Shown here: piece by piece, positions 1 to 32,728 of the stretch
Layout of the letters: each line of letters begins with the position of its first letter
Numbering within the stretch: the first letter of the stretch is position 1
Virus record (IMG/VR): IMGVR_UViG_3300017779_000067
Coordinates: 1-32,728 of that record
Length of the DNA stretch: 32,728 bases
Direction: 5' to 3' (one strand)
From: a virus
Program-made: the position numbers and the translations under genes
Notes under the pieces: generated by a model
Told to the model about the DNA's origin: nothing
The model's input: only the letters and a program-made list of their open reading frames with translations
Database searches by the model: none

Positions 1-422
1 ATGTTTACAGCAGCCATAGTCTTAGCATTAGATACTGCTACCTGGCCTGCATATCTATAATTATCAGCCTGGTATTTACCCATCTTCTTAGCAATGGTTG
101 CATTATCTCTAGCTATAGTAAAATCATTTACCCCTTGCCTTAGATTATATGTAGCAATTACATCTGCACTATCATAAGAAGCATAAGGATCTAGGTTACC
201 AGCTGCTGCTCTTGCAGTATTAGCTGCTAAGACCCTGTTAAGTTTTTTAATAGAGTTAACACCTTGCTGTTTATATGCCAGGGCATCAAGACGTGACTGA
301 CGTTCTGTTATGTCAGCTTGTCTGTTGTACATTTTCTGTTGTGCTTTTGCTTGCTGTATAGATGCATAACTTCCAACAACAGCAGAAGCGATTGCAATTA
401 CGGCTAAAGTTGGTCCACTCAT
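1..422 (-). CDS. gp14-like internal virion protein, N-terminal part (cut by window edge)
   Basis: The frame opens at ATG 422 and runs off the left edge after 140 codons. The N-terminus (MSGPTLAVIAIASAVVGSYA) is a hydrophobic, Ala-rich segment followed by a Gln/Ala/Arg-rich helical stretch (QQAKAQQKMYNRQADITERQ), as in T7 gp14-type internal core proteins that are ejected and help span the cell envelope. The ATG overlaps the stop of the tail tubular B gene (ATGA), and AGGA lies just upstream. Position directly after gp11/gp12 homologues fits gp14. The 3' part is found at 32571-32728. Joined with a one-base overlap, the protein would be 192 aa (T7 gp14 is about 196 aa). The assignment rests on position, size and composition; sequence similarity to T7 itself is weak. 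Confidence 0.7.
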   Translation of the reverse strand, partial: MSGPTLAVIAIASAVVGSYASIQQAKAQQKMYNRQADITERQSRLDALAYKQQGVNSIKKLNRVLAANTARAAAGNLDPYASYDSADVIATYNLRQGVNDFTIARDNATIAKKMGKYQADNYRYAGQVAVSNAKTMAAVN

Positions 423-2476
423 TGTCCTACACTCACTTTATAATCTAAACTCAAAACCGTCAGGAATACTGGTTGAGTTTGGGTTATTGTTATTTGTGCA
501 TCCCTGGAATAACCAAGGAAGCCATGTTGTTTCTTTTTTCCTGTAAATGATGTAACGCCACCAGCACCACCAAGTGCAGCTGTAGTTTGCAAAGGAACAA
601 TCTTTCCATTAAGTGCTAGGTTTTGTGATAGATATACATTAGGTGTAACTTCTAATATTCTTTTTCTTTGTCCAGCAACAACGCCACTAGGCAATCTAAG
701 TTCTATTGGATTAGTTTTTACTTCAACGCTGTAATCTAAACCAACCTCAAGATATGTAGATGGCTGACCACCAGCTGTTATGTTACCGCTAGAAACCACT
801 TGATCTGCATCTACAATATCATCTCGTATTACTTTTGTAGTCTTGCCATCTAAATGTGAATGACCTCCATAAGTAGTGCCTGAAAATCCTGTAGTCTTTT
901 GTACCGCACTATCTGTTGTAAAATCTTCATCAAATATTTCTAAATAGTATTTTGTTGCGCCACCTACAGTTCTTTTAACTATTGTGTAGATGTCATCAAT
1001 ATCTACAGCTACATCTTTAAAAGTTCCATCTGTTACCAGGTGTGATGGTGCTACAATGCTTTGTCCTTTGTTTAACATGAATGCAGCTATCTGACCTGAA
1101 TGTTGTAGACTTGCTGCTCTGTATCCTGTTGTGTCCTCTCCATTAACAATAAGAAATAAATCACCTTCAGTAGTATCCGTTGCAGAACGCAACGCCATCT
1201 TCTGTGGATCTACAAGTAAATGAGATGCAAGCAATGATATGTTATTAGCAACGTATGAAAGTTCTACATCACTAAACAATAGTTCTCTTATAGCTTTACC
1301 AGATCTTTGTATAAATAATGTGCCACCTTCGGCAGCTGCTGGTTTAATAAAAGGTTTTGCTCCACGTTTTGTACTAGACTTAGCAACAACATTAGAAGGT
1401 GTTATTGGGTCTAGGTCACCTTGTGGAATGAAAAACTCAGCCCCTGTGGTAAAGACTTGTAAATCTCTACCAGAACGTAAACCAGTAATAGTATTAACGC
1501 TGTCAGTAGCTAACGTAATTTTAATAGCATCATCATCTAATCCTTCAGCTGCTTTAAAGTTAAAAAAGTTTCCAACCTTAGAACCACACAATGTTGATGG
1601 TAATGATGCGCTGCCTCCAAAAAATAAACGTCCTTCATGGAACGTAGCGGTAAAAGGCCAGCCTCTAGTATTTGACCAGGCATCTTCATAACCACTTTCT
1701 TTTATATAGTTTCCACTAGCTATAGCATCGGTACTAAAAAATGGTACCTCTACTACTGCTTCTACTTCTGTAGCAGAATTGAATTGTGTTATTCTTGCTC
1801 TACCAAATCCATTATCAGCTTCTAGAAATTGATCTACATCACTTGAAGAAAATATACTAGATGACGCTGTGATTGTTACTGTGCCATCTACTTTATCTGA
1901 TGTAATAGTTCCTGATGGACTTGTTGTGGTAAGAGTAAATGCGTGTTTAGGTACAGTAATTTCTGATACTAAACTGGTTGCTGTCCAGGTAGTATTGTTT
2001 GCTCCTCTTACTAATTTAAACGGTGCAAAGTTAGGATGAACAACAATCAACGTGTCAGCTGATTGTGTAAAACTTAATTGCTGTAAATCAAATGTAGATA
2101 CGCTGTATAAACTTCCTACAGTGTAGTCTAAATAATTATTACCAGATCCATTTATATTAGTAAGCAAAGTGCCTGCTTGATAAAAATGCATACGAATTGT
2201 TGTTTGATTATTTATAGCAGTCATAACAATCATAAAAGATTGTGTAGATGAAAACTCAAATGGTACTAAGTGATGACTGTTAGCTGCGCCTTGTGCAGTT
2301 AAATCTAAAAGAAACTTTAACCCAGGCCTTCTACTAAAACCTCCTTGAGGTTCAAAGATAACATTCTTTGCAGAAGAAACACTGGTGTAGTATTGCTGTA
2401 AGTCTAGTCGTCCATATAGTAATGGATCTATCTCACCAATACTAAACGATGCTTGATATTGCTGTACCCTACTCAT
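419..2476 (-). CDS. Tail tubular protein B (T7 gp12-like nozzle protein)
   Basis: The product (685 aa) is the likely tail nozzle, which lies below the gatekeeper ring and attaches fibres. The N-terminal region has the typical signature of this family: FSIGEIDPLLYGRLDLQQYY at residues 11-30, then KNVIFEPQGGFSRRPGLKF. The body is beta-rich with many Thr/Ser/Val residues. It is shorter than T7 gp12 (about 794 aa), which is common in compact podoviruses. ATG 2476 overlaps the TGA of the gp11-like gene, so the two are probably translationally coupled. The downstream gp14-like gene overlaps its stop. The order gp11-gp12-gp14 matches T7. Confidence 0.9.
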   Translation of the reverse strand: MSRVQQYQASFSIGEIDPLLYGRLDLQQYYTSVSSAKNVIFEPQGGFSRRPGLKFLLDLTAQGAANSHHLVPFEFSSTQSFMIVMTAINNQTTIRMHFYQAGTLLTNINGSGNNYLDYTVGSLYSVSTFDLQQLSFTQSADTLIVVHPNFAPFKLVRGANNTTWTATSLVSEITVPKHAFTLTTTSPSGTITSDKVDGTVTITASSSIFSSSDVDQFLEADNGFGRARITQFNSATEVEAVVEVPFFSTDAIASGNYIKESGYEDAWSNTRGWPFTATFHEGRLFFGGSASLPSTLCGSKVGNFFNFKAAEGLDDDAIKITLATDSVNTITGLRSGRDLQVFTTGAEFFIPQGDLDPITPSNVVAKSSTKRGAKPFIKPAAAEGGTLFIQRSGKAIRELLFSDVELSYVANNISLLASHLLVDPQKMALRSATDTTEGDLFLIVNGEDTTGYRAASLQHSGQIAAFMLNKGQSIVAPSHLVTDGTFKDVAVDIDDIYTIVKRTVGGATKYYLEIFDEDFTTDSAVQKTTGFSGTTYGGHSHLDGKTTKVIRDDIVDADQVVSSGNITAGGQPSTYLEVGLDYSVEVKTNPIELRLPSGVVAGQRKRILEVTPNVYLSQNLALNGKIVPLQTTAALGGAGGVTSFTGKKKQHGFLGYSRDAQITITQTQPVFLTVLSLDYKVSVGQ

Positions 2477-3102
2477 CTAATATCTGTAAGCAGATAGTCA
2501 CCCACTACAGATGGTGTCTGCCCTCCACTATCGATAGATGCAGCCTGTCTAAAAAAACCACCCCTCATGTTTTCAGCTACCGTTCCTAGTGCAATTTGTT
2601 TCCAATAATCTGATTTAGTTGTTTGGTCTGTAATTACTTCAGCTAAATGCCAAGCCATTTGATAGGCAAGTAATGTTACAAAGTATGAAGGCATGGACCC
2701 TTCACCTACTGCCTTCTGATAATCTATATGAATTTCTGTTGCGTCTGTTCTTAAAACAGCTACGCCACTAGCTGCTTGTCCTACTTCCCAATCTTTAAAT
2801 AATTGTGCGCCTGGTGTGCTGCTTGTTCTTACTGCTTCAGGTACACCTATAAGCATATCGTTAGGAAATAAATATTGATATGTCCATTCGTTTTGTGGTG
2901 TGTTGCTATCTCTTGAAAGCTGTGTCTTTGCAATAGTGAAAGACCACTTGTACATTCCTAATGTAGAAAACTTTACTTCTTTATAGATGGTGTTGCAGGC
3001 TTGTGCAGCTGGAGAACCATCAGAAAAACTTGTGATAGCTTCCGCTCCTAATAGTAACAACGATTTATTACAAATTGTTACATCTGTGTCACCTACTGCC
3101 AT
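2473..3102 (-). CDS. Tail tubular protein A (T7 gp11-like gatekeeper)
   Basis: This 209-aa protein is the likely adaptor ring between portal and nozzle. It shows family hallmarks: an N-terminal CNKSLLLLGAEAITSFSDGS segment, then AAQACNTIYKEVKFSTLGMYKWSF, and YLFPNDMLIGVPE near residues 78-90. The length is close to T7 gp11 (196 aa). The start has a strong AAGGAGG six bases upstream. A GC-rich hairpin at 3121-3144 separates it from the decoration gene. The downstream gp12-like gene begins inside its stop codon. Confidence 0.9.
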   Translation of the reverse strand: MAVGDTDVTICNKSLLLLGAEAITSFSDGSPAAQACNTIYKEVKFSTLGMYKWSFTIAKTQLSRDSNTPQNEWTYQYLFPNDMLIGVPEAVRTSSTPGAQLFKDWEVGQAASGVAVLRTDATEIHIDYQKAVGEGSMPSYFVTLLAYQMAWHLAEVITDQTTKSDYWKQIALGTVAENMRGGFFRQAASIDSGGQTPSVVGDYLLTDIR

Positions 3103-3120
3103 CTATGCCTCCTTATAATA

Positions 3121-3144
3121 GGAAGGGGGGTTTCCCCCCCAACC
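3121..3144 (-). promoter_or_regulatory. Hyperstable G6-C6 hairpin with GAAA-type loop between head and tail genes
   Basis: On the minus strand the transcript reads GGTTGGGGGG-GAAA-CCCCCCTTCC: six consecutive G-C pairs closed by a GNRA-type tetraloop, with two more outer G-C pairs across a TT/TT mismatch. It lies between the stop of the decoration gene (3154) and the SD (AAGGAGG) of the tail tubular A gene. There is no following T tract, so it is not a standard rho-independent terminator. It may be a partial terminator, an RNA-processing or stability element that sets the ratio of head to tail mRNA. Function is inferred. Confidence 0.55.
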
Positions 3145-3153
3145 TTGTTATTA

Positions 3154-3435
3154 TTAGTCGCCATCAGTGCTTGCTAGTGTAGTACCATCGTTCACATCAA
3201 CAACCGAACCAGTGTTCGATAAGACATAAACTAAAGTAGCAACCAACGTACCGCCTGTGCTTGAGTTGACAAAGATCATATCGCCAACGCTAACTTCTTG
3301 GGCTACTGAATTAAAGTAACCTTCAGTGTTAGCTGTAGCAATAGTATCTGCTGTCGTATAAGCGAACATCTGAGGGGCTGACCCTTTCTTAGACTGTCCA
3401 CCGATTGGGTTCCACCCATCTCTACTAAACGCCAT
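3154..3435 (-). CDS. Small head decoration-like protein
   Basis: The product has 93 aa. It starts MAFSRDGWNPIGGQSKKGSA and continues with a small beta-rich domain containing a GYFNSVAQEVSVGDMIFV motif. Short proteins with this layout (YxT...ATxxTxGYFN...LxVGDxIxV) follow capsid genes in many marine phages and are usually taken as capsid decoration or head-stabilising proteins. GGGAGG precedes the ATG. It is two bases from the capsid stop, so it belongs to the same transcript. The role is inferred from position and fold type. Confidence 0.6.
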   Translation of the reverse strand: MAFSRDGWNPIGGQSKKGSAPQMFAYTTADTIATANTEGYFNSVAQEVSVGDMIFVNSSTGGTLVATLVYVLSNTGSVVDVNDGTTLASTDGD

Positions 3436-3437
3436 GA

Positions 3438-4298
3438 TTAAGCCTCCCTACAGACAACATCTACAATACCGTCAGTATCGATTGCGATACTTCCCATAGA
3501 TAACTTGGCTGTCACCAAGAAAGATGTTTTTTCTGCTATATAATTAATTTCAGTTGAAGCAGGCATCCCTACTGCAACCCCTAGTGCGGATTGATGAAAC
3601 GCAAAACAAGTACGATCACTAGAACCATCAATAGATAATCCACCCTCATCCCTGTCACCAAGAATGTGGAATTGGAAACCCATCATGCTTCCGATCTGAC
3701 CGCTTATCAAATTTTGTATATTCTGATAATCGGCACTAATTGCTCTTTCATCACCAAGTAGTCCAGCCAAGTTGTTCGCATGAATAATCATGTGACGATT
3801 TTGGGCTGGTACATTCTTAGCATCCATAGCTTTCTTCGCTGCAATGATCTTACCCATGTTAAGGTCAGATGCTGCTGCACTACCAGTTGTAACAATAGTG
3901 TTAGCCACTGTGCTACCAGCTGATGCAGCTGCCAACGCATCCAAGATGATTTGATCTTGTCTACGTCCGATAGCTGAACCAACAACCTGTGCAAGTTCTC
4001 TTCGCTCATCAAAGTTGATCTTGTTTTGAAGAAAGATATCGCTGTATTCTGATGCGGAAAAATCCGTAAGAGAACAAGCGACACTTGAAAAACTAGTGTT
4101 TAGAGGAACCACGTCAGTTCCTGGAGTTCGAACACTAGCTTGTCCTTTCCCTACCTTGGGAAAGTTAACCGTAGAACCGACAACGCCAGTTCTGGTTCGT
4201 GCTGCGCCAGTTAATACCGCTGATCCTTGGTACGCTTGATGTACCTCTGCTTCGAACAGCTGAGTAAACGCTGGCGACAAGTTTGCTCTTGTTGTCAT
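3438..4298 (-). CDS. Major capsid protein
   Basis: The product (286 aa) is the likely shell subunit, with an HK97-type fold expected. Visible landmarks are FEAEVHQAYQGSAVLTGAAR (residues 15-34), NFPKVGKGQASVRTPGTDVV, the LTDFSASEYSDIF stretch and AIGRRQDQIILDALAAA, all typical of the non-cleaved podovirus/siphovirus capsid family often annotated Phage_capsid_2. It directly follows the scaffold gene and precedes the decoration gene. A strong AGGAGG is present upstream of the ATG. Unlike its neighbours it is preceded by 177 bases without a gene, which hold a likely promoter (4446-4474) and a structured leader (4341-4440), suggesting independent high expression. Confidence 0.88.
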   Translation of the reverse strand: MTTRANLSPAFTQLFEAEVHQAYQGSAVLTGAARTRTGVVGSTVNFPKVGKGQASVRTPGTDVVPLNTSFSSVACSLTDFSASEYSDIFLQNKINFDERRELAQVVGSAIGRRQDQIILDALAAASAGSTVANTIVTTGSAAASDLNMGKIIAAKKAMDAKNVPAQNRHMIIHANNLAGLLGDERAISADYQNIQNLISGQIGSMMGFQFHILGDRDEGGLSIDGSSDRTCFAFHQSALGVAVGMPASTEINYIAEKTSFLVTAKLSMGSIAIDTDGIVDVVCREA

Positions 4299-4340
4299 AA
4301 TATGCCTCCTAGCATAAAAGTTACGTTTACATTACTCGCA

Positions 4341-4440
4341 ACAGTTATCCAGAAAGTCTGGGCTGTAACCTACGGCATACGCTGCCGCAACGACTGATTT
4401 CTCAGCTGCCAGAACGGCTGTGGTTACAGTTATCGTTCAC
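4341..4440 (-). ncRNA. Structured leader RNA of the capsid transcript (candidate)
   Basis: This lies between scaffold and capsid genes, in the predicted 5' leader of the capsid mRNA. On the minus strand four helices can form. P1 is CTGTAACC/GGTTACAG (4422-4429 with 4363-4370), perfect over 8 bp and closing the domain. Inside it is P2, GCTGA-GAAA-TCAGT (4393-4406), with a GAAA tetraloop. P3 is CGGCA-GCGTA-TGCCG (4373-4387). Just 3' of P1 is P4, CCAGA-CTT-TCTGG (4349-4361). P1-P3 would make a three-way junction. ACAGTTATC is also repeated directly at 4341 and 4426 on the plus strand. No known riboswitch is recognised. It could control capsid translation, mRNA stability or processing. The structure is read by eye and has not been computed. 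Confidence 0.5.
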
Positions 4441-4445
4441 AATAA

Positions 4446-4474
4446 GTTATACCTTACAAGACCCATCTTGTAAA
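4446..4474 (-). promoter_or_regulatory. Putative sigma70 promoter for the capsid gene, overlapping an inverted repeat
   Basis: On the minus strand TTTACA (4474-4469) and TATAAC (4451-4446) are separated by 17 bp; each hexamer matches the sigma70 consensus at five of six bases. Transcription would start near 4439, giving a leader of about 140 nt before the capsid ATG. The spacer is itself an inverted repeat (CCTTACAAGA CCCA TCTTGTAAAG on plus, 4452-4475, one mismatch), placed immediately after the scaffold stop. It could be an operator or a hairpin at the end of the upstream message. Confidence 0.55.
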
Positions 4475-4475
4475 G

Positions 4476-5306
4476 TTATTTGTATCGCTCCTCAAATTCC
4501 TTCTCTACTGACCTAGTGTAAGATGGGTCTGTTCCATATTTAGGATCTGCCATCTTAGAGTTAATCCTATTACGAAAATCATCTTCACTTTCTTTTCCAG
4601 CTTGATAAGCAGTAGTAGTTGGAATAGTGATATTCTCGCCTGTCATTGCTCTAACCTTTTGCAATAGACGTGCGCCTGTAGCTGTACCACCCCATATATC
4701 TATTTCTGACAATTCATCTTCAGAGATAATTCCTTTACCTACTAAACCATTTGCCCAGGTAATATTAGATTTAATTATCTCATCTGCATTTTCACCTAAC
4801 GCTTTTTTCTCCTGTGCGATAGATAGTGTTTCTGCTTCCGCATTGACCCCACCCATCTCCATAACTTTGCCTGCCAATCCTTCAAACGCTGCTTGTGAAA
4901 TACCATTGTCTTTTGCCCATCCAGAAAAAAAACCTAGAAGTTCATCACCTTCAGGAATGTTATCTCCTAAAAATTTTGTATCATACTTTCCATCTTCAGG
5001 GGCTTTGTGTTTTCCCTGAGAGAATTGTTTTTCTAGATTTGAATATGCATCCACAATCTTTTCTAGATTAGGACCATCATCATCCCAAAACTTTTCTGGA
5101 TACCATTCAGGTCTTTCATATGGACCATCATTAACATCTTCGTCTTGTGGCTCAAGATGTGGAATTTCTCCAGGCTCTTCAGTTTCAGTATTTGTTACTG
5201 GTTCACTTTTTCGTGCCTCATCCATTAAACCTTGAGGTTCAGGTTGTTGCTGCTCTTCTGTTTTTACAGTTTCATCAGCAGCCAGTGCCTCATTCGCTTG
5301 GCTCAT
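4476..5306 (-). CDS. Scaffolding protein (T7 gp9-like)
   Basis: This 276-aa protein is the likely internal scaffold for procapsid assembly, lost before packaging. The N-terminal 75 residues are very acidic and rich in Glu, Gln and Pro (EEQQQPEPQGLMDEARKSEP). A helical middle begins with YERPEWYPEKFWDDDGPNLE, a signature of podovirus scaffolds. The C-terminal tail is charged (SYTRSVEKEFEERYK). It lies between portal and capsid genes, the usual position. The start ATG 5306 has GGAGAG upstream and overlaps the end of the Bbp19-like gene by 17 bases. Confidence 0.85.
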   Translation of the reverse strand: MSQANEALAADETVKTEEQQQPEPQGLMDEARKSEPVTNTETEEPGEIPHLEPQDEDVNDGPYERPEWYPEKFWDDDGPNLEKIVDAYSNLEKQFSQGKHKAPEDGKYDTKFLGDNIPEGDELLGFFSGWAKDNGISQAAFEGLAGKVMEMGGVNAEAETLSIAQEKKALGENADEIIKSNITWANGLVGKGIISEDELSEIDIWGGTATGARLLQKVRAMTGENITIPTTTAYQAGKESEDDFRNRINSKMADPKYGTDPSYTRSVEKEFEERYK

Positions 5307-5595
5307 TTGCTCTCCTTACACGTTGTTGTATCTCTCTCACAATAGAGTTCTGTCCTTCTCTAGCGTAGCCATAACTTGCGTCTGCGCCAGGAACCCAACA
5401 GGGTTGATCAAGAGTTATTTGTTTAAGATGTTCCAAAACTTCCCTGCCTTCTGCCGTTAAGAAACATTTCCTGTATGCGATATCTAGCTTTCGTTGTGCA
5501 TCAATATCGTTAATCCGTAGTTGGTGTACGTTAGCATCTATGCCATCCCATCCTACAGAATTAATATCTCTAATTTTATCTGCGTTGTTAGCCAT
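5290..5595 (-). CDS. Bbp19-like virion-associated protein
   Basis: The product (101 aa) has an N-terminal helix (DIDAQRKLDIAYRKCFLTAE), then the conserved C-terminal signature PGADASYGYAREGQNSIVRE with a basic end (IQQRVRRANEPSE). This pattern, HLKxIT...PGxDxSYxxxREGQxxLVxxI, is that of the Bbp19 family, which is found between portal and scaffold genes of many podoviruses. Its function is unknown; a role in head-tail joining has been supposed from its position. It overlaps the portal stop by 8 bases and the scaffold start by 17 bases. Confidence 0.75.
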   Translation of the reverse strand: MANNADKIRDINSVGWDGIDANVHQLRINDIDAQRKLDIAYRKCFLTAEGREVLEHLKQITLDQPCWVPGADASYGYAREGQNSIVREIQQRVRRANEPSE

Positions 5596-7186
5596 CCATT
5601 ACCTCTCCTTCTTGAGGTGGTGCAGCCCCAGCTTGGTCAGGTGCTGCTCCCTGGCCTGCTTGGGCTGCTTGCTGCTGCATCTGCATTTGCATCTGTTGTG
5701 CTTGTTGAATTATTTGCGCTCTTTCTTCTGGAGTAGTTCTAAGAGATGCATCAATTCCCATATGATCTAAAATGTAGTCACCAACCTTTTCTGGATTAAC
5801 AAGGGCCATGCCTGCTCCTCCAAAAGATTGTGCTATCTGCATAAACTGTAATACGTTTTGTACCTTCTCCATATTAGAAGCCATAGCTAATGGTGATTGA
5901 GGTTCAATGTTTACTTCCAGGCCATTTACTTTTAATGGAAGATCTACCATACCTTCTTCATCCATTAATTCTAATGAACGTCTAACGATTGGATACATTG
6001 TTTCGTTTATCAATCTTCCAAAAGCTGCACCTAAATTTTGTGATAGTTCTTTCATACGCTCTACTATTTCAGTAGCAGACCTTGCTGACATATTGTCAGG
6101 TGGTAAACTTTCATCGTACAAAGTTTTTTTAATATTCATTCTTAAATCATTCGCAATAAGTTGCGATAGATTTGTATCACCAGATCTTGGGAGCGGTGCC
6201 AAGGACGGTCCTCTTGGACCACCATTGGAGGATACGCCAATGATTGCCCCTGGCACTATCTGAATAGCTTGAGGGTTCAACACGCCATCATCAACAGCGG
6301 TGAACACGCCACCTATAGAAAGGGAAGCATTTTTCAGATTTAACTCTATAACTTTGTTAAGTGTTTTAATATCAGGAAGAGCATATAAACAAGGACCTCT
6401 TCCCATAATTTCACCTGGTGCTACCATAAACCTACTGATAACCCATGGTGAAGATTTTAATTCTTTATGTAAAATTTTGTAGTCGCCTTCCATTGTCATC
6501 AGACAATAATCGACTTTACCTGTTTCTTTATTTGGATACGTTGCTTCAAGCAGTTCAATATATTCGCTAGGTCTTTCTCTATACTTAGACAAAACCTCTT
6601 CTGGAAATTCAACACCAGGAAACTCTTGCTCGACTACTTCAAACGGTCTTTTAAATTTTCTAAAAACAAAATTAGGTTTACCGTCTGGTCCTTCATCAAA
6701 TGTAATTTGATACATAGGAATAGCTGTGTACCTAATAGGCTGTAGTTCATCTCCTTTTTGAATTAGCATTACAGCTGTGCCAACAGCCAGGTCTAACAAA
6801 AATTCTCCAATCGCCAAGTCAAATCCTGATTGACGCATGACGCTGAACATTTTTTGATTATACATATCCAAAACTTGTTGTGCTTGAATATGTCTTTCAG
6901 GAGGAACGTCTGAACCTGGACGTAGCCTGCACCATTGCTGTTGTGGAGGAAATAAAGCAGACTGTATTCTGTTGGCAAATCTTGCTGTAGAATGAATAGC
7001 GGTACTATCAAATACCCTCTTCATTTTGTTTTGACCAGGAGTGTCCTGTTCATAATATCCATCGTATAAATTACGCATAGGCAAACAATATTCGTAAGCC
7101 TCTTCGTAAATACTACGCCACTGCTCTTTTCTTGTTTGACAAGAGCCGTATCGTTTTTTTAATTGTCTAACCTCTAACCCTGCCAT
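5588..7186 (-). CDS. Portal protein (head-tail connector, T7 gp8-like)
   Basis: The likely portal has 532 aa from ATG 7186 (T7 gp8 has 536). The dodecameric ring is the DNA entry and exit gate and docks the terminase. Family landmarks are YEEAYEYCLPMRN near residues 30-42, an FDSTAIHSTARFANRIQSAL stretch followed by FPPQQQWCRLRPG, and FLLDLAVGTAVMLIQKG. The C-terminus is Gln/Met/Ala-rich (QQAQQMQMQMQQQAAQAGQG), likely a disordered tail. An in-frame TTG at 7240 would add 18 residues that do not look like family sequence. ATG 7186 sits two bases after the stop of the preceding gene and is preferred. Confidence 0.92.
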   Translation of the reverse strand: MAGLEVRQLKKRYGSCQTRKEQWRSIYEEAYEYCLPMRNLYDGYYEQDTPGQNKMKRVFDSTAIHSTARFANRIQSALFPPQQQWCRLRPGSDVPPERHIQAQQVLDMYNQKMFSVMRQSGFDLAIGEFLLDLAVGTAVMLIQKGDELQPIRYTAIPMYQITFDEGPDGKPNFVFRKFKRPFEVVEQEFPGVEFPEEVLSKYRERPSEYIELLEATYPNKETGKVDYCLMTMEGDYKILHKELKSSPWVISRFMVAPGEIMGRGPCLYALPDIKTLNKVIELNLKNASLSIGGVFTAVDDGVLNPQAIQIVPGAIIGVSSNGGPRGPSLAPLPRSGDTNLSQLIANDLRMNIKKTLYDESLPPDNMSARSATEIVERMKELSQNLGAAFGRLINETMYPIVRRSLELMDEEGMVDLPLKVNGLEVNIEPQSPLAMASNMEKVQNVLQFMQIAQSFGGAGMALVNPEKVGDYILDHMGIDASLRTTPEERAQIIQQAQQMQMQMQQQAAQAGQGAAPDQAGAAPPQEGEVMDG

Positions 7187-7187
7187 C

Positions 7188-7460
7188 CTATGCCTTCTTA
7201 TTTTTGTTAGCAAAGTTCCTGGCAGCTTCAACGCTTCCAAACCCCCATGCTTTTAATGCCAATGCCTTACGAGTTGGTTTACCCTTCTCGTCTTTCATTG
7301 GACCTTTCATCCCAGCAAAACGAGCAGCAAAACTAACCCTACGACTATCAGTTCCACTAGTCTGAGGCCTCTTAAGGTTAGCACCCTCTGTTTTCTTAAA
7401 ATGCTTTCTTCCAGCTTCATTAAGACCACCACTGGGGTTTTGAAACCTTTTAGCAACCAT
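7188..7460 (-). CDS. DUF6321-like small basic protein
   Basis: The 90-aa product carries the pattern GGLNEAGRKHFKKTEGANLK, RRVSFAARFAGMKGPMKDE and GKPTRKALALKAWGF, which matches the DUF6321 layout (GLTxxGRxxY...G..LKxP...RxSFCARMxGMxG....GxPTxxxLALxxWxc) seen in marine tailed phages. It is strongly basic. No enzyme motif is visible. It lies just upstream of the portal and just downstream of a lysine-rich peptide, so it may be virion- or DNA-associated; that is inference. Confidence 0.7.
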   Translation of the reverse strand: MVAKRFQNPSGGLNEAGRKHFKKTEGANLKRPQTSGTDSRRVSFAARFAGMKGPMKDEKGKPTRKALALKAWGFGSVEAARNFANKNKKA

Positions 7461-7463
7461 AGA

Positions 7464-7580
7464 CTAAGCCTTTTTAGTTTTTCCATACTTCTTAGCCATC
7501 GCCTTTTTCAGACCGCTCATCTTCTTGTCCGCTGGCTTCTTCTTTGCCATCGGTTTCTTTTTCATTCCGTACATCCGCAT
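7464..7580 (-). CDS. Lysine-rich 38-aa peptide
   Basis: ATG 7580 is preceded by a strong GAGGAGG. The product begins MRMYGMKKKPMAKKKPADKK and ends KYGKTKKA, with Lys and Met making up most of the sequence. Such short Lys-rich peptides are common next to portal genes in marine phages; DNA condensation or a virion role is possible but unproven. Its first 89 bases overlap the 3' part of the acidic gene at 7492-7641 in another frame. It ends four bases before the next ATG. Confidence 0.6.
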   Translation of the reverse strand: MRMYGMKKKPMAKKKPADKKMSGLKKAMAKKYGKTKKA

Positions 7581-7641
7581 CCTCCTCTCCAGGTTTGTAC
7601 TTTCGATGCCTTGGATTTCGTAACCAATTTTTATCGGACAT
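7492..7641 (-). CDS. Small protein with acidic C-terminus, overprinted with the lysine-rich gene
   Basis: ATG 7641 follows AAGGGG and the stop of the gp7.3-like gene. The product (49 aa) has a basic aromatic start (MSDKNWLRNPRHRKYKPGEE) and then an acidic, Glu/Asp/Gly-rich tail. The tail is read in a different frame from the Lys-rich peptide: AAG-rich codons of one frame give GAA/GAT codons in the other. The N-terminal 20 residues lie outside the overlap and look like real coding sequence. The C-terminal composition may be a by-product of the overlap. Function is unknown. Confidence 0.55.
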   Translation of the reverse strand: MSDKNWLRNPRHRKYKPGEEDADVRNEKETDGKEEASGQEDERSEKGDG

Positions 7642-7643
7642 TG

Positions 7644-7892
7644 TTAGCCCCTTGGATTACGGACACCACCAAGATTAGAAGCAAGCTGTTGTGCGCCTCC
7701 TTGTACCTCTGGTGCAACCCTAGCACTCGACATCAAAACTCTTGCAGATCTACCACGTCTAGACTTACGTCTAGATGCTATAGTCTTTCTTTCCCTCTTC
7801 TCTTCCGCATCCAGTGCCTGCGCCCTACGTTCTTCTTCAGGGTCAGTCTTTGGAGGTGGTGGAGGTGAAGGACTTGAAAATATACCGCCCAT
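7644..7892 (-). CDS. Small Pro/Arg-rich virion protein (gp7.3-like position)
   Basis: The product (82 aa) starts MGGIFSSPSPPPPPKTDPEE, has a charged helical middle (EEERRAQALDAEEKRERK), then an Arg/Ser cluster SRRKSRRGRSARVLMSSARV and a Gly-rich end. Proteins with an MGG(I/L)FSSPxPP start and a late RRGRSxxxLxS motif are encoded between gp13-like and portal genes in many podoviruses. T7 gp7.3, a tail-assembly and ejected protein, has a comparable size, a comparable place and a similar late K/R-S-Gly motif. The homology is inferred from layout only. Confidence 0.6.
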   Translation of the reverse strand: MGGIFSSPSPPPPPKTDPEEERRAQALDAEEKRERKTIASRRKSRRGRSARVLMSSARVAPEVQGGAQQLASNLGGVRNPRG

Positions 7893-7893
7893 A

Positions 7894-8382
7894 TTAAAAC
7901 ACCCTCGACATCATATAATAATCATCTCCTTGAGGTCCGTACTTTCGTAGCACGCCCTCATTTTCAAAGTAACATACTTTTGCCCACTTGTAAGCAGGGA
8001 TATTTCGTGAACAAACAGTGATTTGTAACCGTTTCATTTCTAGTTTGTTCGCAGCGTACTCAAAAAACAGTTTAGATGCACGATGCATTCTAAATGATTT
8101 ACGACTAATATCATTGCTTGGTATTAACCAGGCTTCGTAAACGCCATCCCATAATTTCCATATTCCAAACATTGCATATATTTTATCCTGCATTGCAGTG
8201 AAGCTGTAACCTTTTGTAACAAAATTTGTCAGGTACTTAGAATAGTCATCGAATAGTTCACGATTTTTCAAATCAAACTCATTGAGTTCAATCATATTCA
8301 AATGCATAGGATGCCAATCAACAATTCTTTGTTCAGGCCAGTTGAGGCGCATCTCTTGTGTTAGTTCTTCAGGAGAAAACAT
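7894..8382 (-). CDS. GNAT-fold protein, T7 gp13-like
   Basis: The product (162 aa) looks like the phage family (DUF2833) that includes T7 gp13, a GNAT-related fold needed for virion assembly rather than for a known acetylation. The central region IYAMFGIWKLWDGVYEAWLI corresponds to the Gly/Trp strand pair of the family. It is followed by helix residues (FRMHRASKLFFEYAANKLEM) and the late strand QITVCSRNIPAYKWAKVCYF with FENEG and a Tyr-rich end. The start overlaps the terminase stop by 14 bases. Whether it binds acetyl-CoA cannot be seen. Confidence 0.65.
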   Translation of the reverse strand: MFSPEELTQEMRLNWPEQRIVDWHPMHLNMIELNEFDLKNRELFDDYSKYLTNFVTKGYSFTAMQDKIYAMFGIWKLWDGVYEAWLIPSNDISRKSFRMHRASKLFFEYAANKLEMKRLQITVCSRNIPAYKWAKVCYFENEGVLRKYGPQGDDYYMMSRVF

Positions 8383-9898
8383 CGAAATCCAATACCTTTA
8401 TAGTTTGTTGCATTTTTGCAACACCTCCTTTTTTAGTAACCATATCTCTATGCTCTCCTCCTCCAAGCAAGCAATATCCAGCTGCATCACCAACGTGCGA
8501 GTGTTCATTCTTGTTTGGTGTAGATCTGTATCGTTCTTGACCTGAACCCATACTAACTCTTTTGAAGTGATACCCTCCAGCAAGTGATTTACGCAACCTC
8601 TCGCATTTCTTGTTTAATAAAAATCCTGGCTTACCTTCAATCAATCTCTGCATGGGGATAGCAAGAGCCTCACGTCTAATTTTAAAATCGTTTGTTGCAC
8701 ATGGCTTCGCATAAATATCTAATGTCCTCATGTGATCGAAAGCAGTTGTTTCATAAATCTGATCACGCTGTTGTCCAGCTGGGTCACCCCAAACCATAAA
8801 CTGTGCCTTGGGAAAATAAATTCCCATTTCTTCTTTGAGCATTGAAACAAATCTATTTAGACCCATGTCAAACGTAACTAGTTCATGCAAGACGTGCCAT
8901 ACTCCGTTAGACATTCTTTGTGCAAAAATTGCTGCTGGTGTTAATCCAAAGTCAATACCTACTTGTACAGGAACGCCTGGTTCAAATTCTAAATCCTTAG
9001 ACATAGTTGTATCGTCATATTCAGGCCAGATAGGCATTCCTTCTTGGACATAAGTGTAATCTCCTTTTGCATAACACTTAATCCAATCTAATTGCTTACC
9101 ACCTAATAATTGCTCGTAGTATCCTGTCGGCAAATTTTTTAGGTTTTCTGCTTTAGCGTTTGTTCGCCACCATTTACCAGCTGCTTGCAAAAATCCATTT
9201 GCTTCTGGCATATCTTCAGGAACATCATCGTTATCTACTTCGATAACACCAGGAGGCTGCTTAAAAAATTCCCAGGCATATTTACCTGTAGGTCTATCTT
9301 TGCCTTCAGCTAAATGAAAATACCAATGATCCGTATCCATAGGGTTTGTGTCGAGTATTACACCATGCCAGCTTGGTCCTCCATCATTCTTAGTTGGGTA
9401 TCTACCCACTCTATGCGTTAGACCGTCTATAACGGCTTTAGGTAACTCTCTGCATTCATTGACCCATGCACCTGTAAGTTCTAATGAAAGCAGCTTACGC
9501 ACGTCCTTTGGGTCATCTAGGGCTAAGAAAATGACCTCGCAGTCTATTCCAGCAGCTTTGCCTTTAGATGGCAGTTTTATATGATGAGTTATTGGAGGAG
9601 CATACTTAACATGGCCCCAGATATGTTCAGGCATTAACTCAAGCCAGGTCTTAAGAGTAGTCGTTCTAAGCATCGGATGCGTATTTCTTACTATCGCAAA
9701 TCTTGAATACTTGATACCATCTCTTGGAGAGGGCTTCTGTTGTACGGCTCTGCGCCATAGTTCAGCGCAGCAGGCATAGGACTTGCCGCTCCCTACTGGT
9801 CCTAGAAGTCCTCTCACGAAACCTTTTGATTGCATAAACTTTGCAACGGTGGGGCTTGTACTAAAATCTAATTTAGTTACAGATCTTCCCTCTGTCAT
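8369..9898 (-). CDS. Terminase large subunit
   Basis: This 509-aa protein is the packaging ATPase and headful/cohesive-end nuclease. Walker A is GPVGSGKS (residues 33-40). The Walker B region is LTGAWVNE, with acidic E148. The RNase H-like nuclease domain has VGIDFGLTPA (about 313-322), GDPAGQQRD (about 371-379) and a late HVGDAAGY with the third acidic residue. ATG 9898 has GGAG upstream and overlaps the stop of a 40-aa membrane peptide (ATGA). A TTG six bases further upstream is less likely. In contrast to T7, the terminase genes precede the portal. Confidence 0.93.
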   Translation of the reverse strand: MTEGRSVTKLDFSTSPTVAKFMQSKGFVRGLLGPVGSGKSYACCAELWRRAVQQKPSPRDGIKYSRFAIVRNTHPMLRTTTLKTWLELMPEHIWGHVKYAPPITHHIKLPSKGKAAGIDCEVIFLALDDPKDVRKLLSLELTGAWVNECRELPKAVIDGLTHRVGRYPTKNDGGPSWHGVILDTNPMDTDHWYFHLAEGKDRPTGKYAWEFFKQPPGVIEVDNDDVPEDMPEANGFLQAAGKWWRTNAKAENLKNLPTGYYEQLLGGKQLDWIKCYAKGDYTYVQEGMPIWPEYDDTTMSKDLEFEPGVPVQVGIDFGLTPAAIFAQRMSNGVWHVLHELVTFDMGLNRFVSMLKEEMGIYFPKAQFMVWGDPAGQQRDQIYETTAFDHMRTLDIYAKPCATNDFKIRREALAIPMQRLIEGKPGFLLNKKCERLRKSLAGGYHFKRVSMGSGQERYRSTPNKNEHSHVGDAAGYCLLGGGEHRDMVTKKGGVAKMQQTIKVLDFDVFS

Positions 9899-10017
9899 AT
9901 GCAAACTCCAAATTTAATATATTCCAATATCTCCACTACTAATAATCCAGCTAATAGAAATACTATTACTGTATGATACGCATTCCATAAAAGATATTCA
10001 TATTTATTTTTCTTCAT
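9895..10017 (-). CDS. 40-aa single-span membrane peptide between terminase genes
   Basis: The frame starts at ATG 10017, inside the 3' end of the small terminase gene (14-base overlap), and ends in the ATGA that starts the large terminase. The product begins MKKNKYEYLLWNAYHTVIVF and continues LLAGLLVVEILEYIKFGVCI: a charged start and one clear transmembrane segment. The exact overlap with both neighbours favours a real, coupled gene. Its function is unknown; it may merely couple translation of the two terminase genes. Confidence 0.5.
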   Translation of the reverse strand: MKKNKYEYLLWNAYHTVIVFLLAGLLVVEILEYIKFGVCI

Positions 10018-10420
10018 CATCTACCTCCTCTCCTGGCATTACCATTTGTATATCAACAACCGCTGGTTTATCCCCATCCTTCTCAGTATCCAGAAGGCCA
10101 GCAGACTTAGCCAGCAGCTGCATGACACGAACCTTATCGACTAGTTCAACCTCAACAATATCTTCACCACTTTGGGTAGGCGTAATCTTGACCTTTCTAA
10201 TTGCAGCCAGCGCATGGTCTGGAATATCTTTAGCATCCTTTAGTTCCAGCTTCTGACCGTTCCAATCGAATATGTCAGTTATCTTAGCCTTCGCTATTCC
10301 TAGCATTTCATTCGCCAGGCCATCACGATTGTCGTAGATTATTTGTGAGCCTCGCAATCTCTTGCGGATCTCGCCCACTCCACCAAATCTACCAACAGGC
10401 GGCACTACCCTTTTTGCCAT
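10004..10420 (-). CDS. Terminase small subunit (probable)
   Basis: The product (138 aa) precedes the large terminase gene with only a 40-aa peptide between. It has an N-terminal basic part (MAKRVVPPVGRFGGVGEIRK), then IYDNRDGLANEMLGIAKAKI, an ...IPDHALAAIRKVKIT stretch and VELVDKVRVMQLLAKSAGLL before an acidic tail. That layout (helical core, KI..T..G..xEVKLxDKxxALxxLAKxLGL) is typical of Terminase_2-type small subunits that recognise the packaging site. Overlap with the upstream gene is TAATG. Confidence 0.78.
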   Translation of the reverse strand: MAKRVVPPVGRFGGVGEIRKRLRGSQIIYDNRDGLANEMLGIAKAKITDIFDWNGQKLELKDAKDIPDHALAAIRKVKITPTQSGEDIVEVELVDKVRVMQLLAKSAGLLDTEKDGDKPAVVDIQMVMPGEEVDDEEK

Positions 10421-10677
10421 TAAAACATTCTCCCTTGGTCTGGATGTTCCGTTAGCGGCTTGAAGGTAATATCCACAAGTTGATACTGTCCTCCATATCT
10501 AGATTGCAGCACATGACCAGTTGGCTTGAGTTGACGTAGTTCACCTACATCTAGCTGCATCATATCTTTGCCATGCTGTATTCTCATGCCGCCTTTCTTG
10601 ATAGCCTTCTCCACCTCATAATCCCTGACAGATACAAACTTACCTTGCCAAAGTTTCTTAACCTTTTTTATGACCAT
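10420..10677 (-). CDS. Conserved small phage protein, unknown function
   Basis: The product has 85 aa. It begins MVIKKVKKLWQGKFVSVRDY and contains a beta-strand rich KGGMRIQHGKDMMQLDVGEL segment. A near-perfect SD (GGAGGTGATCC) lies just before ATG 10677. The stop overlaps the small terminase ATG. No motif that I recognise is present. Its location between the rep genes and terminase suggests an early or middle role in DNA handling, which is inference. Confidence 0.7.
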   Translation of the reverse strand: MVIKKVKKLWQGKFVSVRDYEVEKAIKKGGMRIQHGKDMMQLDVGELRQLKPTGHVLQSRYGGQYQLVDITFKPLTEHPDQGRMF

Positions 10678-10919
10678 GGATCACCTCCGCTGTCACCAGG
10701 ATTACTCATGCCTGGTTTTTCCTTCTTCTCGAATAACCTTATCCATACTTCTCCGTTCTTATCAGGAAGAGGTAAGGCTTCAAGTTTTATTCCTGTTATC
10801 TTTCCTTCCTTATAGAAGGCAATACCCAGGTTGGTCCATCTAGTAACAGGCTTGCCATTCTCGTCTAGCTTGTCTGTTTCCTTTGGCTGTACTACATCAA
10901 ATAGTTTATCTACTTTCAT
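10668..10919 (-). CDS. Small conserved protein of the replication region
   Basis: ATG 10919 has AAAGGAG upstream; a longer in-frame reading from 10994 lacks an SD and crosses the G-run region. The 83-aa product has the pattern RWTNLGIAFYKEGKITGIKL followed by EALPLPDKNGEVWIRLFEKK, that is W(T)xxGxAF....G.I.gxxLxALPLP..Gxxxx, which recurs in small phage proteins near replication and ssDNA-binding genes. An OB-like or ssDNA-associated role is possible but not shown. The C-terminus is Gly/Pro-rich (MSNPGDSGGDPWS). Confidence 0.7.
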   Translation of the reverse strand: MKVDKLFDVVQPKETDKLDENGKPVTRWTNLGIAFYKEGKITGIKLEALPLPDKNGEVWIRLFEKKEKPGMSNPGDSGGDPWS

Positions 10920-11136
10920 AGCTTGCTCCTTTCTTTTTTTTGTAAACCCCAAAATATTTTGAGGGAACCCCCCTAACGATACGGTAGGTGGCACCCCCCA
11001 GAGGGTCCATTTTCTGACCCAATTCGTTACTCACCCTGCATCCTGGGCCTTTAAATGCAGTGTTTTTGTTATACCCCCCCATGCTATTCTGGGAGGCTGT
11101 ACAAAACCTAATGGTTCCTTTGGGATTTGTAATCAC
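10906..11136 (-). CDS. Possible small gene through G-run region
   Basis: A frame from GTG 11136, which overlaps the rep TGA, runs 76 codons to 10906 and overlaps the next start by 14 bases, the overlap length seen at several other junctions here. The product has a Gly/Lys-rich composition (IRFCTASQNSMGGYNKNTAF; VRGVPSKYFGVYKKKKGASY) with no recognised motif. The region contains runs of six or seven G on the coding strand (11074-11080, 10994-10999, 10968-10973), unlike the rest of this AT-rich genome. It could instead be a non-coding site. Evidence for coding is weak. Confidence 0.4.
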   Translation of the reverse strand: MITNPKGTIRFCTASQNSMGGYNKNTAFKGPGCRVSNELGQKMDPLGGATYRIVRGVPSKYFGVYKKKKGASYESR

Positions 11137-12098
11137 TTAGGTAACCTCATCTTGCTAGTCATGTGCTTGAGTATATCCTTTACATCCTTACCACTCTTAG
11201 CTTGCTGCTGTGATACCTTCCTGGACATGAAGTATTGCAATGAGTAAGGCGGTTGTTGGTTCTTCTCTCTCTTCCAGGTTACAACACCCCTGGCATCTTC
11301 TATGAATGATAGGATTGTATAGCCTGACTGTAGTAGTTCCTTTGCTATAGCCATCTGTCTTAGGTCATAACTCCAAGGCTTGCCATAGATGTCTTGTAGT
11401 ATCTGCCCATAGTTGTTGCACAGTTTCCTACAATCTATTTCTTTAATTTCCCCTATAGTATTTATACTAGTTAATTTAGTAGAGTTATTTACTAGGTCCA
11501 CCTTGTTATCTAGTACAACCCCAGGCTTGTTATCTGTATCAATACCATTACCCTTACTAGGTACAGCTTGTACAATGTCAGGCTTGTATTGAGTATCTTT
11601 ATCCACAGCTTTAATACTCTTACGTCTTGAGCCTGTCCTTGCCACATTGAGAGTATGCTTGGCAATCTCTGCCTCTATCTCAGGATCTCTATCTTGTGCA
11701 GGCTGTCCAGATATACAATCATCTAATGTCTTTGTAGGATCATATATCACACGCCACAGCGCACCACGCTTGCCGTAGTTCCTTCTTATGTCAGCGTTCC
11801 TTAACTTCTCTATGTAACCGTATTCTATTAGCTTACGCATATGCTGTGACACTGCCTGCTGGCTACACTCCAGGACCTTGGCAATGTATAGCTGGTTAGG
11901 AAAGAATACACCTGTCCAGCTGTTAGCATGACTGCAACAAATAGCGAATGCTCTAAACGTCATTGGATACTGATTGAACCTGTTATCACCATATGCTCTG
12001 GCTGGCATAATCATATGCGGACCAGGACACTGGAAGGAACCGCCAGACTTAGCTGGTGGATCTCTAACTGGATCTGGTGTTAGCTTAGTCTTTCTCAC
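11133..12098 (-). CDS. Replication initiator with winged-helix N-domain (Rep/O-like)
   Basis: The product (321 aa, GTG start) has an N-terminal winged helix: MTFRAFAICCSHANSWTGVF, then NQLYIAKVLECSQQAVSQHM (recognition helix near residues 78-90) and LIEYGYIEKLRNADIRRNYG as the wing. The middle is low-complexity, and an Ile/Lys-rich C-domain follows (LQDIYGKPWSYDLRQMAIAK). This arrangement is that of plasmid Rep and lambda O-like initiators that bind iterons and load host replication proteins. The low-complexity middle is encoded by AT-rich repeated DNA with a perfect DnaA box, as in lambda, where the origin lies inside O. It overlaps the DUF1064 gene by 14 bases. Confidence 0.72.
   Translation of the reverse strand: MRKTKLTPDPVRDPPAKSGGSFQCPGPHMIMPARAYGDNRFNQYPMTFRAFAICCSHANSWTGVFFPNQLYIAKVLECSQQAVSQHMRKLIEYGYIEKLRNADIRRNYGKRGALWRVIYDPTKTLDDCISGQPAQDRDPEIEAEIAKHTLNVARTGSRRKSIKAVDKDTQYKPDIVQAVPSKGNGIDTDNKPGVVLDNKVDLVNNSTKLTSINTIGEIKEIDCRKLCNNYGQILQDIYGKPWSYDLRQMAIAKELLQSGYTILSFIEDARGVVTWKREKNQQPPYSLQYFMSRKVSQQQAKSGKDVKDILKHMTSKMRLPK
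11450..11610. other. Candidate origin of replication inside the rep gene
   Basis: A perfect DnaA-box match, TTATCCACA, lies at 11599-11607. Next to it is an AT-rich tract (about 11430-11500). The hexamer TACTAG occurs at 11465, 11490 and 11555 and inverted (CTAGTA) at 11510. Related CTTGTTATCT elements occur near 11502 and 11526. Repeats plus an AT-rich segment and a DnaA site within an initiator gene are what is expected of a theta-type origin. I have not measured GC skew or compared relatives. Confidence 0.5.
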
Positions 12099-12501
12099 CC
12101 TTCACGCCTTCCTGGAGAGGTAGGTTTGCTATCTCTTTCTTCAGGTCCTTGGAAGGTATGACGATTATCTTGATACCACGATGTAACGCTAACACTAGTT
12201 TCATTTTCAAATTGTAAACGTCTGTCTTGTATCCTTTGACTTCTATCACAACCTCGCAGCCTTGCTGCCCATGTTGTCCTTCTTCTTGCCTGTCGATATA
12301 GCTGAAGTCTGCAATGTAGTCGCATATCTTCTGCCCCCCTATCTCGCATTTAATTCTTGGTTGAAATACCAAGTGTGTTATCTCACCAGCTTCTACCCTG
12401 GGCTTTAACTTAAACCAGTAGTAAGCTGCCTCTGCTTTACTCATAAACTTGATACCGTCTAGCTGGTATCTTTTATTTCCAAACTTGCTGGGCCTACGCA
12501 C
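12085..12501 (-). CDS. DUF1064-family PD-(D/E)XK nuclease
   Basis: The likely start is GTG 12501, with GAGG six bases upstream, at the RHH stop; it gives 138 aa that begin MRRPSKFGNKRYQLDGIKFM. An in-frame ATG at 12549 would overlap the RHH gene by 56 bases and adds residues not typical of the family. Motifs are DGIKFMSKAEAAYYWFKLK, AGEITHLVFQPRIK, the YIADFSYI strand with its Asp, and VVIEVKGYKT giving the E-x-K pair. This is the DUF1064 pattern, a phage endonuclease fold thought to act on branched or recombination DNA. Its place between regulator and initiator fits a role in replication or recombination. Confidence 0.75.
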   Translation of the reverse strand: MRRPSKFGNKRYQLDGIKFMSKAEAAYYWFKLKPRVEAGEITHLVFQPRIKCEIGGQKICDYIADFSYIDRQEEGQHGQQGCEVVIEVKGYKTDVYNLKMKLVLALHRGIKIIVIPSKDLKKEIANLPLQEGVKGEKD

Positions 12502-12670
12502 CGCTAGCCTCACAGCCTTCACGCAGTATGATCTCAACCATGGATGCAAGACTGCGTCTTTCTAACCTGGCCTTATTCTCAACCAGCTGCTTAACATCAG
12601 GGCTAATCTTCACATACATAGGCACCAGGACTACCTGTATTTCTTCAGGCTTTTCCTGTTTCTTTTCCAA
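12494..12670 (-). CDS. Ribbon-helix-helix (Arc/CopG-like) DNA-binding regulator
   Basis: The gene starts at TTG 12670, with AGGAGG at 12677-12682 and a six-base spacer. The 58-aa product reads MEKKQEKPEEIQVVLVPMYV, then KISPDVKQLVENKARLERRS and LASMVEIILREGC. It is a short strand (IQVVLVPMYVKI) followed by helix A (SPDVKQLVENKARLE) and helix B (SLASMVEIILREG), the ribbon-helix-helix fold of Arc, MetJ and CopG. The gene begins a divergent pair with the plus-strand early genes across a palindromic promoter region. Autorepression and control of the early block and of rep are therefore likely but inferred. Confidence 0.75.
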   Translation of the reverse strand: MEKKQEKPEEIQVVLVPMYVKISPDVKQLVENKARLERRSLASMVEIILREGCEASGA

Positions 12671-12707
12671 TGTTTACCTCCTATTAAAATAATATTTCGT
12701 AGATAGC

Positions 12708-12735
12708 TTGACAATATACCAGGAATGATTATATT
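12708..12735 (+). promoter_or_regulatory. Early plus-strand promoter
   Basis: TTGACA (12708-12713) is a perfect -35. TATATT (12730-12735) is a five-of-six -10, with a 16-bp spacer. It would drive the genes from 12782 rightward; the leader of about 40 nt holds an AAGGAGG SD at 12770-12776. It overlaps the opposing minus-strand promoter almost completely. Confidence 0.7.
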
Positions 12736-12740
12736 AACAA
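12713..12740 (-). promoter_or_regulatory. Opposing promoter for the RHH-nuclease-rep operon
   Basis: On the minus strand TTGTTA (12740-12735) is separated by 16 bp from TATATT (12718-12713). The -10 and spacer are identical in kind to the plus promoter. The RHH start lies about 40 bases downstream. Its -35 overlaps the plus -10 and vice versa, so the two polymerases should exclude each other. Confidence 0.6.
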
Positions 12741-12781
12741 TAGAGAACATGGCACGAACAATATTAACCAAGGAGGATACA

Positions 12782-13018
12782 ATGCCAAACACAACAAAAG
12801 CAAAAGTCTTGAACATCAGTAGATTAAATAACTCAATCAATGGTAACCCAAAGTATGAGTTTGTTTTTTCAGGTATCGGTATTGCCAGGTCAGCTTCAGA
12901 TGCTGGCTGGGTTTACGGTTTATCTGCTCACAGCATTCAAGGTAAAGACGTAGTTATAACTCATCACACTACGCCAAAAGGTAAAGTGATTGTAGATAGT
13001 TTGAAGGAGGTAAACTAA
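12782..13018 (+). CDS. Small early protein, unknown function
   Basis: ATG 12782 follows AAGGAGGATACA, so it is preferred to an in-frame ATG at 12725 that lies inside the promoter. The 78-aa product begins MPNTTKAKVLNISRLNNSIN and has a strand-rich core (GNPKYEFVFSGIGIARSASD; KDVVITHHTTPKGKVIVDSL). Phage proteins with an NSxNGNPxYxxxF start and a small beta fold are known but have no assigned function. It is the first gene of the rightward early operon and overlaps the next by TAATG. A host-takeover role is possible but unshown. Confidence 0.75.
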   Translation: MPNTTKAKVLNISRLNNSINGNPKYEFVFSGIGIARSASDAGWVYGLSAHSIQGKDVVITHHTTPKGKVIVDSLKEVN

Positions 13019-13464
13019 TGGATTGGATATTTAATGACGGTGGAAGAAAGAAGGCAGGCTATCTGGGTAGCGCAGGAGATTGTGTTAGTCGTGCAATAGC
13101 TATAGCAGCTGGCCTAGATTATGAACAAGTTTATCAGGCCTTGGCAGAAGGTAATGCAACAGAGCGTAAAGGTAATCGTAAACGATCAGCCAGGAACGGC
13201 ATCCACACAAAACGTAAATGGTTTAAAGATTACATGGTAAGCCTGGGCTTTATCTGGGTGCCTACAATGCAGATAGGTTCAGGCTGTAAGGTACATTTAA
13301 AAGCTGAAGAGTTACCAGCTGGCAGGCTGGTATGTAATGTGAGTAAGCATCTATGTGCAGTTATCGATGGTGTCTTGAATGACACCCATGATTGTAGCAG
13401 GGAAGGTAAACGCTGCGTGTATGGTTACTGGATTTACACAGCTAGACAAGAGCAGGCAGTTTAG
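13018..13464 (+). CDS. Early protein with cysteine-peptidase-like Cys/His/Asp pattern
   Basis: The product (148 aa) has AGDCVSRAIAIAAGLDYEQV at residues 19-38, where Cys22 at a helix N-terminus is followed by alpha-helical sequence. SKHLCAVIDG holds His111 and NDTHD holds Asp122 and Asp125. The order Cys - His-x-x-x-hydrophobic-x-Asp-Gly - Asp is that of papain-like peptidases and transglutaminases. A basic loop (ERKGNRKRSARNGIHTKRKW) separates the parts. The target is unknown. It is translationally coupled to the preceding gene and followed by a terminator, so it is an early, two-gene unit. The catalytic call is inference from motif order. Confidence 0.6.
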   Translation: MDWIFNDGGRKKAGYLGSAGDCVSRAIAIAAGLDYEQVYQALAEGNATERKGNRKRSARNGIHTKRKWFKDYMVSLGFIWVPTMQIGSGCKVHLKAEELPAGRLVCNVSKHLCAVIDGVLNDTHDCSREGKRCVYGYWIYTARQEQAV

Positions 13465-13476
13465 AGTATGTTAGCA

Positions 13477-13519
13477 GGGCGGCAGAATGTGTCATCATTC
13501 TCATTCCTCCCTGTCGCCC
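13477..13519 (+). promoter_or_regulatory. Stem-loop upstream of terminator
   Basis: GGGCGGCAG (13477-13485) pairs with CTGTCGCCC (13511-13519) with one G-U pair, enclosing 25 nt that include a smaller AATG/CATT pairing. It lies between the cysteine-peptidase-like gene and the terminator hairpin and starts 12 bases after the stop codon. Possible roles are mRNA 3'-end protection or a small trailer RNA; neither is shown. Confidence 0.45.
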
Positions 13520-13522
13520 CCT

Positions 13523-13552
13523 GGTCCAGGCCTCACAGCCTGGGCCTTTTTT
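13523..13552 (+). terminator. Rho-independent terminator of the first early operon
   Basis: GGTCCAGGC (13523-13531), loop CTCACA, GCCTGGGCC (13538-13546), then TTTTTT (13547-13552). The 9-bp GC-rich stem has one G-U pair. It separates the first two early genes from the serine recombinase transcription unit. Confidence 0.9.
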
Positions 13553-13580
13553 ATTTCCCCAGAACAAATCAATCTATCAC

Positions 13581-13608
13581 TTGCAATTATAAATTAAATA
13601 GGTATATT
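13581..13608 (+). promoter_or_regulatory. Promoter of the recombination operon
   Basis: TTGCAA (13581-13586), 16-bp spacer, TATATT (13603-13608). The -10 and spacer equal those of the two promoters at 12708-12740. The leader is about 30 nt and has AAGGAGG at 13628-13634 before ATG 13642. It likely drives recombinase, membrane protein, Exo, RecT and the LexA-like gene. Confidence 0.65.
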
Positions 13609-13616
13609 AGAAGAAG

Positions 13617-13641
13617 ATGACACGAACAAGGAGGATACAAA
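13617..13641 (+). repeat. Second copy of the early leader sequence
   Basis: ATGACACGAACAAGGAGGATACAAA here repeats the leader of the first operon at 12749-12781 (ATGGCACGAACAA, then AGGAGGATACAA). The first copy differs mainly by an extra TATTAACCA, which contains the second ATATTAAC element. The duplicate thus has the same SD context but lacks the putative operator half. Confidence 0.6.
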
Positions 13642-14334
13642 ATGCATAAAGTTATCGTTTCAATATTAAGAGTATCGACTAAGGAACAGTCAGTCGATAA
13701 CCAACAACACCAAATCAACCAGGCATATCCTGGTGTAGAAGTTCACTGGTTTATAGAAGAAGGTGTATCAGGTAAGACACCTAACGCTGAACGTCCAGAG
13801 TTCTTGAAGGCTACTAAGTTAGCTAAGAAGTTAGGTGTTCCAATCGTAGCTGCTAACCTGTCCAGGTTTGGACGTGACCTAGCAGAGATCTCTACTTGGT
13901 ATCGTGACAATGTAATGTCAGGCCAGGTGCAGATGATTGCATTGGACCAGCCAAACTTAGAACCTGAAACAGCTGGTATACATTTCACTATACAACAGAT
14001 GGAACGTATCAAGATTAGTCAGCGTACTAAGGCAGCGCATGACAGGCAGAAAGCAGAGATAGAAGAGCAGGGTTACTTTGTATCAAGAGCAGGCAAGAAA
14101 GTTTATAGCCTGGGTAATCCTAACCAGGCTGCATCTGATGCAGGCAATGCCACTATCAAATCAAGAGCAGATAAGTTTGCAAACAAAATCCTACCAGTAA
14201 TCAAAGACCAGCTGGGCCAGGGTAAAACTATGAAAGATGTTGCAGCTTATCTTAACGATGAAGGATACCAGACTGCAAGAGGTGGTGATTGGTATGCTTC
14301 AACAGTCAGCAATGCATTAAGGAGGGCAGCATGA
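13642..14334 (+). CDS. Serine recombinase (resolvase/invertase type)
   Basis: The product has 230 aa. The N-terminal catalytic domain has LRVSTKEQ with nucleophile Ser12 and Arg10. LSRFGRD follows (Arg75, Arg78), then MERIKISQRT (Glu121, Arg122, Ser126, Arg128). A long helix leads to a C-terminal DNA-binding part, MKDVAAYLNDEGYQTARGGD with WYASTVSNALRR, resembling the Recombinase-domain helix (LNxxGxxTxxGxxWxxxTVxxxLxR). Size is like resolvases, not large integrases. It may resolve multimers, invert DNA or integrate. It has its own promoter. No attachment site could be identified. Confidence 0.88.
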   Translation: MHKVIVSILRVSTKEQSVDNQQHQINQAYPGVEVHWFIEEGVSGKTPNAERPEFLKATKLAKKLGVPIVAANLSRFGRDLAEISTWYRDNVMSGQVQMIALDQPNLEPETAGIHFTIQQMERIKISQRTKAAHDRQKAEIEEQGYFVSRAGKKVYSLGNPNQAASDAGNATIKSRADKFANKILPVIKDQLGQGKTMKDVAAYLNDEGYQTARGGDWYASTVSNALRRAA

Positions 14335-14510
14335 TTGAGTTAATTAGAGATTGGACAGCCAGGGATTGGTTGTCTTTTGTTGGTCAGCTGGTAGCAGCTA
14401 TGGCCTTTGTTGTATTTATCTGGGCAGCAATCTGGATTGGTTGTGCGCTAAATGATAAATGCTATTGCGATAACACAATGGGAGATCCGATATGCCAGAC
14501 GTTAAAGTAA
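14331..14510 (+). CDS. Small single-span membrane protein, Cys-rich tail
   Basis: ATG 14331 overlaps the recombinase TGA and has AAGGAGG upstream. The 59-aa product has a short amphipathic start (MIELIRDWTARDWLSFVGQL), one transmembrane segment (VAAMAFVVFIWAAIWIGCAL) and a tail with four Cys residues counting C38 (CALNDKCYC..PICQ). Its role is unknown. Position among recombination genes and before Exo may reflect an inner-membrane early function such as superinfection control. This is a guess. Confidence 0.65.
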   Translation: MIELIRDWTARDWLSFVGQLVAAMAFVVFIWAAIWIGCALNDKCYCDNTMGDPICQTLK

Positions 14511-15439
14511 CAGGTAAGAAAACAATAACAGGAGAAGAGTTAGGTGCATCAGAAATGCCAGCTGTTCTTCTACATAAAGATGCCTACGGTAACACTAGGC
14601 AAGAGAAACTAGACGAACACAAGAAGGCAGCAGCTGGTGTTGAAGTTGTAGAAAAAAAATTCTTCAACAAGAATGCACTGCTGCGAGGTACATATCTTGA
14701 ACACGCCATTGTTCCTTGGTGGTTAGAAACTCTAAAGGAAGATGGTATTAACTGTACAGCTGAAGAACCAACCAAAGCATTTAGAATTAAGGAAGCGCAG
14801 CTAGGTGCCACGCTTGATCGTATCCTTACTGTACCTAAAGGCTATGACCTGGTGACCAATGGCCTAGAGTTAAAAGGCAAAGGTGCATTAGAAGTTAAAA
14901 CAGATTTCTACCACCAGGGTAAATGCAAACCTGATTGGATGATACAGGTACACCAGCAAATGATGTGTGCTGATTTACCATGGGCTGTCATTCTAGTTAT
15001 GACACAGCAAGGCAAGCTAGTTACCTATGCATATAAGAGGGATGATAAACTTTGTAATCAAATCCTTGATGCAGCTAAAGAGTTTTGGAAACTACTTAAA
15101 GAAGATGGTGACTACCCTGTAGCTGTTGAACCAAAAGAGCAAGGCCTTAAAACTGTAACCGTAGATGCAAAGGCTGGGGATAACCTGGACCTGGAAGTTG
15201 TAGCCACTGACCTAATGAAAGCTAAAGCAGAAGCTAAGTCATGGGGCAAGGTAGCAAAAGATAACCAGGAGATCTTAGAGTTACATATGGATAGCATTGA
15301 TGCTGACGTTATGAATGTTGGTAGCTATCAAATCAAATCAGTTACAACACAGAAACCTAAGAGAACGATGGTGGATGTACCTGGTCAATTTATAGAAAGC
15401 GCATCGTTCTCAATCAAGGAGGTCAGTGATGACAAATAA
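14492..15439 (+). CDS. YqaJ/lambda-Exo type recombination exonuclease
   Basis: The product (315 aa) is a 5'-3' dsDNA exonuclease that feeds single strands to the RecT protein encoded next. Motifs of the PD-(D/E)XK fold are RGTYLEHAI (RGxxxE, Glu70), LGATLDRIL (Asp109), GALEVKT (Glu134, Lys136) and MIQVHQQMM (Gln152 and Gln155). The length is larger than lambda Exo (226 aa), because of N- and C-terminal extensions. It overlaps the end of the membrane gene by 19 bases and the RecT gene by 11, so the pair is coupled. Confidence 0.83.
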   Translation: MPDVKVTGKKTITGEELGASEMPAVLLHKDAYGNTRQEKLDEHKKAAAGVEVVEKKFFNKNALLRGTYLEHAIVPWWLETLKEDGINCTAEEPTKAFRIKEAQLGATLDRILTVPKGYDLVTNGLELKGKGALEVKTDFYHQGKCKPDWMIQVHQQMMCADLPWAVILVMTQQGKLVTYAYKRDDKLCNQILDAAKEFWKLLKEDGDYPVAVEPKEQGLKTVTVDAKAGDNLDLEVVATDLMKAKAEAKSWGKVAKDNQEILELHMDSIDADVMNVGSYQIKSVTTQKPKRTMVDVPGQFIESASFSIKEVSDDK

Positions 15440-16457
15440 GAATGTTATCCAGCGACAGATGCTGGAACCAACCAACCTCAAAGAGGCAAAAGAATTTGCA
15501 GAAACTTTATCTAAGTCTGGATTAGTTCCTAAAGAATTTCAAGCCAAGCCAGCTAACATATTAGTAGCTGTTCAATGGGGATATGAGATAGGCCTTGCAC
15601 CAATGCAGGCCCTGCAAAACATTGCAGTTATAAATGGCAGGCCATCGCTCTGGGGTGATAGCTTACTTGCCCTGGTCAAAGGCCATAAGAATTTTGCTGG
15701 GTGCAGGGAATGGATGGAAGGCAACATAGCTTTCTGTGAAATAAAAAGAACCCTGAACAATGGTGAGATAGAAGCTACGCTGCAACAGTTTAGTGAAGGT
15801 GATGCACAGAAGGCAGGCCTGTTAAATAAGCAGGGGCCTTGGAGGCAGTATCCAAAACGTATGATGCAGCTTAGAGCAAGAGGCTTTGCTATTCGTGATG
15901 CATTCCCTGACGCTATCAAAGGATTGATCACAGCAGAGGAAGCTATGGATTATCCAGCACCTAAAGATATAACCCCAGGAGAGGGCGTACAATCCATGCC
16001 TAGCGTTTCCAATGCACAATCTACCACGCAGCTAACAGATGCCCTTGAGCAGGCCTCTAAAGCAGAGGAACAGGCACACAAGGATGCGGTTATAGATAAT
16101 ATAGCTGACCATGCAGAACCTGGTGAGGACGAAACAGAAACCCCAGACCTGGACGATGAAGGTATGCCTTTGCATATACCTAACGGCACTGAGCAGCCAA
16201 AGGTAGAGCGTTACAATGTCGAGCAAGATTGGGCAGACAGATACCATGAGTTAATGTTAGCCATGTATCGATCAACCCACAAAGATCTGAACCCATCTAT
16301 TAAAAGAACAAAGCTAAAAGAGTTTAAGGAATTAAACAAAGATGTTCTGGAAAGTATGGATGATCAGCAGCTGGCTAAAGAGTTAGAAACTAAAAGGCTT
16401 GAATGGAACAAGAGCCTAAGTATCATGGCAAGGGAGAACCCAGATGGAACAGAGTAA
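15429..16457 (+). CDS. RecT-family single-strand annealing protein
   Basis: ATG 15429 is six bases from AGGAGG (15417-15422), so the GTG three bases upstream is not preferred. The 342-aa product has the RecT core: KPANILVAVQWGYEIGLAPM with QALQNIAVINGRPSLWGDSL (residues about 42-80), then KGHKNFAGCREW and YPKRMMQLRARGFAIRDAFP. The acidic, variable C-terminus (about residues 180-270) is typical. It anneals complementary strands and works with the Exo. The Exo-RecT pair supports recombination-dependent replication or repair. Confidence 0.88.
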   Translation: MTNKNVIQRQMLEPTNLKEAKEFAETLSKSGLVPKEFQAKPANILVAVQWGYEIGLAPMQALQNIAVINGRPSLWGDSLLALVKGHKNFAGCREWMEGNIAFCEIKRTLNNGEIEATLQQFSEGDAQKAGLLNKQGPWRQYPKRMMQLRARGFAIRDAFPDAIKGLITAEEAMDYPAPKDITPGEGVQSMPSVSNAQSTTQLTDALEQASKAEEQAHKDAVIDNIADHAEPGEDETETPDLDDEGMPLHIPNGTEQPKVERYNVEQDWADRYHELMLAMYRSTHKDLNPSIKRTKLKEFKELNKDVLESMDDQQLAKELETKRLEWNKSLSIMARENPDGTE

Positions 16458-16695
16458 ACAACGAATAGGTTTAACACCTAGACAACAACAGGTCCTGGCA
16501 TTCTTAGTTGCTTATCAAAAAAATTCTGGAGTGTATCCAACAGTAAGAGAGATATGCAAAGGTAGGATAGATGGCAAGCAGGCTATGCCTAAGATGGCAG
16601 CGCAATCTAATGTTCATAGAATATTAAACTGCCTAGCCAGGAAAGGTTATATCCTTAAAGAGATTAATAGTCCAAGAGGTATAGCAGTTATATAA
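16444..16695 (+). CDS. LexA-like winged-helix DNA-binding protein without peptidase domain
   Basis: The product (83 aa) resembles the N-domain of LexA. The helix GLTPRQQQVLAFLVAYQKNS is followed by GVYPTVREICKGRIDGKQAM and, after an insertion, NVHRILNCLARKGYILKEIN with SPRGIAV: the recognition helix and wing. LexA's autocleavage domain is absent. It overlaps RecT by 14 bases and its end overlaps the endolysin 3' end on the other strand by 8 bases. It may compete at LexA operators or regulate phage genes. Confidence 0.72.
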   Translation: MEQSKQRIGLTPRQQQVLAFLVAYQKNSGVYPTVREICKGRIDGKQAMPKMAAQSNVHRILNCLARKGYILKEINSPRGIAVI

Positions 16696-17137
16696 GTTCA
16701 AAATGGGGAGCGTCTATAAATGGTCGCTTCCCTTCACTACGTCTGATGTCTATGTATCTATTCATTGCTTGTTCCATTGTACCATCCCAATCAATTATAT
16801 CTGGTACGGTCCAGGCTCCACCCCATCTAACTGATGTACCTAGTTCTGTAGCAGCAATCTTAAATGCATCAGCTACATCATCATAGACGTTAGCTTCCCA
16901 ACAAACCCTGCCACTTACATAAGCAACAACATCAACAGCCTGACCTGTTATATGTTTACTGTTCATGGTTTGTGATGCGCCACTGTCTACCAATGCACGT
17001 TGCTCCTCAATGGTACGCAGTCCACACGTTACACCAAAATCTATTTTAGTATATTCAATAGCTAGTTCAGTCACAGCTACAAGCGCATCGTCTACACCAT
17101 TAAGTTTATCAATACTTCGTTGCGATAGTTTGAACAT
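16688..17137 (-). CDS. Endolysin: M15-family L-alanyl-D-glutamate/D,D-peptidase
   Basis: The product has 149 aa from ATG 17137, with GGAGGT four bases upstream. An in-frame ATG at 17149 overlaps the SD and is less likely. The zinc ligands of peptidase M15 are visible in SKHITGQAVDVVAY (His62, Asp69) and DAPHFEL (His145), as in T5-type endopeptidases. CGLRTIEEQ is the typical preceding motif. It cuts peptide bridges of peptidoglycan at lysis. There is no signal peptide; the 3TM holin gene lies upstream in the same transcript. Confidence 0.9.
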   Translation of the reverse strand: MFKLSQRSIDKLNGVDDALVAVTELAIEYTKIDFGVTCGLRTIEEQRALVDSGASQTMNSKHITGQAVDVVAYVSGRVCWEANVYDDVADAFKIAATELGTSVRWGGAWTVPDIIDWDGTMEQAMNRYIDIRRSEGKRPFIDAPHFELI

Positions 17138-17318
17138 TGGTACCTCCATTACCCAAGCCAGCAGACATAGACATTCCTGTCATAGTTCTCTTGCGTCTTT
17201 GACTTATTGTTTGTTTCTTTTGTTTATCGATTATGCCTCTCATTTGTTTAGCACCAGCTGCGCTAGGTCTGTACATAAATGATAGAGCCTGCATGAATGC
17301 TTCGTTATCCTTTGCCAT
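17109..17318 (-). CDS. Small basic protein next to endolysin
   Basis: ATG 17318 has a perfect AAGGAGGTGATA upstream. The 69-aa product (MAKDNEAFMQALSFMYRPSA, then QKKQTISQRRKRTMTGMSMS) has a helical start, a basic centre and a Gly/Met/Ser end. No domain recognised. It overlaps endolysin by 29 bases. A virion or lysis-accessory role is unproven. Confidence 0.65.
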   Translation of the reverse strand: MAKDNEAFMQALSFMYRPSAAGAKQMRGIIDKQKKQTISQRRKRTMTGMSMSAGLGNGGTNVQTIATKY

Positions 17319-17523
17319 TATCACCTCCTTCATATACATGGACGATCTCTGTTGTTGCAGCTTCTAAACAATCTTCTTTCATATCAGGCCATGTGTTATT
17401 AGTTTCTTGACACATTTTTAAATAGTGTTCTGACAGCTGTCGTGATTGCCTCATCACTACACTTCTGTACAGTTCAGCTTGCCGCTCTTTACTAAGGTTT
17501 TTTTCTCCTGGTTGTAGTTTCAT
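17305..17523 (-). CDS. Small helical protein, unknown function
   Basis: The product (72 aa) has MKLQPGEKNLSKERQAELYR at the start and a mostly helical, charged body with two Cys (LKMCQET; KEDCLEA). It starts in TAATG overlap with the preceding 58-aa gene and overlaps the following start by 14 bases, which supports a real gene. No family recognised. Confidence 0.6.
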   Translation of the reverse strand: MKLQPGEKNLSKERQAELYRSVVMRQSRQLSEHYLKMCQETNNTWPDMKEDCLEAATTEIVHVYEGGDNGKG

Positions 17524-17699
17524 TACGCTCTCTTTATTTTATATTTCTTAACAGCTGATTGCTTTAGTGCCTTGGCTGTTGGCGAACCTTTTGCTCCAGG
17601 CTTACGCATCTTCTCACCACTACCTTCAGCTATACGCTTACGCTTGTGATGTATGTTAGCCCAGAGGCCTGGCTTCTTTGTTCCTTTTGTATGTGCCAT
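17523..17699 (-). CDS. 58-aa basic protein with LWANIH...GSGE.MRKPG motif
   Basis: ATG 17699 follows AAAGGAGGTAAGTA and overlaps the holin stop. The product contains KKPGLWANIHHKRKRIAEGS and GEKMRKPGAKGSPTAKALKQ, a pattern (LWANIHxKRxRIxxGSGExMRKPGxxGxPT) shared by small basic proteins encoded in many marine phages. Its function is unknown; strong positive charge suggests nucleic-acid binding. The TAATG junctions at both ends support the call. Confidence 0.75.
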   Translation of the reverse strand: MAHTKGTKKPGLWANIHHKRKRIAEGSGEKMRKPGAKGSPTAKALKQSAVKKYKIKRA

Positions 17700-18091
17700 T
17701 ACTTACCTCCTTTTGTATCTGTTTTCTTTGCCTTGTCAAAGCTACGCATTCCCCCAATGCCAAGCATTCCAAACATTAATGGCATCATCACACTCATGTC
17801 AGCTTGTGGTATAACAACACCAAAGCCAGCGCAGATAGGTGACACCATATAATTTATTCCCAGGGATAATCCGCAGATCCAACCAATCAATGGTCGCCAT
17901 GATGCCTGGAACCAGTTACCTTTTGCGTCAGCTTTGAGTACCTCAATCTGTGCAAGCATAGCTTCCTGTGCATGACGTTGTGACATCGTTGCAATCTCAT
18001 GGGCCAAAGCATTCTTCTGATCTTTGTCCTCAATAAATTTATCAAGCAGCCCTGTCACTGGACCAACAAGATTACCTAGTAGATTAATCAT
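17699..18091 (-). CDS. Holin, 3TM family (GTA holin-like)
   Basis: The product (130 aa) has an amphipathic N-terminal helix (MINLLGNLVGPVTGLLDKFI), a charged helical part and then FQASWRPLIGWICGLSLGIN followed by YMVSPICAGFGVV and MMPLMFGMLGIGGMRSF. WRPxxGWxxxxxxxxx is the signature of the 3TM holin family first described with gene-transfer-agent release. It likely forms the inner-membrane hole that frees the M15 endolysin three genes downstream. The start overlaps the previous stop and has a GAGG SD. Confidence 0.85.
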   Translation of the reverse strand: MINLLGNLVGPVTGLLDKFIEDKDQKNALAHEIATMSQRHAQEAMLAQIEVLKADAKGNWFQASWRPLIGWICGLSLGINYMVSPICAGFGVVIPQADMSVMMPLMFGMLGIGGMRSFDKAKKTDTKGGK

Positions 18092-18327
18092 CGTGATACC
18101 TCCTCCATTATTTTTGTTATATCCCAGCTGCCATCACTACTCTGTTCCATCTGGACCTTTAATTGTTTACACTGCCACTGGCTATCAAAGTCTACACTTC
18201 CAGTAGTGTGCTGCTTTATCTTACGCTTAGTCGATAAGCATTCAGATAAGTTTTCATAAGGCGTATACTCTAACGGTTCAGTACCACCTGATGTCCACAA
18301 CAATAAAACAAAAACCATCTCAATCAT
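18088..18327 (-). CDS. Small secreted or anchored protein with one Cys pair
   Basis: The product (79 aa) starts with a short hydrophobic stretch (MIEMVFVLLLWTSGGTEPLE) resembling a weak signal or anchor, followed by a soluble part with two Cys (LSECLSTK; WQCKQLKV). No lipobox is present, so it is not an obvious o-spanin. It lies between a coiled-coil membrane protein and the holin; a role in outer-envelope disruption can only be guessed. Confidence 0.6.
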   Translation of the reverse strand: MIEMVFVLLLWTSGGTEPLEYTPYENLSECLSTKRKIKQHTTGSVDFDSQWQCKQLKVQMEQSSDGSWDITKIMEEVSR

Positions 18328-18737
18328 TTTGTACCGTAACCATTAACTCTTATCTTTTCTATTCTCTCTTCTATATCGTTAATTCTTTTTTCATAAAACT
18401 CCAATGTTAATTTCTGCTGTTGATCATATGGAGCCTGACCATTTTCTATTTGTTTCTGTAGCTTTTCTAATTCTTTTGCTAGATGTTCGATGAGCATGAA
18501 TTGCTCACTGTCAGCAGGCAAGGAACCCATCTCACCCCTGGGCCACTTGATACGAAACTCTGTATTTTTTTCTAGATCTGATTTCATCATAGTTTGATTT
18601 GTCTGAATAGCATTTAGCTTTTCAACAATACCAAAGTATGCCCATGTCGCTACGCTTGCGGCTGCAATCATGCTAAGTATATTTCTAAGAGGAAGTGCAA
18701 CCTCTGAGTTCTCATTTATCCTTGTCGTTTTTGCCAT
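18324..18737 (-). CDS. Membrane protein with C-terminal coiled coil (spanin-like position)
   Basis: The product (137 aa) has a short cytoplasmic start, one transmembrane segment near residues 17-38 (RNILSMIAAASVATWAYFGI), then a long helix (HLAKELEKLQKQIENGQ; FYEKRINDIEERIEKIRV). A type II membrane protein with a periplasmic coiled coil next to holin and endolysin genes resembles inner-membrane spanins. No paired o-spanin lipoprotein was identified, so the call is tentative. The SD is weak; it overlaps the preceding gene by 26 bases. Confidence 0.6.
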   Translation of the reverse strand: MAKTTRINENSEVALPLRNILSMIAAASVATWAYFGIVEKLNAIQTNQTMMKSDLEKNTEFRIKWPRGEMGSLPADSEQFMLIEHLAKELEKLQKQIENGQAPYDQQQKLTLEFYEKRINDIEERIEKIRVNGYGTK

Positions 18738-18957
18738 AAGTTATAACTTGTTTTCCCTCTGCTCCTAGCCATAAACCAAAAGCACCAGTCATTGCACCTG
18801 TTACTACACTGACAAGAGCAGCCTGGCTATTGCTAGGGTTATCTAATGACATAAACCAATTAGTCACCACGAAATATTGATAACTCATTATTATCATCAT
18901 GGCCCTAGGAAGCACCTGGTGTTTCTTTGATGCTTCTAATATCTTACCTACCATCAT
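18712..18957 (-). CDS. Two-span membrane protein, holin-like
   Basis: The start ATG 18957 overlaps the previous TGA; the longer reading from 19032 lies within the upstream gene. The product (81 aa) has MMVGKILEASKKHQVLPRAM, a first span (MIIMSYQYFVVTNWFMSL), a turn DNPSNSQAA with the Pro-x-Asn-Ser-Gln motif, and a second span (LVSVVTGAMTGAFGLWLGAE). Small phage proteins with WFM.L.(D)P...QA..VS..... G..FGLW are common near lysis genes and may act as holins or antiholins. Confidence 0.65.
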   Translation of the reverse strand: MMVGKILEASKKHQVLPRAMMIIMSYQYFVVTNWFMSLDNPSNSQAALVSVVTGAMTGAFGLWLGAEGKQVITYGKNDKDK

Positions 18958-19424
18958 AACATTCCTCTTCTTTGCATCCCATATAACACAGCAAAGAGTA
19001 GCCCTATAAATACAAAGAACCCAATTACCCACAGTAAGGTAACGCCTATGTTTTCTTTTAACTCTTCAATCTTTCTTGCTCTGTCTTTAACATCTTGTTG
19101 TCTTTGCTTTCTAGCCTCAACACAGAACCTTACATAGTCTTGATGTAACCCTGGCCTACCCAGGTATATCATCATTTGTTTTAGTTCATCTTCTTTCTGT
19201 TTTATCCCTTCGAGATGCATAAATGTTTCTAAATCGTTTTCTTCTTTCCCAGTAAATGTTGACCAGATACTGTTCTTTCTTTTATTGTGAGCAGCTGCAA
19301 GAGCATCTTTGCTATCAACGAATTTAGCAATGTGTTGCGCACAGTCAGTTAGTTCCCTGCCATTGCTGACAAATTTCTTTATAACTGAATAAGCAGCATT
19401 GGCTGCTGCAACATACTCTAACAA
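18954..19424 (-). CDS. C-terminally anchored helical protein, TTG start
   Basis: The frame is closed upstream by a TGA immediately before TTG 19424, and no ATG occurs before residue 69, so TTG is the likely start. The 156-aa product has MLEYVAAANAAYSVIKKFVS, then a charged helical region and a C-terminal membrane span (GVTLLWVIGFFVFIGLLFAV). Proteins with an N-terminal AANAAxxxIKKxxxxG helix and a C-terminal anchor occur near lysis and fibre genes of many marine podoviruses. Function is unknown. Confidence 0.65.
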   Translation of the reverse strand: MLEYVAAANAAYSVIKKFVSNGRELTDCAQHIAKFVDSKDALAAAHNKRKNSIWSTFTGKEENDLETFMHLEGIKQKEDELKQMMIYLGRPGLHQDYVRFCVEARKQRQQDVKDRARKIEELKENIGVTLLWVIGFFVFIGLLFAVLYGMQRRGML

Positions 19425-19434
19425 TCATCATCCC

Positions 19435-19557
19435 CTATTTGTTAACCTTCTTAGGTCTACCCCTTTTCTTAGCTTTAGGTTTATCTTCAGTAGGTTTCTT
19501 CTCTACCTTCTTACCTTTAGCTAGCTTTGGGTTTAGTTGTAGTAAACTCATAACCAT
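19435..19557 (-). CDS. 40-aa Lys-rich peptide with AT-hook-like RGRPKK
   Basis: ATG 19557 (or ATG 19551) follows GGAGG by about 12 bases. The product MVMSLLQLNPKLAKGKKVEK continues to a KAKKRGRPKKVNK end. RGRP within basic residues is the AT-hook core that binds AT-rich minor groove. The preceding gene starts with MAARGRPKKV, so the same six-residue motif occurs in both neighbours. Function is inferred only. Confidence 0.5.
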   Translation of the reverse strand: MVMSLLQLNPKLAKGKKVEKKPTEDKPKAKKRGRPKKVNK

Positions 19558-19574
19558 ATTTTTTATCCACCTCC

Positions 19575-19817
19575 TCACTTAATAAGTCCTTCGTAAATAG
19601 CAACCACTCCACCTAGGATTGCGCCTAGCCAAATGATAACTTTAATACCGCCTCTTCCCATAGCAACCTGGTGACGCAAAGCCTTAATCTCTGTGGTGTT
19701 TTCTTCTGTACACCTGTGTATGTGTTCAATCTTTTCTTCCATGCGAGCAAGTCTAGTAACGACATCATTCATAGGTGCCGCCTCTATTACCTTCTTTGGT
19801 CTGCCTCTTGCCGCCAT
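19575..19817 (-). CDS. Small C-terminal membrane protein with RGRPKK start
   Basis: The product (80 aa) starts MAARGRPKKVIEAAPMNDVV, then a charged helix (RLARMEEKIEHIHRCTEENT; EIKALRHQVA) and a C-terminal hydrophobic span (VIIWLGAILGGVVAIYEGLI). Apart from the AT-hook-like start the layout is like XhlA-type haemolysin/holin accessory proteins (coiled coil plus C-terminal TM). It opens the lysis cluster. AGGAG precedes the ATG. Confidence 0.65.
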   Translation of the reverse strand: MAARGRPKKVIEAAPMNDVVTRLARMEEKIEHIHRCTEENTTEIKALRHQVAMGRGGIKVIIWLGAILGGVVAIYEGLIK

Positions 19818-19823
19818 GTGTTA

Positions 19824-20171
19824 TCACTCCTCTAGTAGTGTTGGGTCAATCGCATTAATCTCATCATCTGTCATAGATAGTTTTCTGTATGCAGAAAGTT
19901 TATCATCTAATTGTTTTTGAGCAGCGGTAGTTAGTTCTGTTTGTTTTGTTTGTACCTCTGTCCAAGTTGGTGCAGTCGTACTTTCTTTCCAAACAGTTTT
20001 AGTTTTTGTTCCACCTATTGCTTTTAAATTTTTAAACTGTGTTGCGGTTGTTGGTGGTTCTCCTTGATAACCTAAAAAATTATCAAACGCACAAAGAGCA
20101 TCATCAATATGAACCTTAGTTCTTTTACCGTTTTCATCTTCGTGCCATCTATATTTATTGTGTATTGCCAT
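19824..20171 (-). CDS. Small fibre-associated protein, unknown
   Basis: The product (115 aa) begins MAIHNKYRWHEDENGKRTKV and ends with a charged helix (LSMTDDEINAIDPTLLEE). The middle is TVWKESTTAPTWTEVQTKQT. Downstream of fibre genes, proteins with a W..S...PTWxEVxxK motif and a helical end often act as fibre-assembly factors or chaperones. This role is inferred by position. AGGAGG precedes the ATG. Confidence 0.55.
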   Translation of the reverse strand: MAIHNKYRWHEDENGKRTKVHIDDALCAFDNFLGYQGEPPTTATQFKNLKAIGGTKTKTVWKESTTAPTWTEVQTKQTELTTAAQKQLDDKLSAYRKLSMTDDEINAIDPTLLEE

Positions 20172-20183
20172 ATTACATACCTC

Positions 20184-20984
20184 CTATTTTAATATCTCAT
20201 CAATGAAACAATAGAACCCAGAATTGTGCATTCTAGTGTCATCACTTTGATTTGGATTTAAAACGCTACCAGGTTTGTTAGAAGAGCCAGTTCTTACCCT
20301 CCAACCCCATATTACATTGTGGCCTCCAGCATCTAAACTTGCTCTGTCTACTTTTTTATGACCCCAATGCATGGCTTGCTCACCATTGTCTGTGTAACCA
20401 ACACCATAAAAAGCATCTGAGTTATCACTGCCATGTGTAGTTCCAGTATCTATATCAAAGTAAACACCAGAAAAATCCGCACTACTACCATAAGACTTTG
20501 CCATCCAAGTAAGATATATACATGACGTTGCATCATCATGTACTTTTGTAAAACTGCCTGACCAAACATTTCCACTATCACTAACGCTGCTGTGTGAATA
20601 TCTAGTGTTGTTAAATATTGATGTTCTTTTTACAAAAGTTTGAGATACCGTAGCAAAATCAAATCCGTTTCCAGCTAAATTTGTACGCAGAAATTGTCCA
20701 GCACTGCCAAGAGATGTGCCTTGTAAATTACCAGAGGCATCGGATGTAACAACCTTATTATTACCAACAGCCAAGGCTACGCCTTTAGCTAAGAATTTCC
20801 AATAACTACCATTCTCCGTTCCAGAAGAAGATGGTGCCTGGTTTTGTGAAGCAGCCACTGCAATGTAAGTTGATACAACACCACTGTCAGTGTACTGCAC
20901 AAAGTCATCGATTGCATATGTAGTGCCTGATGCCCATACGCCTTTATTTACTAGCTTGATACGTCCAAGATTAATAGTTGCCAT
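20184..20984 (-). CDS. Receptor-binding/tail adhesin with shared N-terminal module
   Basis: The product (266 aa) has an N-terminal module (MATINLGRIKLVNKGVWASG, TTYAIDDFVQYTDSGVVSTY, then WKFLAKGVALAVGNNKVVTS) that is clearly paralogous to the start of the 422-aa adhesin at 21675-22943. G.W..GTTYxxxDxV resembles carbohydrate-binding module 5/12-type domains. The C-terminal half is different (about residues 115-266, VSQTFVKRTSIFNNTRYSHS on), with many aromatic and Asp residues. It is a likely host-range determinant, with its start coupled to the 109-aa gene (TAATG). Confidence 0.75.
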   Translation of the reverse strand: MATINLGRIKLVNKGVWASGTTYAIDDFVQYTDSGVVSTYIAVAASQNQAPSSSGTENGSYWKFLAKGVALAVGNNKVVTSDASGNLQGTSLGSAGQFLRTNLAGNGFDFATVSQTFVKRTSIFNNTRYSHSSVSDSGNVWSGSFTKVHDDATSCIYLTWMAKSYGSSADFSGVYFDIDTGTTHGSDNSDAFYGVGYTDNGEQAMHWGHKKVDRASLDAGGHNVIWGWRVRTGSSNKPGSVLNPNQSDDTRMHNSGFYCFIDEILK

Positions 20985-21313
20985 TATACTGTTACCTCCA
21001 AGTTTCCTGTTGTTGCATTGATAGAGAAAGTTAGGTTCCTACTAGCAAAGAAACTTTCATCAAATAGATCAGAGGCAGTGCCATCTGTATTTGTTATAGC
21101 AATATTGTCTGCTCCTCCGTTAGTTGTTGTCACCTGTAAATCTTCTGCCACTCCATCACTGTTAGTATCTACGAATTTAAAACCATAAAATTCACTTGTG
21201 CCTGCATCACCATAAACAAGATCATTACCAGCATCATTAACAACAATAGCTTTAGTCTGGTTGTTAGCCATGTCACTTACTATGTCTGCTATAATTCTTG
21301 CTTTAGTTGCCAT
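20984..21313 (-). CDS. Free-standing fibre-tip domain protein
   Basis: The product has 109 aa. Its C-terminal 70 residues (EFYGFKFVDTNSDGVAEDLQ, VTTTNGGADNIAITN..) are paralogous to the C-terminus of the 586-aa tail fibre (EVYGFVLSDSNSDNVADKLQ, ITTTNGGADNI..). The N-terminus (MATKARIIADIVSDMANNQT) is typical of fibre-linked proteins. A duplicated fibre tip, encoded as a separate polypeptide, could cap or swap at the fibre end. Confidence 0.7.
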   Translation of the reverse strand: MATKARIIADIVSDMANNQTKAIVVNDAGNDLVYGDAGTSEFYGFKFVDTNSDGVAEDLQVTTTNGGADNIAITNTDGTASDLFDESFFASRNLTFSINATTGNLEVTV

Positions 21314-21316
21314 AAT

Positions 21317-21664
21317 CTATTCCGCCTTTGGGTATTTATCTTTTACCGCTTTTAATGCTGCATAAAACTCACCTGTTTTATCTAGCTTGTTGTTATTAAT
21401 ATCATGCCACAAAGCATCTAGTTGCTGTTTGTAAACTGGATAAGAATGTTGCCTATCCCTTATGTGGCCTAGTTCTTTAGTTTTAGTATCACACATATTA
21501 CCTAGTTCAGTTAAGGTAAAAGGCCTATCTCTTTTATCACACCAATCAATATCGTTTTCTAAATCAACAACACCATTATCATTTCTCAATATTGAAAACT
21601 CAAACTGTGGGTCCATGTCTTTAGTCAGTTCATTGATGGCATCTTCTACAAATCTTTTTTTCAT
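21317..21664 (-). CDS. Small fibre-cluster protein with YPxYKQQLDALWHDI motif
   Basis: The product (115 aa) is charged and ends with YPVYKQQLDALWHDINNNKL, followed by TGEFYAALKAVKDKYPKAE. Many marine phages encode a protein with a YPxxxxQLDALWHD..... (F/W)Y..I..VK..YPK end beside fibre genes; it is often named tail-fibre or chaperone protein without proof. AGGAGG precedes the ATG. Confidence 0.65.
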   Translation of the reverse strand: MKKRFVEDAINELTKDMDPQFEFSILRNDNGVVDLENDIDWCDKRDRPFTLTELGNMCDTKTKELGHIRDRQHSYPVYKQQLDALWHDINNNKLDKTGEFYAALKAVKDKYPKAE

Positions 21665-21674
21665 ATCATCCCTC

Positions 21675-22943
21675 CTATAACTTTCTTATCTTGACGTAAC
21701 CCATACCTGAATTTCCACCAACCTGGTATCCGCCTGTGTTACTATTAAAGCCTCCAAGGTAACCAGAGCCTCCGCCACCAGCACCATTATCGGCTCCTCC
21801 GCCTCCGCCCCAGTAGCCTCCGCCTCCGCCACCAGCATCATTACTAGTGTAGGCGTTACCTCCTTGAGCCTGCGTTCCAGTAGAACCATGATCTGACGTA
21901 CCACCGCCAGATTGAGTTCCACCTCTTGATGTACTTGACTGTCCTTGGCCTCCTGATCCTACAGTTCCGCCCCCTTCACCGCCACCATACCAGCCAGTAT
22001 GTGAAGATCCTGATGTTGCTTCAATGTAACAGCCACCACCAGCACCAGCTACTGCCATTCTATCTGCTATAGCATCACTAAATGTTGCACCAGCAAAGTT
22101 ATTGCCATTTGCTAATCGTAGCCTTACGTCTGTAGATCCACCACCTGACCCAGCAAATTGACTAGATTGCCCACCTTTAGAACCACCGTATCCACCATAA
22201 CTAGTAGACGATGTGTTACTGTTACTAAACCTTGATGTATCGTAAGGGTTGGTTATAGGCGTTGCGCTAGATGTTGACTGTCCAATGTTACCCATTTGAC
22301 CAACACGAATATATAATTTATCACCAACAGCTAAAGTTTTTTGACCCCAAACAATTCCGCCATGACCGCCGCCACCGTTGCCGCCACCCATAGCCCCAGC
22401 TAATTCCATATAATAAGTTCCAGCTTCATACACAGTCCAAATTTGTGACCCTGCTCCATCAGTAGCTAGATTTCCAAATGATGCCCCTGATATTAAAGGC
22501 TGGTCTATATATCTAAGTGCTAGAGAATTTGCACTAGGGCCTGCTGGCCCATGCGCTCCTGCGTTATCAAAGAATAAATGTCCATCTGACAAGGCACTAA
22601 AACCAGAACCAAAACCTAGAGTATTAGTTCCTGTTACTTTTACCACTTGGTCTACTGACCCAATAGCTGTTCCTGTAAGATTACCACTTCCATCTGTTGT
22701 AACTATTTTATTATTACCTAGAGATAAAGAAACACCTCCAGCAAATTTACTCCAATGAGAAGAATTTACTGTTCCTCCAGATGATGGAGTTTGTCCAGCA
22801 GCTGGTGTTCCGTTTACATAAACGTATGAAGATAACTCACCGCTATCTGTAAATTGTACAACATCCCTTTCTTCGTATGTCGTGCCTGCTGCATAGGTTC
22901 CTTTATTTACAAAAGAAATTTTTCCTAAATCAACGGTTGCCAT
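21675..22943 (-). CDS. Glycine-rich tail adhesin (ALK/LTK-like Gly-rich domain)
   Basis: The product (422 aa) has an N-terminal attachment module (MATVDLGKISFVNKGTYAAG...) paralogous to the 266-aa adhesin. From about residue 165 there is a Gly-rich receptor-like domain: GTYYMELAGAMGGGNGGGGH, GGGSTDVRLRLA, then DRMAVAGAGGGC and long runs of Gly (DAGGGGGGYWGGGGGADNG). The order (GxY.....GA.GG....GG....STDVR....R..VAG.GGG) is the ALK/LTK-type Gly_rich pattern. In phages such poly-Gly adhesins bind receptors with variable loops between Gly strands. A candidate host-range protein. Confidence 0.8.
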   Translation of the reverse strand: MATVDLGKISFVNKGTYAAGTTYEERDVVQFTDSGELSSYVYVNGTPAAGQTPSSGGTVNSSHWSKFAGGVSLSLGNNKIVTTDGSGNLTGTAIGSVDQVVKVTGTNTLGFGSGFSALSDGHLFFDNAGAHGPAGPSANSLALRYIDQPLISGASFGNLATDGAGSQIWTVYEAGTYYMELAGAMGGGNGGGGHGGIVWGQKTLAVGDKLYIRVGQMGNIGQSTSSATPITNPYDTSRFSNSNTSSTSYGGYGGSKGGQSSQFAGSGGGSTDVRLRLANGNNFAGATFSDAIADRMAVAGAGGGCYIEATSGSSHTGWYGGGEGGGTVGSGGQGQSSTSRGGTQSGGGTSDHGSTGTQAQGGNAYTSNDAGGGGGGYWGGGGGADNGAGGGGSGYLGGFNSNTGGYQVGGNSGMGYVKIRKL

Positions 22944-22954
22944 CTGTTACCTCC

Positions 22955-24715
22955 TTATATCGTTGCTATCAAATGACCACTTGCATTAAGTGACCAGGTG
23001 AAACCTGTTGCTGCGTACACAACATCGCTAAATGTGTTATATGTACTGTTTGTTATATTATCTGCCCCACCGTTAGTTGTAGTGATTTGCAATTTATCTG
23101 CTACGTTATCACTATTACTATCTGATAGGACGAACCCATAAACTTCTGCGCTACTTGCTGCGCCTGGTTGAAATCTATTGTTAGCTGAAGAATAAATTAA
23201 TGCATCGCCATCGCTAACGCCTGACGTAACTACATCGTTTGCAGCAGAAATAGAAAAATTAGCCAGGGTAAATGTACCGTAAGCTATAATATCTACTCTA
23301 TCCGTACCACTAACACCTATAGCACTAGCAAAGACTACTGACGTACCATTAGTTACTGTCACGTCTACGCCATTTACCATCTTAATACCATTTAGGTACA
23401 CGTCCACAAAGCCTGCATCGTAAACTAACGTATTACTATTGGCATCAGATCCTGTAATTGTTGTGGTGCTGCTAGTTACAGCATACTGGAAGCGGTTTGC
23501 TGTGCCATTGATTGCGCTGGCAGCCGTAATAAAACCGCCTGAGGCGAAAACTTTAAGTGCTTGCTGACCAGATTGTGTATGAAAATATAGGTCACCAATT
23601 TGTAAGGCCGAACCGTCATTTCTATTAGCTGGTGCGGTTGCAAACCCACCAAGGTAAACATCCGCAAAATTTGTAATGTCTGTTACGTTGTTTGCAGCTG
23701 TTGTTATCTTAGCTGATATAGGTCCAAGCGCACTTATCTGTGTATTTAGACCAGCTACTGTTCCAATAGTGTTGGCTCCAGATAGATTAGCACCTACTGT
23801 GTTGACGTTTGCTAGGTTAGTAGCATTGCCACCAATAGTGTTAACATTGCCAATATTATTTCCTACATTATTAACATTAGTAATAGCAGCGGCTACTGTA
23901 TCTATTTCAGATACGGCTTCATTCAAATCATTAGCTACTGTTTCTACTTCAGATACAGCTTCGTTTAAATCATCAGCTACTTTAATAATATCGTTAATGT
24001 TTGTAGCACAGGTATTAACTGAATTTATGTTTGTGTTTACTGTACTAATTGCAGCTGCTGCATTTCCAACAGCCTGCACTTGAGTTCGTATTGCATTTAC
24101 ATTTTGAATAGCATCTGTTGCATCTGTGCCATCTTCTATGTCTGCCAAGGTAGCAATGTCAGCTGTTATAGCAACTAGGGTTGATACGTCAGCAATCTTA
24201 GGACCAGCTTCTGGGTTACCAGTTGTTGCATTAAAACCTAATACAGTTCCTAATCTGCTTGCCTTTACAGGCATAGTCATATCAATGTTGTCTGGGTCAC
24301 CTACTGGTGCTTTTATAGATCTATTTAATTCTTCTTTGTTATCACCAAGCTGCATAGTGATTGTATCAAAGTCAGCTTCTAGAGATGCCGCTGTAATATT
24401 ACCACCAGCTGTATAAACACTGGTTCTTGATTTAGGAACATCAGATTTAATAGCTACAGTTTGATTAGCAGTTGGTGTGTAGTTAGTAGGGCTAGTAATA
24501 AAAACAATTTTACCAGTGCCGTTTGTATTTAACCCAGCAGCGTTGTTACTATCTTTTATAGAGTAATGTACACTTTCTGTTTTCTGTACGTTATCTACAA
24601 ATACTTTAATGTCAGAGGTAGCGTTGACCTGGAAGCTAAAAGAAAACTCTGTTAGTGATCCATTAGCAACAGCTTGTACCTTCCTTGTATTACTGTTAAC
24701 ATCAAAATTAGCCAT
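22955..24715 (-). CDS. Tail fibre protein with T7 gp17-type N-domain
   Basis: The product (586 aa) begins MANFDVNSNTRKVQAVANGS and shows the T7-fibre attachment domain (strand-rich; DLNVAQIQT-like equivalent EADFDTITMQLGDNKEELNR near residues 110-130). A long trimeric-stalk region of heptad-like Asn/Val/Thr repeats (NVNTIGGNATNLANVNTVGA) follows, including a tandem 14-residue repeat, and then a beta-rich tip ending EVYGFVLSDSNSDNVADKLQ, which is shared with the 109-aa protein. It binds the tail by its N-terminus. A likely promoter precedes it. Confidence 0.85.
   Translation of the reverse strand: MANFDVNSNTRKVQAVANGSLTEFSFSFQVNATSDIKVFVDNVQKTESVHYSIKDSNNAAGLNTNGTGKIVFITSPTNYTPTANQTVAIKSDVPKSRTSVYTAGGNITAASLEADFDTITMQLGDNKEELNRSIKAPVGDPDNIDMTMPVKASRLGTVLGFNATTGNPEAGPKIADVSTLVAITADIATLADIEDGTDATDAIQNVNAIRTQVQAVGNAAAAISTVNTNINSVNTCATNINDIIKVADDLNEAVSEVETVANDLNEAVSEIDTVAAAITNVNNVGNNIGNVNTIGGNATNLANVNTVGANLSGANTIGTVAGLNTQISALGPISAKITTAANNVTDITNFADVYLGGFATAPANRNDGSALQIGDLYFHTQSGQQALKVFASGGFITAASAINGTANRFQYAVTSSTTTITGSDANSNTLVYDAGFVDVYLNGIKMVNGVDVTVTNGTSVVFASAIGVSGTDRVDIIAYGTFTLANFSISAANDVVTSGVSDGDALIYSSANNRFQPGAASSAEVYGFVLSDSNSDNVADKLQITTTNGGADNITNSTYNTFSDVVYAATGFTWSLNASGHLIATI
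23895..23978 (-). repeat. Two tandem 42-bp units in the fibre stalk
   Basis: Units 23895-23936 and 23937-23978 encode VANDLNEAVSEIDT and VADDLNEAVSEVET. Both are 14 residues, in frame. They lie in the coiled or beta-prism stalk, where repeat-number change would alter fibre length without breaking the frame. Confidence 0.75.
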
Positions 24716-24731
24716 AACATACCTCGCTTAA

Positions 24732-24760
24732 TGTATATACTAAATTGGATGTTTTGTCAT
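24732..24760 (-). promoter_or_regulatory. Possible promoter before the tail fibre gene
   Basis: On the minus strand ATGACA (24760-24755) and TATACA (24737-24732), 17 bp apart, each match the consensus at five of six positions. The 54-base gap after the 1096-aa gene is the largest in the fibre region. It could add fibre transcripts. No experimental support. Confidence 0.4.
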
Positions 24761-24769
24761 TAGAGAACA

Positions 24770-27700
24770 TCATTTACCTACCCCAAACAATTCCTTTATG
24801 TTCTGCTCTCGTGCTGCTTCTACTTCCCCTAACGATGGTTTTATTAACAATCTAGGGTTAGTTCCCATCTCTTGTTTGAAACTATCTCGCTGTTGTATCA
24901 ATGCAGCTAACTCAGGAAATTCATAAACCATTAAGTCTTTTGCATATGATTTATATTCGTTATCAATACCTTTTAGGATTTCGATACGATGCGCCCTGGA
25001 TGCTGGCTCTGTTACAGCACCTATAGTAGATGTACTTTGTATCATCATGTTTTTATATGCATCGTTATTTATAGTTTCTTTTAATGTTTCTACTACGTTT
25101 CTAGGCATTAGGCTTTCGCCACCACTATAAATATTTGTTTTAAAATATTCTTGAGCAAATGGTGATTTAGCAGGGTCATTGTACAGTTCTACATATCTTG
25201 CATACTGTTTAGCGTTTAGCCTTATCTGTGGCTCACCCATAGTCTGTGATAGATATGGGAAAGCAAAACTTAGAGTTTCTAACTCTTTATTAATTTTATT
25301 AGCACCAGGCTTAGTCATAATACGCCAAGGCTGTATTAGTTCCCAACCTGTACCTCTAGTTTGTGGAAGAGGCTCATTCCATCTGTTAGTCTTAACTGGT
25401 AGTTCGCTAGAGCATCCAGATGTTTTAGAACAGATACTATTTAACATTTCATAGTATGCTCTTGTAATAGGATACATTCCTGTAGGCCTATCCCAAAAAG
25501 GCATATCAATATCTTTATACTGGTCATCTGGTATTATGCTAGACCCATACTCACTACCCAAGGTCATGTCACCAAACTTAGCACCTTCACCGTATCCTGA
25601 TCTTTCAATGCTTCCTTTTATTTGAACACCACCAAGACCACCTGACATAACGTGTTCTTTAACAATACCGCCTGCCATAAATGTTTGTTTGGTTAATAAC
25701 TGTACTAGTCTTTCCATTTTACTTTCATGGCTTTCAAACTTAGATCCAGCCAGGTCAACCATTTCTCCTATAAACTGTGTCATAGGCAAAGCAGTAGCTG
25801 TGTATTTCATAGTAGCTGCACCGCCACCAATCATAATATCTAGTGCCGTATCATCATTATCTAAATTGTAAATTATATCTGTAGCATCAGCTGCCATAGC
25901 TAGTGTTCCAGCTACAGGGTCATATCTTGCATAGCTAATAAAATCCCATTTATTAGTTTCTGGGTTTCTTATACCTATAGAATAAGGTTCGTTGTTTTCT
26001 AACCACCTTCTACGCTGTTCTTTATCTCTTGGACCGTAACCATTTATTACAAAGTTTTCATCATAACCACCAGAGGCCACATACATTGTTGTTCCAAACA
26101 AGGCCATGCCTGTAGTCATACGAACCAAGGCTTCTTTCTTTTCCCTGGCGTTACCATTAATAATTTTATCCCTCATTACTGAAGGCATCATTAATGCTAA
26201 TGGTGTACGCTCTGATACTCTTCGTACAATTTGAGTTGGTGTTTTATAAAATGGAACCCAGATCTTAACGATTGGATTATTAAAGAAGCTACTAGCTGAA
26301 CCTAATGTGCCAGGTAGGTCATCCTGGAAAGTAATCATTCTAGCAAACTCTGAAGCCTCATCGAATGTACCTTGGCTGTTTTGTGTTTTTACATATGTAG
26401 CCTGGTATACTTTTTGTGCAGCAGCATTTATTTGTTCTATTGTTTTTCCGCTATCTTTCATAGATAGACATTTTGCTTTTGCAGCATCACTAGCTGCACC
26501 ATGTGCCAAGGCATCCATTTGCATACCTCTACCCATAGTTTTAAAAAATTCATCAATAGCTATCATAGGACGATAACCCATTGCTCTCATCATTATGCCG
26601 AAACCATCTATAGATAGAGCAGCTGCGCTTTCAATGTTTCCCCCTCCTTCGCCCATCAATCGGTTACGCAATCCAAATGCGTGTCTAGTGATTGACCTAC
26701 CACTTACATCTAACTTAGAAACATTTTCTGTCAGTGACTTTTCATGTACAAGTGCGTGTGACATAGCCATGAGTGCTTGAGGAAAATATGTAGCGTGTGC
26801 CTTAAGCATCTGCCAGCTTTCTCCAAACTCACCCATGAAGAACCGCTCTATCATTTGCAGTTCCATCATTACAGCTGTACCAGCTGCGTTGTATGCATGG
26901 GTAACACCAGACGATAACAATGCTGTCTGATATATTTCCATAATCATTCTTGGTGTCATCTTAGCTGTTTCTAAGAATGTGTTACGCAAGAATTTATTTC
27001 TAGTCTTATCGTTAGGTAAGTTTTTGTAGGCAACCAACATTGTCCTAACAACATCCTCACCACCATTTGCTTCTAGAAACTCATGTACATTTTTATCACT
27101 TATGTTTGCAGTAAAATCAGATACAGTATTAGTATCCATCCAGGACCGTAATGCGTTAATACGGCTTTTACCTGGTGATGCAATAATCTTATTTGATACT
27201 AATGCTCTACCAATATCTTCTTGTGCGCCTACTAATTGTATTTGAGCATATGCACTAATGTTTAATGCCTGTAGTGCCTGGGCCATGTCTACAGCTTCAC
27301 CAGACTTCTCATATTTCTTTAGAGATTTCTGTGCCATTATTTCAAATGACAGTACAGTACGTCTAGCTGCTAGTAGTTGGCTATCACTAAACAATCTATC
27401 ACCAGGCTTACGCTCTAGTAATTGCAACATAATATCTACTGAACCAATTTTATTAGCATCAGCTATAATTTGCTCAAAACCTCTTTCACCTTTTTGCAGT
27501 AAAGGTTTTCCATCTGGTCCTGTAGTTTTACTGTAATGCTCATACATTGCTGCAATCAGTTTCTTAAACTGAACGTCAGCTGTATCGCCTTCTAATTTGC
27601 TATCTATTTTATTTAAGTTAGGAAGAACAACATCAAAGTCTATGTCATCTCTTTTCATAAACTTTTTAACGTCATTAAGTTCTTCTAATGACATGGAACG

Positions 27701-28060
27701 TATTAAAACATTACCACTAGTATCAGTAGTTGATATAGGGTTCTCACCCTTAATATTAATTTTTTCTTTTGTTTTCTTTTGTGATGGGCTTCTTACTGCA
27801 TCACCACCACCCATGGTATTTGTCCAGGCATCAACAGCATCAGTTACAACACCAGTAATTTTTTTAGTAATATTTGCTTGAGCGTATTGTACTGGCTCCC
27901 CATCAGGGTATTCAGTCTGTACTGGATTTATAAACTCTTCATCTGCTATCTGGCCTGTGCCATCAATAACAGTTTCTGTAGGTACATCACCACCTTGAGG
28001 ATATTGTGGATCTACGACTACTGACGATTGTTTATCAATTTCGTCTTTAGGTATAGACAT
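24770..28060 (-). CDS. Large internal (ejected) virion protein, 1096 aa
   Basis: The product is the third big protein after gp14-like, in the gp15/gp16 place. It has an acidic disordered start (MSIPKDEIDKQSSVVVDPQY), a helical middle (TPRMIMEIYQTALLSSGVTH, MIERFFMGEFGESWQMLKAH, KTMGRGMQMDALAHG) and a hydrophobic part (TTGMALFGTTMYVASGGYDE). Such proteins are packaged in the capsid core and ejected to form the envelope channel. The middle resembles polyvalent-protein-associated domains (LPD38-like) of podovirus ejection proteins. No transglycosylase motif was seen. The TAATG overlap with the 880-aa gene supports coupling. Confidence 0.78.
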   Translation of the reverse strand: MSIPKDEIDKQSSVVVDPQYPQGGDVPTETVIDGTGQIADEEFINPVQTEYPDGEPVQYAQANITKKITGVVTDAVDAWTNTMGGGDAVRSPSQKKTKEKINIKGENPISTTDTSGNVLIRSMSLEELNDVKKFMKRDDIDFDVVLPNLNKIDSKLEGDTADVQFKKLIAAMYEHYSKTTGPDGKPLLQKGERGFEQIIADANKIGSVDIMLQLLERKPGDRLFSDSQLLAARRTVLSFEIMAQKSLKKYEKSGEAVDMAQALQALNISAYAQIQLVGAQEDIGRALVSNKIIASPGKSRINALRSWMDTNTVSDFTANISDKNVHEFLEANGGEDVVRTMLVAYKNLPNDKTRNKFLRNTFLETAKMTPRMIMEIYQTALLSSGVTHAYNAAGTAVMMELQMIERFFMGEFGESWQMLKAHATYFPQALMAMSHALVHEKSLTENVSKLDVSGRSITRHAFGLRNRLMGEGGGNIESAAALSIDGFGIMMRAMGYRPMIAIDEFFKTMGRGMQMDALAHGAASDAAKAKCLSMKDSGKTIEQINAAAQKVYQATYVKTQNSQGTFDEASEFARMITFQDDLPGTLGSASSFFNNPIVKIWVPFYKTPTQIVRRVSERTPLALMMPSVMRDKIINGNAREKKEALVRMTTGMALFGTTMYVASGGYDENFVINGYGPRDKEQRRRWLENNEPYSIGIRNPETNKWDFISYARYDPVAGTLAMAADATDIIYNLDNDDTALDIMIGGGAATMKYTATALPMTQFIGEMVDLAGSKFESHESKMERLVQLLTKQTFMAGGIVKEHVMSGGLGGVQIKGSIERSGYGEGAKFGDMTLGSEYGSSIIPDDQYKDIDMPFWDRPTGMYPITRAYYEMLNSICSKTSGCSSELPVKTNRWNEPLPQTRGTGWELIQPWRIMTKPGANKINKELETLSFAFPYLSQTMGEPQIRLNAKQYARYVELYNDPAKSPFAQEYFKTNIYSGGESLMPRNVVETLKETINNDAYKNMMIQSTSTIGAVTEPASRAHRIEILKGIDNEYKSYAKDLMVYEFPELAALIQQRDSFKQEMGTNPRLLIKPSLGEVEAAREQNIKELFGVGK

Positions 28061-30702
28061 TATTCACCTCCCTCATTGTTTATAGGAGGTGTAGTTGTGT
28101 CTACTCCTCCGTCTGTTTGTTTTCCTCTGTAGGCTGAGTTGTAGCTGTCTGATTTTGTCCATCCATATTTGGTGACGATTTCATCTTCTGCTGCTTCAAC
28201 CCTGTCTGCATATTTACTGACGATAGAACGAACCCTTTCTTGAAGATCGGATCGTCCTCCGAAAGTTCCTTCCAAATAATATTCTCCATTAGGATACTCC
28301 TTCCAGCCTTTGCCACCATCATTCCAATTAGTATTGGTGACGTATACTTTTTGAGAGGACGCTGTACCAGCTTCTAACTTACCACTCGATGTCTTTATAT
28401 CAGATATCTGTAGAATATTCAAGACTTTCCTAACTCTATTTTGGAAATCTGTAAAATCCTCTGCTCCTCTTTCACCCATCCAATGTACAATATTTACGCC
28501 AGTTTCTGTAGATGCTGGTGAATAATCAGAAGAACCAAATTCAGTAGTAAGTAATTCGTCTAGCTTTTTTGCTTCTGTTTCAGTAAATGGTCTACCAATG
28601 TTAACAACAACAGCATCTCTGTCTGCTGCTTTACCAGCTTTATAAAACACTCTATGTGCGCCAACGCTATCTTGTTTTAACAAAATACCTCTTGCTGCTG
28701 CATAAACTTTTACAAGGTCTAATGTAGCCTCATCAACCTCACCAGGTTGACCTTTGTACTTCATAGGCATTAATGCATATGTTTGTGTACCAGGGCTTAC
28801 AACGCCTTCAAATATACCAGGAGCATCAAAACTGCCTGGAGATAGTAATCCTACTTCTTTAGCTATTAAATCTTTACCATCATCACCTGTTAATGATTTT
28901 GACAATGTAAAATGAAAATCAGCTTGTTCATTCATTGGAGCATTAAATATTTCTGGAAAGTGTCCACTAGTTTGAGATGGTTTTGTTTCCCATGATATCT
29001 GTCCTAGGTTTCTTTCTAATGCATCTTTGTAATCAAACTTCATTTGAGATACAGGCTTACCAGCTTTTTCTGCTTTCTGTACAACCCACATAGCTGCTTG
29101 GACCTGGTAAGGTGTCCAGCCTAGCTTGTTAGATATTCTGTTAACTTCATTTTCAATAAACGTATATTGTGCATCTGTAGGCATTTCATTCTTTTTATCA
29201 AAACCAAATATTCTTAACATATGCATATCAACAGTAACGCCTTGCGCTCTTGATGGATCTACGCTTGCCATAATATTATTATAGAAAGTATTTGTTTTTC
29301 TGCCTGCCCAATCCTCACCATCAAACATCTTTTGCAATCTAGCACTCATGGCTGTAGGAAATTTACCTGTTAATATTTTTTGCCCAGCTTTGTGTTGATT
29401 GTATGCTTGAATAGCAAATTGAAAATTAGATAATACAGGTGTAGATCCAGCACTTGTTATAGCAATAGCTTGTGCTATTTTATCTGCTTCATCTACATTA
29501 CCATCAACTAAATCTAATATTGCTGTTCCAGAACGCTCATACCAGAAACGTCCTTCTTCTCCAGCCTCTGCTACTTTTAATAAATTCTTTCTATAGGCTC
29601 CTAGTTTTTGTGGATTGTTTATTTCTCTTGGTGCGCCAACATATTCGCCACTATCTCCTGGCCTACGTTTTACAGGGATAACATTAGCTGGTGTAATCTC
29701 GTTTGTTTCTACTGTAGGCGTTTCTGCAACACCAGTTGTATCATCAATAATTTGATCTACATTTCTAGCTGCAACACTTTCAGCTGAAGGTGCAATCATA
29801 TCTCCTACTTTATTTACGACACGCTTACCGCCTTCCATAAAAACCTGACCGCCTCTACTTAAGGCAGGGCCTATTGCGCTTCCTATAGCTGTTGAGGTAG
29901 CCGCTTCACCTACATTTATTTCATCTTGTTTGCCTGCGTTTACTTTTACTTTTTGCTGACCTACGTTAAAACCACCAGCATATGTTGCGCCTTCTACAAT
30001 CATAGCCAGGTCAGATGCATCAGGCTTTGCTGTTACAATTCTTTTAACTGCTTCTTTAAATCCTACTTTACTTAACTGCTTACCAGCTGCTTTACCAATA
30101 AGACCAATTCCCATAGTTCCCAGACCCACCAAATTAGAATAATCAAATACAGTGTAATAGGCACCACGCCAGAAATTCTCCGCTAACATTCCTTCACGAT
30201 CAGATGTTTCCATTAGATAGTACATAGCGTGCATGGCTTGAGCAGGCGCACTTTCTAATTTAACAATATCAAAAACCATATTAGTAAAATTGTTTTCAAA
30301 GCTAGACATAAAATCTATGCCCCACTCTGAATATTCTTTATCTGTTTTTAATTCATCAGCACCAGGCATCATAAAGCCTCTAAGCATTTTAGATGCTCTT
30401 GACCAGTTAGGATCATCGACTACTGTTTCTTGTCGTAGCTTTTTAACTCTTTCTATTTCGCTATCTGAAATAAGATCATATGGGAAACCATAAACTTTTA
30501 TTTGTTCTTTTTTATATGCCATAGCTTCTGGTGTACCTTCCTCAATCTCAGGAGGCAGACCTGTTTTTAAAGGTAATTCACCAGGATAATATTTTTGTTC
30601 TTTTGTGTTTGGGTCGTAGTAGATTGAATAATTATCTCCAGAGCCTTTATCGCTTCCGCTACCATGCCAATCTTTAGACCACTGCTTACTAAATATATCC
30701 AT
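28060..30702 (-). CDS. Large internal virion protein, 880 aa, with conserved helical DNA-binding-like domain
   Basis: The product has an N-terminal acidic/Tyr-rich region, an amphipathic Gly-rich stretch (about 185-300, LVGLGTMGIGLIGKAAGKQL) that may insert in membranes, and a defined domain at about 365-545: RFWYERSGTAILDLVDGNVD, AIAITSAGSTPVLSNFQFAI, TVDMHMLRIFG and LGWTPYQVQAAMWVVQKAEK. That domain occurs in phage polyvalent/ejected proteins and has been left as unknown (DUF7178-like). Its helix-hairpin-like layout recalls HhH DNA-glycosylase folds; this is a guess. Co-packaged with its neighbours. Confidence 0.75.
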   Translation of the reverse strand: MDIFSKQWSKDWHGSGSDKGSGDNYSIYYDPNTKEQKYYPGELPLKTGLPPEIEEGTPEAMAYKKEQIKVYGFPYDLISDSEIERVKKLRQETVVDDPNWSRASKMLRGFMMPGADELKTDKEYSEWGIDFMSSFENNFTNMVFDIVKLESAPAQAMHAMYYLMETSDREGMLAENFWRGAYYTVFDYSNLVGLGTMGIGLIGKAAGKQLSKVGFKEAVKRIVTAKPDASDLAMIVEGATYAGGFNVGQQKVKVNAGKQDEINVGEAATSTAIGSAIGPALSRGGQVFMEGGKRVVNKVGDMIAPSAESVAARNVDQIIDDTTGVAETPTVETNEITPANVIPVKRRPGDSGEYVGAPREINNPQKLGAYRKNLLKVAEAGEEGRFWYERSGTAILDLVDGNVDEADKIAQAIAITSAGSTPVLSNFQFAIQAYNQHKAGQKILTGKFPTAMSARLQKMFDGEDWAGRKTNTFYNNIMASVDPSRAQGVTVDMHMLRIFGFDKKNEMPTDAQYTFIENEVNRISNKLGWTPYQVQAAMWVVQKAEKAGKPVSQMKFDYKDALERNLGQISWETKPSQTSGHFPEIFNAPMNEQADFHFTLSKSLTGDDGKDLIAKEVGLLSPGSFDAPGIFEGVVSPGTQTYALMPMKYKGQPGEVDEATLDLVKVYAAARGILLKQDSVGAHRVFYKAGKAADRDAVVVNIGRPFTETEAKKLDELLTTEFGSSDYSPASTETGVNIVHWMGERGAEDFTDFQNRVRKVLNILQISDIKTSSGKLEAGTASSQKVYVTNTNWNDGGKGWKEYPNGEYYLEGTFGGRSDLQERVRSIVSKYADRVEAAEDEIVTKYGWTKSDSYNSAYRGKQTDGGVDTTTPPINNEGGE

Positions 30703-32571
30703 CTAATCCCCCAACCATAGCGGTAGCCTGGACTGGTCAAACGCTGGGTCAGCAAACAACGCATCTACATCGTCCAGTAATTTTTCGTAATACAGCAATC
30801 TTTCATCATCTCCAGCATCAGTAGCCATTTCTATAAAATCCAAAACTTGCGCCCTTGTAATTGCCATAGATTTAACTCTGGAAACCAAACTACTATTTTG
30901 TCCATCTTGCCCTGGTATTTGCTGTGTCATAATTCTAGGCAAATTATCAGTTACCCATTGGTCAGCATCAAATGTACCAGTAGTATCATTACGTCTTGCA
31001 TTATTCATAGCAGCTATAGCAGCTGACAAAACATTAGCCTCTTGAGTTTTAAGCCAGGTTTTATCTAAATACATATCTGCTGGTACGCCTAATTCTTCTT
31101 TCATTCTTTTGATTGCATTCTTCATATTGTCATCGTAAAGACTGCTATATTTAGCAACGATTGTTTTGTAATAATCAAAAGTAATCTTTTTATCGTTTAA
31201 GGCTTTAGTAACATCAGACATATCATACTGTGGTGTTACCCTAACTAAATCCATTTCAAAATTAGCTTCAGTATTAACATCATTTCTTAATGCAAAAGAA
31301 TAATCACCAGCACCTACTTTGGTATGAAGATCATATGCTCTTTTCATTTCTTCGTATTTTTCAGGATCGCTTTTCTTTATAGCAGCAAGTGCATTTTCCA
31401 TAGTAGTTAGAGCAGCAGATTTATCGTTTGCATTATTTGTATCGTTGTAAATAATCAAAGATTGATTAAAGTTTGTACTTTCTACTCTTACAGTTTCTTC
31501 TCTAACTGTATTATTAAATCCAATTTCTTTAGTAGTATCATCCATAATATTATTCCAACCTGTACGCAGATTATTAATAATATTATTTCTATCTTCAGCT
31601 TTAGTAGAAAACAAAGCAGCCCTTACACTAGGTGGTAACTCTTGTGCTATTTTACTTTGTGGTCCTTTTTCTACAGCCAGCTTAACTCTATTATAAAAAG
31701 TTCCCCTGGTAGCAGATCCTTGTTTATACATTTCTTCTAGAACAACATTTGATTGTATCTGTAATACTCTTGCATCAAATGCATTAGCTAATTTGATAAC
31801 CTGACTTTCACTCATACCAACACTAATAGCACCAGTTAACATTTTCTTTTTTTCTGTTTGGATAATCTCTGCTAACACTGCACCACTAGCTTTTGTTTCT
31901 ACTAACTCACCTTTTTCATTTTCTGTTTGTTGGCTTACTGAACCAAGAATAAGGCTACGCAATCCACCATTTGTATTATCAAGAAACAATTCTGCACCAG
32001 CTGCATATGTAGCTATACGCTCATCTTTCTCACGTTTAATATATGCACTAGCTTCTGTACTTACTTTTCCATAAGCATACAGGCCCATCTCTGCTCTAAA
32101 CTTTTTAGCCAGGGCTGGTGATGTTTGGTCAAATGTTGCAGCATACCCATCTATTACAGTGTTAAATTTATCCTGTAACATTGCAGGGTCTAAGTTTTGT
32201 TTTTCGTAATCAGTTAAATCAGTAAGGATAATTCTTTTAGCTGATAGAGTAACATCATCATATACAGCTGTAAGAGCAGCATTTTGTGCAGCCCTTCCAT
32301 AAACACTATACTTATCTCCAGGTAACTCTACTTCTTTACCAGTAGATCTTGCAGCTTCTAATTGTTCTGCTGTTGGTGCGTTTTCTGCTCCAAACTCTGC
32401 ACCTTCTATTTTTGCCATTCCTTCAGCTTGACGCATAAAGAAATTAGACATTTGATCTAGCTTGTTAGAGATAGCACCGTATCCCCTCGCTATTTCTTTT
32501 TCAGCAGCAAAGTCTACATTAGGTAAGTTTAACCTTTGTAGTTGCTGTTCATATCTAAGTTGCTCTGCCAT
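30703..32571 (-). CDS. Internal virion protein, 622 aa (gp15-like position)
   Basis: The product is almost fully helical, with long charged and Ala/Gln-rich stretches (RYEQQLQRLNLPNVDFAAEK; NKLDQMSNFFMRQAEGMAKI). T7 gp15-type core proteins have the same character and place between gp14 and gp16. No enzyme motif. Overlap TAATG with the gp14-like gene. The assignment is by order and composition. Confidence 0.75.
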   Translation of the reverse strand: MAEQLRYEQQLQRLNLPNVDFAAEKEIARGYGAISNKLDQMSNFFMRQAEGMAKIEGAEFGAENAPTAEQLEAARSTGKEVELPGDKYSVYGRAAQNAALTAVYDDVTLSAKRIILTDLTDYEKQNLDPAMLQDKFNTVIDGYAATFDQTSPALAKKFRAEMGLYAYGKVSTEASAYIKREKDERIATYAAGAELFLDNTNGGLRSLILGSVSQQTENEKGELVETKASGAVLAEIIQTEKKKMLTGAISVGMSESQVIKLANAFDARVLQIQSNVVLEEMYKQGSATRGTFYNRVKLAVEKGPQSKIAQELPPSVRAALFSTKAEDRNNIINNLRTGWNNIMDDTTKEIGFNNTVREETVRVESTNFNQSLIIYNDTNNANDKSAALTTMENALAAIKKSDPEKYEEMKRAYDLHTKVGAGDYSFALRNDVNTEANFEMDLVRVTPQYDMSDVTKALNDKKITFDYYKTIVAKYSSLYDDNMKNAIKRMKEELGVPADMYLDKTWLKTQEANVLSAAIAAMNNARRNDTTGTFDADQWVTDNLPRIMTQQIPGQDGQNSSLVSRVKSMAITRAQVLDFIEMATDAGDDERLLYYEKLLDDVDALFADPAFDQSRLPLWLGD

Positions 32572-32728
32572 TATACAATGGCCCTCATATACCCATCAGA
32601 TAATGTTGCTTTTGCTGGTGCCATATATGATCCAGCTGCTGTAGTTGTGGCAGCTGTATTAGATGCAAACATTCCTGTTAGTCCTGATGTTCCGTAAACC
32701 TGACCAGCTGTTACAAAAGACATACCAA
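32571..32728 (-). CDS. gp14-like internal virion protein, C-terminal part (cut by window edge)
   Basis: The frame enters at the right edge and ends at 32571 in a TAATG overlap with the 622-aa gene. Its 51 visible codons (GMSFVTAGQVYGTSGLTGMF; then APAKATLSDGYMRAIV) are Ala/Thr/Gly-rich. This is the natural continuation of the frame leaving the left edge at 1. If base 32728 and base 1 are the same base, the codon across the joint is ATT and the complete protein is 192 aa. Confidence 0.65.
   Translation of the reverse strand, partial: GMSFVTAGQVYGTSGLTGMFASNTAATTTAAGSYMAPAKATLSDGYMRAIV

Follow-up and report, generated by a model that had tools for sequence, protein, structure and literature searches.

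A putative lambda-O-type, host-dependent replication module in a marine podovirus, with the origin embedded in the initiator gene

Background

In pMV158, a small ribbon-helix-helix (RHH) gene, copG, lies ahead of the initiator gene, repB, and the two form one operon. In bacteriophage lambda, the origin of replication sits in the middle of the O gene, where palindromic iterons are bound by O dimers next to a 40-bp AT-rich region (PMC5043065), and binding of DnaA near this origin has been reported in vitro (PMC3985674). The RepA_N initiators of pSK41 and pTZ2162 and the RepA of PLE satellites act on semi-palindromic iterons through a winged-helix N-domain, which is joined to a lineage-specific C-domain (PMC7145576). 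Methylophilales phage MEP301, which was isolated through host lysis, encodes neither a DNA nor an RNA polymerase and is host-dependent; lysogeny is not discussed in the paper that describes it (PMC8024684).

In this paper we analyse a locus in an IMG/VR virus record for which an original prediction had proposed a plasmid-like replicon attached to a T7-like virion module. We describe the genes and the DNA elements of this locus, compare them across related genomes and weigh the ways in which they might be read.

Methods

The window, that is, the stretch of DNA analysed, is the whole record of 32,728 bases. The MEP301-type group is delimited by at least 40% of genes shared with MEP301. The set of rep homologues held 67 genes, 31 of them below 90% identity. 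The tree used to place changes in Rep specificity was computed without the columns for residues 81 and 85 and without the linker. GC skew was rejected as an origin locator; it tracks gene direction.

Results

The genome and its relatives

The two ends of the record split one conserved gene, whose two parts are the left-end and right-end reading frames. The corresponding fragments are 3 nt apart in two relatives, L029 and L031, and a one-base overlap between the ends of the window would reproduce this spacing. Because the ends share one gene and the spacing is matched in this way, the record is, as far as its sequence tells, very probably in effect a complete genome opened within a gene, in agreement with the original prediction. 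For the virion genes, the matches are to podovirus families of portal, capsid, tail-tube and terminase proteins:

3438-4298, minus strand: major capsid protein (PHROG_3437, E 3e-45)
8369-9904, minus strand: terminase large subunit, TerL (66% identical to MEP301)

The nearest cultured phages are MEP301 (TerL 66%, portal 55%) and Pelagibacter phage Hodr; about 17 window genes match MEP301, which has 55 ORFs, by tblastn. Neither DNA_pol_A (PF00476) nor DnaB_C (PF03796) gave a match in 17 records (the window, 14 other group records, MEP301 and Hodr), although control genomes gave matches in both searches. The absence of polymerase and helicase genes noted in the original prediction was therefore upheld, but the combination is less exceptional than had been thought, because the polymerase-free state was already reported for MEP301.

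Gene order is conserved in the group, with LexA-like, RecT, YqaJ and serine recombinase genes on one strand and RHH, DUF1064, Rep, a small conserved gene, TerS and TerL on the other, the RHH gene being undetected in some lineages. Since this order is kept across the group, the replication module is, on comparison of the sequences, a core part of a marine podovirus lineage and not a recent plasmid capture.

The initiator and its operon

The operon and its upstream region comprise the following:

12494-12670, minus strand: RHH protein of 58 aa, first gene of the operon (PHROG_3431, Arc-like repressor, E 4e-6)
12085-12549, minus strand: DUF1064 / Holliday-junction-resolvase-like nuclease (PF06356, E 7e-12; PHROG_190, Holliday junction resolvase, E 1e-27)
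11133-12098, minus strand: replication initiator Rep, 321 aa (HTH_36, E 6e-8; PHROG matches below)
12686-12735, no strand assigned: divergent promoter region, predicted by consensus scan

The overlapping three-gene operon of the original prediction (58-aa RHH protein, DUF1064 nuclease, winged-helix initiator) is present at the expected place, with profile matches for its products, and the DUF1064 ORF overlaps rep by 14 nt and the RHH ORF by 56 nt if the listed TTG start is right. The small protein had been called CopG-like; it is an RHH protein, but by PHROG profile it is Arc-like, and no profile match to the CopG family was obtained. In most of the closer relatives its gene lies directly upstream of DUF1064 and is preceded by a recurring TTGTCAA element. 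The consensus scan placed a rightward promoter-like TTGACA-16-TATATT at 12708-12735 and a leftward TTGTCA-17-TATTTT at 12714-12686, and the -35 boxes of the two overlap. The RHH protein is likely to be an auto-repressor of the operon.

Rep matches the replication-initiation, O-like and DnaD-like families of PHROG at E 1e-6 to 1e-2, among them PHROG_270 (2e-6) and the O-like PHROG_345 (1.7e-5). An AlphaFold2 model built from 49 sequences has a winged helix at about residues 30-122, a disordered linker at 156-216 and a helical C-terminal domain at 220-302; it replaced a first model from 14 sequences in which the winged helix was poor. In the fold search, which effectively tested the winged-helix part alone, the solved initiator N-domains 4pql and 4pt7 were among the matches, 4pql (Z 7.5, rmsd 3.4 over 87 residues) tying with generic winged helices. 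The model and the fold search together agree with the predicted winged-helix fold. For the C-terminal domain, no useful match was found in PDB or PHROG, and none by sequence to known loaders.

Elements of the putative origin within rep

The following elements lie within the rep gene:

11599-11607, minus strand: perfect DnaA box TGTGGATAA (rep reading direction), around rep codons 164-167
11572-11587, minus strand: iteron 1, ACAAGCCTGACATTGT
11556-11571, minus strand: iteron 2, ACAAGCTGTACCTAGT, with one mismatch (perfect in the group locus L060)
11515-11530, minus strand: iteron 3, ACAAGCCTGGGGTTGT
11491-11506, minus strand: iteron 4, ACAAGGTGGACCTAGT
11439-11498, minus strand: AT-rich stretch adjoining the iterons, about 75% AT, a candidate DNA unwinding element

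The DnaA box is the sole TTATCCACA in the record, which by itself is weak evidence, because about 0.25 would be expected by chance in 32.7 kb. The evidence becomes strong because 67 homologous rep genes were compared and 52 keep TGTGGATAA with its frame and linker position unchanged, the most distant of them at about 37% protein identity; the box is missing from the rep strand in 15 of the 67, L068 among them. The L068 rep gene, without the usual box, has two perfect DnaA boxes in the opposite orientation within its linker.

The linker iterons are palindromes of the ACAAG-N6-CTTGT type. The four in the window are spaced at 16, 41 and 24 bases and each has at least one mismatch; L060 has four perfect iterons at identical spacings (16/41/24), and across homologues the spacing between the main copies is fixed at 57 or 45, then 24. 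Palindromes of the form 5+N6+5 occur at 61 of 7,130 linker positions, some of them arising between neighbouring repeats, and at 20 of 22,110 in the rest of rep. The AT content peaks at 0.75 immediately 3' of the iterons. Both the perfect DnaA box and the AT-rich repeats foreseen in the initiator gene are in place. Over linker codons 158-217, identical synonymous-codon pairs number 1912, against 895 +/- 25 in 100 codon shuffles (maximum 960). This origin-coding segment coincides with the disordered linker of the AlphaFold2 model. The DnaA box, four phased iterons and AT-rich stretch are best read as a putative replication origin embedded in rep.

Recognition helix and iteron arms

Residues 81 and 85 of Rep pair with the iteron arms as Q81/Q85 with ACAAG, S81/Q85 with ATTAG, P81/K85 with ATAAC and Q81/K85 with ACAAC; in one clade the arms and the recognition helix both differ. 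On the tree the arm and helix types are nested, and helix and arms would have changed together about three times, step by step. The last of these changes is a reversal, with Q restored at residue 81 and C at arm position 2. Because arms and recognition helix change together, reversal included, Rep is tied to the iterons. The pattern is what direct recognition of the iterons by Rep would predict, the independent events being few.

The capsid promoter region

Two further palindromes lie near the capsid gene:

4446-4474, minus strand: promoter-like TTTACA-17-TATAAC upstream of the major capsid gene, with the palindrome in 24 distinct relatives
4277-4292, minus strand: second perfect palindrome, in the first capsid codons, in the window clade only

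A perfect Rep-type palindrome at 4456-4471 spans the -35 box and spacer of the capsid promoter-like element. Such palindromes stand 135-180 bases before the gene, within a sigma70-like TTTACA-AG-N6-CTTGT...TATA whose spacing in the window is 17 bases, and the 24 distinct capsid-upstream sequences carry them with 0-1 mismatch. Exact ACAAG-N6-CTTGT occurs 69 times in 437,699 bases, counted over 28 group loci of which some overlap, where about 0.4 copies would be expected in random sequence. These exact copies are confined to the rep linker or to the region just upstream of the capsid gene, and in one clade also to the start of the capsid gene. The capsid-upstream palindrome is missing in the clade with altered Rep specificity, and no palindromes with the new arms were found upstream of its capsid gene. 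The arrangement suggests that the palindrome is a Rep operator and that Rep may also control capsid expression. The placing of a Rep-type palindrome within a conserved capsid promoter-like element is new here; within the literature collection searched, no relevant precedent was found for control of a phage late promoter by an initiator.

The 5' leader of the capsid gene (window about 4310-4440, minus strand) appears as a structured RNA with several hairpins, including two copies of a CUG:CAG helix with a CC/GAUAA internal loop. Both sides have changed in 20 of 23 hand-drawn pairs, and covariation is 0.516, compared with 0.208 for shuffled and at most 0.19 for slid versions. The leader has no match in Rfam, and part of it is common to MEP301. 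A possible role for it is that of a translational operator controlling the capsid protein.

Recombination genes and other loci

The opposite strand carries the recombination genes:

13642-14334, plus strand: serine recombinase, 230 aa, combining a resolvase domain and the first part of a Recombinase domain (PF00239, E 3e-17; PF07508, E 6e-7)
14492-15439, plus strand: YqaJ/RecE-like exonuclease (PF09588, PHROG_434)
15426-16457, plus strand: RecT-like annealing protein (PHROG_561, E 1e-49)
16444-16695, plus strand: LexA-type winged-helix protein without a peptidase domain (PF01726, E 3e-10)

The serine recombinase is conserved and syntenic in the group; nothing convincing was found in a search for inverted repeats marking an invertible segment and for a resolvase or crossover site. 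The LexA-type protein beside RecT is a possible regulator of the recombination operon. Elsewhere, the minus-strand gene at 17699-18091 encodes a three-transmembrane holin of the kind found in gene transfer agents (PF11351, E 1.5e-17), syntenic with a MEP301 holin. The tail-region proteins at 20184-20984 and 21675-22943, both on the minus strand, have a similar N-terminal segment and match the same Hodr regions, which suggests duplicated fibre or adaptor modules.

Discussion

Our reading is that this marine podovirus replicates through a lambda-O-type, host-dependent module, in which Rep binds iterons in its own gene with help from host DnaA and the host DnaB and replisome are recruited, and we give this reading a probability of about 0.87. 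That the parts form a self-contained, host-dependent replicon, with a repressor, an initiator and an origin in cis, is strongly supported, and these parts resemble those of plasmid and lambda-dv replicons. A Rep dimer would bind the four palindromic iterons and open the adjacent AT-rich stretch, host DnaA at the conserved box would help the opening, and the Rep C-terminal domain, DnaA or both would bring in host DnaB helicase and the replisome, as the phage encodes neither. By repressing the operon promoter, the RHH protein probably sets the dose of Rep, a role played by Cro in lambda-dv and by CopG in pMV158. DUF1064, YqaJ and RecT may support recombination and the formation of concatemers for packaging.

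Rep at the capsid-promoter site may, in addition, regulate capsid transcription. More tentatively, and at somewhat less than even odds, Rep would be both initiator and regulator of the capsid gene, with the origin iterons and the single capsid operator competing for it, so that accumulating genomes titrate Rep, switch capsid synthesis and couple capsid output to genome number; its specificity would have been rewired by coordinated changes in helix and iterons, the capsid site being absent in the rewired clade.

Rep might instead be a transcription regulator only, with the palindromes serving as operators in rep and at the capsid promoter and replication taking another route, for example recombination. 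The palindrome in the capsid promoter and the presence of RecE/RecT genes fit this proposal, as does the winged helix, which resembles the MarR, CRP and LexA regulators as closely as any solved structure. We nevertheless consider it improbable, given that Rep matches O-like and initiation families, that rep holds a phased iteron array with a DnaA box and AT-rich DNA next to it, and that no other initiator candidate was seen in the genome. Far less credible is the idea that conservation of the linker reflects constraint on the protein or mRNA instead of an origin. The linker does encode protein, and its DnaA box falls at VDK/VDN residues; but this part of Rep is predicted to be disordered, its conservation sits at synonymous sites, and in the cases looked at these residues are lost where the box is lost. 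The palindrome arms, moreover, change together with the DNA-reading helix, and a further copy of the palindrome stands before the capsid gene.

The original prediction also held that a circular, self-replicating state was possible. Such a phage-plasmid would rely on the module to persist as a stable, circular episome; the RHH protein would set copy number in the manner of CopG, and the serine recombinase would resolve dimers. The self-contained replicon (iterons, DnaA box, upstream RHH gene), the resolvase-type recombinase conserved in the group and the joining of the record ends into a circular map would all suit it. The joined ends, however, are no proof of a circular plasmid, because permuted or repeated ends give the same map. 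Partition, addiction and maintenance genes were absent from the ORFs scanned, tblastn found no Rep match in 72,556 plasmids, and a search of 84,980 genomes, made with two short peptide patterns and thus of limited sensitivity, returned no true relative. For these reasons episomal life is unsupported, and MEP301, the cultured relative, was isolated by host lysis; we regard the phage-plasmid as unlikely. The database comparison proposed for Rep was likewise negative, tblastn giving no homologue in either the phage or the plasmid collections. The single weak GTDB hit, at L049, proved to be an unrelated 189-aa HTH protein whose gene immediately precedes a 733-aa packaging-like ORF, and it was rejected as a Rep relative.

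The host-dependent module would explain how a group of small marine podoviruses replicates although it encodes neither a polymerase nor a replicative helicase. The predicted origin location, at about 11.5 kb, can be checked by read coverage, and the group offers a natural series of matched changes in recognition helix and DNA site for the study of initiator specificity. The capsid-promoter site, if functional, would form a simple circuit that couples genome copying to capsid supply.

Among known systems, MEP301 shares with the window its syntenic virion and packaging genes (TerL 66%, capsid 57%), the serine recombinase and YqaJ, and has no DNA or RNA polymerase. Its apparent counterparts of the module are an RHH-like gp52, a RusA gp51 and a winged-helix-like gp55, read by eye from the sequences, with RusA taken from the record annotation. 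In contrast to this likeness in plan, gp55 is no detectable homologue of Rep, and a search of it for embedded iterons, repeats and a perfect DnaA box gave nothing convincing. The copG-repB arrangement of pMV158 is similar in placing a small RHH gene ahead of the initiator gene within a single operon, but the RHH protein of the window is Arc-like by profile, a nuclease gene stands between it and Rep, and Rep, which matched winged-helix models only and no HUH relaxase-type model, is a winged-helix initiator and not a rolling-circle enzyme. Rep is similar in plan to the RepA_N initiators and the PLE RepA, and 4pql and 4pt7 are among its fold matches; it differs in that it has no match to RepA_N (PF06970), its fold scores tie with those of unrelated winged helices, and the window comes from a marine phage with presumably Gram-negative hosts.

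In layout the locus matches lambda O and ori-lambda as carried by lambda-dv, where an N-terminal DNA-binding domain is likewise combined with an origin in mid-gene that has four palindromic iterons followed by an AT-rich region, a small upstream repressor controls the operon and the host replisome is used (PMC5043065, PMC3985674). Unlike lambda O, Rep has no match to Pfam Phage_rep_O, and no match to a P/DnaC-type helicase loader was found among the window ORFs, whereas lambda has P. The window also departs from lambda in having an RHH protein, not Cro, as repressor, a perfect and conserved DnaA box beside the iteron array, as in plasmid origins, and a Rep-type site at the capsid promoter as well.
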